Shown here: positions 1 through 36,061 of the stretch, piece after piece
Numbering within the stretch: position 1 is the stretch's first letter
Layout: every line of letters begins with the position of its first letter
Source: Nitrospira sp. UW-LDO-01
GTDB taxonomy: Bacteria; Nitrospirota; Nitrospiria; Nitrospirales; Nitrospiraceae
Direction of reading: 5' to 3'
Assembly: GCA_002254365.1 (NCBI GenBank)
Contig: NIUT01000174.1
Coordinates: forward strand, 11,058-47,118
DNA: 36,061 nt
Made by a program: the position numbers and the translations under genes
Notes under the pieces: generated by a model
What the model was told of the DNA's origin: nothing
Databases searched by the model: none
What the model saw: only the letters and a program-made list of their open reading frames with translations

Positions 1-125
1 GGCTGTTCAGAAAGGCCATCCAGCAAGGCCGCAGCGAGCGAAGAGGCGAATCGTACTCTCTGCCGTACGGTGAGCCTCTGAGAGAGGCAAGAACGCCGCT
101 GGTGGACTTTGTCAACAGCCTGCTA
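1..125 (+). repeat. Dispersed ~123 bp palindrome-ended element, copy 1
   Basis: This copy shares long blocks with those at 2759-2880 (opposite orientation) and 3800-3923 (same orientation). The blocks include GCAAGGCCGCAGCGAG, a GCCTCTGAG block, GAACGCCGCTGG and a terminal CAACAGCCTGCTAG. The left end (GGCTGTTCAG) is roughly complementary to the right end, so the element has imperfect terminal inverted repeats. It is non-coding and MITE- or REP-like. Its right end lies directly against an alcohol dehydrogenase fragment. The outer few bases of the left end may lie before the window. Confidence 0.8.
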
Positions 126-310
126 GATCACCCGCCTTGGATCCGCTGCGATGGAAGTCATTGAACATCGTGATCCCGGTGCGGAGAATCGGCGTCGCTT
201 CCGTTGATATCAACGCACCAGGAATGGCCGTCAGCGCCTGCGTACGTGCGATCAAGTACTCGACATATCCTCCATTCTCATGGAAGCCCGTGACGAGGAA
301 TTTTTGAGAT
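126..310 (-). pseudogene. Internal fragment of a second zinc alcohol dehydrogenase
   Basis: The minus strand reads in one frame as QKFLVTGFHENGGYVEYL, continues through LIARTQALTAIPGA and STEATPILRTGITMFNDF, and ends at SGSKAGD. This matches the middle of the intact alcohol dehydrogenase encoded at 1685-2701 residue for residue, with scattered substitutions. An in-frame TGA lies just upstream of the homology. Downstream, the frame runs straight into the dispersed repeat and stops three codons later (LAGC then TGA). Neither the N-terminal catalytic zinc site nor the Rossmann fold is present. It is therefore a non-functional remnant of a paralogous copy, about 60 residues long. Confidence 0.85.
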
Positions 311-313
311 CAC

Positions 314-328
314 AGGGATCGGATCCCT
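314..328. other. Short perfect palindrome (7 bp arms) beside the dehydrogenase fragment
   Basis: AGGGATC and GATCCCT flank a single G. The palindrome lies just outside the region of alcohol dehydrogenase homology and downstream of the symporter stop codon at 397. It has no T-run on either side, so it is not a convincing terminator. It may mark the edge of a rearrangement. Nothing else was recognised between 312 and 396. Confidence 0.35.
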
Positions 329-396
329 TAGATCCGGCACCGTGAACCTTTTGATAACCGGCAACGCGCTACGTCCAACTTGCTGCCAAATTCGAT

Positions 397-1476
397 TTAG
401 CTACCCGCTGCCTTCTGATCCTCGAATTTTCGCCCCATGACCTCATGCACCCCGCCTGCCACCAAATGCTGGATGAGATTGTAGAAGATGATTGGCACCA
501 TGACCTGTGGATACGATGCGAGTACGAGCGACGCTAAGACAAGGCCGGTCCCATTATTATTCATCCCCAATCCATACATGAGCGAAACCCGTTCTGCGTC
601 ATCGACCTTGAACAATCGACTCAGCCCATAGCCAGCGGAAAATGCCGTGATACAGAGGCCCGCGGTGATGGCCAACGTCACCGCCAAGAAATCATAATCT
701 CGGTCGGCGACTGCCTGCGGTAGCGACACTGATCCGTTCGAGTAATTCAGCAGCAGCAAGACGACGGCATTGATCAGTTTGATGAACGGCATGATGGCTG
801 TCAGTGTTGCTTCAGGCACGACGAAGCGCACCGCAAGGCCCAACAGGGAAGGCAACACGATCCAGAGCCCCAGGAACGCTCCCGATCCATAGGCGGCGAT
901 GGTGTGGATGACCTGCTCATATTCTTCCGTGGCCATCTCCCCGAATGTATAGAGCGCGACCGGTGTCAAAACTGGACTAAGCAGGGTTGAAGCAAGCACC
1001 AATCCCAAGCTCAGCGCCAGATTGCCATTGGAGTTCTGAGCCCAGGCGGTTGAAGCTCCGGCAATCGGCATGGCCGCCACCAACGCCAGCCCCACGAGGA
1101 TGTGTTGAGCTTCATCCGGCTCATACCACAGCCGCATGATGAGGGTGACCAGATAGATATAGGCCATGGGGATGATCAGATTGGCGGTGAGCCCCGCAGA
1201 CAGGACCCCTGTCTTCTTGGCCAACGATCTCAGGTGCGAGCTCTTGACCCCCAACCCCGCATTGAACATCAAGGTCGCCAGCAGAAGCAGGAGGAAGGAC
1301 ACGTGCAGGGTCTCGTTGACGATTCGGAGATCGCCGAAACTGATATGTCGTATCCAGAGGCCGGCTGTTGGCCAGATGGCAGAGAGGGTGTAGGCACCGA
1401 TCAAAAACCAGAGCAGATGATGATGGATGAACTGGGACAAAGAGCGAAACGTGAAGTTGCGGCTATCCCTACCCAT
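397..1476 (-). CDS. BASS-family (bile acid:sodium symporter-like) membrane transporter
   Basis: The 359-residue protein is very hydrophobic, with about nine or ten predicted membrane segments. This fits the SBF/BASS fold of sodium-coupled organic-anion symporters. Visible family signatures are the AMPIAGASTAWAQNSNGN stretch (about residues 135-152) and the MNNNGTGLVLASLVLAS stretch (about 303-319). These correspond to the two discontinuous crossover helices that form the Na+ sites. The N-terminus (about 18 residues, rich in Phe and His) is cytoplasmic-looking and there is no signal peptide. The substrate cannot be deduced, since the family carries bile acids, pantoate, pyruvate and other anions. 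The ribosome-binding site is weak (AAAGAA). It follows the alcohol dehydrogenase on the same strand after about 208 bases. Confidence 0.85.
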   Translation of the reverse strand: MGRDSRNFTFRSLSQFIHHHLLWFLIGAYTLSAIWPTAGLWIRHISFGDLRIVNETLHVSFLLLLLATLMFNAGLGVKSSHLRSLAKKTGVLSAGLTANLIIPMAYIYLVTLIMRLWYEPDEAQHILVGLALVAAMPIAGASTAWAQNSNGNLALSLGLVLASTLLSPVLTPVALYTFGEMATEEYEQVIHTIAAYGSGAFLGLWIVLPSLLGLAVRFVVPEATLTAIMPFIKLINAVVLLLLNYSNGSVSLPQAVADRDYDFLAVTLAITAGLCITAFSAGYGLSRLFKVDDAERVSLMYGLGMNNNGTGLVLASLVLASYPQVMVPIIFYNLIQHLVAGGVHEVMGRKFEDQKAAGS

Positions 1477-1684
1477 TTCTTTAGGCGGAGAATGTAAACA
1501 ATAAGGTCACTACATTCGCGCTTTCCATCGCAGATCACCTGTTGCCCGGCGAGCCTCCCCGGAATGCTGCGCGGTTATGAAACCGTTGTCAGGTGAATAG
1601 CTGTGGCAGAATAGCGGAACACCTCAGACCAGACGGTTAGAAGGCCAGCAATAAGGACCCATTCCGGACATGCGCACAAGGACC

Positions 1685-2701
1685 TCACTTCATCGTCAGT
1701 ACCACGCGACATCGGGCCTTCCCGCTCAACATGCGGGCATACGCTGCCGCAGCTTGGTCCAGTGGGAAGGTCTCAATAATAGGACGGATACCCGTCAGCG
1801 CACAAAAGTTCAGGGCATCCTCGGAGTCCCGCGCAGTGCCTGACGGCCATCCCTGAATCGTCCGGCGCGCACTGATCAGTTGAAGCGGTGTCACCGTCAT
1901 GGGATCAGTCGACGCCCCAAGGACAACGAGCTTACCTCCGACCCTCAAACCGTCGATCATGTCGGACATGGCTTTGCCGCTCGGAGCTGTCGCCAAAATG
2001 ACCGTTGCTCCTCCAAGACTCGCCAGTTCCTTTGCTGGATCAGTCGCTTCGGCATCCAAGTAACGCGCGGCTCCCAGCTTTAAAGCGAGCGCGGCTTTGT
2101 CCTGACCACGCCCAATGGCCACGGTATGAAAGCCCATCCGATTGGCAAACTGCACTCCCAGATGGCCGAGCCCACCCAGCCCTTGGACAGCTACGAGATC
2201 ACCCGCCCTGGCTCCGCTGTGACGCAGGCTGTTAAACGTGGTAATGCCAGCGCAGAGAATGGGGGCCGCTTCCGTTGGTGCCAACACATCAGGGATGATC
2301 GCCAGCGCTTCCGTACGCGCAATGAGGTACTCCGCATATCCACCATCTTCATGGAAGCCGGTCACCAGGAACTTCTGACAACTGAAAAAATCTCCGCGAT
2401 GACAAGACGTGCAGTGGCCACAATGGCCGCCGTGCCACCCCACCCCAACACGCTGGCCTTTCTCCCAGGCAACCACCCCGGCACCGACTGCATCGATCAC
2501 TCCCGCCACCTCATGACCCGTGACGCGCGGATACTGAAGCCCTGGCCAATGGCCTTCCTTGACGAACATGTCGCTATGGCAAATCCCACAGGCCTGGACT
2601 TTCACCCGGACGGTGTTGGGCTTGGGTTCCGGCACTGAACTGCGGACGACCTTGAACGGACCTCCAGGGGAGGTGATCTGCACGGATGTCATGACTGTCA
2701 T
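1685..2701 (-). CDS. Zinc-dependent alcohol dehydrogenase (MDR superfamily)
   Basis: This is a medium-chain NAD(P)-dependent alcohol dehydrogenase that interconverts alcohols and aldehydes. The catalytic zinc site is visible as CGICHSD and GHEVAG. The structural zinc is held by the CGHCTSCHRGDFFSC four-cysteine loop. The Rossmann nucleotide-binding glycines are in GLGGLGHLGV. I chose the ATG at 2701 (338 residues) because GGAGG lies 5 bases upstream. The longer reading frame from 2752 adds 17 residues with no ribosome-binding support. The family is close to AdhA/AdhP-type enzymes, but the substrate is unknown. A truncated paralog of the same gene lies at 126-310. An aldehyde dehydrogenase at 28904 could act on its product, which is only inference. 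Confidence 0.93.
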   Translation of the reverse strand: MTVMTSVQITSPGGPFKVVRSSVPEPKPNTVRVKVQACGICHSDMFVKEGHWPGLQYPRVTGHEVAGVIDAVGAGVVAWEKGQRVGVGWHGGHCGHCTSCHRGDFFSCQKFLVTGFHEDGGYAEYLIARTEALAIIPDVLAPTEAAPILCAGITTFNSLRHSGARAGDLVAVQGLGGLGHLGVQFANRMGFHTVAIGRGQDKAALALKLGAARYLDAEATDPAKELASLGGATVILATAPSGKAMSDMIDGLRVGGKLVVLGASTDPMTVTPLQLISARRTIQGWPSGTARDSEDALNFCALTGIRPIIETFPLDQAAAAYARMLSGKARCRVVLTMK

Positions 2702-2711
2702 CGAAGCCTCC
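2702..2711 (-). promoter_or_regulatory. Ribosome-binding site deciding the alcohol dehydrogenase start
   Basis: GGAGG (minus strand, 2711-2707) lies 5 bases before the ATG at 2701. That is the canonical spacing. The alternative upstream start at 2752 has no comparable site, so the shorter protein is preferred. Confidence 0.7.
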
Positions 2712-2758
2712 TTCACTGGCAAAATATCGACACAGTTCTCAGATAGCACCAAAACACT

Positions 2759-2880
2759 CTAGCAGGATGCTGAAAAGCTCCGCCAGCGGCGTTCTCGCAC
2801 CGCTCAGAGGCTCAACTACCGAAGCGTACGCCTCACCCCTTCGCTCGCTGCGGCCTTGCAGGACGGCATTTTGAGCATCC
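2759..2880 (-). repeat. Dispersed ~123 bp palindrome-ended element, copy 2
   Basis: The reverse complement aligns end to end with the copies at 1-125 and 3800-3923. It runs from GGATGCTCAAAATG through GCAAGGCCGCAGCGAGCG and GAGCCTCTGAGCG to CAGCATCCTGCTAG. The ends GGATGCTCAAAA and TTTTCAGCATCC are near-perfect inverted repeats. It lies in the gap between the alcohol dehydrogenase start and the L,D-transpeptidase stop, so it could affect dehydrogenase transcription or act as a hairpin in mRNA. Confidence 0.85.
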
Positions 2881-2972
2881 GGAAGTTTTTGAGAGGTGTT
2901 CCTGTAGGCAGCATTCCAGCGACTTGTTTCGAAATAACCGAGATTTTCAGTAAACTGCTAGCTGCCCTTGAC

Positions 2973-3797
2973 TCAGTGCTGTCTCGGTGCCTTGCCGAGT
3001 ATGTGAACTCTTGGTCCATTTGTCAGGGCGATGAGTCGGTCATCCTCGACTTCGCCGCCTAAGACCCATTCGAAGAGTCGCTTCGCGTCATTCAGTTCCG
3101 GGGATTTGGGATAACCATACTGCTCCTTCTGCATCGGTTCGTCATAGAGACCGATGCAGCCATGGGACGCGGGATAGCCCGGCAAGTCCCGCCCGTGAAT
3201 CCAATACGACACCCCTTCACGATTGATATGAAACCTGAGCGCGTAGTTCATTGGATAGGGACGGTCCGTTCCTTCAACAGGATAGCGACAGGATTGATGG
3301 GTGCGGTGAGCGGCGGTGAGGCGAAATTCCCCTGTCGGCGTTTCATCGTGGCCGTTCCCTGAAGCGATCGGCACAGCAAATCGGAGAATGCCGTACTCGT
3401 AGGCACCCAGAAATTGCTCGGATAGATTGATGAGGATGAACCGTTTGTCTTGTTCTGCTGCGAGATACAACAGCGGCAGCGGCGCGAAATACTCCACATC
3501 ATCGATCTGCTTCGGGACCTTGATGGACAGCCCAGCGTGGATATGGCGCCGGTCGATTCGATTGAACCGTGCGACGGCGACCCACTGTTCACCGAAGAGC
3601 GTTTCCAATGTTTCACCGGGTCGAAGTGTCCGGCACTCCCACTGCACAGTCCCGTCACTGGGATAAGTCATATGGCAAGGTTCGCGGCGCATCGTCGATG
3701 ATTCCGAATACGCGGCAGTAGAAACCAGCATGAGAACGGCTAGGAAGGTATTCCAAACCAAACACAGCACCGCTTTGAACGTGATGGATATACACAC
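2973..3797 (-). CDS. L,D-transpeptidase (YkuD domain) with LysM-like N-terminal region
   Basis: This is an exported enzyme of peptidoglycan cross-linking, or of attaching proteins to peptidoglycan. The active-site signature is visible as IHGRDLPGYPASHGCIGL: the catalytic Cys is in SHGC, with the conserved upstream His-Gly. A LysM-like segment (TLRPGETLETLFG to HAGLSIKVP) precedes the YkuD domain, which begins near RFILINLSEQF. A hydrophobic stretch (FKAVLCLVWNTFLAVLMLV) serves as signal peptide or anchor. The frame stays open to 3866, but its first 23 codons lie inside the dispersed repeat. The GTG at 3797, just outside it, is therefore my preferred start; no strong ribosome-binding site decides. 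An ATG at 3731 is possible. Confidence 0.85.
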   Translation of the reverse strand: MCISITFKAVLCLVWNTFLAVLMLVSTAAYSESSTMRREPCHMTYPSDGTVQWECRTLRPGETLETLFGEQWVAVARFNRIDRRHIHAGLSIKVPKQIDDVEYFAPLPLLYLAAEQDKRFILINLSEQFLGAYEYGILRFAVPIASGNGHDETPTGEFRLTAAHRTHQSCRYPVEGTDRPYPMNYALRFHINREGVSYWIHGRDLPGYPASHGCIGLYDEPMQKEQYGYPKSPELNDAKRLFEWVLGGEVEDDRLIALTNGPRVHILGKAPRQH

Positions 3798-3799
3798 AA

Positions 3800-3923
3800 C
3801 AGACTGCTCAAAAGTTTCATCAGCAAGGCCGCAGCGAGTGAAGAGAGGAGGCGTACGATTCGGCACGTTGAGTCTCTGAGCAACGCGAGAATACTGCCGG
3901 TGAACTTTTTCAACAGTCTGCTA
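3800..3923 (+). repeat. Dispersed ~123 bp palindrome-ended element, copy 3
   Basis: It has the same orientation as copy 1, running from AGACTGCTCAAAAG to CTTTTTCAACAGTCTGCTA. It shares the internal GCAAGGCCGCAGCGAG, a TCTCTGAGC block and a GCGAGAA block. Its right end supplies the TAG stop codon of the neighbouring CBS gene on the minus strand. Its left end sits at the 5' end of the L,D-transpeptidase gene. The element therefore fills the whole gap between the two genes. Confidence 0.85.
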
Positions 3924-4355
3924 CGACCAATATTGCGATGCTTTCATATAGCCGAAGAGCACATCACGCCTAGCCAGAATCCCCACCAGCTTCTTGTTGC
4001 GGACCACCGGCACCCGGGTCAGATAGCGGTCTTGGAACAGGTCTGCCACCTGAGCAAGCGTTTGGTCCTCCGTCACGGTGATGGGATGAGCGGACATGAC
4101 CTCCGTCGCAAGGATCTTCCGAAGGTCACGCCCCTCGATCATCGCTTGCAAGAGATCATATTCCGTCACAATTCCGACCAAGGTGCCGTCCTCTTCCACA
4201 ACGGGCAAACTTCCGTAGTTGCGATGGGTCATCAGATGGGCGATCGTGGACGCGTCGGTACGCGCTGCGCATCGTGTGACGGCGTCCTGCATCAACTGTC
4301 CGACCGTCACGGTCTTCGGATCGGTCGCCTTCATGAAAAATTCTGTTTGTCTCAT
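3921..4355 (-). CDS. Tandem CBS-domain protein
   Basis: The protein is about 144 residues, almost entirely two CBS domains (VGQLMQDAVTRCAARTDASTIA..., then ATEVMSAHPITVTEDQTLAQ...). Such stand-alone pairs bind adenine nucleotides and act as energy or redox sensors that regulate partner proteins. I chose the ATG at 4355 because GAGGAG lies just upstream and the upstream CBS gene stops at 4363. The reading frame from 4382 would overlap that gene by 20 bases. The TAG stop is formed by the end of the dispersed repeat. It is co-transcribed with the CBS gene at 4363-4803, its paralog, and both diverge from the universal stress protein operon. The partner is unknown. Confidence 0.92.
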   Translation of the reverse strand: MRQTEFFMKATDPKTVTVGQLMQDAVTRCAARTDASTIAHLMTHRNYGSLPVVEEDGTLVGIVTEYDLLQAMIEGRDLRKILATEVMSAHPITVTEDQTLAQVADLFQDRYLTRVPVVRNKKLVGILARRDVLFGYMKASQYWS

Positions 4356-4362
4356 AAGCTCC

Positions 4363-4803
4363 TCACAGTTGTCGTTTGCCACCAGTGGCCAGATAGGCTC
4401 GCAAAAGATCGCGTCGTGCGATGATCCCGATCAATTTCTCTTTGGCATTGACGACGGGAACGCGAATCAGATCGCTCGCGCGCAGCACGTGCACCAAGGT
4501 TCCGAGCGTCGTTTCCGGCCGGACTGAGTAAGGGTTGGCCGTCATGATGTCTTTTGCTGAGACGGTACCGAGCGGATGCCCGTCATCGACGGCTCCCAGT
4601 AGATCATGTTCGCTGACGATGCCTGTTAGCTTCCGGCCGTTTCCCACGACCGGCACGGCCCCGAACCCCTCGATCATCAACGATGCGATCACGTCCCCTT
4701 TCGTCTTCAAGCGGACATATTGCACTTCTTTCTCCATCACCTGACTCACGGTCATTGAGTCGAAGTCTTTGACTTTCACCTTAGCCTTCTTCTTCTTTTT
4801 CAT
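4363..4803 (-). CDS. Tandem CBS-domain protein with lysine-rich N-terminus
   Basis: This 146-residue protein begins with a striking basic run (MKKKKKAKVKVK). Two CBS domains follow: TVSQVMEKEVQYVRLKTKGD... and SAKDIMTANPYSVRPETTLG.... The adenosyl-ligand role is known for the family; any nucleic-acid or acidic-surface contact by the lysine tail is inference. The GAGGAGGGG ribosome-binding site just upstream supports the start. It is the first gene of a two-gene operon with the CBS paralog at 3921-4355, separated by 7 bases. It is divergent from the universal stress gene at 5070. Confidence 0.92.
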   Translation of the reverse strand: MKKKKKAKVKVKDFDSMTVSQVMEKEVQYVRLKTKGDVIASLMIEGFGAVPVVGNGRKLTGIVSEHDLLGAVDDGHPLGTVSAKDIMTANPYSVRPETTLGTLVHVLRASDLIRVPVVNAKEKLIGIIARRDLLRAYLATGGKRQL

Positions 4804-4928
4804 TGCCCCTCCTCTATATAGCAGCGCTCTGTAATCTCATCTTCTCAACCATGCATTCATACTGACGCCAATCACCACAGTAGGGTGAGCGTCGCTGCTG
4901 CAAATTGCTACAACAAACCCCTCCCTTC

Positions 4929-5034
4929 GAGAAACGTTTCTCTCCATAACCCCCTGGTAATTGGACGATTCTGCTTCCAGCTTTTCCCATGCTACAGGCA
5001 CATCCGATGCAGAACTGATACCCGAAACAGTTTC
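4929..5034. promoter_or_regulatory. Two operator-like GAAAC(N)GTTTC palindromes in the divergent CBS/Usp promoter region
   Basis: GAGAAACGTTTCTC (4929-4942) is a perfect 14 bp palindrome. GAAACAGTTTC (5024-5034) is a second copy with one extra central base. Both are followed by TCTC. They lie between the start of the CBS operon (4803, minus) and the stress operon (5070, plus). That is where a shared regulator would bind. TAGAAT at 5037-5042 could be a -10 box for the Usp gene, but no good -35 was seen. The regulator is unknown. Confidence 0.45.
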
Positions 5035-5069
5035 TCTAGAATCACAGACTGCACGGAAGGGGACCAGTT

Positions 5070-5975
5070 ATGCGGATCTTATGCGCGGTTGATGGATCGG
5101 AACATTCCCAATGGGGGGTCCAGGCGCTTGAAGCTCTTGCCAGTCAAGAACCTGAACAGGTGGTGCTCCTGCACATCGTCGACCAACCGGCGCTGCAGGC
5201 CGCCACGAATAAGAACCCCGTTGCAGCGAAACGTGCCCTTGCTGCAATGGAGAAGGCCGGTACCATCCTGTTGCGCGATGCCACACGAGCGGCTCGACTT
5301 GCCCTTGGCCAGGCGACAACCGGGCCACGGACAAAGCTCCAGACCATCCTCACGCATGGTCCGATTGCCCATACCATCGCGAGAACGGCCCGGCGGCTGA
5401 AGGCTGACCTCATCCTCATGGGATCACGCGGCTTGAGCGACATCCAAGGATTCTTGTTAGGGAGCGTCTCTCGCCAGGTGGCTGCGACGGCTCCCTGTCC
5501 CCTGTTGGCCGTGAAACAGCCACTGAAGAACCTGCTCCGCGTCGCCTTTGCTGTGGACGACTCCAGACCATCACGCGCTGCCGCCCGGTTTCTTCGATCC
5601 CGTATCCTTCCGGAATCCGCCACTGTCACGATCCTGACCTCGGTGGAAAGTCCCGTTACTGACTTCGCGGCACGCTATCTCTCTGAATCGCAACTGGCCG
5701 AATTAAAACAGCCCGTCATCGAACGGGCCACCAGGTTGGTCAATACCCTACGGGATGAGTTCATCAAAGACGGATTCTCGGCTGTCACTCAGATCCACAT
5801 GGACCACGTGATCGACACCATCGTGAAACATGTCGAAGCTAGCCATGACCAGCTACTGGTGATCGGCTCGCGTGATTTGACGAAGAGCGAGCGACTCTAT
5901 CTCGGCAGTGTGTCCGAAAGCCTGCTGAGGCATGCCCCCTGTTCGGTACTGATCGTACGAGGCGCCCGTGCCTGA
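5070..5975 (+). CDS. Tandem universal stress protein (two UspA domains)
   Basis: The 301-residue cytoplasmic protein has two Usp domains (about 1-148 and 155-300). The first begins MRILCAVDGSEHS and ends with the full ATP-binding signature G-2x-G-9x-GS, as GSRGLSDIQGFLLGSVS. The second has GSRDLTKSERLYLGSVS, where the second glycine is replaced by Asp, so it may be degenerate for nucleotide binding. Usp proteins act in energy stress and redox adaptation. It is the first gene of a plus-strand operon and overlaps the P-type ATPase by 8 bases. GGGG shortly before the ATG serves as ribosome-binding site. A Usp beside CBS proteins and a cation pump resembles known dormancy/stress modules. Confidence 0.93.
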   Translation: MRILCAVDGSEHSQWGVQALEALASQEPEQVVLLHIVDQPALQAATNKNPVAAKRALAAMEKAGTILLRDATRAARLALGQATTGPRTKLQTILTHGPIAHTIARTARRLKADLILMGSRGLSDIQGFLLGSVSRQVAATAPCPLLAVKQPLKNLLRVAFAVDDSRPSRAAARFLRSRILPESATVTILTSVESPVTDFAARYLSESQLAELKQPVIERATRLVNTLRDEFIKDGFSAVTQIHMDHVIDTIVKHVEASHDQLLVIGSRDLTKSERLYLGSVSESLLRHAPCSVLIVRGARA

Positions 5976-8775
5976 TCTCGACGGGCCGCACCTCCACCGG
6001 CTGGCAATGAGTGAACTCTTCACGCATCTGGGAACCAGAGAAGGCGGCTTGTCGACTGAAGAGGCGCAACAGCGGCTCAGTGAGTATGGCCCCAATGTTC
6101 TCAAGGAACCTGGGCACTATTCATTGATTCGAAGGTTCCTCCACCAGTTCACCCACTTCCTGGCCATTTTGCTCTGGATCGCTGCTGCCCTCGCGTTCAC
6201 GGCAGAATTCATGAAGCCCGGCGAAGGGATGGCCACGCTCGGTTGGGCAATCCTCGGCGTGATCGTCATCAACGCCATCTTTGCCTTCTTTCAGCAATAC
6301 AAGGCGGAACGCGCGGTGCATGCCCTCCATCGCCTCCTCCCTGCCAGAGCGTGGGTGCTACGAAGCAACCAACCTACTGACGTGTCGCGGAGCGAAATTG
6401 TGCCGGGTGACATGCTCCTGATTGAGGAAGGAGAACAGATTCCTGCCGACGCCAGGCTCGTCGAAGCGACCGACATGCGGGTCGACCTGTCCTCTCTCAC
6501 AGGCGAATCCCGACCGAAGCGGCGAACAGCGGAGCCGGTGGCTGATGGACATCTCCTGGACATTCCCAATCTCGTCTTCGCCGGCACCCCCGTGCTCTCC
6601 GGCAGAGGTCGTGCAGTGGTGTTCGCCACGGGCATGCAGACGGAATTCGGCAAGATCGCCCGCCTCTCCACTGGAGTGGAGACAGGCCTTAGCCCTCTTC
6701 AGAAAGAAATTGTGAAGGTCACCCACGTGGTCGCGCTACTGTCGCTCGCGATGGGTGGAACCTTTTTCGCCATCGGCATCTCCATGGGCTTGGGTTTCTG
6801 GATCAGCGCGATCTTTGGAATCGGCATCATCGTGGCAAACGTGCCGGAAGGACTGCTGCCCACGGTGACGCTGGCCTTGGCCCTGGGCAGCCAGCGCATG
6901 GCCAAACGCCACGCGCTCATTAAGCAGCTGACATCCGTGGAAACCTTGGGCTGCACCACCGTGATTTGCACGGATAAGACGGGGACACTGACCGAGAACC
7001 GGATGCGCGTGGCTCGTTTCTACATGGACCATCTCGAAATCGAGGTGCAGGAAAGCTGTTTGGTGATCGCCGGACGCGTGACCAGCGCAATCGAGGCCCA
7101 GGAGTATGCGCCGCTTTTCGACGCGATCATCCATTGCCACAATGCCAAGCGCATGCGAAAAACCGGCGGCCGTCCCATCGTGACAGGAGATCCCACCGAA
7201 GTAGCCCTAGTCGAATTCGCACTGGGGCACGGACTTCTCCACCATGACCCGTTGCCCCGGATGGGCGAGCTCCCGTTCGACGCGGACCGGAAACGCATGA
7301 CCACCCTCCATTGGCGTGAAGGCCAACTCGTGGCTTTCGTGAAGGGAGCGCCCGAATCGCTGATGCCCCTCTGCAATCAGATTCGCCACCAGGGTGTTCG
7401 CTCACCGATGAGTCAGGAAGATGGCCAGCGGATCATGGCACAAAGCCGTACCTTTGCGCAGCAAGCCTATCGCGTCCTGGCTGTGGCCATGCGTGACATT
7501 GAGCAAGGTGTCGAGAAGCTGGACATTGAGCAGGTGGAACAGAATCTGACCTTCCTCGGCTTGGTCGCCATGATGGACCCGCCGCGCCACGAAGTGCCAG
7601 AAGCCATCGCTCGCTGCCGCCAAGCCGGCATCCGCGCCATCATGATCACCGGCGACCATCCCCTCACGGCTCTGGCCATCGCCCGCCAGATCGGGCTGGC
7701 GCCGAAAGAGACTCCCGCCGAGCCGGACGGATACTGTCCCGTCATCGAAGGGCACCAGGTCGAAACGATGAGCGACGACGCGCTACGCCGGCTCCTCACA
7801 CCCACCAATCCCGGCGAGCCCGAACCGGTCTTTGCGCGTATGGCACCTCGGCACAAGATGCGGATCGTATCCACACTCAAAGGGATGGGCGAGGTGGTCG
7901 CAGTCACCGGTGACGGTGTCAACGACGCCCCGGCCATCAAGAAAGCCGATATTGGTATTGCGATGGGTATCGCCGGAAGCGACGTGGCGAAAGAAACGGC
8001 TGACATGATTTTGCTCGACGACAACTTTGCCACCATCGTCAACGCCATTGAAGAAGGTCGTGCCGTCTACGCCAACATCCGAAAATTTTCCACGTACGTG
8101 CTGGCAAGCAATGTGCCTGAAATCGTACCTTATCTGGCATTTGGCTTGTTCGGGATTCCACTCGCCCTCACGGTCCCGCAAATCCTGGCAGTGGATCTAG
8201 GGACCGACATGGTTCCAGCCTTGGCGCTGGGTGCCGAAAGTCCAGACGCCGACATGATGGCAAGACCGCCGCGCCCGCGCACGGAACGGTTGATGAATCT
8301 TCCGCTCCTCCTGCGCGCCTATGTCTTTTTGGGCATGATTGAAGCAGGGGTTGCCATGGGTTCATTCTTTTTATTGCTCCTGACACAGGGGTGGACCTGG
8401 GGCATGCCGCTCGAGTGGTCCGACCCGCTCTACAAGCAGGCGACCACCGCCACCTTCGCCGCTATCGTCGTCGCCCAGGTGGCAAACGTGTTTGCCTGCC
8501 GCTCCGATCATCTCTCGGCAACCCGACTCGGCTGGTTCAGCAACCCACTCATCCTATGGGGCATCGTCATGGAACTGACCATCCTTGCGCTCATTACCTA
8601 TACACCGATTGGAAACGAGATCTTCGGAACCAGTCCCTTGCCTCTCTGGTTCTTCGGACCTTTGGTACTCGGAGCTCTGACACTCTTGCTGGCTGAAGAA
8701 GGCCGGAAGTTCCTCATAAACCGGCATCATCGCAGTCCAAATTCCAGAGCGACTCAGATCGTGAGCCCATCATGA
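5968..8775 (+). CDS. P-type ATPase, type II with Na,K-ATPase-like (IIC) ion-site residues
   Basis: This 935-residue membrane cation pump starts at a GTG overlapping the usp stop. It has an N-terminal cation-ATPase domain, TGES (178-181), the phosphorylated Asp in DKTGT (D336), and TGDGVND (647-653). The transport helices resemble animal Na,K-ATPase rather than SERCA. M4 is ANVPEGLLPTVT (E294), M5 is ASNVPEIVP (S714, N715, E718), and M6 is AVDLGTDMVPALAL (D743, D747). The Ser before Asn in M5 is the Na,K-type residue; gastric H,K pumps have Lys there. No beta-subunit is encoded nearby. The transported ion (Na+, K+ or H+) is inferred from these residues only. The stop overlaps the adaptor's start by 4 bases. 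Confidence 0.93.
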   Translation: MPDLDGPHLHRLAMSELFTHLGTREGGLSTEEAQQRLSEYGPNVLKEPGHYSLIRRFLHQFTHFLAILLWIAAALAFTAEFMKPGEGMATLGWAILGVIVINAIFAFFQQYKAERAVHALHRLLPARAWVLRSNQPTDVSRSEIVPGDMLLIEEGEQIPADARLVEATDMRVDLSSLTGESRPKRRTAEPVADGHLLDIPNLVFAGTPVLSGRGRAVVFATGMQTEFGKIARLSTGVETGLSPLQKEIVKVTHVVALLSLAMGGTFFAIGISMGLGFWISAIFGIGIIVANVPEGLLPTVTLALALGSQRMAKRHALIKQLTSVETLGCTTVICTDKTGTLTENRMRVARFYMDHLEIEVQESCLVIAGRVTSAIEAQEYAPLFDAIIHCHNAKRMRKTGGRPIVTGDPTEVALVEFALGHGLLHHDPLPRMGELPFDADRKRMTTLHWREGQLVAFVKGAPESLMPLCNQIRHQGVRSPMSQEDGQRIMAQSRTFAQQAYRVLAVAMRDIEQGVEKLDIEQVEQNLTFLGLVAMMDPPRHEVPEAIARCRQAGIRAIMITGDHPLTALAIARQIGLAPKETPAEPDGYCPVIEGHQVETMSDDALRRLLTPTNPGEPEPVFARMAPRHKMRIVSTLKGMGEVVAVTGDGVNDAPAIKKADIGIAMGIAGSDVAKETADMILLDDNFATIVNAIEEGRAVYANIRKFSTYVLASNVPEIVPYLAFGLFGIPLALTVPQILAVDLGTDMVPALALGAESPDADMMARPPRPRTERLMNLPLLLRAYVFLGMIEAGVAMGSFFLLLLTQGWTWGMPLEWSDPLYKQATTATFAAIVVAQVANVFACRSDHLSATRLGWFSNPLILWGIVMELTILALITYTPIGNEIFGTSPLPLWFFGPLVLGALTLLLAEEGRKFLINRHHRSPNSRATQIVSPS

Positions 8776-10103
8776 CCACTGATCCACAAAAACCCACTCG
8801 CCATGTGCCTGTTGATGAAATCATTTCTCATCACGAGGCCTCGACACCAGAGTGGCAACATTCCGACCCGTCCGTTGCTCTGAAATCGATGGCTACAATT
8901 GTCCCGCTTCCCGGCCAACCAAGTCGCTCCCGTCTCCCCTGGCTGATCAGCATCGTGATAGTCATAGCCGTTGGCGGAGGGGGCATGTGGTACTGGTGGA
9001 CCTCCGGCGCCCCTCCTATTCACTACAAGACAGCCCTGGTTGATCGTGGACCGATCACAGCGATCGTGACCGCAACCGGCACGATCAATCCGGTCGTCTC
9101 GGTGCAAGTCGGTAGCCAGGTCTCCGGGAAAGTTGCCCAACTGTTTGCCGATTTCAACTCCAAGGTGGCAAGGGGACAGATCTTGGCACAGATCGATCAA
9201 AAGCCGTTCAAGGCCCGTTTAAGTCAAGCTCGTGCCGCCGTCAAGAGCGCCAGAGGCAACCTTGCCAGGGCCAAAGTATTGGCGATACAACGCAAGCGTG
9301 AGTTTGATCGTATGGCAGCACTGCGGCCACAGGCATTCGTCTCGCAGGCAGACGTAGACCTTGCCGAGACCAACTACAGGGATGCCTCAGCCAACGTGGA
9401 GGTTCTGCAGGCGCAACTGGATCAGGCACAGGCCGTGCTCGCTTCTGCGGAATTGGATCTTGGTTATACCACGATCTACTCACCGGTAGACGGCATCGTG
9501 GTATCCAGAAACGTGGATGTCGGGCAAACCTTGGCCGCGACCTTCCAGACACCGACTTTGTTCGTGATCGCCCAGGACTTGACCCAGATGCAGGTCAATG
9601 CCAACGTCAGCGAATCTGACGTCGGCGGTGTCAAGGAGGGAACAGAAGCGAATTTCCGCGTAGACGCCTATTCCAAACAGTTCTTCGACGGCGTGGTGAC
9701 GCAGGTGCGCAACGCACCGATCAATATTCAGAACGTCGTCACCTATGATGTGGTCATCACCGTCCGCAATCCCGAGTTGAAGTTGAAGCCAGGCATGACA
9801 GCAAACGTCACCATCGTGACCGCACGGAAAGAAAATCCGCTCCGTGTCCCAAACAGCGCTCTACGCTTCAGAATGCCCAACATGCCCACCGACAGGAAAG
9901 CTACGCGTGTCTGGGTGTTGGATCCCAATCACCAACCTCGCCAAGTGGAGGCCTCGACCGGCATCGCCGACTCTCTCTATACGGAAGTCGTGTCTGACAC
10001 CTTGCACGAGGGCGATCCCGTCATCGTCGGCATCGAGACCGAAGAAGAACAGCTTCAAAGGAAATTACCGCCCGGCTTCGAACCGGGCCGAAGTCTAAGA
10101 TGA
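8772..10103 (+). CDS. MacA/HlyD-family periplasmic adaptor subunit
   Basis: The 443-residue protein has a cytoplasmic N-terminal ~75 residues, one membrane anchor (LPWLISIVIVIAVGGGGMWYW), and then the membrane-fusion-protein core. The core has a barrel-sandwich hybrid half (VQVGSQVSGKVAQL), a long alpha-helical hairpin rich in Ala/Gln (about residues 150-235), a second lipoyl half (TTIYSPVDGIVVSRNVDVGQ) and beta-barrel domains. Adaptors of this type join an inner-membrane ABC transporter to TolC. The long N-terminal extension is unusual for MacA. Its ATG overlaps the pump's stop as ATGA, so the two are translationally coupled. Its permease partner is at 10204, but no ATP-binding gene lies between them. 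Confidence 0.9.
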   Translation: MTTDPQKPTRHVPVDEIISHHEASTPEWQHSDPSVALKSMATIVPLPGQPSRSRLPWLISIVIVIAVGGGGMWYWWTSGAPPIHYKTALVDRGPITAIVTATGTINPVVSVQVGSQVSGKVAQLFADFNSKVARGQILAQIDQKPFKARLSQARAAVKSARGNLARAKVLAIQRKREFDRMAALRPQAFVSQADVDLAETNYRDASANVEVLQAQLDQAQAVLASAELDLGYTTIYSPVDGIVVSRNVDVGQTLAATFQTPTLFVIAQDLTQMQVNANVSESDVGGVKEGTEANFRVDAYSKQFFDGVVTQVRNAPINIQNVVTYDVVITVRNPELKLKPGMTANVTIVTARKENPLRVPNSALRFRMPNMPTDRKATRVWVLDPNHQPRQVEASTGIADSLYTEVVSDTLHEGDPVIVGIETEEEQLQRKLPPGFEPGRSLR

Positions 10104-10115
10104 CGGAAAACAAGA

Positions 10116-10200
10116 AGCTATCGGCTGTCAGTATTCAGTTGTCGGCCTCGGATTGGATTCAGATTACTGAAGACTGAAAGCTGACCGCTACTAGCTAATC
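10116..10200. repeat. Inverted array of 7-base repeats between adaptor and permease
   Basis: The left arm reads as successive heptamers AGCTATC, GGCTGTC, AGTATTC, AGTTGTC. The right arm reads ACTGAAG, ACTGAAA, GCTGACC, GCTACTA, GCTAATC. The right-arm units are approximate reverse complements of the left, so the region can fold into an imperfect hairpin. It fills almost all of the 100-base gap. It resembles the short tandem heptameric repeats known from other bacteria, but its role here is unknown. A related heptamer run is inside the pump gene at 25748-25782. Confidence 0.6.
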
Positions 10201-10203
10201 ACC

Positions 10204-11436
10204 ATGTCCTTCTTTTGGCTGACCCTTCTATCGGCTTTCCGTATTCTCAAACGCAACCCGTTGAGGGCCGGCTTGACGATGCTGGGCATCATCATAGGCA
10301 TCAGCGCAGTCGTTGCCATGATCAGCCTTGGCCAGGGCGCCACCGCCTCCGTGCAGGCTGAAATTTCGAGCCTGGGCACCAATGTGCTGATTGTCATCCC
10401 AGGAGCCACGACGGTCGGAGGCGTCCGGGGTGGACTCGGCACGATTTCCACCCTAACGGTGGACGATGCGGAAGACATTGAAAAAAAGATCGCCGGCGTG
10501 ACGACGGCGATGTACGGGACACGCTCGATCCTCCAAGTGATCAGGGAGAACAAGAACTGGAGTACGGTCGTCTTTGGAACCACTCCCGTCTTCCCGGATA
10601 TCCGCAATTGGCCCATTGCAGAGGGAAACTTTTTCACACAATCAGACCTCGATTCTGCCGCCAAGGTCGCGGTCTTGGGAAAAACCGTCGCTCAGAATCT
10701 ATTTGAGCCGGGAGAAGAAGTCGTAGGAAGTGAGATCCGTATCAGGAATGTTCCGCTCCGGATCATTGGGATCCTGACATCAAAGGGCCAATCCATTACA
10801 GGGCAGGATCAAGATGATTTCGTTGTCCTTCCCTTCTCAACCGCAGAACGCAAGGTGTTTGGAACAAAATTTCTGGGAACGGTCGGCATTATTCTCGTGT
10901 CAACGGCAACCCACGACGACATTCCCGCTGCAGCGGACGATATCAAGGAGCTGTTACGGGCAAGACATCGCCTGCACACATCGGAAGAAGACGACTTCAC
11001 GATCCGGACCATGGAGGACATCGCGAGAACCATCGCCGGCACGAGCAGAACGATGATGGTGATGCTGATGAGCATTGCATCGATCTCTCTGATTGTGGGC
11101 GGAATCGGCATCATGAATATCCTCTTGGTTTCCGTCACGGAACGGACGCGGGAGATCGGCTTGCGGATGGCGGTGGGCGCAAAGCGCGCACACATCCTGC
11201 TGCAATTCCTCATGGAAGCCCTCATCATGACCGCGATCGGAGGAATACTTGGGGTTGGGACAGGAATCGGCATCGCCCGGCTGCTCACGACCATGATCGG
11301 GTGGCCGACCATCATTAATACCCAAGCGGTGCTTGCCGCGTTTCTGTTCTCGCTCGTCGTCGGATTGTTTTTCGGCCTCTACCCGGCGAATAAAGCGTCC
11401 AAGCTGAACCCAATTGAAGCGCTGCGCTATGAATAG
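10204..11436 (+). CDS. MacB/FtsX-type ABC transporter permease
   Basis: The 410-residue membrane protein has the MacB_PCD/FtsX layout. It has one N-terminal membrane helix (PLRAGLTMLGIIIGISAVVAMISLG), a large periplasmic domain (about 45-280), and then three C-terminal helices starting near MMVMLMSIASISLIVGGIGIMNILLVSV and ending ...SKLNPIEALRYE. Such permeases drive a MacA-type adaptor by mechanotransmission and need a separate ATPase domain when, as here, the N-terminal nucleotide-binding domain of MacB is absent. No ATPase gene is adjacent. The gene overlaps the start of the MgtA-like pump by 8 bases, placing all five genes in one operon. The substrate is unknown. Confidence 0.92.
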   Translation: MSFFWLTLLSAFRILKRNPLRAGLTMLGIIIGISAVVAMISLGQGATASVQAEISSLGTNVLIVIPGATTVGGVRGGLGTISTLTVDDAEDIEKKIAGVTTAMYGTRSILQVIRENKNWSTVVFGTTPVFPDIRNWPIAEGNFFTQSDLDSAAKVAVLGKTVAQNLFEPGEEVVGSEIRIRNVPLRIIGILTSKGQSITGQDQDDFVVLPFSTAERKVFGTKFLGTVGIILVSTATHDDIPAAADDIKELLRARHRLHTSEEDDFTIRTMEDIARTIAGTSRTMMVMLMSIASISLIVGGIGIMNILLVSVTERTREIGLRMAVGAKRAHILLQFLMEALIMTAIGGILGVGTGIGIARLLTTMIGWPTIINTQAVLAAFLFSLVVGLFFGLYPANKASKLNPIEALRYE

Positions 11437-13984
11437 TCGAGAGACAATTTTCTGGAGTCTACCGGCGGATGAACTTCTCACCCTCCTTCGATCAAGACCT
11501 GAGGGCCTTCGTCCCGACGAAACCCAAGAGCGTCAAGCCCAATACGCCTCCGCTCGGCTCAAACCACACCGAAACAGACGCGCCCTGTTCGCTTTGCTCT
11601 CGCAATTTCGTAGTCCGATTATCTTGATCCTACTGTGTGCGGCAATTATGTCTTTGTTCCTCGCGGATCGAACCGATGCGCTCATCATCCTGGCCATCAT
11701 TCTCATCAGCGCGTTGCTAGGGTTTTGGCAGGAGCACGGTGCTGCAAAGGCGGTTGCCGCATTGCTCTCACTCGTTCGAGTGAAGACCGCGGTCTGGCGA
11801 GATGGGCGACTCATCGAAGTACCGAGTGAAGAGATTGTCCCTGGCGATGTCATCAATCTCTCAGCCGGGTCCAGTATTCCCGGCGATGGGCTCGTGATTG
11901 AATCAAAAGACCTATTCGTCGATGAAGCCTTGTTGACCGGCGAAACCTATCCTGCCGAGAAGTCTGTCGCGATCGTTTCTACCGCAGCCGTATTGAGCCA
12001 ACGAACAAACACGATTTTCATGGGCACGCACGTGGTCAGCGGACATGCCAAGGCTGTGATCGTGCACGTCGGGAAGGAAACAGAGTTTGGCCGCATCGCT
12101 TCTCACGTGATGCTTCGACCTGCGGAGACAGAATTTGAACGTGGTATCAGGCGGTTCGGATATTTATTGCTTGAAGTGACGCTTCTCCTCGTATTCGCCA
12201 TCTTCGCCATCAACGTCTATCTCCATCGGCCGGTACTCGATTCGTTTCTGTTTTCCATGGCTCTCGCCGTCGGTCTCACCCCCCAACTCCTCCCGGCCAT
12301 TATCAGCGTGAATCTGGCTCATGGCGCAAAACGCATGGCCCAACAGAACGTGATCGTCAAACGCCTCGCTTCCATTGAAAATTTCGGAAGTATGAACGTC
12401 CTCTGCTCGGACAAGACCGGCACGCTCACCGAGGGCACCATGCGCTTTCATGCAGCCCTGAGCCTCGACGGCGCTGCCAGTGAGCGCGTGCTGTTTCATG
12501 GAGCCCTCAATGCCACCTACGAAACCGGCTTCATCAACCCCCTTGATGAAGCGATCCGGACGCAGTGCGTCCGCGACCTGTCGGGATACCGGAAGCTGGA
12601 CGAAGTTCCCTATGACTTTCTCCGGAAGCGCCTTTCGATTCTTGTGGCCGCCCCCACCACGCACCTGCTGATTACCAAAGGGGCCGTGGAGCCCATGCTG
12701 GCCATATGCACTCGCGCGGAACTGCCGGATGGATCGACGGTCCCCATGGAATTTTGCCTCGCGAAAATCCGTCAGCAATTTCAGGATATGAACCGCCAAG
12801 GTCTCCGCACGTTGGGTTTAGCGATTCGTGATATGGGCGAGACCCCTCACATTGACAAGGAGCAGGAAGTCGAGATGACGTTTCTTGGTCTCTTGGTCTT
12901 TGTCGATCCGGTGAAACCCGACATGGCTCAGACCATCGCAGCCTTACGGCAACTGGGCGTGTCGCTCAAGATTATCACCGGCGATCACCATCTCGTGGCC
13001 ACCCATGTCAGCGAACAGGTGGGCATGGACCACCAGCGCCTCTTGACCGGGTCGGAGCTTCGCCTGATGACCGATGAAGCGCTGAGTCAGCGGGTGAAGA
13101 ACATTGATGTGTTTGCGGAAGTGGAACCGAATCAGAAGGATCGCATCATTCTCGCCTTGAAGCAATCCGGCAACGTGGTCGGCTATATCGGCGACGGGAT
13201 CAACGATGCCCCCGCGCTCCATTCGGCAGACGTGGGCATCTCCGTGGAAAGCGCTGTGGATGTGGCAAAAGACGCGGCAGACATTGTGCTCCTCGACAAG
13301 AATCTTTCGGTTCTGATCCAAGGCGTCCGTGAAGGGCGCACAACGTTTTCGAACACGTTGAAATACGTCTTCATGGCGACCAGCGCCAACTTCGGCAATA
13401 TGTTCAGCATGGCCGGCGCCTCGCTGTTTCTGTCGTTTCTCCCGTTGCTGCCGAAGCAAATTCTTCTCGCGAACCTGCTCACCGATATTCCGGAGATGAC
13501 GATCGCGACCGATACGGTTGACCCTGAACTGATCGCCGAACCACAGCGCTGGGATATCGTCTTCATCCGCAGGTTCATGTTGACATTCGGACTCGTCAGT
13601 TCGGTATTTGACTACCTGACCTTCGGCGCACTCTTATGGATTCTTGACGCCTCACCGGAGGAGTTTCGGACAGGCTGGTTCATCGAATCCATCATTTCCG
13701 CTTCGGCTATTGTGCTGGTTATTCGCACCAGACGTCCATTCTTCTCCAGTACACCAGGACGCACCCTCACACTCGCCACCCTCGCCGTGGCTGCCGTCAC
13801 GTTACTGCTCCCCCTGCTCCCGATTGCCGCACCGCTCGGGCTGACGCCGATGCCGCTGTCATTTCTCGTACTGTTAGGAACAATCCTGGCCGGCTACGTC
13901 GTAGCCGCCGAGCTTGCAAAGCGCCACTTCTACGCCGCGCATCAGATTCCATGCAAGGGAAGAAGCGGCATAGGCAAGGTCTGA
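11429..13984 (+). CDS. P-type ATPase, MgtA-like (type IIIB)
   Basis: The 851-residue pump has LLTGET (actuator TGE motif), DKTGT (D328) and GDGINDAPAL. The M4 region AVGLTPQLLPAIISVNLAHG and the following VIVKRLASIENFGSMNVLCSDKTGTL match magnesium-importing MgtA/MgtB proteins (which have PEMLP) far better than Ca2+ pumps. The E to Q change in PQLLP and the M6 region (LLTDIPEMTIATD) differ from enterobacterial MgtA, so the ion is uncertain. I chose ATG 11429, which overlaps the permease stop; a TTG at 11414 would add five residues. It is last in the operon and converges on the glucosidase gene, with only 7 bases between the stops. Confidence 0.88.
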   Translation: MNSRETIFWSLPADELLTLLRSRPEGLRPDETQERQAQYASARLKPHRNRRALFALLSQFRSPIILILLCAAIMSLFLADRTDALIILAIILISALLGFWQEHGAAKAVAALLSLVRVKTAVWRDGRLIEVPSEEIVPGDVINLSAGSSIPGDGLVIESKDLFVDEALLTGETYPAEKSVAIVSTAAVLSQRTNTIFMGTHVVSGHAKAVIVHVGKETEFGRIASHVMLRPAETEFERGIRRFGYLLLEVTLLLVFAIFAINVYLHRPVLDSFLFSMALAVGLTPQLLPAIISVNLAHGAKRMAQQNVIVKRLASIENFGSMNVLCSDKTGTLTEGTMRFHAALSLDGAASERVLFHGALNATYETGFINPLDEAIRTQCVRDLSGYRKLDEVPYDFLRKRLSILVAAPTTHLLITKGAVEPMLAICTRAELPDGSTVPMEFCLAKIRQQFQDMNRQGLRTLGLAIRDMGETPHIDKEQEVEMTFLGLLVFVDPVKPDMAQTIAALRQLGVSLKIITGDHHLVATHVSEQVGMDHQRLLTGSELRLMTDEALSQRVKNIDVFAEVEPNQKDRIILALKQSGNVVGYIGDGINDAPALHSADVGISVESAVDVAKDAADIVLLDKNLSVLIQGVREGRTTFSNTLKYVFMATSANFGNMFSMAGASLFLSFLPLLPKQILLANLLTDIPEMTIATDTVDPELIAEPQRWDIVFIRRFMLTFGLVSSVFDYLTFGALLWILDASPEEFRTGWFIESIISASAIVLVIRTRRPFFSSTPGRTLTLATLAVAAVTLLLPLLPIAAPLGLTPMPLSFLVLLGTILAGYVVAAELAKRHFYAAHQIPCKGRSGIGKV

Positions 13985-13991
13985 TTCAGAT

Positions 13992-16160
13992 CTATACTGT
14001 GAGCAGGACCTCCACCTCGCCGGTTCGGCGGACCACTCGTAACGCCACTTCGTTCTCATGGCGATCGAGCACAAGATCAAGACGCGCGGCTCCGACAGTG
14101 AGATTCCGAAGCTCGACCCGTTCGAGAAACGGTGGAAGGGTGGGACAGACAAACTGCACAAGCCCTCGAGTGCCATCAATCTGCAACCCAAGACAAGCCT
14201 GCAAGGCTTGAAAACCGGCACCGGCTGCCCAGGCTTGCGGCGAACAGGCCACCGGATAGCGCGTGGGACTTTCACCCGGACGACGAGGGAAGCCACAAAA
14301 GAGTTCCGGCATTCGATGGATATCAAGAAAGAGACTGGCATCGAAGAGTCCGGTAAGAATCTTCGTTGCTCCTTCTCTATATCCATAGGCCGCCATCCCC
14401 GCGGCAATCAGCGCATTATCGTGCGGCCACACCGAGCCGTTATGGTAGGACATCGGGTTATACCGCGCCTCTGATGTCGCCAACGTTCGAATCCCCCACC
14501 CACTGAACATCTCATCGGTCAGCAGTGTACGCGCTGTGCGCAACGCCCGTTTCCGCCCGGCAATCCCACCGTAGAGACAATGACCGGCATTGGAGCACCG
14601 TACAAGACACGGTCTCCCCCGCCCATCCAACGCCAGGGCATAGGAACCAAGTTTCTCAGACCAGAATACCCGCTCGAAACGCTCTTGAAGTGAGGCGGCT
14701 TCCTTCAGTAAGCGCTCGGCCTGATCCTGTTTCCCGAAGACGCGAGCCAGTCCTGCCGCCGCTTGCTTGGCCCGATAGACATAGGCCTGGACTTCACACA
14801 ATGCGATCGGACCTTCTGCAGCCGTTCCATCGGCGTGGAAGACTGCATCATGGGAGTCCTTCCAACCTTGATGCACAAGACCATTTGCCGATTGCCTTGC
14901 GTAGGTAGTGAACCCGACACCGCCGGGATCACCATCCTGATCAATCCACTGAAGCGCCAGCTGAATATGAGGCCACAGCTTTTCCAAGAACGGGCGATCT
15001 CCAGTCCGCTCGTAGTAGGCGCCGGCCAAGACGATAAACAATGGTGTTGCGTCCACACTTCCGTAGTACTTTCCGAATGGGATTTCGCCCAGTGTTGCCA
15101 TTTCCCCTTGCCGAGTCTCGTGCAAAATCTTTCCGACTTCCGCATCCCGTTCCGGCCACACCTCTGTCGCCTGGGTAGAAGCCAGAAACCCCAGCACCCC
15201 ACGAGCAAGCAATGGGTTCATCCACAGCATCTGAAGCGCCGTAATGATCCCGTCCCTCCCGAATGGGACGCTGAACCAGGGGACTCCTGCATAGGGATAG
15301 AGCCCTTCCGGAGTCTCCGAGATCAGCATGTGAAGGTCCGCGAGAGACCGGTTCAGCCAATGATTGAACTGCTCATTCGCCGTATAGACATGGGCATTGT
15401 GGGATATGGCATCCGTGAGGGCACGATTGGCGTGATGGTACGCACGCTCGTAGGTGAGTCCTTTTCTGTTCTGGGGCTTCCCGATTTCACAGGAGATAGC
15501 AATCTCCCAGGTCAGGTCTGCATGTGGACGAAGGGACGATTCGATGATGAAGCCGTTTGCTGTCACTCGTTTCGGGGTTGGAGTGCACTGAATGGAGGTT
15601 CGACGGACGATGCCATCAAGTCCCTTGTACCCAAACACGAGTCCGTTCTTTGAGCGAGCCGTCTTGAGTCGCACCCCACGCCGCTCCCGTTTTCGGCCTC
15701 TCGCTTCAAAAAGATCGGCGAAGTCTGCATCCAATGCGATCGTAATTGAAAGCGGAATGCTCTGACTTCCATAATTCTGAACACGGAAACGTTCGTACCA
15801 CGTCCCTTGCCAGAGAAACCTGGTGCGGCACAGATGGACGGTGCCGCGCTGGACGACCTTCTGCCCATCGCGCATCAGATCCGGATTAGTAAGATCAACC
15901 GTGAAGAGAGCGTTGTCCTCCTTCACAGTGGCGCTGAGAAGCATCGGACGCTGACCTTGCACCAACAACTCGGACTGGGAGAGAAAACGCGTCCCTTCAT
16001 GATACAGCCCCTGTGGACCAGGAAGCACCTGATGCATATCACCGTATCGATCAAATACGGCAAAGGTCTCCCCATGTTTCAGGACCTCGGTTCGGCCATC
16101 GGCCAGAGACGATGACGCAAGGATATAATATTGTTCGTTCCATCGGATGATATCGTTCAT
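13992..16160 (-). CDS. Amylo-alpha-1,6-glucosidase / glycogen-debranching-like protein
   Basis: The 722-residue cytoplasmic protein has two parts. The N-terminal beta-rich domain (about 1-260, with GDMHQVLPGPQGLYHEGTRF and LLSATVKEDNALFTVDLTN) is typical of the GDE_N_bis group. The C-terminal (alpha/alpha)6 barrel (about 280-690) has PWFSVPFGRDGIITAL, SVDATPLFIVLAGAYYERTGD, HNGSVWPHDNALIAAGMAAYG and FPRRPGESPTRYPVACSPQAW. Members are annotated as amylo-1,6-glucosidases acting on glycogen or related glucans or glucosides; the substrate here is not determined. Its ATG overlaps the MFS stop (ATGA), so it is coupled to the MFS gene at 16157 and the BON gene at 17461. A sugar or glycan role for the unit is inference. 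Confidence 0.92.
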   Translation of the reverse strand: MNDIIRWNEQYYILASSSLADGRTEVLKHGETFAVFDRYGDMHQVLPGPQGLYHEGTRFLSQSELLVQGQRPMLLSATVKEDNALFTVDLTNPDLMRDGQKVVQRGTVHLCRTRFLWQGTWYERFRVQNYGSQSIPLSITIALDADFADLFEARGRKRERRGVRLKTARSKNGLVFGYKGLDGIVRRTSIQCTPTPKRVTANGFIIESSLRPHADLTWEIAISCEIGKPQNRKGLTYERAYHHANRALTDAISHNAHVYTANEQFNHWLNRSLADLHMLISETPEGLYPYAGVPWFSVPFGRDGIITALQMLWMNPLLARGVLGFLASTQATEVWPERDAEVGKILHETRQGEMATLGEIPFGKYYGSVDATPLFIVLAGAYYERTGDRPFLEKLWPHIQLALQWIDQDGDPGGVGFTTYARQSANGLVHQGWKDSHDAVFHADGTAAEGPIALCEVQAYVYRAKQAAAGLARVFGKQDQAERLLKEAASLQERFERVFWSEKLGSYALALDGRGRPCLVRCSNAGHCLYGGIAGRKRALRTARTLLTDEMFSGWGIRTLATSEARYNPMSYHNGSVWPHDNALIAAGMAAYGYREGATKILTGLFDASLFLDIHRMPELFCGFPRRPGESPTRYPVACSPQAWAAGAGFQALQACLGLQIDGTRGLVQFVCPTLPPFLERVELRNLTVGAARLDLVLDRHENEVALRVVRRTGEVEVLLTV

Positions 16161-17461
16161 GAACGGTTCCCTTCATACTCGGCACTGGCTCGACTCATCC
16201 GTGTGGCGACCAACGCCGTGACCATTAAGACAAGTCCGATCCCGAGGACGCCGGTTTCGGGACCATGCTGTTCCGTGATCCACCCAAACGCCGAGATTCC
16301 ACCGATGGCGGCGGTCATGGCACCTGTCCCGTAGAGTCCTAAGACCCGTCCGATCATATGGCTCGGCGCCAGTTCCTGAATGATCCCCCAGGCAATCGGC
16401 GTAAATACTCCCATCCCACACCCAATCAGTCCCATAAAAACTCCGGCAACATACGGATCAATCGTCCAGGTTAAGCCGCTCAGGGCGAGACCACTTAACA
16501 CACTCGCTGCCATGATCAGTCGCATACGATCCTGGACCCTCCAATCGGTCACCCATAAGAGCGCGATCGACGTCACAAGCAATCCCATACCCAGCGTGGA
16601 CCATAAGTACCCGACCTCGACCGGTCCCAGCCCAAGCATCTTTCTGGCAAAGACCGGGAACAGTGCGGTCAGCGCGCTGGTGCCGAACGTATACAAGGCA
16701 GCGGTACCGGTCAACAGTAACAATGCCGGTTTAGTGACTACGCCATAACGAAATCCTTCGACCAGATCTTGCAGTAGAGTCGACCGTGCCCCAGGTGAGG
16801 GACTCGTTACCACTGCGGGTTGGAAACGGACCAGTGCAAGGCAAGCCGCTGAAATCAAGTAGGTGACGGCATTGATACAGAGCACCTCTTGCGATCCATA
16901 CGCAGCAATACCGATGCCGCTGATCGCGGGACCGAAGATAATCCCCAGACTCGTGGTGCCCTGCAAAAGCGCATTGGCAGCCGTGAACTGCGTTTTGGGG
17001 ACGAATGCCGGTACTGCGGCCGTCAGGGCAGGGCCAAAGACCGCCGTGGACACCGCATGGAGAAACACGAGTACATACAACACGGAGACCGTAAAGGATT
17101 CCACGGGGATGAGGCAGGGAATCAACCCGATTAACAGCGCACGGAGAATATCGCTCGTAATCAGCAAGACTTTCTTTGGAAGCCGGTCGACGTACACGCC
17201 GATGATCGGGCCGAGGATGATGGGAGGAATCGTCTGTAACAGTCCAATGATCGACGTCTTGAGCGGCGACCCAGTGACGGCGTAGACAAACCACAATAGA
17301 GCGAGGCGGCAGACTCCGTCACCGATCTGTGAAATGAGCTGTCCCCACCAGACCAATCCGAAGTCCCAAGTCAGAAGGAGGGGGCGATCGTCGACCGGGA
17401 GCTGACGCGCATGCGCCATTCCAGAAGGAGCATCTGCCAGAGGGCCTGAGGAACCCTGCAT
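16157..17461 (-). CDS. MFS transporter (EntS-like exporter group)
   Basis: The 434-residue protein has about 12 membrane helices. The conserved start of the fold is WWGQLISQIGDGVCRLALL, and the loop 2-3 motif is GPIIGVYVDRLPKK, a variant of the MFS G-x-x-x-D-R motif. It belongs to the exporter group that includes enterobactin and macrolide exporters; the substrate is unknown. It shares LLWFVY, TGS-LK, GLLQT-PP and a C-terminal APSHMIGRVL pattern with the MFS protein at 18821, so the two are paralogs. The ATG overlaps the BON gene's TGA by one base and its own stop overlaps the glucosidase start. The three form one translational unit. Confidence 0.92.
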   Translation of the reverse strand: MQGSSGPLADAPSGMAHARQLPVDDRPLLLTWDFGLVWWGQLISQIGDGVCRLALLWFVYAVTGSPLKTSIIGLLQTIPPIILGPIIGVYVDRLPKKVLLITSDILRALLIGLIPCLIPVESFTVSVLYVLVFLHAVSTAVFGPALTAAVPAFVPKTQFTAANALLQGTTSLGIIFGPAISGIGIAAYGSQEVLCINAVTYLISAACLALVRFQPAVVTSPSPGARSTLLQDLVEGFRYGVVTKPALLLLTGTAALYTFGTSALTALFPVFARKMLGLGPVEVGYLWSTLGMGLLVTSIALLWVTDWRVQDRMRLIMAASVLSGLALSGLTWTIDPYVAGVFMGLIGCGMGVFTPIAWGIIQELAPSHMIGRVLGLYGTGAMTAAIGGISAFGWITEQHGPETGVLGIGLVLMVTALVATRMSRASAEYEGNRS

Positions 17462-18630
17462 CAGCTCTCACCCTCTAGACGAATTTTTTCGGTATTGACG
17501 GCCCGAACGCCCGGCACCTGCCGAGCTGCCTCAGCAGCTTCGAGGGCGATCACCTGAAAACGAACCGTACCATTAAGCTGCACGATGCCTTCTTCTGTCT
17601 TGATATCGAAGTTTGCCGATTTCAAGGTCGCACTTTTTGCAAAGCGTTCTTTGATGAGAAGTGTAAGGATTTCATCCTGCTTCTTCAGTAACGTTCTCGC
17701 CAGATCTTTTTCCACGATCAACTTGTTTGTGACGGTCTTCACCCCACTGACCGCCTGCGCAACTTCCGTCGCGGCGGTCTTATCTTCTTCATTTGAGACC
17801 CGCCCGCTCAGTGTGACCACCTGTTTGTCATCCTCCACCTCGATCTCATAATGGAACAGCCGTAAATCTCCCATGAGCGCAAGTTTAACGGACAGGATCA
17901 ATGACCCCATCGGCTTCTTCGCAGCTGTCTCCTTTTCTTTGATGTCGATCTCAGCAGAAGGTGGGAGGTCGGCCTTGATTGTCGGAGCAGGTTGTCCCTG
18001 TGGCTTGATCTCTCCTGAAGGCTTGGGAGCAGCGCCGTGACCGTCTGTTGCAGCCGAAGAAGTAGAGGGGCGCGCCGGAACCTTTTCCAACGTGCCTTCT
18101 TTGCGATCCGTCGCTGATTCAGCCTTGGTCGGCTTGGACTCTGCCGGCGACTTGTGCGGCGTGGGTTGAGAGTCGGAAGAAGCCGGTGACGGCTGCTGTC
18201 GGACTGCCGGCTTTTCCGGCACGACCTCCTTGTGCTCGGTTGCTGCCTCACTCTTCACCGCAGGAACAGCTGGTGGTGGTGACGAGCTCGAGGCCGGTTT
18301 TTCAGACCCGCCTTCCTTGCGATCCGTCGCTGATTCAGTCTTGGTCGGCTTGGACTCCGCCGGCGACTTGTGCGGTGTGGGTTGGGAGTCGGAAGAAGCC
18401 GGTGACGGCTGCTGTCGGACTACCGGCTTTTCCGGCACGACCTCCTTGTGCTCGGTTGCTGCCTCACTCTTCACGGCAGGGACAGTTGGTGGTAGTGACG
18501 AGCTCGGGGACGGCTTTTCTTTTTCCGGCATGCCCTCCTTGTCATGCCCGTCGGACGCTTGCGAGCTGGTCCCTATCGGCCAGAAGATGAGCAGACTGAG
18601 AATAACCAACCATTGAAATCTCATGGCCAT
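17461..18630 (-). CDS. Secreted BON-domain protein with duplicated Pro/Glu/Lys-rich linker
   Basis: The 389-residue protein has a signal peptide (MRFQWLVILSLLIFWPIG...). A long disordered region rich in Pro, Ser, Glu and Lys follows (about 25-235), and then two BON domains (about 250-312 and 318-388; VVTLSGRVSNEEDKTAA and IVQLNGTVRFQVIALEAA). BON domains bind phospholipid surfaces and occur in OsmY-type periplasmic stress proteins. The linker holds two copies of a 72-residue unit containing KSEAATEHKEVVPEKP and HKSPAESKPTK. GGGGGAGGG about 8 bases before the ATG supports the start. It is the first gene of the BON-MFS-glucosidase unit. The length is far above ordinary BON proteins because of the linker. 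Confidence 0.85.
   Translation of the reverse strand: MAMRFQWLVILSLLIFWPIGTSSQASDGHDKEGMPEKEKPSPSSSLPPTVPAVKSEAATEHKEVVPEKPVVRQQPSPASSDSQPTPHKSPAESKPTKTESATDRKEGGSEKPASSSSPPPAVPAVKSEAATEHKEVVPEKPAVRQQPSPASSDSQPTPHKSPAESKPTKAESATDRKEGTLEKVPARPSTSSAATDGHGAAPKPSGEIKPQGQPAPTIKADLPPSAEIDIKEKETAAKKPMGSLILSVKLALMGDLRLFHYEIEVEDDKQVVTLSGRVSNEEDKTAATEVAQAVSGVKTVTNKLIVEKDLARTLLKKQDEILTLLIKERFAKSATLKSANFDIKTEEGIVQLNGTVRFQVIALEAAEAARQVPGVRAVNTEKIRLEGES
18091..18522. repeat. Two tandem 216 bp repeats inside the BON-protein gene
   Basis: Units at about 18091-18306 and 18307-18522 are nearly identical. For example, the block CTTGTGCGG recurs at 18151 and 18367, exactly 216 bases apart, and long identical stretches run on both sides. 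The period is a multiple of three, so it encodes a duplicated 72-residue linker and keeps the frame. High identity suggests a recent, copy-number-variable duplication. Confidence 0.9.
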
Positions 18631-18729
18631 AACGCAAGCCCTCCCCCTGGACCTGTCCTCGTGAATATACCTGTGGAGTGTAGCGAAACATTGTAACCCG
18701 CTCTCGATCTGCTGTCATCTGCGCGGAGC

Positions 18730-18760
18730 CCGAAGCCCCCTGAGAATCAGAGGGCTTCGG
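18730..18760. terminator. Hairpin downstream of the second MFS gene
   Basis: CCGAAGCCC and GGGCTTCGG form the stem, extended by CTGA/TCAG after one C-A mismatch, with a three-base GAA loop. It lies 61 bases past the MFS stop (minus strand) and upstream of the BON gene. There is no T-run, so a classical intrinsic terminator is not proven. It could be an mRNA-stabilising or Rho-assisted structure. Confidence 0.5.
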
Positions 18761-18820
18761 AACATCAGATCGTCAGCGTAGCGAGTATGTGGAACGGTGT
18801 GACGATGGTGCAGCAGTCTG

Positions 18821-20140
18821 CTACGCAGCAAATGAGCCGCGCGAGGGAACAACCAGAGTCTGCGCGTGCGACTTGTAGAAACTGAACAACCACGCGCTCG
18901 CAGCAGTCATGAGCAAAATCAGGCTAATACCTCCAAGACACGTCGCCGGACCAATCGTATCAGCTGCCCATCCAAAACCAGCCATTCCGGCCATCGACGC
19001 AGCCATCCCTCCCGTGGCGAAGCTCGTAAAGACTCGACCGAGGAGATGCGTCGGCGTCAACTCCTGAAGCATGGTCCACACCAACGGAGTAAACATGGCC
19101 GTGCTACCCCCGATCACTGCAATCAGCGCCCCCGCAGCGACTGGCGCATCAAGGAATCCAAGAGCCGCAACTGCAAGCCCACCGATCGCTAACGCGCCCG
19201 ACATAAACCGCAGGCGCCACGAGACATCCCCCTGCGTCACCGACGTCAGACTGAGAGACGCCAACAACATCCCCACGCCGAGAGCCGACCACAACCAACC
19301 GAGCTGGACCGGCCCCACACCCAGAACCTCCTTCGCAAACACCGGCAGGAGAAAAATGAAGGCGCTGATCCCGACGCTATACAGCGAGGCCGTCAACATC
19401 AACATCAAGACCGTCTTTTGCTCGACGAATACGAAGCGGAAGCCTGCCAGCAAATCACCGGTAATACCGCCCATCAACCCATCGCCGGTTACCCGCCCAC
19501 GATTAAGCGTTTCATGCACCTGAATGGGAAACAGGCACAGCGCCGAGAAGAAAAACGTCGCGGCATCAACATACAGGACGTTTTGCGCCCCGATGAGAGC
19601 AATCCCCAGTCCGCTCACGGCTGGGCCAACAAGCAGTCCCACGTTCGTCGTGGTTTGCATGAGTGCGTTGGCCGCCACCAATCGATCCTTTGCCACGATC
19701 AGCGGAACGGCGGAGGTCAAGGCCGGCCCGAAAACCGTTGAAAAAATCGCCGTCGCAAATACCAACACATAGAGCCGATCAAGCGTCAACGCCTCCATTG
19801 CGTAAAGCAATGGAATCATGAGGACCATCAATGTGCGAAGAAGATCTACACCGATCATGACCGGCTTTTTCCTAACACGATCTAAATACACGCCGATCAG
19901 TGGCCCAAACAACAAGGGAGGAAGCGTCTGTAGCAGTCCCACCACCGTCATCTTGAGCGCCGACCCAGTCATCTCATAGACAAACCAGAGCAACGCCACC
20001 TTATTGAGGCTGTCACCGATTTGAGAGATCGTTTGACCGGCAAACAGAAATCCAAAGTTTCTCGTTTTGATTAACTCCCACCCATGACCGCGGCGGGCCG
20101 TAGAGTGAGGCTCTGGTGAGTCAATGGCTGCTTCAGACAT
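18821..20140 (-). CDS. MFS transporter, paralog of the 16157-17461 gene
   Basis: The 439-residue, ~12-helix major facilitator begins its first helix at NFGFLFAGQTISQIGDSLNKVALLWFVYEMTGSALK. GPLIGVYLDRVRKKP is the loop 2-3 motif. It aligns over its whole length with the MFS gene at 16157-17461 (shared QIGD, ALLWFVY, VFGPALT-AVP, GP-VSGLGIA, LGVGPV-LG-LWSxLGxG), so it is a duplicate or an old paralog. The substrate is unknown. Its start overlaps the end of the glycosyltransferase by 8 bases, so the two are co-translated. The stop codon lies in TAGCAGACTG, the terminal motif of the dispersed repeat described at 3800-3923. Confidence 0.92.
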   Translation of the reverse strand: MSEAAIDSPEPHSTARRGHGWELIKTRNFGFLFAGQTISQIGDSLNKVALLWFVYEMTGSALKMTVVGLLQTLPPLLFGPLIGVYLDRVRKKPVMIGVDLLRTLMVLMIPLLYAMEALTLDRLYVLVFATAIFSTVFGPALTSAVPLIVAKDRLVAANALMQTTTNVGLLVGPAVSGLGIALIGAQNVLYVDAATFFFSALCLFPIQVHETLNRGRVTGDGLMGGITGDLLAGFRFVFVEQKTVLMLMLTASLYSVGISAFIFLLPVFAKEVLGVGPVQLGWLWSALGVGMLLASLSLTSVTQGDVSWRLRFMSGALAIGGLAVAALGFLDAPVAAGALIAVIGGSTAMFTPLVWTMLQELTPTHLLGRVFTSFATGGMAASMAGMAGFGWAADTIGPATCLGGISLILLMTAASAWLFSFYKSHAQTLVVPSRGSFAA

Positions 20141-21209
20141 GTCGGCTCCCTCCGTTCACTTTATGCGCCGCAGCTTGCACCGCTACGCCTTCAAGAATTC
20201 GTTCGTACAACGCGACATAGTCCCGCGCCATCCGGTCGGCTGTAAACCGTTCGTCGAAGGCCGCTCGACAGCGTCGGCGCTCCAGGTGGGGTAACCGTCC
20301 CACCGCCTCGACCATCTCATCCAGGGTCTCACACACGAAACCGGTTACTCCATGATCGATGATTTCCGGAATGGATCCCCGTCGATATGCTATCACCGGC
20401 GTTCCACAGGCCAGTGCTTCGATCAAGACCAGTCCAAAGGGCTCTGGCCAATCATAGGGACAGACCAACGCCATGGCGTTTCCAACAAAGTCATTCTTTT
20501 CGGCATCGGATATCTCGCCGACAAATTCGATCAACGGGTGCTTGAGCAACGGTTCAACCGCAGCCTCAAAGTACACTCGGTCCGCAGGGTCGACTTTTGC
20601 CGCCATTTTCAATGGGATGCCGGACCGCTTGGCGATTTCAATTGCCTGATCCGGGCGCTTTTCAGGGGAAATACGCCCAAGAAACGCCAGATACCCTTCA
20701 CTCTTCTGATGGAAGCTGTAGAGGTTGCGGGGCAGTCCATGATGGATAGTCCCAGCCCAGTTGGCCCATGGAAGCGGTCGGCGCTGGGAGGCCGAAATGG
20801 AGACAAGCGGCATTTCAATGAACTCGCGAAAGATCGGCTCCAGCTCGGGGAGATCCAGACGCCCATGTAAGGTGGTGACCATGGGAACCGCGTTTCTACG
20901 TGCAACGGGAAACCCAAGAAAATCGAGATGAGAGTGCACGATGTCAAAGTTGCCGCTTACGCCAAGCGCTCGCTCCTGCTGCATAATCAGCGGAGCATCT
21001 CGATTGAAAATACCGGTATTCAATCGAAGCGCCTGCGGGCAAATCGCTTCGAGCTTGGCAGTTGTTTCCGAATCGCCGCTGGCGAACAGTGTCACATCAT
21101 GCCCCATCGCGACCAACTCTTCCGTAATGTACGACACAATTCGCTCCGTCCCACCATATAGTTTGGGCGGAACGCTTTCCCACAGCGGCGACACCTGCGC
21201 GATTCTCAT
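20133..21209 (-). CDS. GT4-family glycosyltransferase
   Basis: The 358-residue cytoplasmic or membrane-associated enzyme has the GT-B fold. The N-terminal domain has PPKLYGGTERIVSYITEELVAMGHDVTLFAS and DIVHSHLDF. The C-terminal nucleotide-sugar domain has YLAFLGRISPEKRPDQAIEIAK and the E-x7-E motif in EPFGLVLIEALACGTPVIA. This form is common in bacterial genes for trehalose, sucrose or surface glycans; donor and acceptor are unknown. AAAGGA upstream of the ATG supports the start. It is the first gene of a two-gene unit with the downstream MFS exporter (8-base overlap). That makes a sugar-conjugate synthesis and export pair plausible but unproven. Confidence 0.92.
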   Translation of the reverse strand: MRIAQVSPLWESVPPKLYGGTERIVSYITEELVAMGHDVTLFASGDSETTAKLEAICPQALRLNTGIFNRDAPLIMQQERALGVSGNFDIVHSHLDFLGFPVARRNAVPMVTTLHGRLDLPELEPIFREFIEMPLVSISASQRRPLPWANWAGTIHHGLPRNLYSFHQKSEGYLAFLGRISPEKRPDQAIEIAKRSGIPLKMAAKVDPADRVYFEAAVEPLLKHPLIEFVGEISDAEKNDFVGNAMALVCPYDWPEPFGLVLIEALACGTPVIAYRRGSIPEIIDHGVTGFVCETLDEMVEAVGRLPHLERRRCRAAFDERFTADRMARDYVALYERILEGVAVQAAAHKVNGGSRHV

Positions 21210-21531
21210 GTCTTGTCCTTTCTTACACTGATCATCGACTGGATAACTGAGTCATCCGTCAATGTGTGAGGTGAATGGAGATTGGATTGATTATCCAAAA
21301 GAGAAAGTCGGCCTGTTATTTTGCATCCATGAACCGCAAATCATACGCTGCTTCCCGTGACCCATGGTTGTCATGTTACTCAGCACACCTTCGCGGACTC
21401 AACGGACAAAAGTTCATGAGCTCGGCGCCAATATATCCACTCAGGGGTCACTTGACTCCTCGTCGACCTCATGGTTGGCCACACGAAGATTACTGTGTGA
21501 AGTCAACCCGAGGGTTACGACGGGCATCGAC
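21210..21531. other. 322-base gap upstream of the glycosyltransferase
   Basis: No gene was recognised. It holds two short inverted repeats, TTGGAT-N5-ATCCAA (21282-21298) and GGAT-N9-ATCC (21241-21257). These could be operator sites for the glycosyltransferase operon, which reads leftward from 21209. The rest shows no clear promoter boxes. Confidence 0.35.
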
Positions 21532-22809
21532 CTAGTGAGTCAGTCGAGCCTCTTTGATGATTTTGTCCCCTTTGATTTGCTCTAAGAAGGTATCGGGTTG
21601 GACCGGAGGGGGGAGGATCTGTACCTCTTGCCAGCCTTCGTTTTGGACTCCTTTATGCCCTTTCATCCCATTCACCCACTGATCGATACTTTCCTGAGTC
21701 GTACCTTCGCTGAAAGTGACCCAGAAGAGAAACGGCTGCGTCTGGGTGCTCTGCCGGCTATCGACGACCGGCACGAGTTGATGTTTTCTGGTCATATCAT
21801 CCTCACGCGCCACCACACGTTCCGGACTCTGCTCAGCAGCTTTCGCAACATGTGCGATCGCCATATGCAATTTGGCCGTCAGTGTTCGGTTGTGCTCCTC
21901 CAGACCGGCGATTTGCTTGGATAAACGATCGTTGTCTGCGGCAAGACCGTGAATCGCTGTTTCAAACTGCTCTTGATCCACTCCCTCACGACCGACAGGG
22001 AGCTGGACCGGACGATCTGCCTCACGTTCAGCGCTCTCCTGCCTCTTCTCTATCTCTTCCTTCACCATCACGACGCTGGAGGCCACAGACTCCTGCGTCG
22101 ACGAAAGTCTGGCCATGGTTTGGTGGAGCAACGTCATCCCCTTCTCTTGAGACTGGAGCGCGTCTCCAACCTTCGTTTGCATCGACCTCAGCTCCCGGAG
22201 TTGTTTTGCAAGCTGATCTATTTCAGTGACGGAGGCCGTACGAAGCGCTTCTGCCTGCACAGTCGGCGCCACACTATGCTCTGGCCCGATCCAGATCATG
22301 GCACGGTCAGCCACGAGCCCGATGACTGCTGTCGCCAAGAGCACTTGCGTAAAGGCCACCGTTCGCATCCCGTATGCCATCGTGGACTCCGGGCGCCTGA
22401 TCATCCATCTGTCCGCAACATTGGCAAGGATGGTCCAGGTTCGATTCCAGAAACTTGGGGCTGGAATGAAGACCGCACTGAGCGATCCACCCTGTACCGT
22501 ATTCTGAACGCAGAGTTCGACGGTATCAGCTGAAAGCTGCACCCGAATCGTCCGAAACCCAGACTCGGGAGCAACCAGCCCCCCCAACAATTGTCCGTCT
22601 TCGGTGCGAAGCTGTACCGTCTCAACATGATCAACACCCTGCACACGGAGTGTCGCCTCGATGTCCGCACCTTTCAATTCACCCACGCGTCGCTCATTGA
22701 CATAGACCTGTATAGGATCCGACAGGCCACGAACTGAGCGGCTCGGTCGTTCACTTATCGAGTCAAGGAGTTGCGATCGATAGAGCTCCAGATCCTCTTC
22801 CTGAACCAT
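21532..22809 (-). CDS. Unrecognised membrane protein with a coiled coil
   Basis: I do not recognise this 425-residue protein. Residues 1-125 are soluble and beta-rich (DPIQVYVNERRVGELKGAD..., FRTIRVQLSADTVELCVQN). A membrane segment lies near 148-170 (TVAFTQVLLATAVIGLVAD). A long heptad-rich coiled coil follows (about 190-335; LAKQLRELRSMQTKVGDALQ, LAADNDRLSKQIAGLEEHN). The C-terminal ~75 residues form a compact segment with WVTFSEGTTQESIDQWVNG and QEVQILPPPVQPDTFLEQI. The layout suggests an inner-membrane protein with a periplasmic or cytoplasmic coiled-coil arm. AGGAGG before the ATG gives a strong ribosome-binding site. It follows the unknown gene at 22889 on the same strand. Confidence 0.75.
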   Translation of the reverse strand: MVQEEDLELYRSQLLDSISERPSRSVRGLSDPIQVYVNERRVGELKGADIEATLRVQGVDHVETVQLRTEDGQLLGGLVAPESGFRTIRVQLSADTVELCVQNTVQGGSLSAVFIPAPSFWNRTWTILANVADRWMIRRPESTMAYGMRTVAFTQVLLATAVIGLVADRAMIWIGPEHSVAPTVQAEALRTASVTEIDQLAKQLRELRSMQTKVGDALQSQEKGMTLLHQTMARLSSTQESVASSVVMVKEEIEKRQESAEREADRPVQLPVGREGVDQEQFETAIHGLAADNDRLSKQIAGLEEHNRTLTAKLHMAIAHVAKAAEQSPERVVAREDDMTRKHQLVPVVDSRQSTQTQPFLFWVTFSEGTTQESIDQWVNGMKGHKGVQNEGWQEVQILPPPVQPDTFLEQIKGDKIIKEARLTH

Positions 22810-22867
22810 ATATCCTCCTCCGCTCCTCTTTACTAATTTGACGGATTCACAGACCCACGATCACCGC

Positions 22868-22910
22868 GGAGCTGCAGGTGCTCATCCTTTACGGCCGCAC
22901 CTGCAGCTCC
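22868..22910. terminator. Perfect 14 bp inverted repeat at the 3' end of the 22889 gene
   Basis: GGAGCTGCAGGTGC (22868-22881) and GCACCTGCAGCTCC (22897-22910) are exact complements around a 15-base loop. On the minus strand the first arm encodes the final residues ELQV of the unknown protein, and the TAA stop is in the loop. No T-run follows, so it may act as an mRNA 3' structure or attenuator rather than an intrinsic terminator. Confidence 0.6.
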
Positions 22911-23761
22911 AAACGTGGTTTTTCACCAGACGACTCGCTGGATCCCAATCCCCAGGCCGTCTGCATACAATCCAAACAGAGGGCCAGATGCCAAATCCGA
23001 TAATCGCACCCGTACCCCTGAACAAACATCTCAGCCCATTGAGATCGCGATAAACAGGGGTAGTGATCCGGTTCGCTCTTTCGATAATGCCCCTGTGCCA
23101 CACGGATCAGCCGTTCAGCCTCGCTGTTGAACCGCTGTCGATGACGCTGCCGCTGGTTGTCCAACTCCACCAACTCCGCCTTCGTCAAGCCCATCTCGTC
23201 CATCGTCCGCTGCCAGCCGCTCTCACGCCATCGACGAAAATTCTTATAGATGCGTTGGCTCTCCAACCCATTGAGCCCGGTGACGGCGATGACATCCCCT
23301 GCACCCCATCCATAGGAGTGATGGTACAACGCAATCAAGGCGTCTCGGCTCACCACCGCCCGTGCAACCAACCCATCGAGAAACCGCCCAAGCGGCTTCA
23401 GCAGGTCCGGGTGATAGCAAAACGGTTCCGGTTTGCTATGTTGTTTCGCGACCAACGAATCAAACAGGAATAACGGTCGGCAAGGGACTTCCGTTCGTCC
23501 ACAGACGAGAAAACGTTCCAAATATTCAGATCCCCAACGTAGCGCAAATTTTTCATGTTCGATGTCGTCGTTCCACTGACCGGTCTCGCGCAGGAATCGT
23601 TTTGTATAACCAGCCGCCCGATCCAACAAAATCGGCAAGGCCTGCGCTACGACCTGATCGAACTCATCCGAGGTCGCAACCACCTCTTCCAGGCGGCTCA
23701 CCGTTGCTGTCCGATCAGCAATAATGTGGCTCTTCCTGAGCGTATTTTGCATCGTCGCCAT
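22889..23761 (-). CDS. Unrecognised protein with possible C-terminal helix-turn-helix
   Basis: I do not recognise this protein of about 290 residues. It is soluble and rich in Arg, Glu and Leu, with no signal peptide or membrane segment. A middle region reads RDALIALYHHSYGWGAGDVIAVTGLNGLESQRIYKNFRRWRESGW. That run is reminiscent of a sigma-factor region 4 or other helix-turn-helix, with basic and aromatic residues in the second helix. The C-terminus has Cys and His (GCDYRIWHLALCLDCMQTAWG). I chose ATG 23761 (MATMQNTLRKSH). The frame is open to 23860, but the extra 33 residues look non-coding. A DNA-binding role is a guess. The 425-residue unknown protein lies just downstream. Confidence 0.7.
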   Translation of the reverse strand: MATMQNTLRKSHIIADRTATVSRLEEVVATSDEFDQVVAQALPILLDRAAGYTKRFLRETGQWNDDIEHEKFALRWGSEYLERFLVCGRTEVPCRPLFLFDSLVAKQHSKPEPFCYHPDLLKPLGRFLDGLVARAVVSRDALIALYHHSYGWGAGDVIAVTGLNGLESQRIYKNFRRWRESGWQRTMDEMGLTKAELVELDNQRQRHRQRFNSEAERLIRVAQGHYRKSEPDHYPCLSRSQWAEMFVQGYGCDYRIWHLALCLDCMQTAWGLGSSESSGEKPRLELQVRP

Positions 23762-24157
23762 ACCTATTGTGCCTGCACTGCCACATCGGGAGCATTGGAC
23801 AAATATGTGTTTTGAACACTGGTTTTGTCTGTTGTTCCCAACCGCCTCACTCTGGTACAAATCTATCGTTTGCTATTCTTCTGGTTGAACGTTTCCAGCC
23901 ATACGGTAATTCATCCGTTCAGTTTTCCGCAATCCCTCCCCCCTTTCGAATTAGAAAGCGTGATTCGGAATCCGATACTTTTGCGACTCGACACACTGCT
24001 TTCCGCACAAAACCGGAAACCCTGCTTTTCACTTGGCTAGAAAGAGGCGACAATCCTACGATGGGTTGTCACGAACCTTACGCCAAAAAGACTGACCGAG
24101 GGTCTTTACAATCGTAAACCTCCACAACCTCGTCAGCACTACAAAATCGCGACTCTT
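23762..24157. other. About 400 bases between the unknown gene and the calcium pump
   Basis: I see no supported gene. The stretch is AT-richer than its surroundings, which fits a promoter region for the unknown gene at 23761 (minus). No convincing -10/-35 pair or terminator hairpin was found downstream of the pump stop at 24158. CGAAT-N11-ATTCG near 23947 is a weak inverted repeat. Confidence 0.3.
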
Positions 24158-26983
24158 TTACGCCCTGACGACGGATGACCCTAATGCCATTTGCCGTCGA
24201 ACCCACTTGACCCCTTCAACGATAGCCAGTGGGAGCAGTGCCATGGCCACCATCAGTTCCCAATCTTCTATCGGTAAGGACGCGACCTTAAAGATAGGCT
24301 CCACGAACGGAATGGTGAGAATGCCGACTTGTAGAGCCAGAGAAGCCACCACCGCCCAGATGAGGGCACGGTTGGTCGTCACCCCCACGTGAAATAACGA
24401 CCAGCGATCGCTCCGGCAATTAAAGGCGTGGGCCAACTGAGCGGCAACCATCACGGTAAACGTCACCGTTCGAGCCTGGTCAATCGACTGCTGCCAGACA
24501 AACAGACTATACGAAAAGGCGCCCAGGGCAATGACCGCCAACATCAGACCTTCGCCGACGATGGTCCACAGCCTGCCGCCATCCAGTAAACGCGCCTGAG
24601 CCTGTCGCGGGGGCCGCTGCATCAGGTCCGGCGCTTTCGGATCGACCGCCAGGGCGAGAGCTGGGAAACCGTCCGTCACGAGGTTCATCCACAGAATGTG
24701 AATCGGCAGGAGCGGGAGCGGCAGGCCGAACAGGGTCGCAAACAGCATGACGAGCACCTCGCTCATATTGCACGACAAAAGAAAATGTACCGTCTTCCTG
24801 ATGTTGTCGAAGATACCCCGCCCCTCCTCGACCGCGGCGGCGATCGAGGCAAAATTGTCGTCCGTCACGACCATGTCCGAGGCTTCCTTGGTCACATCGG
24901 TTCCGGCAAGACCCATCGCCACACCGATATCCGAGGCCTTAATCGCCGGCGCGTCATTGACTCCATCACCGGTCATAGCGACAATCGCCCCGTTTCGCTT
25001 CCAGGCCTGCACAACCCGGAGCTTATGCTCGGCAGACACCCGGGCGTACACCGTCACACGCTCGATCTGCTGCATCAATTGCTCGTCGGTGAGACCATCA
25101 AGCTCAGCACCCGACAAGGCCATGTCGTCATTACGTTGCAATCCCAGCTCGCGAGCGATCGCGACCGCGGTCTCCTTGTGATCACCGGTGATCATGGCGG
25201 TTCTGATGCCGGCTTGCCGGCAGAGACGCACTGCCTCTGTTGCTTCAGACCGCAATGGATCTTTCATTGCGAGGAGCCCGAGAAAAATCAGGTCGCACTC
25301 GACTTCTTCATCAGCATTTACCTGGCGGCCCAGAGGTCTATAGGCGACGCCCAGGACCCGGAGGGCTTGCTGCGCCAACGACGCATTGGCGTCGTTAATC
25401 TGTCGCCGACGTTCTGCATCAAGCACCTCGATCCGTCCTTCTGGCGTGATATGTGTGGCACAGCGCTTTAGTAAGACATCGGGCGCTCCTTTGCTGTACA
25501 CCTTGCAGCCTTGCTCCGTTCGACGGACAATCGTCATCATCTTCCGCTCGGCATCGAACGGAATTTCTCTCTCCCGTGGCGCTTGGCCCTCCAATTCAGC
25601 CTTGGTGAGACCGACCTTCGCGGCCGCCACGAGCAACGCCCCCTCGGTCGGGTCGCCGATGATCCGCCAGATCCCCTTCTCTTGTTGCAATGTCGCGCCG
25701 TTACACAACACCGCAGCGGTCAGAAGATCGCGCAGACCAGGGGGAAGTGCTGATTGCTGGGTGCTGGGTGATGGGTGCTCCGGAGATGGGTGTCCTGATC
25801 GATCCGATGACTGAGTGTTCAGCACTCGTGCCTCGGAACTGTGTTCTTTGATTTCACCCACCGGCTCATACCCCTCGCCGGTTACCTCGAAGGTTTCGCT
25901 GCCGATCACTAACTTCGTCACCGTCATTTCATTTTTCGTCAATGTACCGGTCTTGTCGGTGCAGATCACGGTGGCGGAACCGAGTGTCTCGACGGCGGGA
26001 AGTTTACGAATCAGCGCATGCCGCTTCGCCATCCGCGTGACACCCAACGCCAAAGTGATGGTAACGATAGCGGGAAGGCCCTCGGGCACAGCTGCCACCG
26101 CCAGGCTGACGGAGACGAGAAACATCTCCACCAACGGTTCTCCCCGGAGAGAGCCGAGCACGAATACGATCGCGACCACACCGAGCGCGAGCCACAGGAG
26201 TGTCGAGCCGAATTGTTCCAACCGCCGCTGCAACGGAGTTTCGGTACGCTCTGCCTCAGCGGCCTTCTGAATCATGGCAGCAATCCGACCAAGCTCCGTA
26301 CCCAAACCGGTCGCCACCACCAGCCCATGGGCCTTACCGGAGACAACCACTGTACCCATGAAGACCATATTGCGTTGATCAGCCAACGGAACTTCGGCTG
26401 CCTCAAGCCGCTCTGCCTGTTTCTGCACCGGCGTCGATTCGCCGGTGAGTGAGGCTTCTTGGGCTTGGAAATTCGTCGTGTAAACCAAACGTGCATCGGC
26501 TGGAATCCGGTCCCCGGCTTCGAGAGCAACCACGTCTCCCCTGACCAATTCTCGAGCCGGGATGGACTGCAGTACGCCCTCGCGGATGACCCGGGCCATA
26601 GACACCGACATCTTGCGCAGTGCTGCCATCGATCGCTCGGCTCGGAATTCCTGCACAAACCCCAGCACTCCATTGAAAAACACGATGGCGAGAATCGCCG
26701 CTGCATCGACCCAGTCTTCTAGTAACCCAGAGACAATGGCCGCCCCGATCAGCACCCATACGATGAGGCTTGTGAATTGGGAGAGAAAAAGCTTCAGAAA
26801 GGAGGGAGGTGGAGCTTCGGGTAACTCGTTGGGGCCGTCTTGCGCCAACCGGCGTGCCGCATCATCGATCGGCAGGCCGCAATTGAAGTCTGTCTGGAGT
26901 TCCTCAGCCAGCGCTTCTGCCGACCGGACATACCAGGCTCTCGCGTTCATTCTCCCATTCATTACCTGCGATGTCTTATCCAT
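24158..26983 (-). CDS. P-type ATPase, Ca2+ type (IIA, PacL/SERCA-like)
   Basis: The 941-residue calcium-type pump has TGES, DKTGT (D343) and [12 protein letters not shown]. The SERCA calcium residues are visible: M4 [11 protein letters not shown] (Glu), M5 [11 protein letters not shown] (Asn and Glu), and M6 [14 protein letters not shown] (Asn, Thr, Asp). Ca2+ (or Mn2+) export from the cytoplasm is therefore the best call. The nucleotide domain carries an extra low-complexity segment (about residues 380-420: ...[16 protein letters not shown]...) encoded by 7-base repeats. GAGGGGG before the ATG supports the start, although ATGs at codons 8 and 12 are possible. It lies downstream of the CaCA exchanger on the same strand, with a 311-base gap between them. 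Confidence 0.94.
25748..25782. repeat. Five tandem 7-base repeats inside the Ca2+-pump gene
   Basis: On the plus strand the units are TGCTGAT, TGCTGGG, TGCTGGG, TGATGGG and TGCTCCG. They encode residues 401-412 of the pump in a surface insertion of the nucleotide-binding domain. The style matches the heptamers at 10116-10200. The insertion has kept the reading frame open. Confidence 0.6.
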
Positions 26984-27294
26984 ACGTTTCGTCCCCCTCA
27001 GTTCTCAGCAGAGGGCATGCCAAGCGGAATGCAGACTAGGAGGCATCTTTCTGCTGTTCACTGTCGCGTAATGCCACGTGAACGGAGCATCATGGTAGCC
27101 AAATGCAACAGGAAGAATGAGGGGTGCAAAGAAGGATTACCAGTATGTCTTCTGAAATTTTATCGGCAAACCCTCTCTCTTGTACCTCGTCGTTCGCCTC
27201 TCGCTCCTTCGATCCTGAATTTCAGGTTTCACGCTTTACACGATTGAAAGCGACACGAGAACGCAGCTGACGGGTCTTCTCAACAACCGGCGCA
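26984..27294. other. 311-base gap upstream of the Ca2+ pump
   Basis: No gene was recognised. It presumably carries the pump's promoter (minus strand) and the end of the exchanger transcript. I saw no clear -35/-10 pair or strong hairpin; nothing else is supported. Confidence 0.3.
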
Positions 27295-28317
27295 TCACCC
27301 GTTGAAGAGCAGCCAGAGGCCCAGGATATAGACGATGATCATCAACAAGCTATCCGGCTCGATCAGCATGAATCTACGTTCGGCCCGGTAGATGATTCCC
27401 ATCAATCCAATGTTCATCATGACGATCGACCACAGGGCTGTGAGTGCATGAGCGGAGCTGACGGCACTCAAGAGTCCTCCCTGCTGATAGGCGAGATCAG
27501 CAAAGAAAAACGCCGCCATATTGAAGGCGTTGCTCCCGAAGAGATTACCGACGGCCAGATCGAAAGCACCCAATCGTATAGCCGAAATCGAGACGACCAG
27601 TTCCGGCAATGAGGTCGTAATCGCCACCAGTGAGGTCCCGATAAAGGTCGCCGTGATGCCGCTTTCTTCTGCGATCCGCCCAGCAGACCAGGCTAAGATG
27701 GGGGCGGCGATCAACAGTGCCAGGGTACCGATGGAGAACCCCCACAGGGCCCGGTGAAGCTCGTTGCGGTGACTTCCCTCCATGCTCGGCTGCTCAGGAT
27801 CTGTAATAGACTTGACAACGACTTGATGTTCAAGCTGACGATGGGTCATATCCTCTTGGCGAAAGACCAATCTCATGCCAAGAACATAGAGGGTGAGAAG
27901 CACCAAACTCTCAATGCCCACGCCGAGACGAACAACATCGATTCGTAACAGCACACAAAACGCCGCGAGACCCGTCAACACCATGGCGAGTGCCGCCGTC
28001 AGCGTATGTCCAAAAGCCGCCTGTTGCCACACGCGCTTGTGACGATAGAGAAGATCGATAAGCCCCAGTGTCAACATGTTGCTCATGCCGGCGCCAAAAA
28101 GGTTGCCGGCTGCAAGATCTGGGGCGTCCATCCACCCTGCGCTCATGGTCGTGAATACTTCCGGCAAAGACGTCGCACCCGCCATCAGGACCGCGCCGAC
28201 CCACACCCGACCCAAACCGGTCAATTCGGCAATCCGATCTCCATGGTGGGAGAGTCTGGTTCCTACGAGAACGATTACTGCTGCGGTGACAGCAAAGACT
28301 AATCCCGGAATGATCAT
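27295..28317 (-). CDS. CaCA-family Na+/Ca2+ (cation/calcium) exchanger
   Basis: The 340-residue membrane protein has two halves, each with the alpha-repeat that defines this family. Alpha-1 is MAGATSLPEVFTT followed by DLAAGNLFGAGMSNML. Alpha-2 is AITTSLPELVVSISAIRLGAFDLAVGNLFGSNAFN. About ten membrane helices are visible, with a cytoplasmic loop near 150-190 (HRQLEHQVVVKSITDPEQPS). Such proteins (YrbG, NCX_Mj relatives) exchange Na+ or H+ for Ca2+. Alpha-1 has GAGMSN where alpha-2 has GSNAFN, so the first ion site is slightly atypical. GGAG 8 bases before the ATG supports the start. The Ca2+ pump lies downstream on the same strand, which fits a shared calcium role. Confidence 0.92.
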   Translation of the reverse strand: MIIPGLVFAVTAAVIVLVGTRLSHHGDRIAELTGLGRVWVGAVLMAGATSLPEVFTTMSAGWMDAPDLAAGNLFGAGMSNMLTLGLIDLLYRHKRVWQQAAFGHTLTAALAMVLTGLAAFCVLLRIDVVRLGVGIESLVLLTLYVLGMRLVFRQEDMTHRQLEHQVVVKSITDPEQPSMEGSHRNELHRALWGFSIGTLALLIAAPILAWSAGRIAEESGITATFIGTSLVAITTSLPELVVSISAIRLGAFDLAVGNLFGSNAFNMAAFFFADLAYQQGGLLSAVSSAHALTALWSIVMMNIGLMGIIYRAERRFMLIEPDSLLMIIVYILGLWLLFNG

Positions 28318-28425
28318 GGCGAGTTCTCCGGAGGGGTCAAAGCGGCAGGACAGACCCCACAGTCGGGCAAGCTCTACCCGGCAAGGCGTGAAGACCCGAT
28401 TACAGTGGTGCGAGCGGCTGGGTGC

Positions 28426-28719
28426 CTACCATTGATCTCGGAAAAAGAGGAAGTATCCGATCGCGACTGCAATCGCTTGGAGCAGAATAAACCAGCGCAG
28501 GAGCCCCCAATGGGTTCCTGCTCGACTCTCCACCTGTCTCATACTGGCCATCATCGACGGCTGAGAGAGGATGAACGACGCCACCACTTCCCGAGCATCT
28601 TCTCGGTTGAGGTTTCGCTCAAGCTGAACCTGCTCGATCGCTTTATTGCGGTCGCCCTGCAACAGCGCTTCCAAAGCCTTCTTGGGAAGCTCAGCATCCC
28701 ATTGAATTTCGTTCGCCAT
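28426..28719 (-). CDS. Small membrane-anchored protein resembling the L7/L12 C-terminal fold
   Basis: The protein is about 97 residues (start MANEIQWDAEL). Residues 10-48 (PKKALEALLQGDRNKAIEQVQLERNLNREDAREVV) follow the helical pattern of ribosomal L7/L12 C-terminal-like domains (AI..V...G....A...V). A C-terminal membrane helix (LLRWFILLQAIAVAIGYFLFF) follows. The function of such anchored L7/L12-like proteins is not established. The frame is open to 28770, but codons upstream of 28719 look non-coding. The ribosome-binding site is weak. It lies just upstream of the exchanger (109-base gap) and is divergent from the aldehyde dehydrogenase. Confidence 0.65.
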   Translation of the reverse strand: MANEIQWDAELPKKALEALLQGDRNKAIEQVQLERNLNREDAREVVASFILSQPSMMASMRQVESRAGTHWGLLRWFILLQAIAVAIGYFLFFRDQW

Positions 28720-28807
28720 AGTTGGGGGAGTGTACCAGAAAAGACTTCTTCCCGTCTCCATGATTTCCACCCGATATTCGGTGAGGCTTCTGAATAACCT
28801 GCCTCTC

Positions 28808-28840
28808 GATTATCCCTGGGGGACATCCTATATAATGTGG
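28808..28840 (+). promoter_or_regulatory. Candidate promoter of the aldehyde dehydrogenase gene
   Basis: A perfect TATAAT box lies at 28831-28836, about 68 bases before the ATG at 28904. The expected -35 position (28808-28813) reads GATTAT, which is poor. A sigma-70 promoter with a weak -35, or one helped by an activator, is possible. An AAGGAGG ribosome-binding site (28891-28897) precedes the ATG. Confidence 0.4.
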
Positions 28841-28903
28841 TTGTAAGCGACCCACCCCCCTATACCGCATCCTCAAGGCGGGGATCGAAAAAGGAGGACA
28901 TTC

Positions 28904-30409
28904 ATGACTACCGTCACTACACAAATCCCTGTACACGAACACGTTCAATCCTTTGTCCGTACACCTCGCAAGATGCTGATCGGCGGTCGATGGCACGACG
29001 CTGCGTCGGGAAAAACATTTGCCACCTATAACCCCGCCACCGGCGACATGCTTGCCCACGTGGCCGAAGGCGATCGCGCCGATGTGGATCACGCTATCAC
29101 GGCAGCGAGAAAGGCTTTCGAGGGCGGTCCCTGGCGAAAGCTCACCTCCTCTGAACGTGGACGGCTGATCTGGAAACTGGCCGACTTGCTCGAAGCCCAT
29201 GCCGAAGAATTCGCCCAACTCGAGTCACTGGACAACGGAAAGCCGATCGGCGTCGCACGGGTAGCTGACGTCCCGCTTGCCGTAGACCTGTTTCGGTACA
29301 TGGCCGGTTGGGCGACCAAGATCGAAGGGAACACGATTCCCATCTCAGTCCCCTACACTCCAGGAGCTCAGTATCTGGCCTACACCCTCCGTGAACCAGT
29401 GGGAGTGGTGGCGCAGGTCATCCCCTGGAATTTCCCGCTGCTTATGGCGGCGTGGAAACTAGGGCCGGCCCTGGCTGCCGGCTGCACCGTGGTCTTGAAA
29501 CCGGCTGAACAGACGCCACTGTCGGCATTGCGATTGGGCGAACTGATCTGTGAAGCGGGCTTCCCAGACGGCGTCGTCAACATCGTGCCGGGATTCGGCG
29601 AGACCGCCGGTGCGGCACTCGCCGCACATCCGGATGTCGACAAAGTGGCCTTCACCGGCTCCACGGAGGTGGGGAAGCTCATTCTTGGCGCCGCGGCAGG
29701 AAACCTCAAGAAAGTGTCATTGGAGTTAGGAGGGAAATCACCGAACATCGTGTGCAAGGATGCCGACGTGGAATCCTGCATCCCGGGAGTGGCTAGCGCG
29801 ATTTTTTTCAACCATGGCCAATGTTGCTGTGCGGGCTCCCGTTTGTTCATCGAAAAGGGCATCTTCGACAAAGTCGTCGAAGGAGTGGCAGCCGACGCAA
29901 AGAAGATCAAAGTCGGGCCGGGAATGGATCCCACGACTCAAATGGGCCCCCTCGTCTCAGATGAGCAACAACGGCGCGTGCTCAGCTATCTGGAGTCTGG
30001 CTTTTCGCAAGGAGCAACGGCTGTGGTGGGCGGACGCAAACTCGGAAACAAGGGCTACTTTGTAGAGCCGACCGTTCTCGTGGATACGAAGCAAGATATG
30101 AAGGTCATGCAGGAGGAGATCTTTGGACCGGTCGTCTGTGCCATGCCGTTCACGGATATTGAGGAAGTCCTTCCGGCAGCGAACAACTCGATCTATGGAC
30201 TGGCAGCAGCGGTGTGGACCCGGGACATCAGCAAGGCCCACCGTATCGCGGCGGAGCTACGGGCCGGCACAGTCTGGATCAACTGTTACAACATCCTCGA
30301 TGCGGCCTTGCCGTTCGGCGGCTACAAACAATCGGGCTGGGGGCGAGAAATGGGCCACGACGCGCTGGAACTCTATACCGAAGTGAAAGCCGTCACCGTA
30401 CGGCTGTGA
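28904..30409 (+). CDS. NAD(P)-dependent aldehyde dehydrogenase
   Basis: The 501-residue soluble enzyme oxidises aldehydes to carboxylic acids. It has the class 1/2 ALDH pattern. The cofactor region is VIPWNFPLLMAAWKLGPALAAGCTVVLKPAEQTPLSAL. The general-base Glu is in LELGGKSPNIV and the nucleophile Cys in NHGQCCCAGSR. The C-terminal EIFGPVVCAMPF and PFGGYKQSGWGREMG motifs are also present. Length and spacing are normal. AAGGAGG 6 bases before the ATG supports the start. The substrate cannot be read from the sequence, but similarity is to general betaine/acetaldehyde-type enzymes. It is followed after 31 bases by the Lol-type permease, without obvious functional linkage. Confidence 0.96.
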   Translation: MTTVTTQIPVHEHVQSFVRTPRKMLIGGRWHDAASGKTFATYNPATGDMLAHVAEGDRADVDHAITAARKAFEGGPWRKLTSSERGRLIWKLADLLEAHAEEFAQLESLDNGKPIGVARVADVPLAVDLFRYMAGWATKIEGNTIPISVPYTPGAQYLAYTLREPVGVVAQVIPWNFPLLMAAWKLGPALAAGCTVVLKPAEQTPLSALRLGELICEAGFPDGVVNIVPGFGETAGAALAAHPDVDKVAFTGSTEVGKLILGAAAGNLKKVSLELGGKSPNIVCKDADVESCIPGVASAIFFNHGQCCCAGSRLFIEKGIFDKVVEGVAADAKKIKVGPGMDPTTQMGPLVSDEQQRRVLSYLESGFSQGATAVVGGRKLGNKGYFVEPTVLVDTKQDMKVMQEEIFGPVVCAMPFTDIEEVLPAANNSIYGLAAAVWTRDISKAHRIAAELRAGTVWINCYNILDAALPFGGYKQSGWGREMGHDALELYTEVKAVTVRL

Positions 30410-30440
30410 TGCACTGACAATCTGATAGCCAAGAGTTCAC

Positions 30441-31742
30441 GTGACTATGCAAAGAACCGGAGCAGCGGCCCTGCCCTATGAAATCTTCGTCGGCCTTCGC
30501 TACTTGCGCGCCAAGCGACGCAATCGGACGATTTCGCTGAACACGTTCGTGTCGGTGGCCGGCATCACGCTGGGAGTAGCGGCACTAATCGGTGCGGTCG
30601 GTATCATGACCGGCTTTCGGGAGGACTTGCAGAGTAAGCTGATCGGCACCACCGCCCATATCATCGTCCAAGGGCGGATGAAAGAACACATGACTGACTA
30701 TGCCCGTCTCACCGAGAGGATCCTGACGGTACCGGACGTTGTCGCAGCCACACCATTCGTCTTCCACCAAGTGTTACTCACCACGCAAAGCGGAGTTCAA
30801 GGCATCATTGTGCGTGGAATCGATCCGAAACGAGAAGCCACTGTCACTGAACTGGCCAAGAACATCACGGCGGGGCAATTGCTCAACCTCCTCACTCCAA
30901 TCAAAGTGACGCAGGCTCCGACCGGTGCCCCTCACGGCGAACGACGCACCGCTGAAACACCAGGCATTATTCTGGGCAACGAGCTGGCGCGCAAACTGAA
31001 CGTGGGCGTGGGCGATACGGTCAACGTCGTCTCTCCCGCCGGGCCGATCAGCGCGATGGGCATGGTACCCAAAATCCGAACATTCGCCGTGGTGGGCCTC
31101 TTCTCTTCGGGAATGTTCAGCTACGATTCTTCGCTGGCCTATATCGAGCTCGGCGAGGCTCAGAGATTTTTCAACTTGGGCGCGAGCGTCACCGGGATCG
31201 AAGTCAAGGTGACGGATGTCTTCCGTGCCGGCGACATCGCCCACCAGATCGAACAGGCGCTTGGATTCAGCCACGGGGCCAGAGACTGGATGCAGATGAA
31301 CCGTAACACCATCTCGGCCTTGAAGCTGCAGAAGACGATGATGTTTCTGCTCCTCGTCCTCATCACGGTTGTCGCCTCGTTCAACATCGTGAGCACCTTG
31401 ACGATGCTCGTGAAGGAGAAACAAAAAGAAATCGCCATTCTCAAAGCGATGGGCGCAACCGAGCGCAGCATCCGGCGGATTTTCATGCTGAATGGGCTGA
31501 TCATCGGCCTTGTGGGGACAGCCGTCGGCATTCCGTTGGGCTATGCCTTTCTGTGGCTGATTCAAACCTATTGGACCTTCGATCCGACCGTCTATGAAAT
31601 CTCGACCATTCCAGTTCACGTGCTGACGGAAGATGTGCTCCTGGTAGCCGGCTCCGCCATCCTGATCAGCTTTTTAGCGACGATCTATCCGGCCAATCAA
31701 GCCGCGAAACTCGAACCGGTCGCCGCATTACGGTATGACTAG
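30441..31742 (+). CDS. LolC/LolE-type lipoprotein-releasing ABC permease
   Basis: The 433-residue protein has the LolCE layout. The N-terminal helix follows the RAKRRNRTISLNTFVSVAGITLGVAALIGAVGIMTGF motif. A large periplasmic domain lies at about 65-300 and three C-terminal helices start at MMFLLLVLITVVASFNIVS; the protein ends NQAAKLEPVAALRYD. LolCE with the LolD ATPase moves lipoproteins from the inner membrane to LolA. Whether this is LolC or LolE cannot be said. The start is GTG 30441; ATG 30447 is equally possible. No LolD-like ATPase follows: the next sequence is a broken acetyltransferase on the other strand, and the lolC/E 3' end forms the junction. Confidence 0.9.
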   Translation: MTMQRTGAAALPYEIFVGLRYLRAKRRNRTISLNTFVSVAGITLGVAALIGAVGIMTGFREDLQSKLIGTTAHIIVQGRMKEHMTDYARLTERILTVPDVVAATPFVFHQVLLTTQSGVQGIIVRGIDPKREATVTELAKNITAGQLLNLLTPIKVTQAPTGAPHGERRTAETPGIILGNELARKLNVGVGDTVNVVSPAGPISAMGMVPKIRTFAVVGLFSSGMFSYDSSLAYIELGEAQRFFNLGASVTGIEVKVTDVFRAGDIAHQIEQALGFSHGARDWMQMNRNTISALKLQKTMMFLLLVLITVVASFNIVSTLTMLVKEKQKEIAILKAMGATERSIRRIFMLNGLIIGLVGTAVGIPLGYAFLWLIQTYWTFDPTVYEISTIPVHVLTEDVLLVAGSAILISFLATIYPANQAAKLEPVAALRYD

Positions 31743-32122
31743 ATCCACAGGGCGTGAAGCCAAAGCGTCGGTAGTACGCAGGGTTTCCCAACACCACGAC
31801 GGCCTCGAAGCTGAGATGCTTGCACTGTTCGAGGCCGGCGCGCACAAGCGCCGACCCGATGCCGCTGCGCTGATGCTCTGGCGCAACCGCCAGTGGCCCA
31901 AGGCCCATGATCTGTCGTTCGGGGTGGTCGGAGAGGACAAACGGGGGAAAACAGGATGTGCCGGACGATGACGCCTGCATCCTCTGCGAGGAGGGAGATA
32001 ACGGGTTGCGCGTGTCCGCGTAACACGGCGACGAGACGGGCTTCGGCCAGCCACCCAAATGCAGATTCATGTACTGCACAGACAGCAGTCAAGTCCTGTG
32101 TTTTTTCGGGTCGAATAGACAT
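31740..32122 (-). pseudogene. GNAT acetyltransferase, frameshifted and truncated
   Basis: The N-terminal part (MSIRPEKTQDLTAVCAVHESAFG... to VRHILFSPV) and the C-terminal part (LSDHPERQIMGLGPLAVAPEHQRSGIGSALVRAGL... to YYRRFGFTPCG) are in different frames. They meet at a run of T and C near 31938-31951. One extra base there would separate a normal GNAT reading frame. QRSGIGSALV is the acetyl-CoA-binding motif of YhbS-like enzymes. The family's last ~25 residues are missing: the sequence ends at the stop of the Lol permease. It is therefore broken twice, although a sequencing indel could explain the frameshift. Confidence 0.85.
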
Positions 32123-32171
32123 GCCACTGCTCAAGACAGATACCATACCGCGAAGCAACGCGTCCCCTTGA

Positions 32172-32178
32172 GTGCCCT
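32172..32178 (-). other. GCCTAAC motif overlapping the DUF3995 stop, with attC-like left arm
   Basis: On the minus strand the gene ends in GCCTAAC, followed by AGGGCACTCAAGGGGACGCG. This matches the integron R-box pattern RYYYAAC followed by the kind of arm seen in many attC sites. The opposite GTTRRRY half is not present before the acetyltransferase start, so at best it is a half site. The same heptamer is at the DUF2442 stop (33107) and beyond the OsmC fragment (35821). Confidence 0.35.
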
Positions 32179-32179
32179 G

Positions 32180-32605
32180 TTAGGCAAACCCAACAATGGC
32201 AGAACCAATGGCCATCGCCATACACAGTGGTGAGTATACTGCCGTATCCAGACACGCAAACCGAGTATGGCGGACACACTTAAAAAATCCGACCAATTGA
32301 AAATCTCCCATTGCACGCAAGAGTAATCCCAACGCCAGCCCACGGGTCAGCCACACAAGGACGGACTTTGAGAGTGGAAGCGCCACCATTCCGGCAGTGG
32401 CGACAAGCAACAAAGCGCACAGCGCTAACCCTGCCGCTACGACGAACGTGGCCACAGCAGACGGCTGGAACACAGGTTTGCCATCAATCTCAGGAATGGC
32501 AGCCAGCCGCCCGACAGGCCCGCCCAACAGCCAATAGACATGCATCAGCGAAAGACTGGTGAAGGCGACACTCAGTGCAATCGCGATGCTGGGGATCAGA
32601 GCCAC
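32180..32605 (-). CDS. DUF3995-type small membrane protein
   Basis: The 141-residue protein has four hydrophobic helices (SIAIALSVAFTSLSLMHVYWLLGG; VATFVVAAGLALCALLLVATAG; LVWLTRGLALGLLLRAMG; VYSPLCMAMAIGSAIVGFA). The HVYWLLGG start and the FxxVG...T-FA-LDT-VYSPLC C-terminus fit DUF3995, whose function is unknown. Its start overlaps the end of the methyltransferase-like gene at 32596 by 10 bases. Its stop TAA is inside GCCTAAC. It is promoterless-looking and is one of a run of minus-strand cassette-like genes. Confidence 0.75.
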   Translation of the reverse strand: MALIPSIAIALSVAFTSLSLMHVYWLLGGPVGRLAAIPEIDGKPVFQPSAVATFVVAAGLALCALLLVATAGMVALPLSKSVLVWLTRGLALGLLLRAMGDFQLVGFFKCVRHTRFACLDTAVYSPLCMAMAIGSAIVGFA

Positions 32606-33039
32606 CGACGCACCTCGTTCGTATAGGTACGATACCGCTCGGTAAATACCTCGCGCAACATAGCTTCCTCACGTGGGATGTGGAAGAAGTTGAAGACCAC
32701 AAAGACACTCGGCACGGTTAGATACAGGGGCAGCATCCCAACGCACAAGGCGAGACCGACGAGCGAGACCAGGACTCCGACATACATCGGGTTGCGCGAA
32801 ACTCGAAACGGACCGTCGCACACGAGTTGTGTGGACGACTGCCCGACAAACAAGGTGGTCTTGCGAGAGGTGAAGAGAACGCGTGCCCACAGCATGAAGC
32901 CGGAACCAAGTAGCATCAGTAGAGTCCCTATCCGGGGCATGCGTAGAACCGTATCCCATGGACCAAGAAAGGCATGCATCAGCCATGCGGTGACGACCAT
33001 CAACATGGTGATGAAGGGAGGTTGGAAGACCAGCGGCAT
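32596..33039 (-). CDS. Isoprenylcysteine carboxyl methyltransferase-like membrane protein
   Basis: The protein is about 147 residues, with four membrane segments and a GPFRVSRNPMYVGVLVSLVGLAL signature plus a C-terminal REEAMLREVFTERYRTYTNEVRRWL. These are the hallmarks of the ICMT/PEMT-type group of integral-membrane SAM-dependent methyltransferases. The substrate is unknown in bacteria. I chose ATG 33039 because AGGAG lies 5 bases upstream; a TTG at 33096 would add 19 residues that look unrelated. It overlaps DUF3995 by 10 bases. The gap to the DUF2442 stop upstream is short. Confidence 0.85.
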   Translation of the reverse strand: MPLVFQPPFITMLMVVTAWLMHAFLGPWDTVLRMPRIGTLLMLLGSGFMLWARVLFTSRKTTLFVGQSSTQLVCDGPFRVSRNPMYVGVLVSLVGLALCVGMLPLYLTVPSVFVVFNFFHIPREEAMLREVFTERYRTYTNEVRRWL

Positions 33040-33106
33040 GGGGACTCCTGAGTGCCTCCCGGTGGAACTCGGTGGGGAAAGGTCACTGGAGTTCAATAGA
33101 GCGATG

Positions 33107-33113
33107 TGTTAGG
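33107..33113 (-). other. GCCTAAC motif at the DUF2442 stop codon
   Basis: The minus strand reads ...ACTGCC TAA CACATCGC, so the TAA stop lies inside GCCTAAC. This again fits the RYYYAAC half of an integron site. No matching GTTRRRY was found before the next gene, so this is weak evidence alone. It is more notable beside the identical motifs near 32172 and 35821. Confidence 0.3.
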
Positions 33114-33366
33114 CAGTTGTCCGTTGGGCGGCTTTTCCAATCACCTGCCACCGTGCCTCAATCGTGTCCACGGATAGGTCAGCCCCGCAGTCCCAGGCGA
33201 CAAAGTAGCCGCCATTGATGATCTTCATAAATTCGTTCTGATCTCGAAGCCCCTCGAACGCCTCATATTGAAGGTAAGGGCTCACATCAAACCGACCAAT
33301 ACGACCGTCCTCTGCCACAATGGAGAGCATCCAGTTTGGTTGTGCCTGTAGTTCTGTAATTGTCAT
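33109..33366 (-). CDS. DUF2442 domain protein
   Basis: The 85-residue soluble protein (MTITELQAQPNWMLSIVAEDGRIG...) has the FDVSPYLQYEAFEGLRDQNEFMKIINGGYFVAWDCGADLSVDTI core of DUF2442. The function is unknown. Family members are often next to DUF4160 proteins, and here the ATG overlaps the DUF4160 TGA as ATGA, so the pair is translationally coupled. The stop lies in the GCCTAAC motif. The upstream partner has a premature stop codon, so DUF2442 may now be expressed poorly. Confidence 0.85.
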   Translation of the reverse strand: MTITELQAQPNWMLSIVAEDGRIGRFDVSPYLQYEAFEGLRDQNEFMKIINGGYFVAWDCGADLSVDTIEARWQVIGKAAQRTTA

Positions 33367-33635
33367 TGGTCAAGTCCTTTGATTGGAAAAGGCTTCTTCC
33401 CGCTGACCGCTAAATCCCAGTCGGCAAGCAAATCTTCTTGATGAATCTCGATCCACGCGACGACGAGTTTGTGCTTGTTCGAAGGCAGATCGCCTGCGAG
33501 AAGCGCCCCGTCAGGAATAGAGTATACCGCCACTTGACCTTGATAATCAGCGTGGATGTGTGGTCCGTGATGCCTCTCGATGTCTCAGAAGAACATCCGA
33601 ATGAGAATCCCGTAAAACATGGAAATCGTTGGCAT
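33363..33635 (-). pseudogene. DUF4160 protein with an in-frame TGA at codon 17
   Basis: The minus strand reads MPTISMFYGILIRMFF, then TGA, then DIERHHGPHIHADYQ. It continues VAVYSIPDGALLAGDLP, KHKLVVAWIEIHQEDLL and DWDLAVSGKKPFPIKGLDQ with a normal stop. That is the whole DUF4160 fold (about 90 codons) in one frame, broken only by the TGA at 33587-33585. The family normally has an aromatic or other residue there, so this is most likely a recent nonsense mutation. No selenocysteine insertion element is seen and the family has no such residue. The TGA end overlaps the ATG of DUF2442. No other start rescues the C-terminal half convincingly. Confidence 0.85.
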
Positions 33636-33793
33636 GCTACGCGTACCTGCTTGTCTCTGGGATCAGATTTCTCGCGTTGTCCCGTGCCAGTGAGCGTGCT
33701 TGGATGTCAATCCGTACGGATGTGGAGATGCGGTGCTGCAAGAATCAGTTCTCCTTCATATCTGCTCAAACACGCTAACGGAACCGTCTCAGC

Positions 33794-34015
33794 TCACGTT
33801 TGAACAGCCGAATGCCGTTCTCCCCTGGGTCGTTCCTGCGACCCAACGCAAGGCTGACCGACTCGTTGCTGTTTAACGCGCCCGGTTGAGCGACGAGTGA
33901 GGCGTGCTGTGGTCACCGTGACATCCAAAAGTCCTCGCAACGCCTCGTTGACCGCCTTGGTATTCGGGAACATTTCGGCGAGCTCGGGCTCGAGCACGAC
34001 CACGTTTGTCTCCAT
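33794..34015 (-). CDS. Small hypothetical protein of the AVNEAL type
   Basis: The reading frame gives 73 residues. The first ~40 (METNVVVLEPELAEMFPNTKAVNEALRGLL...) resemble small proteins seen near toxin-antitoxin or cassette genes, with a charged L-E-P-E-L-A pattern and KAVNEALR helix. The tail (TARLTRRSTGRVKQQRVG...) is low complexity and may be read-through. Its ATG sits exactly where a methyltransferase fragment ends (34018), as if a new cassette had been joined there. On the minus strand it runs through RYYYAAC/GTTRRRY-like sequences (33841-33891). Identity and expression are uncertain. Confidence 0.4.
   Translation of the reverse strand: METNVVVLEPELAEMFPNTKAVNEALRGLLDVTVTTARLTRRSTGRVKQQRVGQPCVGSQERPRGERHSAVQT
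33841..33900. repeat. Imperfect hairpin with RYYYAAC and GTTRRRY ends
   Basis: ACCCAAC (33841-33847) and GTTGAGC (33885-33891) fit the R'' and R' consensus of an integron attC site, 51 bases apart. ACTCGTTGC pairs with GCGACGAGT at one mismatch in the same interval. Box pairing beyond that is poor, so this is a weak attC candidate only. It overlaps the 3' part of the small AVNEAL reading frame. Confidence 0.25.
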
Positions 34016-34017
34016 AG

Positions 34018-34184
34018 CAACCCGAGCCGCACCCTAAGTCCAGCACGGAGCCCCCTGAGGGAAGTAGCGCCACGAAACGTTCCATCCACTCCCGCTCAAG
34101 GATCAGAGCGGCATTACGAATTCGACCCCAAGCCTCCGCCTGTCGCTCGTACAGCCCGATGATTTCACCAGACCCTGAAGACAT
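34018..34184 (-). pseudogene. N-terminal fragment of a class I SAM methyltransferase
   Basis: Residues MSSGSGEIIGLYERQAEAWGR... lead to EWMERFVALLPSGGSVLDLGCGSG, the complete SAM-binding motif I. The sequence then breaks after 55 residues, and the next bases begin the small AVNEAL gene. The rest of the fold (motifs II-IV) is absent on either strand. It is therefore a truncated methyltransferase. Confidence 0.75.
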
Positions 34185-34465
34185 CGTATGTGCGTTCCTC
34201 TGCCGAACGTCGCGTTCAACAATATCAGGTCTTGCAACCCTACGGCCGCCTCTCAGGCCGACACATCTGCCCAGTGACGTGATCGCGAATCTTACCGGAT
34301 TCCACAACGAATACAACGAGAAATCTCGGCGCTCTCTCAGTAAGGGGCGGACAACTGCTGAGGTGATGGGGAACGGGCTGACGAGGCCCAATGGGGATTG
34401 GCGCAGGTGTGACTTCAAGAGCTGCCCCTGTCTCTGAACCCTCGTTCGCTGGGCGCATCTCCTGG

Positions 34466-34714
34466 TCACGCAAGGCCGTTGGCGCTGAAAAACTGTATCA
34501 TGAATTGGGCGACTTCTTCCGGTGCGTCGAGCAGCGACCAGTGCCCACATCGGCTGATGGTGACCATCTTGGCCTGCGGCAACGCGCGCACGATGGGTGA
34601 GGCGTGTGACAAGGGGAAGATGGTACCCTCGGCACTCCACATGACCGGCACCCGAATGCGTGCGAGTTTCGAGCGTATCCGGTGCAGATGCTGATGGCTA
34701 TAGCTGAGCCACAA
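34466..34714 (-). pseudogene. C-terminal fragment of an alpha/beta hydrolase
   Basis: The frame reads WLSYSHQHLHRIRSKLARIRVPVMW..., then GTIFPLSHASPIVRALPQAKMVTISRCGHWSLLDAPEEVAQFMIQFF. The GHWSLLDAPEEV stretch carries the catalytic His and the FPLSHA segment the preceding turn. The nucleophile-elbow Ser and oxyanion part (N-terminal ~180 residues) are missing. The PVMW-SAEG turn lacks one or two residues and probably the catalytic Asp of the family (usually WGAEDPIFP). It begins at the TTG at 34714 where a methyltransferase fragment ends, so it is a fused remnant. The 280 bases between here and 34184 hold nothing I recognise. Confidence 0.7.
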
Positions 34715-34744
34715 TTATTGATGGGATTGAATGATCTGGTCGAG

Positions 34745-35081
34745 TACGGTACCGCCCCTCCGCCGTTCCCGCCTCATAGTCGGCGGGAAAGCGGCGCAGC
34801 ACCGTGGTGCGATGCTCTTTCAGATGCTCCGGCGACCGGTGATAGGACCATACCCAATCGTTCGGGGTGGTCTTCACTTGATCGATGACGCCGTCGACCA
34901 CCGCATAGAATTGCCGTTCGATCTCACGAGCCGGGAAAGCGTACAGCGGATCCACCGATACTACGGAGTGTCCTGACGCCGCCATCTCGGCATTGAAACT
35001 GGCCGGACCGTCACCGACACCGATGATCGCTTGGTCGAGATCTTCGGAAGACAAGACAAACATCGCCCGGTATTGATCCAA
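34745..35081 (-). pseudogene. N-terminal part of a SAM-dependent methyltransferase-like protein
   Basis: The frame (TTG start at 35081) reads MFVLSSEDLDQAIIGVGDGPASFNAEMAASGHSVVSVDPLYAF... to ...RRFPADYEAGTAEGRY. GVGDGPASF and VVSVDPLY are the glycine-rich and acidic SAM-binding motifs of this family. The reading frame then leaves the family pattern at about 34745 and ends in the alpha/beta hydrolase fragment. The remaining C-terminal half (where LPFADG... would be expected) is absent. About 112 residues are retained. Confidence 0.7.
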
Positions 35082-35192
35082 TGAGCGTCAAAATGGAACG
35101 ACCCTTTCCGGTTGCATCGCCATGCGTTCTATCCCTGCGTCTTCAGTGGGCAAGTCTATCGCAAAGACCGAGGCTTCTTCATTAGCTCGGAT

Positions 35193-35726
35193 TCAAGCTT
35201 CTGTTGTGGCCTCTGCACTTGCGAATTTCTGTACGATATGCAGCCCTGCATCGATTGCGGATGAGACGCCGCCTGCCGTGACGATATCACCCTCGTCGAC
35301 TACTCGGTCATGAACGACTGACCGACAGTAGGCTTGAAGTTCCGTATAGGCGTTCGGATGCGTGGTCGCAAGACGGCCATAAAGAAAACCCGCAGCGCCC
35401 AGCAGAAGAGCTCCGGTACAAACCGATACCTTCAGGCTCGCCGAGTGAGCAGTCTTCAGCCAATTGATGAACTCAGGATCATGCTGGAGAGTTCTCGTCC
35501 CGAACCCGCCTGGTACGAACAGTAGGTCAAAGGAACCAAGCGGCTGAGCGACGATGTCCACCTCGATCCGGAGTCCTCGGTCGTCGACCACACGATTTGA
35601 GGTTGCACAGAGACGCCACTCGAAATCGTCCATGATCTTCATGGACTTCAGACGGGTGACGGGGTCATACAACCCGATGAAATCCAGAGAGGTCATACGA
35701 TCAAAAATCACGAACGCGGCCTTCAT
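35193..35726 (-). CDS. DJ-1/PfpI (GATase1-like) family protein, short C-terminus
   Basis: The protein is about 177 residues: MKAAFVIFDRMTSLDFIGLYDP... and then the nucleophile elbow SVCTGALLLGAAGFLYGRLATTHPNA, with catalytic Cys. DLLFVPGGFGTRTLQHDPEF and IVTAGGVSSAIDAGLHIVQKF are also typical of the isonitrile-hydratase/AraC-N group. I chose ATG 35726 because AGGAG lies just upstream; the frame extends to 35738. The usual last ~20 residues are missing: it stops at ASAEATTEA, and an in-frame reading after the stop continues for about 30 codons to TGA (35096). The true C-terminus may be lost by a nonsense or deletion event. The function is unknown. Confidence 0.75.
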   Translation of the reverse strand: MKAAFVIFDRMTSLDFIGLYDPVTRLKSMKIMDDFEWRLCATSNRVVDDRGLRIEVDIVAQPLGSFDLLFVPGGFGTRTLQHDPEFINWLKTAHSASLKVSVCTGALLLGAAGFLYGRLATTHPNAYTELQAYCRSVVHDRVVDEGDIVTAGGVSSAIDAGLHIVQKFASAEATTEA

Positions 35727-35820
35727 GACTCTCCTCACTCCGTACGGGCGCTATCGACCAGCCGGCGACTCAGCATGTGCGAGACGTAGCTGGGCTGTTG
35801 GCAGTTTGCGCGATTGAATC

Positions 35821-35827
35821 GTTAGGC
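35821..35827 (-). other. GCCTAAC motif downstream of the OsmC fragment
   Basis: On the minus strand the sequence is GAGCCTGCCTAACG. A reading frame ending in ...SWLAKEPA stops at this TAA, which differs from the frame of the OsmC start. It could be the original stop of a gene that has been joined by a deletion. The same heptamer occurs at the stops of DUF3995 and DUF2442. Confidence 0.3.
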
Positions 35828-35847
35828 AGGCTCCTTGGCTAGCCAGC

Positions 35848-36006
35848 TCACTCTTTTCTGAACGCCAACGCCGCTTCCAGCAGGTCATGAGAGTGAAGGC
35901 CGGATTCGTTTCCGCCCTTGTCTCGCGTGCTATCCGAGGCGGCGGAATGTACTCCATTGCTGAGCTGAGTCTGATACCGAACCGGTTCGCTCGTGGCCTC
36001 AATCAT
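35848..36006 (-). pseudogene. N-terminal fragment of an OsmC-family protein
   Basis: MIEATSEPVRYQTQLSNGVH, then SAASDSTRDKGGNESGLHSHDLLEAALAFRKE, then TGA. The GGNESGLHSHDLLEAALA stretch is the OsmC/Ohr core (usually GG...GFRPHDLLEAALA-C-). The rest, including both redox cysteines, is missing and the frame stops at 35848 after 52 residues. GGGAGG before the ATG makes the start plausible. In a second frame SWLAKEPA leads to TAA at GCCTAAC, suggesting an internal deletion. It is the last gene before the window end. Confidence 0.75.
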
Positions 36007-36061
36007 CTCTGGGCCTCCCTGCCTCAGCTCTTAAAACACCATGGCATGGTCACATAAATAT

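Follow-up and report, generated by a model that had tools for sequence, protein, structure and literature searches.

A beta-free prokaryotic relative of the animal Na,K-ATPase in Nitrospira with a putatively remodelled third sodium site

The P-type ATPase from Nitrospira sp. UW-LDO-01 described here belongs with the alpha subunits of animal Na,K-ATPases and not with the Ca2+ pumps. As judged from its sequence, it probably is a beta-free IIC pump that exports Na+ and imports K+ and in which the third sodium site has been remodelled. Prokaryotic P2C (IIC) pumps as a kind are already known from methanogens and bacteria (PMC10654040, PMC9609216), and their function has been named an open question (PMC10654040). 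While the family is thus familiar, an exchange of charge between transmembrane segments M7 and M8 seems to be new: it was not found in the searchable literature, though an earlier mention in work on sodium-pump evolution is possible.

Results

The pump gene and its surroundings

The window, that is the whole stretch of DNA analysed (36,061 nucleotides), contains the pump gene in an operon-like setting:

4363..4803, minus strand: tandem CBS-domain protein, a divergent neighbour that goes with Usp and pump in many relatives
5070..5975, plus strand: two-domain universal stress protein (Usp), whose gene adjoins that of the pump in the majority of the family members sampled
5968..8775, plus strand: single-subunit IIC (P2C)-type P-type ATPase of 935 amino acids (ORF call, profile and PDB matches, trees)
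8772..10103, plus strand: MacA/HlyD-type adaptor, beside the pump in some relatives only
10204..11436, plus strand: MacB/FtsX-type permease lacking an ABC ATPase domain, likewise in some relatives only

The pump reading frame is real, starts with GTG and carries the TGES, DKTGT, MITGD and GDGVND motifs; several genomes of the same genus encode full-length counterparts with about 90% identity. Its start shares eight bases with the end of the Usp gene, the stress protein that the original prediction had placed next to the pump, and its stop shares four bases with the start of the adaptor gene. Adjacency of Usp and pump is kept in the host family, usually together with the divergent CBS protein, and the MacA/FtsX neighbours are patchy. 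Because only some relatives have the adaptor beside the pump, it is probably a passenger. At 8772-11436 and 30441-31742 the window has, besides the one MacA-like adaptor, two permeases of the MacB/FtsX type that lie apart from each other; both permeases are devoid of an ABC ATPase domain, and no recognised ABC ATPase gene lies beside them or the adaptor. Three classes of P-type ATPases are encoded within 21 kb, namely the IIC pump, a IIIB/MgtA-like pump (11414-13984) and a true IIA pump (24158-26983), the latter two serving as internal contrasts; a gene of the Na+/Ca2+ exchanger family (27295-28317) adjoins the IIA pump.

The pump groups with animal alpha subunits

The likeness to the animal enzyme is not accidental: among PDB entries, the whole pump is best matched by the animal Na,K-ATPase (567 bits), with LMCA1 at 464 and SERCA2 at 446. 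The best NCBIfam model is that for IIC (TIGR01106, ATPase-IIC_X-K), at 629 bits and hence below the curated cut-off of 946. Other prokaryotic IIC proteins likewise miss this cut-off (610-831 bits); the model appears to be tuned to animal-type proteins, and the failure appears to concern the NCBI label rather than the clade.

Trees were of the 'quick' type without bootstrap and contained SERCA1, LMCA1, PMCA1 (a partial sequence) and four animal alphas as references, all with sequences taken from the PDB matches. Prokaryotic IIC proteins and animal alphas formed one clade with an SH-aLRT of 100, and an AU test rejected a clade of the pump with IIA (p about 4e-39), which bears out the proposal of a candidate bacterial IIC pump. 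In a tree restricted to the A, N and P domains, the clade of IIC and animal alphas, now including the boundary row L075, received 99 and the inner clade joining the pump's branch with animals 95. It had been considered that the pump might fall inside IIA, with its M6 residues explained by convergence; since the cytoplasmic domains alone place it with the animal alphas and away from IIA, the motif is not due to convergence. Inside IIC, animals group with methanogens and marine proteobacteria. The pump lies outside this smaller clade, in its sister group, which comprises Nitrospirota and betaproteobacteria; actinobacteria branch close to this group or, depending on the tree, outside it.

Genome searches recovered the pump from roughly half of the nearest genomes sampled and from across the phylum, with an identity gap between its relatives (at least 42%) and IIA pumps (at most 39%). 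A scan of named genomes yielded at least 579 relatives, the best 80 of which come from Methanosarcinaceae, Nano- and Woesearchaeota, Alpha-, Beta- and Gammaproteobacteria, Actinomycetota and others. A viral or mobile origin was dismissed, as a scan of viral contigs gave no relative. One group of P2 pumps, mostly from Nanoarchaeota (L227-L246, L075), shows some IIC features (S775, N776 and E779) but Ser or Thr at position 954 and often N804. Two members were placed in trees, where L228 and L075 together form the sister branch of IIC; the group may show intermediate states.

Ion sites I and II are of the animal type

The segments that form the ion sites, together with the phosphorylation motif, are the following (Na,K-ATPase numbering for the animal positions):

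6832..6858, plus strand: M4 ion-site stretch VANVPEGLL, residues 289-297, identical to animal Na,K-ATPase 322-330
6973..6987, plus strand: phosphorylation motif DKTGT, residues 336-340
8095..8121, plus strand: M5 YVLASNVPE, residues 710-718, with S775, N776, P778 and E779 kept, T772V and T774A
8194..8208, plus strand: M6 DLGTD, residues 743-747, with D804, G806, T807 and D808 kept
8341..8343, plus strand: M7 E792, at the position of pig Q854 near Na+ site III, Gln in animals and Glu in the pump
8476..8499, plus strand: M8 QVANVFAC, residues 837-844, with Q923 and C930 kept, W924V and D926N (N840)
8572..8574, plus strand: M9 E869, corresponding to E954, kept in prokaryotic IIC and absent from IIA rows

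M4 reads VANVPEGLLPTVT from residue 289, and M4, M5 and M6 align in register with the shark and human Na,K-ATPases. The pump equals both at 11 of 11 scored ligand positions in these segments, compared with seven to eight in most IIA-type rows, and the site I/II ligands E327, S775, N776, E779, D804 and D808 are all present. The animal Na+- and K+-binding residues originally recognised in M4, M5 and M6, the Na,K-type Ser included, are thus confirmed. LMCA1 and SERCA (P2A) have the same fold as the pump, and its Asn at position 926 recurs in SERCA1 and PMCA1, but LMCA1 and SERCA form a separate clade and lack DLGTD, E954 and P778. Descent of the pump from IIA Ca2+ pumps, with convergence on Na,K-type residues in M5-M6, is highly improbable and was rejected on the cytoplasmic-domain tree and the AU test: its raw identity to LMCA1 (35.2%) is indeed near that to the shark Na,K-ATPase (36.6%), but trees with and without the membrane segments contradict this idea, the pump is of the IIC type in M8, M9 and the cytoplasmic domains as well, and the true IIA pump of the same window has other ion-site residues.

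As had been proposed, the pump has no recognisable beta subunit: the best match to the Na,K-ATPase beta family (PF00287) in the genome reaches 9.7 bits, well short of the cut-off (23.3), the beta-docking motif SYG[QE] is absent from the pump, and its L7/8 loop comprises 23 residues versus 47 in animals. The MacA-like adaptor was considered as a beta-like partner and discarded, as many relatives have no such gene next to the pump and the adaptor shows no sign of this role.

Site III and the charge exchange between M7 and M8

In animals, site III involves Y771, T774, S775, D808, Q923 and D926 (PMC6746705, rat numbers +2), and a role of the M7 residue Gln854 has been described (PMC9463140). W924 and T774 are also important for this site. 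In human alpha3, the exchange D923N, at the same position as D926, lowers Na+ affinity more than 100-fold (PMC9463140). The pump keeps S775, Q923, C930 and E954 and has A713 for T774, V838 for W924 and N840 for D926. In place of the D926 and W924 that mark the Na+-specific animal site III, it offers a carboxylate on M7, E792; this departure from animals in M7 and M8 was no part of the original prediction. Because the likeness to the animal enzyme ends at site III (Q854E, D926N, W924V, T774A), the animal 3Na:2K behaviour should not be assumed.

This constellation is widespread. Across 157 IIC sequences, the charges on M7 and M8 are mutually exclusive: the 854/926 pair is E/N, as in the pump, in 106, Q/D in 36, Q/N in 14, G/N in one and E/D in none. 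The named loci were found by M5/M6 patterns and the IIC rows chosen on positions 804 and 954, so that the selection itself accounts for some of the conservation at these positions; it made no use of positions 854 and 926. On a tree built without columns 854 and 926, M7 changed about eight times and M8 about four times. A dependent model was favoured over an independent one (Pagel-type, likelihood ratio 17.2, reached in 0 of 110 simulations), a result from one tree with few M8 events; an independent-pairs test had too few pairs for significance. From the exclusive pairing and the correlated evolution, it seems that M7 and M8 exchange the charge of the third site.

All 30 sampled IIC loci from the methanogen phylum (L174-L203) combine Asn at 926 with Glu at 854 and so share this pair with the pump. 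The count is at odds with the statement that the methanogen versions conserve every residue of the Na+/K+ sites (PMC10654040). One of these pumps (L203) additionally has H775 and T776.

Discussion

Compared with the animal alpha subunit, the pump shares the P-type core and the residues S775, N776, E779, D804, D808, Q923, E954 and C930, but it has no beta subunit, a short L7/8 loop, no C-terminal YY, and the exchanges T772V, T774A, Q854E, W924V and D926N. The prokaryotic P2C pumps described previously (PMC10654040 section 7; PMC9609216 group I) fall into the same clade and also have no beta-assembly motif. Gastric and non-gastric H,K-ATPase alphas (P2C) have the IIC fold and sites in common with the pump; they differ from it by Lys at position 775, where the pump has Ser, and by keeping Asp at 926, neutralised by Arg949 (PMC9463140), where the pump has N840.

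In the cycle that we consider likely, ATP would phosphorylate D336, cytoplasmic Na+ would be bound and then expelled in E1/E1P, and external K+ would be bound at sites I and II and taken in during E2, as in the Post-Albers scheme. The third, Na+-only site would be remodelled, with its carboxylate on M7 (E792) instead of M8 (D926 in animals, N840 here). Stoichiometry may be 3Na:2K if site III is rebuilt in this way, or 2:2 if the pump has no third site.

The latter option leads to a serious rival, in which a pump of the same family has a dead site III and exchanges two Na+ (or two H+) for two K+ electroneutrally. We regard it as rather unlikely, but mutant data give it weight: the non-gastric H,K-ATPase in which only the NKA-type Ser was introduced (K794S) transports two Na+ or two H+ for two K+ and is electroneutral, and C930R abolishes site III with the same electroneutral outcome (PMC9463140). 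D926N, W924V and T774A in the pump point in this direction. D926N alone had been considered as proof of a dead site, an argument weakened by the Glu on M7, and the exclusive M7/M8 pairing together with the kept Q923, E954 and C930 suggests that a charged site III is maintained.

Less probable still is an IIC relative of loose selectivity that expels H+ or Na+, takes up K+ or NH4+ and serves mainly in pH control or potassium scavenging. Strict Na+ selectivity is reported to require Trp924 (PMC9463140), a residue that neither the pump nor any of the 103 prokaryotic IIC proteins in the alignment set possesses, and K+-regulator genes (TrkA, Kef-type antiporter) lie beside some relatives. Against such looseness, the H,K-type Lys at position 775 is missing from the pump, Ser occupying this position in 100 of the 103 proteins, and P778 and C930 are kept.

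For the Na+-exporting, K+-importing pump that we favour, the neighbours suggest a role. Across diverse loci, Usp accounts for 13 and TrkA_N for 7 of 134 immediate pump neighbours, links that are concentrated in a few lineages; among 134 distant genes of the same loci, both fall outside the 25 commonest families, single-member ones included. Because Usp and TrkA genes are enriched beside IIC pumps, an association, the pump probably functions in K+/Na+ and stress homeostasis, and the operon-like arrangement with Usp would fit an adjustment of cellular K+/Na+ under stress or energy limitation. Three genes for TrkA-type K+ regulators flank an Actinomycetota IIC pump (L124:2277-8183), and a Kef-type antiporter gene is directly followed by one Nitrospirota pump.

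For the family as a whole, we tentatively suggest, on comparative grounds and at somewhat less than even confidence, that most prokaryotic IIC pumps have a working Na+ site III with the carboxylate on M7 (E854) and not on M8 (D926). The animal form would have arisen from this one via the neutral pair Q854/N926, never via E/D, perhaps three times (in animals, in proteobacteria/nanoarchaea and in one further lineage). In that case, what is a dystonia-parkinsonism variant in human alpha3 (D923N) would be the normal residue state in prokaryotic IIC pumps, compensated by one change in M7. Such a natural charge swap at a Na+-specific site would allow the origins of both the 3:2 stoichiometry and the animal sodium pump to be tested by two point mutations, each in the opposite background, and prokaryotic IIC pumps would supply beta-free material for structural work.
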